Of a stretch of DNA of 10,427 bases, positions 1 to 10,427 are shown piece by piece. The translations under genes and the position numbers were made by a program. Location: the NCBI GenBank assembly GCA_023264915.1, contig JAHFUU010000039.1:1-10427 (forward strand), read 5' to 3'. The notes beneath the pieces were generated by a model that was not told where the DNA came from, searched no databases, and was given only the letters and a program-made list of their open reading frames with translations. This DNA is from Microthrixaceae bacterium (lineage in GTDB: Bacteria > Actinomycetota > Acidimicrobiia > Acidimicrobiales > Acidimicrobilacustridaceae). Within the stretch, counting starts at the first letter, position 1. Each line of letters opens with the position of its first letter.

Positions 1-1009
1 AGCTGCGGGCACCACCCACGCTCACCGCCGTGATGGTCGAGGTGTCGTACCTGTCGAAGTCGGGATGGTGCAGGATCGGGATCAGGTGGGCCGGTGTGCC
101 CGAGATCGAGGTGACACCCTCGCGCTGGATCAGCTCGAGCACGGGCAAGGGTCGGTACCTGTCGACCAGCACCATCGGTATGCCCGCCAGTGCGCACTGG
201 TAGGTGGTGAAGTGCCCGAAGCTGTGGGTCATCGGCGAGCATGCCAGGTTCACCGTGCCGGGTGACATGTTGGCGATCAGCTGTGACATGGTCTTGAAAG
301 CCGAGATGAGCGTGTTGTGGGTGTGCAGGAACCCTTTGGGATCACCCTCGGTCCCGGAGGTGAAGTTGAGGTAGAAGACGTCGTCGGGATCGATGACGAT
401 GCCCTCCAGCCGGTCAAGGTGCTGGCGGCCGTCCGTGACGAGGTCCTCGAGGCTCCATTCACCCTCTCCTGGCGGCCGTTGCGCTCGGGCCACTGCGATC
501 CCTCGCAACAGCGGCAGGGCGGCTCGTGCCCTTCGCATCTCGGCCAGGTAGTCATGGCCTTCGAAGGTGTCCGGGACCACGGCGAAGTTCGTCTCGCAGA
601 ACCCCAGCAGCGATCTGAGCTCGCGTTCGCGGAACACGCAGTGGGTCGGTTGGATGACTGCCCCGATCCGGCTGAGGGCGATCTGCAGCTCGGCGAGCTC
701 GATCCAGTTGGGAAGCTGCACGGCGACGATGTCGCCGCTGGTGACACCCATGCCCGACAGGCCCGCGGCGAGCGCGTCGGACTCGTCCTTCAGCTCGGCG
801 AAGGTGAGACGGCGCTCTGGGCTGATGACAGCCACCTTGTCCGGGTTGGCGGCGACGGTCTGGTCGAAGAGCTCGTGCAGGGTCTGGTCGAACCACATCC
901 CAGCATCGATGAATCGCTGGCGGTAAGCAGGGTGAAAGCGCGGGAACCGTGAGCTTCGGGTGCCCGTTGGTCGGGTGGCTTGTCCGGGCTCAGCGGAGGC
1001 ACGGGTCAT
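1..1009 (-). CDS. AMP-forming acyl-CoA ligase (ANL family), 5' part only
   Basis: Acyl-CoA synthetases of this family activate a carboxylic acid with ATP to an acyl-adenylate and then form the CoA thioester. The first 336 residues are visible; the frame is open through the left edge, so the C-terminal domain with the catalytic lysine lies outside. Seen here: the P-loop-like A3 motif FTSGTEGDPKG at about residues 216-226 and the SPMTHSF segment at about 258-264, in the position of the family's aromatic/His substrate-side motif. The N-terminus (WFDQTLHELFDQTV, about 39-52) resembles medium-chain and alicyclic acid CoA ligases of the AliA type; substrate is unknown. The ATG at 1009 has a GGAG 8 nt upstream (1018-1021). 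It lies downstream of the SRPBCC gene on the same strand with a 198-nt gap and has its own promoter candidate. Family confidence is high, substrate confidence low. Confidence 0.94.
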   Translation of the reverse strand, partial: MTRASAEPGQATRPTGTRSSRFPRFHPAYRQRFIDAGMWFDQTLHELFDQTVAANPDKVAVISPERRLTFAELKDESDALAAGLSGMGVTSGDIVAVQLPNWIELAELQIALSRIGAVIQPTHCVFRERELRSLLGFCETNFAVVPDTFEGHDYLAEMRRARAALPLLRGIAVARAQRPPGEGEWSLEDLVTDGRQHLDRLEGIVIDPDDVFYLNFTSGTEGDPKGFLHTHNTLISAFKTMSQLIANMSPGTVNLACSPMTHSFGHFTTYQCALAGIPMVLVDRYRPLPVLELIQREGVTSISGTPAHLIPILHHPDFDRYDTSTITAVSVGGARS

Positions 1010-1038
1010 GGATGTTGCTCCACTCGATGGTTGCAGTC

Positions 1039-1062
1039 CGTTAACTTAGTCGGATTCAGTTA
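1039..1062 (-). promoter_or_regulatory. Operator-like site B at the ligase promoter
   Basis: On the minus strand this reads ACTGAAT, five bases (CCGAC), then TAAGTTAACG. It matches the site at 1695-1715 in 6 of 7 and 9 of 10 positions of the two blocks, with one extra spacer base. It is also an imperfect palindrome, TAACT (1042-1046) against AGTTA (1058-1062). It touches the proposed -10 and covers the predicted start, as expected for a repressor site. The binding protein is not known. Confidence 0.45.
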
Positions 1063-1087
1063 TCTCGGCAAGACGCGCTGTTGTCAA
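1059..1087 (-). promoter_or_regulatory. Promoter candidate for the acyl-CoA ligase
   Basis: Read on the minus strand, a perfect TTGACA (1087-1082) is followed after 17 nt by GATAAC (1064-1059), which matches four of six bases of the -10 consensus. The predicted transcription start is near 1052, about 43 nt before the ligase ATG. This implies the ligase can be transcribed independently of the SRPBCC gene. Confidence 0.5.
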
Positions 1088-1144
1088 GCACCAACAGGTC
1101 ACAACGTCGGCGCCCTCAGGCTGCCGATGTGTGTGCGCTGTGCC

Positions 1145-1159
1145 GTGGGGTGGCCCCAC
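1145..1159 (-). terminator. Short GC hairpin after the SRPBCC gene
   Basis: GTGGGG (1145-1150) and CCCCAC (1154-1159) form a perfect 6-bp stem with a 3-nt loop, about 50 nt beyond the stop of the minus-strand SRPBCC gene. There is no T-run after it on the minus strand, so termination is only a weak possibility; it would fit with the separate promoter of the ligase. Confidence 0.2.
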
Positions 1160-1207
1160 CTCGGGGCGTGGCCTCGCCAGCGCTTCGTTGGCCGGCCTGG
1201 CACCGCG

Positions 1208-1639
1208 TCAGGCAGAGACGGCGGCCTCTATGCCGGGGATGATCATCCCGTAGAAGCCTTCGATGGCCGCGACCGAGTCGGCCGGGCTCAACGCGGCGGT
1301 CTCGAAGTTGCAGGTCCAATCGAGCTGGCACGTGTCAGTTCCCGTCTCGACCACGCGCATGGTCGCGTGGTACTCAGCCACCGGCAGCGGGTTGTTCTCC
1401 GGGATCCCATAGGAGATGGTCCGCTCGGCCGGGTCAAGCGCCTCGAGCACCTCTACGGTCGGTGGCAGGTTCACGTCGATGTACATCCGCCTGACCATGC
1501 CGGGCCCCTCGCCCTCGAAGTCGACCTTTGGAACTGCCGGGATCCATGTGAGGTTGGTGAAGTCTCCGATGACCGAGAAGAGCTTGTCGGCTGAGACACC
1601 GAAATCGTGCCGGACGTTTGCCTGTGCCTTGTCGCCCAT
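1208..1639 (-). CDS. SRPBCC-fold protein (polyketide cyclase/START-like)
   Basis: A 143-residue protein with the look of the SRPBCC/polyketide_cyc family: an N-terminal helix region VSADKLFSVIGDFTNLTWIP that follows the first strand, a Gly-rich turn (EGEGPGMVRR), alternating beta strands, and a long C-terminal helix (about 120-140). Members bind hydrophobic ligands in a deep cavity; some are cyclases, hydratases or lipid carriers, and nothing here fixes the reaction. Two ATGs are possible. The ATG at 1645 abuts the GGAAGGG ribosome site (1646-1652) with no spacing, while the ATG at 1639 sits 6 nt from it, so I chose 1639. The gene is first in the minus-strand arm of the divergent promoter region and precedes the acyl-CoA ligase, suggesting it handles the same hydrophobic acid or acyl-CoA; that link is inference. 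Confidence 0.84.
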   Translation of the reverse strand: MGDKAQANVRHDFGVSADKLFSVIGDFTNLTWIPAVPKVDFEGEGPGMVRRMYIDVNLPPTVEVLEALDPAERTISYGIPENNPLPVAEYHATMRVVETGTDTCQLDWTCNFETAALSPADSVAAIEGFYGMIIPGIEAAVSA

Positions 1640-1665
1640 GATCATCCCTTCCGTTTTCGGTTGCG

Positions 1666-1685
1666 GTCGACGCTTGTCGACGCTT
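1666..1685 (+). repeat. Tandem 10-bp direct repeat
   Basis: GTCGACGCTT occurs twice back to back (1666-1675 and 1676-1685) with no mismatch. Each copy contains the palindrome GTCGAC. The repeat lies immediately beside the 1686-1715 palindrome, and its length is about one helical turn. It could be a second protein site or a simple slippage duplication. Confidence 0.6.
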
Positions 1686-1702
1686 ACTTAATGGCGTAAA
1701 CT
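1674..1702 (+). promoter_or_regulatory. Promoter candidate for the plus-strand operon
   Basis: TTGTCG (1674-1679) and TAAACT (1697-1702) are separated by exactly 17 nt; each matches four of six consensus bases. The predicted start is near 1709, about 57 nt before the phosphotransferase ATG. The -10 lies inside the 1686-1715 palindrome. Confidence 0.42.
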
Positions 1703-1715
1703 TAACTCATTAAGT
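1686..1715. promoter_or_regulatory. Imperfect 30-bp palindrome, operator-like site A
   Basis: ACTTAATG (1686-1693) is perfectly inverted as CATTAAGT (1708-1715), and TAA (1697-1699) as TTA (1702-1704) about the same centre. A second register, ACTTAA (1700-1705) against TTAAGT (1710-1715), gives a perfect 6-4-6 palindrome. It sits between the divergent SRPBCC and phosphotransferase genes and covers core promoter elements of both. Position, size and dyad symmetry suit a TetR-type operator. The 1695-1715 part is repeated at the ligase promoter. Confidence 0.55.
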
Positions 1716-1718
1716 CAA
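1688..1718 (-). promoter_or_regulatory. Promoter candidate for the SRPBCC gene
   Basis: On the minus strand TTGACT (1718-1713) matches five of six -35 bases. The -10 is weaker: CCATTA (1694-1689, 18-nt spacer) or CATTAA (1693-1688, 19-nt spacer). Both elements overlap the palindrome, so one bound repressor could block both directions. Confidence 0.35.
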
Positions 1719-1765
1719 GGGTTGCCGAGAGGGCACCGAGAGGGCAGAGGGGTAGGGGCCAGCCG

Positions 1766-2761
1766 ATGGCGAGCGACGGACTACTCGACGTCGAGCGTGT
1801 CGAGCGATACCTGAGCGAGCAGGTTCCTGCGCTCGAGGTGCGCAAGGTGAACGCAGCAACCCGGTTCCCCGCGGGTCTGTCCTCATTGAGCTGTCGCATC
1901 GATCTGCTCACCGAGCAGGGTCTGCGTACCGTGGTCATACGGGCCGAGCCCGAGCACGGGGTCATCCCGCCCTATGACATCGTCGCGGAGTACGAGCTGA
2001 TGTTCCGTGTCAGCCAGGGGGGCCTTCCAGTCCCTGAGATGCTGCACCTCGAAGCTGATCCTGAGGTGTTCGGAACCCGGTTCATGGTCATGTCATACCT
2101 GGAAGGTGAGATGTTCCGCAGCAGTGACCCGCGAGTCGAAGCCGATGCGGCCCTTGCCGAGCAGCTGAAGTTCCACTTCGTCGAGATGCTTGCTCGCATC
2201 CACCTCTTCGACGGTCACGGCCTCCCCCTGTTCACCGACGCGGCTGAAGCGGCGCGGGCCGAGGTCCGAGCGTGTCGCCGCCGCCTGGCCGAGACCCAGG
2301 TGCTGCCCAACCCGGCCTTGGAACACGCGCTGGACGTGTTGGAGGCAAACGCTCCGCCTGGGCAACGGCAGGTGCTGCTGCATGGCGACTACCGCCTGCC
2401 CAACCTCAAGTGGCGCGACGGGAAGCTCGTGGGGATCCTCGACTGGGAGCTGGCACGTGTCGGTGACCCGATCAGTGACGTGTGCTTCACCCAGACGGTC
2501 GGGATAGGCGCCTGCTCGATCACCGGGGACCTGCTCGACCGGTACCTGGATCTCACCGGTTTCGACGTCGACGATCAGCGACTTGCGTACTACCAGTTGC
2601 TCGAGATGGTCAAGGGGACGATCATCGGCTTGGCCGCCGCCAAGGACATCCTCAACGGTGGCTCGGATCTGCGCCTGCTGTCAGTCGCTGGTCTGGCGGC
2701 GTCCGCGGTACCGGTCGTGGGAATGCTCGAACAGTCCGTCGAGCGGGTGGAGGCCAGGTGA
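1766..2761 (+). CDS. APH-family phosphotransferase, hydroxyacyl-CoA kinase-like
   Basis: A 331-residue aminoglycoside-phosphotransferase-fold kinase, full length for the group found beside acyl-CoA enzymes (the APH parts of ACAD10/ACAD11, and LvaA). Visible motifs: N-lobe strand VVIRAEP (about 56-62) with Arg in the usual Lys region, helix EYELMF (75-80), Brenner motif LLHGDYRLPN (204-213) with catalytic D208 and N213, and the metal-binding ILDWELA (224-230) with D226. In LvaA and ACAD10/11 the domain phosphorylates the 4-hydroxyl of a hydroxyacyl-CoA (established for those proteins); that role here is inference from family and context, and antibiotic modification seems unlikely. The ATG follows purine-rich AGGGG (1754-1758) by 7 nt. 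It is the first gene of the plus-strand operon and is followed after 4 nt by the 149-aa partner-like gene. Confidence 0.9.
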   Translation: MASDGLLDVERVERYLSEQVPALEVRKVNAATRFPAGLSSLSCRIDLLTEQGLRTVVIRAEPEHGVIPPYDIVAEYELMFRVSQGGLPVPEMLHLEADPEVFGTRFMVMSYLEGEMFRSSDPRVEADAALAEQLKFHFVEMLARIHLFDGHGLPLFTDAAEAARAEVRACRRRLAETQVLPNPALEHALDVLEANAPPGQRQVLLHGDYRLPNLKWRDGKLVGILDWELARVGDPISDVCFTQTVGIGACSITGDLLDRYLDLTGFDVDDQRLAYYQLLEMVKGTIIGLAAAKDILNGGSDLRLLSVAGLAASAVPVVGMLEQSVERVEAR

Positions 2762-2765
2762 CACC

Positions 2766-3215
2766 GTGATCTTGTTGGACTCGACACAGACGCTTTCCGC
2801 TGTGAGGCGTTCGCTGGAGACGCACGTGCTGGGCGTGCTCGACGACAGCTTCGCCAGGCTTCAGGTTCTGGCCGCGATGAAGGCACTCGATGACGTCATC
2901 GACCGCTTGCAGCGCGGAGACCCCATCGATCGCGCAAACGAACGCGTCGAGGCTGGTCTCAGGTCCCTCGCCGACTCGGTCCGCGGTGAGTCACCGGGAT
3001 TCGCAGAATCGATCGACTCACTGTTGTCGAGTGCGGCATCGGTGGACCAACCCCGCGATCGGGCGCGTGTCCTGGGTGAGGGCAACACGGAGCTGATCCG
3101 CCGACATGACCCCGCGAGCCGGCGGCTCGTGGACTTCCTGAACGGAGAGGCGGCGACGGTCACCCTCGAGGACAGCACCTGGATGTGCCAGGAGGCGATC
3201 GAATCGCTCCAGTGA
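2766..3215 (+). CDS. Small helical protein, possible kinase partner (LvaB-like position)
   Basis: A predicted 149-residue, almost entirely helical, soluble protein with no catalytic motif that I recognise. The GTG at 2766 is chosen because it lies 12 nt after GGAGG (2749-2753) and just past the kinase stop; the frame is open further upstream only as a shadow inside the kinase. The first 50 residues run VRRSLETHVLGVLDD, then LQVLAAMKALDDVIDRLQRG. This heptad-like layout recalls LvaB and the small DUF6285-type proteins encoded directly after LvaA-like kinases, which are needed for kinase activity in P. putida. That is resemblance by eye plus position, not proven homology. Residues from about 90 (DRARVLGEGNTELIRRHDP) onward are not recognised. 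The 4-nt gap implies coupled translation with the kinase. Confidence 0.75.
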   Translation: MILLDSTQTLSAVRRSLETHVLGVLDDSFARLQVLAAMKALDDVIDRLQRGDPIDRANERVEAGLRSLADSVRGESPGFAESIDSLLSSAASVDQPRDRARVLGEGNTELIRRHDPASRRLVDFLNGEAATVTLEDSTWMCQEAIESLQ

Positions 3216-3225
3216 CCGAGCAACA

Positions 3226-3262
3226 GCGCTGCCACGTCAGCAGGGTCACCTGAGGGCAGCGC
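3226..3262 (+). other. Intergenic hairpin
   Basis: GCGCTGCC (3226-3233) is perfectly inverted as GGCAGCGC (3255-3262), with a nested CAGG-GTCA-CCTG stem-loop at 3241-3252. It fills most of the 91-nt gap before the first SDR. No T-run follows, so it more likely affects RNA stability or processing, or partial attenuation, than full termination. Confidence 0.4.
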
Positions 3263-3306
3263 CAGTTCACCTACAGACACAGCGAAGGCAATGCCAAGGA
3301 GGGCAA

Positions 3307-4077
3307 ATGGAGATCTCACTTCAGGGACGGGTCGCGATCGTGACCGGTGGCGGGAGCGGATTGGGTCGCGGCTTCGCCAGGTCGCTGGCTGGTTCGGGAG
3401 CCGCGGTCGCGGTCACGGGCCGGCGTGCGGAGATGCTTGCCGAGACCGTCGAGGAGATCAACGGTGCCGGGGGCCAAGCGCTCGCGGTCAGCTGCGACGT
3501 CCGCTCGCGGGAGCAGGTCGACGAGTGCGTGCAGAGGATCGTCGAATGGAAAGGTGGAGTTGACATCCTCGTGAACAACGCCGGCGTGTACCCGCCGATG
3601 CCGTTCTTGATGGTCGAGGAGTCCCAGTGGCTCGATGTCATGGACACCAACATCAACGGCCCGTTCCGTTTCTCCCAAGCGTGCGCGAAGGTCATGGTTC
3701 CCAAGAGCTACGGCCGCATCATCAACATCCTGTCACCGTCGGCACTGCTCGGCTTTGGGATGGTCGCCGCCTACGGCACCTCCAAGGGCGCGCTCGCTTC
3801 GATGACTCGCAACCTCGCGATCGAGCTGGGCCCAATGGGGATCACAGTCAACTCGCTCGCGCCTGGAGTGGCGGCCACCGAGACCTTCGTAGGCTCGTTC
3901 ACCGAGTTCGGTGTGCAGCTGATCAGTGACCGGCTGGCCCTCAACAGAGCTTGTGCCGACGACGATCTCAGCGCCGCGCTCGTGCTGCTCGCGGCCGAGG
4001 AGTCGCGCTACATCACCGGTGCCACGATCTGTGTCGACGGTGGAATGACCAGCACCTTCGGCCTCGGTGGTGCGTGA
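3307..4077 (+). CDS. Classical SDR oxidoreductase, probably NADP(H)-dependent
   Basis: A 256-residue short-chain dehydrogenase/reductase of ordinary classical length. Seen: the nucleotide motif TGGGSGLG (13-20), NNAG (90-93), the full catalytic tetrad N115, S143, Y156 and K160 (YGTSK), the PG turn (186-187) and a typical C-terminal [12 protein letters not shown]. At the end of the second strand the sequence is VTGRR (36-40): no acidic residue and two arginines, which in this family favours NADP(H). It probably interconverts a hydroxyl and a ketone on an acyl chain or acyl-CoA; the substrate is unknown. AAGGAGGG (3296-3303) gives a strong ribosome site. Its stop overlaps the start of the next SDR by one base (TGATG), so the two should be made in linked amounts. 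Confidence 0.95.
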
Positions 4078-4832
4078 TGGGCGCATATGACGGCAGGGTC
4101 GCATGGGTGACCGGCAGCGGTTCGGGAATCGGTCGGGCAACAGCACGAGAGCTCGCCTCACAAGGCGCCTCGGTGTTGATCTCGGACCTAGATGTGCAAG
4201 GCGCCGGGGAAACTGTGGCGCTCATCGAGTCTGACGGCGGGAACGCGATGGCAGTCGAGTGCGACGTCACCGACCTCGCCCAATGCGAGGCGGCAGTCGC
4301 TGCGGTCGAAGCCAACTGGGGCCGCCTCGACGTTGCAGTTGCAAATGCCGGCATCGTCGGTTTCGGATCCGTCGAGATGACCACCGAGGAGGACTACCTG
4401 CGTGTCGTCGACGTCGATCTCCTCGGTGTGTTCAAGACTGCCAAGGCGGCGATTCCTGCCATGAAGCGTGCCGGTGGGGGAGCGATGGTGTTCCTCTCCA
4501 GCGTCGAGGGCCTCGTCGGCAACGCGCTGCTGCCGGCCTATGTGGCCTCCAAGACAGCTCTGTTGGGGCTGTGCCGATCTCTGGCTGCTGAAGGGGCGCC
4601 GTCGGGCATAAGGGTCAACTGCGTGAACCCCGGTTACATCAAGAGCCCCATGACCGACCCGTTGGATGCAGCCATGGGAATCGCGTCCATGATGGCCGAC
4701 CTGACACCGATGGGGCGCGTCGGCGTTCCCGAGGAGGTTGCTTCGGTGATCGCGTTCTTGTGCAGCGATGCGGCGGGATATGTCACCGGCCAGCACCTCG
4801 CAGTCGACGGCGGGATGACCGCGATCCGCTAG
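4077..4832 (+). CDS. Classical SDR oxidoreductase, probably NAD(H)-dependent
   Basis: A 251-residue SDR. Seen: TGSGSGIG (12-19), ANAG (89-92), S142, Y155 and K159 (YVASK), PG (185-186) and [13 protein letters not shown] near the end. ISDLD (35-39) puts D37 at the tip of strand 2, the usual sign of NAD(H) preference, the opposite of its neighbour. The position of the tetrad asparagine is D114 (VDVDLLGVF), which may lower activity or change the proton relay. The start at 4077 is set by the TGATG overlap with the preceding stop; the open frame running further upstream is a shadow inside the first SDR. It probably catalyses another hydroxy/keto step in the same pathway, possibly a beta-hydroxyacyl-CoA oxidation; substrate unknown. 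Confidence 0.93.
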
Positions 4833-4879
4833 CACCACCGGGTACCAACCCAGCCCACGATCCTCACCAGGAGGTCACG

Positions 4880-5419
4880 ATGCCGATCGAGAACTACGAA
4901 GACGTCAGCAACTACGCGCTGGATCCAGACCAGCAGGAGGAGTTGCTCAGATCCCAGAAGGAGGCCAGCTTCATCTGGGGCACCAAGGACCATTGGCCTG
5001 TAGGGGTCATCATGAGCTACGTCTGGCGCGACGGCAGCTTCTGGCTCACGGCCACCACTCAGCGAAAGCGCATCGCGGCGCTGCGCCGTGACAACCGTGT
5101 GACTGTCATCGTCTCGGGCATGGGCACTCCAGTCGGTCCGTCCACGTCGGCCACTGCCAAGGGGCGGTGCTTCTTCCACGACGACGAGGACACCAAGGCC
5201 TGGTTCTACCCGGCGCTCTCAGAGGCGGTTCTGGGCGGCACCGGTCCGCTCACCGACATGTTCACCCAGATGCTCGACTCCGAACGCCGTGTCATCCTCG
5301 AAGTCGTACCTGAGAAGTGGATCACCTTCGACGCCTCGAAGATGATGGCCGACTCCCTTGAAGCCTGGACCACCGCAGCTCAGGGCGGCAGCGGCCCATC
5401 AGGAGTCGATCTGCCCTAG
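4880..5419 (+). CDS. Pyridoxamine 5'-phosphate oxidase-like split-barrel protein (FMN/F420 class)
   Basis: A 179-residue protein with the sequence pattern of the PPOX-class split beta-barrel family: a helical start (DPDQQEELLRSQKEASFIWG), then paired strands PVGVIMSYVWRDGSFWLTA (40-58), RKRIAALRRDNRVTVIV (62-78) and a terminal EVVPEKWITFD (141-151). Actinobacterial members bind FMN, F420 or heme and many are reductases of unknown substrate; I cannot tell which cofactor is used. AGGAGGT (4869-4875) precedes the ATG by 4 nt, and the frame upstream of this is a shadow over the end of the SDR. It lies 47 nt after the second SDR in the same orientation, so it is probably part of the operon. An FMN- or F420-dependent step on an unsaturated acyl intermediate is one guess, no more than that. 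Confidence 0.85.
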   Translation: MPIENYEDVSNYALDPDQQEELLRSQKEASFIWGTKDHWPVGVIMSYVWRDGSFWLTATTQRKRIAALRRDNRVTVIVSGMGTPVGPSTSATAKGRCFFHDDEDTKAWFYPALSEAVLGGTGPLTDMFTQMLDSERRVILEVVPEKWITFDASKMMADSLEAWTTAAQGGSGPSGVDLP

Positions 5420-5518
5420 CTCAGCGGTGCCCAGACAACTATCGACAGAACTTGCAGGAGCTGTTAGTTTCTTCCAATCAGTGACTGCGAACGGCTGTAG
5501 AGAAAGCAGGGCAGAGCA

Positions 5519-5575
5519 ATGAGATCCCCACGTCGAACCCCTCCCGGCTGCGGCGCAAGGCGGGCGTGGTCATGA
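5519..5575 (+). CDS. Possible 18-codon leader ORF coupled to the hydrolase
   Basis: ATG at 5519 opens a frame of 18 codons (MRSPRRTPPGCGARRAWS) whose TGA (5573-5575) overlaps the hydrolase ATG (5572) in an ATGA junction. An AGGG lies about 8 nt before the leader ATG, whereas the hydrolase ATG has only a weak AAGG. Re-initiation from the leader would explain how the hydrolase is translated. The peptide is Arg- and Pro-rich with one Cys; no independent function is suggested. It could also be chance, because GC-rich DNA makes short open frames easily. Confidence 0.3.
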   Translation: MRSPRRTPPGCGARRAWS

Positions 5576-6825
5576 GCCTTCATGAAGACGCCGAGCGGAT
5601 GTGGACCAGCGAAGAGCCGATCATGAACCACATGGTCGGGCCCGGCACCGACATCGACGAGGTGGATGAGGGCCTCGCGCTGATCCTCGCCTTCGGCAAC
5701 GTGATGCCGGTGCGCACCGGCGACGGACTGGTGCTCGTCGACACGTCGACCCCGTTCTCGGCGCCCACCATCCACAAGACGGTTCGATCGTGGTCACCGG
5801 ACCGCCTGAACACGGCGATCTTCACGCATGGACACGTCGACCACGTCGGAGGCGTCGGTCCCTTTGACGAGGAGTCAGACCAGAACGGGTGGCCTGCGCC
5901 AATGGTGGTGGCCCAAGAGGGAGTGCCCGCTCGATTGGATCGGTACCTGCTGACGAGGGGCCACAACAGCTCGATCAACCAGCGCCAGTTCTCCATTCCG
6001 GGCTTCGAGTTCCCGAGCGAGTGGCGCTATCCCGACCAGACCTACCGCGAGCAGCTCGACCTCGAGATAGGTGGGATCCGCTTCGAGCTCCACCACGCCC
6101 GTGGGGAGACCGACGATCACACCTGGGTGCACCTACCCGATCGCAAGGCGATCTACCCAGGTGACCTGTTCATCTGGTGCGTTCCCAACGCGGGCAACCC
6201 CCAGAAGGTTCAGCGGTTCGCCGCTGACTGGGCCGTGGCGCTGCGAGCCATGATCGACCAGGAAGCCGAAGTGCTCATCCCGAGCCACGGGCTACCCGTG
6301 TTCGGTGCTGACCGAGTGCGCCAGGCTCTCGATGACACGGCTTCGCTGCTCGAATCACTCCATGAACAGACCGTCTCGCTGATGAACCAAGGCGTTCGCC
6401 TCAACGACATCCTCCACGCCGTGAAGGTCCCACCCGAGCTGACCACCCAGCCGTATCTCCAGGCGACCTATGACGACCCCGAGTTCATCGTGCGCAACAT
6501 CTGGCGCTACTACGGCGGCTGGTATGACGGTGACCCGGCGGCGTTGAAACCTGCACCCGCTGGTGCGCTGGCCAGAGAGATCGCTGATCTGGCAGGTGGC
6601 GCGCAGGCTCTGGCTGCACGCGCGGAGGCTCTGGTCGATGCGGGCGAGCTTCGCCTTGCGGGACACCTCGCCGAGCTTGCCGTAGAGGCACAACCCGGCG
6701 ACGCAGGACTTCATCGCGTACGGACTGCGGTGTACAGCGCCCGCGTGGCGGCCGAGCCGTCGTTGATGGCAAAGGGAGTGTTCGGTGCGGCAGCCCGAGA
6801 GTCAGCCGCGCGATCTGAACCCTGA
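5572..6825 (+). CDS. Metallo-beta-lactamase-fold hydrolase, short alkylsulfatase (SdsA/BDS1) type
   Basis: A 417-residue binuclear-metal hydrolase (419 if GTG 5566 is used). Probable metal ligands are the HGHVDH motif (86-91), E179 (GETDDH), D198 (YPGDLF) and H239 (IPSHGLPVFG). The E179-to-D198 spacing of 19 equals that of the two metal glutamates of SdsA1 as I remember them, though the second is Asp here, as in most MBL enzymes. From about 308, WRYYGGWYDGDPAALKP begins a helical region to about 410 that matches the alkylsulfatase dimerisation domain. The SCP2-like C-terminal domain of full alkylsulfatases is missing. Family members hydrolyse sulfate esters; other esters or thioesters remain possible. 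No signal peptide is seen, so it is probably cytosolic. It follows a 146-nt gap and is followed after 2 nt by the TetR gene. Confidence 0.9.
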   Translation: MSLHEDAERMWTSEEPIMNHMVGPGTDIDEVDEGLALILAFGNVMPVRTGDGLVLVDTSTPFSAPTIHKTVRSWSPDRLNTAIFTHGHVDHVGGVGPFDEESDQNGWPAPMVVAQEGVPARLDRYLLTRGHNSSINQRQFSIPGFEFPSEWRYPDQTYREQLDLEIGGIRFELHHARGETDDHTWVHLPDRKAIYPGDLFIWCVPNAGNPQKVQRFAADWAVALRAMIDQEAEVLIPSHGLPVFGADRVRQALDDTASLLESLHEQTVSLMNQGVRLNDILHAVKVPPELTTQPYLQATYDDPEFIVRNIWRYYGGWYDGDPAALKPAPAGALAREIADLAGGAQALAARAEALVDAGELRLAGHLAELAVEAQPGDAGLHRVRTAVYSARVAAEPSLMAKGVFGAAARESAARSEP

Positions 6826-6827
6826 AG

Positions 6828-7481
6828 ATGCCCGAGGCTCCAGCACCTGATCCAGCTCGAGCAGCTGAGACGAAGGGGAGGCGTACCCAGCGCCGGATCC
6901 TCGAAGCCGCGATCGCACATTTCGCCGCGGTCGGATATGACAGGGCCTCGGTCCCGGTCATCGCGAACCAGGTTGGAGTGAGCCACAGCACGCTCTACCA
7001 GCACTTCGGGCGCAAGGAGGACCTGTTCCGTGCCTCTGTGCAGGCTGATCTGAGCGCCTTGCTGTCCGAAGTGAGCCCGGCCCTTGAGTCCGCGGATCCA
7101 GCACCAGACCGCCTGGCAGGGCTCCTGTCAGGTCTGGTGGCGTTGACAGCCGACCATCCTCTGGCCCGTCGGGTTCTGTTGAACCTTGACGGGGACCAGG
7201 CCGAGGCCCTCCGTGACCTACCTGCGCTCGCGGCCCTGGAGCAACGCCTCGAATCTGTCGTCGTCGAGGGTCAGGCCAAAGGTGCACTTCGAGGAGATCT
7301 CGGCCCCAGGGTCACAGCCGAGGGTCTGTTGACCATCTGCCTCGCGCTGGTGGCGATCGGGATTCGCCTGGAAGGCCGAGACTTCCCTCGTGCCCGGGCA
7401 GCGGAGCGCTTCCTCCGAGAGGCGTTGGCGGCACCATCCCGGAGCCACGCGCCCGACCATCCGGCTTTCCCAATCACATGA
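6828..7481 (+). CDS. TetR-family transcriptional regulator
   Basis: A 217-residue TetR protein with the usual layout: after a flexible, Ala/Pro-rich first 16 residues comes the DNA-binding domain (RRTQRRILEAAIAHFAAVGY at 18-37, then the helix-turn-helix VPVIANQVGVSHSTLYQHF at 42-60 and the typical GRKEDLFRA). The helical ligand-binding half (about 70-205) has no assignable ligand. It starts 2 nt after the hydrolase stop without a clear ribosome site, so it is probably translated by coupling and made only when the operon is on. Autoregulation through the palindrome at 1686-1715 and the related ligase site is a reasonable inference. It is the last plus-strand gene, with 29 nt to the convergent gene and no terminator seen. 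Confidence 0.93.
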   Translation: MPEAPAPDPARAAETKGRRTQRRILEAAIAHFAAVGYDRASVPVIANQVGVSHSTLYQHFGRKEDLFRASVQADLSALLSEVSPALESADPAPDRLAGLLSGLVALTADHPLARRVLLNLDGDQAEALRDLPALAALEQRLESVVVEGQAKGALRGDLGPRVTAEGLLTICLALVAIGIRLEGRDFPRARAAERFLREALAAPSRSHAPDHPAFPIT

Positions 7482-7510
7482 TTCGTCGGCGCGGAGCCCT
7501 TGCTGGACCC

Positions 7511-8056
7511 TCAGGCGCTGGCGGCAACCGGCGGTGTTGCCTGGCCTGAGCCACCACCAGGGGGTTCCATGCCAGCCGTGGAGTCCAGGCCGCCGTGTGA
7601 GCCCGCATCAGGCCCTTGGGTGGCGCCTTGGTCCCCGGCGGCCTTGGCGGCGTCGCGGCGGGCGCCGAGGCGCCGCCGGGTGACGACGTTGCGGCGCTTG
7701 CGGTCACGGGGTGGCGGCACCTGGATCGTGGGCTCCACGGGCTGGGTGTCGTCGATGAGGAGGTGGATGCGCGCTCGAGCAACGAGCAGCGCAAACCGGC
7801 TGCCCCCTGTCAGCAGGGTCCGGTAGAGGCGCCACCGGTCAGGTGAGTGCCAGATGTAGTCGGCCAGGTGGCGCTCACCCAACAGACCGACGAAGTCAGC
7901 TATGTCGCCACCGTCAAGGACGATCATGTAGTCCCACTTGATGGGCTCGTCCATCGTCCCGCTGATGTAGAGCTTGTCTCCACTCTTGACGGTCTTGGCC
8001 TTGGACAGCCGCAGTGCGACCATTCGCTTGCCGAGTCCTTTGGATCGGAACTCCAT
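7511..8056 (-). CDS. Hypothetical protein with basic, low-complexity tail
   Basis: A 181-residue protein that I do not recognise. Residues 1-110 look like a folded mixed alpha/beta domain (MVALRLSKAKTVKSGDKLY, KWDYMIVLDGGDIADFVGLL, WRLYRTLLTGGSRFALLVARARIHLL). Residues 117-134 are very basic (RDRKRRNVVTRRRLGARR), and the rest is a Gly/Pro/Ala/Ser/Gln tail likely to be disordered. No signal peptide or convincing membrane helix is seen, although 84-100 is hydrophobic. The ATG at 8056 shares a base with the stop of the upstream FAD enzyme (TGATG), so the two are co-translated and this protein probably serves that enzyme. The basic segment could bind RNA, DNA or acidic membrane; that is speculation. 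The longer frame starting upstream of this overlaps the FAD enzyme and was rejected. Confidence 0.75.
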   Translation of the reverse strand: MEFRSKGLGKRMVALRLSKAKTVKSGDKLYISGTMDEPIKWDYMIVLDGGDIADFVGLLGERHLADYIWHSPDRWRLYRTLLTGGSRFALLVARARIHLLIDDTQPVEPTIQVPPPRDRKRRNVVTRRRLGARRDAAKAAGDQGATQGPDAGSHGGLDSTAGMEPPGGGSGQATPPVAASA

Positions 8057-9684
8057 CAGCCCACCAGTCCTTTCGCACGTGCCTCGGTCACGAACTCGGG
8101 CTCCTCCCACCAGCGTTCGACACCAAGGTCATCTGCCACGACCCCCGCGGCGTTGTATCCACCAGCGAGGAGCACCATCCCGCCCGGCCACACGCTGGCA
8201 CCGGCCACATAGAGGTTCTCGATGGGTGTCCGGTATGAGGAGCAGTCCGGGTTTGGGCGGTTCGAGAGCATCTGGGTTGCGATGTATGCGCCGTGCTTGA
8301 TCGAGCCGCGTTTCATGCTCGGTAGCCGCGCAGCGGTGTACGCCGGGTTGTTCACGTACTGCCGGATGATCCTCGCGTCGGTGAGATTCGGTGCGTATCG
8401 CTTCCACGTGGCCAGGACCGAGTCGGCGACGTCGCATTCGATGTCTGGCCAGGTACCCAGTGAGCACTCGAAGGGGGCAAGCCCTTCCCAGCATGCGACA
8501 GCGCTTCCGGGCTCGACGTCTATGGGTGCCTGCATCGGGTCGAAGTCAGTCAGGTTGAACCCGGCTCCGATTGGCGTGAACCCGCCAGCCCTGACCGAAG
8601 CGATGTGGTCGAGGAGGTCATCGACCGTCTCGACCCCCATGATCTTGATCAGGGCCCGGTCAGCATCAGGATCGAACTGGGCGGCGGCCAGCTCGGGCCG
8701 TCGGTCCAGGGCGAAGTGGACGTTCAGCATGCTCGTGGACTCCCACTCCCACGACCGGGTGGTGTCCACCAGACCGCGTGACGCCTCGTTGCATGCTCGT
8801 TCGCCGACGAGCTGGAGGAAGGTCGTCTCGGGGTCGGTCGTGGCGATGACCTTCTTGGCCAAGATCTCACGGCCGCCCTCCAGGCGCACGCCAGTGGCCC
8901 TGGTGCCGTCAGTGAGGATCCTGTCAACCGTCGCGGCGCGCTCGAAGGAGGCACCGTTGCCGTTCGCGAACCGGGCAAGGGCGCCGGCCAGCTGGTGCGA
9001 GCCGTTGGCGATCACGGTCGCATGGAGGATGCGTTGGTAGAACAGGGGGAGCAGGAAACCCAGCCCGCCATCGGGATCCATGCCATACATGGTTCCGATG
9101 AACAACATGGCGGTCTTGAGGAGCTCGTTCTCGAACCCGGCTGCGTCGAGGGTCTCGAGGAAGGACTCCTCGGCCATCTCGTTGACGACCTGGCCCACGT
9201 CACTTGCCTCATATGACACGGCCATGTCCAGCAGAGGCATGGGCAACGAGAAGGTCGCCGGGATCAGTGCTTCGTTGACGATCGCGTACCAGTCCTCCAT
9301 CACCTCCACATACGCGTTGGCGTCATCCGGTGAGAACCGGGCGATGCTCTTGGCGGTGCGGGCGATGTCGGAGTAGAAGGTCATCGCCTTGTTGTCGTGG
9401 GTGAGGATCGTGGCGGCCACATCGGGCTTGCGGTAGGTGCAGCCCCAGCCCGCCAGGTCCAGGTCGGTGACCGCGGGGGCCACGTCCATCATCAGCATCA
9501 GCTTTGCGTGGGTGTTGAACCGGAAGCCGGACCACTCCTCGGTCACCAGGCCCCCGCCGAGCTCGTGGTGCCGCTCGACCACCAGCACCTTCACGCCGGC
9601 GCGGGCGAGGTATGCCGCCGCTACCAGACCGTTGGGTCCCCCACCGATGATGATCACGTCGTGCTCGTCGTCGGTGGTGGTCAT
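8056..9684 (-). CDS. FAD-dependent oxidoreductase, phytoene dehydrogenase-like
   Basis: A 542-residue flavoprotein of the phytoene desaturase/carotenoid isomerase-like group. Seen: the Rossmann dinucleotide motif [10 protein letters not shown] (10-19), the ribose-binding acidic residue E37 in [11 protein letters not shown], a long substrate domain, and the C-terminal FAD contact [13 protein letters not shown] with [14 protein letters not shown] (about 490-521). Such proteins desaturate, isomerise or saturate polyene or other hydrophobic substrates; many actinobacterial members are uncharacterised and need not act on carotenoids. No other carotenoid gene is in view. The ATG at 9684 follows AGGAG by about 7 nt; an upstream in-frame ATG at 9786 would overlap the previous gene and add 34 unrelated residues. 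It lies 85 nt after a paralogue and is coupled to the small unknown gene downstream. Confidence 0.9.
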
Positions 9685-9769
9685 GTCGAGCTCCTGTGGC
9701 CGCCTGGGCCAATCGGGTGCGGCCCACCTCCATGAGGGGTGCTCTCTGCCAGGCCAACCAGAAGGTGTC

Positions 9770-10427
9770 TCATCGGATGGGAGCACCTATCTCGATCCCT
9801 CGCCTTGCCAGCTCCTCGCGACCTGCCTGCATCGCCTGGTGACGCCACCAGTCCTGACCCTCTCTCACCCCGAGGTCATCGGCCACCACGGTGGCAGCGA
9901 CGTAGCCGGCACCGAGGGTTGTGGTTCCGAAGGGCCAGATCGAGTTGGACAGGTACAGATTCGGGAATGGCGTCCGCGGGGCACCGCAGCCAGCGAACGG
10001 ACGGTGGGTGCCGTAGAACTCGAGCCCGACTGCACCACTGGTGGTGCTGCCCATCACCTGGCTCGGGTTCTTCCGGTAGTAGTCAAGCGGCGAGTTGCAG
10101 TAGCGGGCAGTGACGGAGTCCATCAGCCCGGGGTTGTACTCGCGCAGCAGGGCGTCCACCTTGTCGCCATAGGACTCGCGGATGTCATCCCAGGCTTCGG
10201 GGCCACCATCGGCGGGAAGCTGGTAGGGGACGTTCGCCCAGGACATCAGCGTGTAGTTGCCAGGAGGGGCCTGTGTCGCGTCTGCGAGGGCGTACCCCTG
10301 CACCGAGAGCCCCGCCACGATCGGCGGGTCGGGAAGCTCGGTGGCCTCGAGGCAGTGCCGGAGGCGATGGATGTCCTCGGTCGACTCAACTCCATAGTTG
10401 AACCCGAACGCCGTATCACACCCTTCG
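9770..10427 (-). CDS. FAD-dependent oxidoreductase, phytoene dehydrogenase-like, 3' part
   Basis: The C-terminal 218 residues or so of a second flavoprotein; the frame has no stop up to the right edge, so the start and FAD-binding N-terminus are outside. The end [31 protein letters not shown] lines up with the C-terminal FAD-binding part of the downstream gene, and the upstream [14 protein letters not shown] aligns roughly with its [14 protein letters not shown]. The two are therefore paralogues in tandem, though clearly diverged: [14 protein letters not shown] here against [14 protein letters not shown] there. Both probably work on related hydrophobic substrates or form a complex. Several in-frame GTG codons exist (for example at 10318), but the homology continues past them, so none is the true start. 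Confidence 0.88.

Follow-up and report, generated by a model that had tools for sequence, protein, structure and literature searches.

A conserved bacterial gene cluster that may dismantle isoprenoid side chains by ATP-driven dehydration

The window considered here, the whole of a 10427-bp contig (C508), carries a section of a conserved cluster of probably catabolic genes; its gene content, conservation, residue signatures and genomic association were established by computation. I propose, tentatively and with confidence a little short of even, that the cluster catabolises the hydroxylated side chain of an isoprenoid, most likely a sterol or sterol-like terpenoid, by ATP-driven dehydration as in Sterolibacterium. 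Few systems have been described in which a hydroxyl is removed at the expense of ATP, by phosphorylation and elimination. In the sterol version, the enzyme that eliminates phosphate is reported as unknown in one paper (PMC8449060) and is still called putative in another (PMC11061730). A conserved cluster with few neighbours offers concrete candidates for it. If the proposal is true, then oxygen-independent breakdown of sterol side chains extends to uncultured actinobacteria and to Deltaproteobacteria/Myxococcota.

Genes of the window and their conservation

Both ends of the contig cut genes, a ligase on the left and a flavoprotein on the right. The first-pass annotation had named an acyl-CoA ligase, an APH-family kinase, a small helical protein, two SDRs and SRPBCC, PPOX-like and sulfatase-like proteins, and all are found as open reading frames of those families, the PPOX-like one below the Pfam cut-off. 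The AMP-binding acyl-CoA ligase (2..1009, minus strand; Pfam PF00501, 178 bits, E 3e-52) has lost its C-terminal part at the contig end. Its top NCBIfam match is cyclohexanecarboxylate-CoA ligase, with a score far under the cut-off, and ligases 59-73% identical to it lie in seven of the ten other loci. Beside it is an SRPBCC (Polyketide_cyc2) protein (1208..1645, minus strand; PF10604, 67 bits), with orthologs in loci L022 and L100 and none called in the remaining eight. The genes for the two SDR oxidoreductases (3307..4077 and 4074..4832, both plus strand, assigned by Pfam/NCBIfam) overlap by 4 nt, and L022, L027 and L100 have orthologs of both, 68-70% identical for the first and 58-66% for the second. 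The PPOX/F420-type flavin-fold protein that follows (4877..5419, plus strand) scores 27.0 bits with PNPOx_N, against a Pfam cut-off of 28.1, and 39.6 bits with TIGR03618, also below cut-off; its orthologs are in L022 and L100.

Conservation of the neighbourhood had been suggested as a check, and L022 and L100, from two other MAGs, share with the window a seven-gene order, orientation included: ligase, SRPBCC, kinase, small gene, both SDRs and PPOX. The recurrence of this arrangement implies that the grouping is more than chance. Outside the conserved set is an MBL-fold hydrolase with an alkyl-sulfatase dimerisation domain (5566..6825, plus strand; Pfam), for which an ortholog was called in none of the ten other loci. 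It is followed by a TetR-type regulator (6828..7481, plus strand; Pfam TetR_N, 52.6 bits). Rv3520c-type LLM enzymes, besides F420 enzymes, are also associated with the cluster.

The left and middle of the locus were thus correctly described by the annotation, but it missed that 7511-10426 on the minus strand belongs to the same conserved set. This region continues the cluster rightwards with a flavoprotein pair and a small protein conserved together with the kinase. One subunit (8056..9684, minus strand), with orthologs 64-73% identical in nine of the ten other loci, carries GFRFNTHA, which fits the covalent-flavin consensus GF[LR]x[NS][TL]HA that PMC11061730 gives for limonene dehydrogenase and for the delta-24 desaturase of sterols. 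The consensus is present in all nine sequences of this subunit. It is absent from the partner (9770..10426, minus strand), where GVKVNLCA, with Cys in place of His, is found in 7/7 relatives. The partner was recognised by orthology, since its N-terminal part is lost at the contig end and the fragment has no Pfam match; its full-length relative is an FAD oxidoreductase. As described in the same paper, however, the flavin desaturase makes phosphorylation by a kinase unnecessary, which counts against the proposal. The small protein after the pair (7511..8056, minus strand) has no Pfam match, and its orthologs adjoin the flavoprotein in nine of the ten other loci, L027 being the exception.

The kinase and its helical partner

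The APH-fold kinase (1766..2761, plus strand; Pfam APH, E 2e-32) is likely a small-molecule hydroxyl kinase. Its motifs, His-Gly-Asp at 206-208, Asn213 and Asp226-Trp-Glu, are invariant in 29 sequences, and its nearest solved relatives are the kinase domain of ACAD11, 3dxp and Rv3168. ACAD11 is the closest characterised kinase by single-sequence comparison (2e-16), and a profile of the kinase family, searched against PDB sequences, matches 3dxp (85 bits) and ACAD11 (83 bits) best. The 25-hydroxy steroid kinase, 25-HSK, ranks last, with 41 bits, among the six PDB sequences that reach E 1e-8 with the profile, and in the single-sequence search it is 10th of 18 (26.5 bits), behind four aminoglycoside kinases. 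These low ranks rule out that the kinase is an ortholog of 25-HSK. The two share a fold over their full length, with a structural Z tied with those of Rv3168 and 3dxp, and are about 20% identical in structural alignment.

It is very improbable that the kinase is a phosphotransferase for resistance or detoxification that just happens to sit among catabolic genes. Membership in the APH family might suggest it, as might an APH(3') model score of 55 bits (cut-off 205) and a single-sequence match to APH(3')-IIa at 5.6e-8, but the family profile matches no aminoglycoside kinase among PDB sequences at 1e-8. The annotation had counted a grouping with antibiotic kinases as fatal to its own proposal, a pathway like that encoded by lvaABCDE of Pseudomonas putida, and the kinase does not group that way; the comparison was made with ACAD11, 3dxp and aminoglycoside kinases.

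Starting 4 nt after the kinase is the gene for a 149-aa all-helical protein (2766..3215, plus strand; mean pLDDT of the predicted structure 93), found in 10/11 related loci and with no match in Pfam or NCBIfam. A distant kinship between its family and DUF6285 is possible: alignment-to-alignment profile comparison gives a probability of 82% over 56 columns, while the same comparison against one sequence gives 0.8%, which is not significant.

Substrates and pathways that could explain the cluster

How well does the levulinate type of route account for these genes? It would have the ligase make a hydroxyacyl-CoA (or an SDR reduce a keto-acyl-CoA), the kinase and its helper phosphorylate the hydroxyl at position 4 or 5, and the phosphate be taken off by an acyl-CoA dehydrogenase (ACAD) to give an enoyl-CoA. 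The kinase's nearness to ACAD11 and the weakly DUF6285-like helper beside it fit. So do the ACADs: the annotation found none in the window, as a domain search of the ORFs agrees, and staked its proposal on one lying near the cluster in some relative. Two ACAD genes lie beyond the ligase in all six relatives whose DNA reaches that far, in one strand-block with it in 6/6 of these long loci. They are, however, of the two-subunit steroid type, like FadE26/27. An LvaC-type ACAD has an Asp base and R/H/R residues at the phosphate site (PMC12440821), and the corresponding RLGPGR..HH helix is absent from 6/6 alpha subunits and from the single complete beta subunit, as is DGPDEVH from the pair; the alpha subunits carry HERSGL and GGGT instead. 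Among ACAD neighbours of other kinases, 8/10 sampled have RLGPGR..HH and DGPDEVH and the other two a variant. The LvaC/ACAD10-11 signature occurs in 36/71 loci of more distant kinases, in 0/11 cluster loci and in none of 406 predicted proteins of the cluster, flank and Mo loci. Moreover, the kinase clade stands apart from the DUF6285-paired kinases, and contig C267 of the same genome has a kinase and DUF6285 pair of its own. Equating DUF6285 with LvaB, from its 12 kDa size and position after kinases, is uncertain, since in four loci the ACADs after DUF6285 lack the signature. By its sequences, then, the cluster resembles the known levulinic-acid pathway without matching it, and the type of its ACADs makes that route doubtful.

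It is possible, though I think it unlikely, that the compound degraded is a terpenoid other than a steroid, or a polycyclic hydroxy compound, with the kinase and flavin pair acting on that scaffold and the molybdenum (Mo) enzymes serving other substrates. Limonene dehydrogenase belongs to the same flavoprotein family (PMC11061730), and the points that count against a sterol, besides the kinase's distance from 25-HSK, lie in the genomes. Model NF009479 for KstD, a marker for degradation of steroid rings, passes its cut-off of 793 in 0/17 genomes (nor in any of 14 controls); 4/17, all of them cluster genomes, score 422-508 bits, and G000 has no match at 1e-100. Mo enzymes like ethylbenzene or steroid C25 dehydrogenase are found in 9/11 cluster genomes, including the window's, with three or more in eight of these nine; none exceeds the TIGR03479 cut-off, and the one alpha subunit compared has ethylbenzene dehydrogenase as its best PDB match. 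In the other two cluster genomes, G127 and G298, matches to the Mo enzymes reach no more than 197 and 258 bits, respectively. What speaks for a steroid is that the association of cluster and Mo enzymes spans two classes of bacteria, in a sample of 119 genomes (G127 outside it), with controls run and statistics that ignore shared ancestry. On the other side, three genomes in the sample have Mo enzymes and no such kinase. The ACAD pair and the Rv3520c-type LLM enzymes likewise point to steroid side chains. It counts against the proposal that in G000 an EcKL kinase, and in G301 a paralog, adjoin Mo genes, so a 25-hydroxyl kinase could be another gene.

Catabolism of an isoprenoid side chain in the manner of Sterolibacterium fits better than the levulinate type of route, given the flavoprotein pair, the LLM/F420 enzymes and the genomic Mo hydroxylases. 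I infer the substrate, the order of steps and the identity of the phosphate-eliminating protein. In most cluster genomes the side-chain hydroxyl would probably come from water, through the ethylbenzene-dehydrogenase-like Mo enzymes coded elsewhere. The kinase and its helical partner would phosphorylate it, and elimination of phosphate would leave an alkene, a dehydration driven by ATP and independent of oxygen. The covalent-flavin heterodimer would desaturate or hydroxylate allylic positions, the SDRs would oxidise the alcohol, the CoA ligase would activate the acid, and the two-subunit ACAD would begin beta-oxidation with F420/LLM enzymes. A bolder version, speculative and rather unlikely in its entirety, is that uncultured Acidimicrobiia and Deltaproteobacteria/Myxococcota separately evolved an F420-rich, oxygen-independent dismantling of sterol side chains, with a kinase not orthologous to 25-HSK, a dedicated 149-aa protein, and one neighbour (the 149-aa protein, the 7511-8056 type or the Cys/His flavoprotein pair) as phospho-steroid lyase.

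Comparison with known systems

Rv3168 (3ats) and Reut_A1007 (3dxp) are the nearest folds and among the nearest sequences to the window's kinase; the PDB records shown name no function for them. Castellaniella limonene dehydrogenase, CtmAB, is similar in its paired flavoprotein genes and in the flavin motif of one subunit, as judged by the published motif, but the window's pair is linked to kinase and beta-oxidation genes and its second subunit has Cys. With P. putida lvaABCDE and mammalian ACAD10-ACAD11 the cluster has in common an APH kinase and small protein, a CoA ligase, SDRs and, in relatives, ACADs; it differs in the phosphate-handling signature and the kinase clade. The oxygen-independent sterol side-chain pathway of Sterolibacterium denitrificans comprises the Mo enzyme S25DH, 25-HSK, a putative 25-phosphosteroid lyase, a delta-24 desaturase and a CoA ligase. 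The cluster differs from it in the low identity of its kinase to 25-HSK, the closely following helper gene, the Cys for the flavin His in one subunit, several F420-type enzymes and the phyla concerned. It shares with it a kinase of the same fold group, the covalent-flavin motif family, a CoA ligase, LLM proteins and, in most of its genomes, ethylbenzene-dehydrogenase-like Mo enzymes.

Gene content and conservation

Every gene listed in the first-pass annotation was borne out by gene and family searches. On the minus strand lie an acyl-CoA ligase (2-1009) and an SRPBCC protein (1208-1645), and on the plus strand the APH kinase (1766-2761), a 149-aa protein (2766-3215), two SDRs (3307-4077 and 4074-4832), a PPOX-like protein (4877-5419) and an MBL/alkyl-sulfatase-dimerisation protein (5566-6825). 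The right part of the window holds a TetR regulator (6828-7481) and, on the minus strand, a small protein (7511-8056) and the inner (8056-9684) and outer (9770-10426) flavoproteins. The ligase and outer flavoprotein are truncated because the window is the entire contig C508, one of 577 in a fragmentary assembly that is 72% complete.

A kinase-family scan of named genomes gave, among the best 80 of 520 loci, nine close ones, L020-L028 (kinase identity 50-56%; next matches at most 35%). With L100, from G127, and the window they make the eleven loci compared by gene calls and BLAST, L101 being left out as a duplicate of L027. In ten of them the gene for the small protein is 4 nt or less from that of the kinase; the eleventh, L023, is unreadable at that spot. 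The inner flavoprotein is kept in ten, the window counted, at 64-73% identity to the window's, while L027, without the ortholog, holds a 574-aa relative (31% identity) with the same flavin motif. The ligase is present in eight: the contigs of L021 and L026 stop before its position, and gene calls and BLAST found none in L023, nor an MBL ortholog in any of the other ten loci. At E 1e-60 the close kinase occurs in 3/296 genomes of the window's class and 9/90 of G301's.

Past the ligase come luciferase-like (LLM) genes and then acyl-CoA dehydrogenases (ACADs), families called with Pfam on representatives from L022 and L100. Two ACAD genes are found in all six relatives extending that far (L020, L022, L025, L027, L028, L100). 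In L020 (2813-5497) ligase and LLM, two genes in relatives, are apparently fused in a single 894-aa frame.

The dehydrogenases and the small partner

The locus had been read as a possible pathway like LvaABC or ACAD10/11, in which a hydroxyacyl-CoA is phosphorylated and the phosphate eliminated on an ACAD. PMC12440821 gives an Asp base and R626, H634 and R637 as common to LvaC and ACAD10/11; mapped by eye onto ACAD11-like relatives, these fall in two stretches, RLGPGR..HH and DGPDEVH, taken here as the LvaC signature. Among ten ACADs adjoining other kinases, eight have the pattern and two a variant. It is absent from all six cluster alpha subunits and the sole complete beta subunit, and a scan of every frame found a protein with both stretches in 0 of 11 cluster loci, against 36 of 71 distant-kinase loci. 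The Lva reading retains its kinase resemblance and founders on the ACAD. In the PDB the cluster ACADs match Tcur3483 and Tcur3481 best, both from a single entry, and 4x28 comes second for alpha; these are steroid side-chain enzymes.

Seven helices are predicted for the partner family (alignment of 14 members). Its 15-member profile matches 53 DUF6285 sequences with 82% probability over 56 columns, but a single DUF6285 sequence not significantly. Many kinases of about 30% identity are immediately followed by DUF6285 genes; this position, with the 12 kDa of LvaB given in PMC6692424, weakly suggests that DUF6285 is LvaB, weakly because the ACADs that follow DUF6285 in lvaABC-like order in L051, L071, L085 and L097 are without the LvaC signature. 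The window's genome has a kinase-DUF6285 pair on C267. At L149 (G303 C91; 2197-5931 and 11886-13303) two more kinases each overlap by 4 nt a 147-148-aa protein, the two small proteins being without Pfam matches and similar to each other. Both extra kinases are less than 25 kb away from the kinase of the main cluster, and another ACAD pair precedes the first of them.

Molybdenum enzymes in the cluster genomes

Full-length matches to TIGR03479, the model used for Mo alpha subunits, occur in nine of the eleven cluster genomes (best per genome 831-956 bits, all short of the curated 984.75-bit cut-off); the maxima in G127 and G298 are 197 and 258 bits. With the threshold at E 1e-180, at least three matches remain in eight of these nine genomes and one in G306, G305 being represented by G010. 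One alpha subunit has ethylbenzene dehydrogenase alpha as its top PDB match (666 bits), and contig C85 of the window's genome carries an operon of alpha, EB_dh and beta. Of 119 genomes sampled from the window's class, five have Mo matches, both kinase-positive ones (G000, the window's, and G010) and three kinase-less; in G301's class they occur in 27/90, that is 9/9 kinase-positive and 18/81 others. The association has Fisher p of 0.0014 and 7e-6 respectively, uncorrected for shared ancestry and from tables that include neither Mo-less cluster genome.

At L156:9578-13641 (G301 C1:834578-838641) a paralogous APH kinase overlaps the downstream end of an ethylbenzene-dehydrogenase-like Mo alpha gene by 13 nt (predicted starts), a candidate for direct hydroxylase-kinase coupling. 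Ecdysteroid-kinase-like (EcKL) proteins (62.6 and 74.6 bits, cut-off 22) are encoded at L157:5446-6525, on C85 of the window's genome, converging on the Mo operon, and at L020:14294-15511, where the kinase of the cluster is some 3.3 kb away. Nine uncultured genomes (G301, G304, G718, G738, G739, G750, G772, G785, G786) have at least eight type II DMSO-reductase-like Mo alpha matches at E 1e-180.

Comparison with the sterol side-chain pathway

PMC8449060 describes a 25-hydroxy-steroid kinase (25-HSK) and a yet-to-be-identified lyase, and in the same preparation proteins annotated as acyl-CoA synthetase, phytoene dehydrogenase and luciferase. From that account, the flavoprotein, the ACADs, an Rv3520c-type LLM and the Mo evidence, I favour the view that the cluster performs ATP-driven dehydration: a hydroxylated isoprenoid side chain would be dehydrated at the expense of ATP. 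By analogy, the cluster may work like the pathway outlined there. Membership is not claimed, because the kinase failed the 25-HSK ortholog test and none of the 17 genomes examined (11 cluster, 6 others) reaches the cut-off for KstD, a marker of steroid-ring degradation.

PMC11061730 describes sterol delta-24 desaturase and limonene dehydrogenase, with flavin bound covalently via the His of G-F-L/R-X-N/S-T/L-H-A, and places relatives in Acidimicrobiales and Deltaproteobacteria. The window's inner flavoprotein has GFRFNTHA at residue 53; counting it, nine such proteins of the cluster loci have an intact N terminus, and the motif is found in all nine. In the partner subunit the stretch reads GVKVNLCA (7/7), and therefore the two cluster subunits differ from each other in the flavin motif, unlike, by motif alone, the enzymes of that paper. 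The genomes with at least eight Mo matches recall the multi-copy Mo dehydrogenases of Sterolibacterium.
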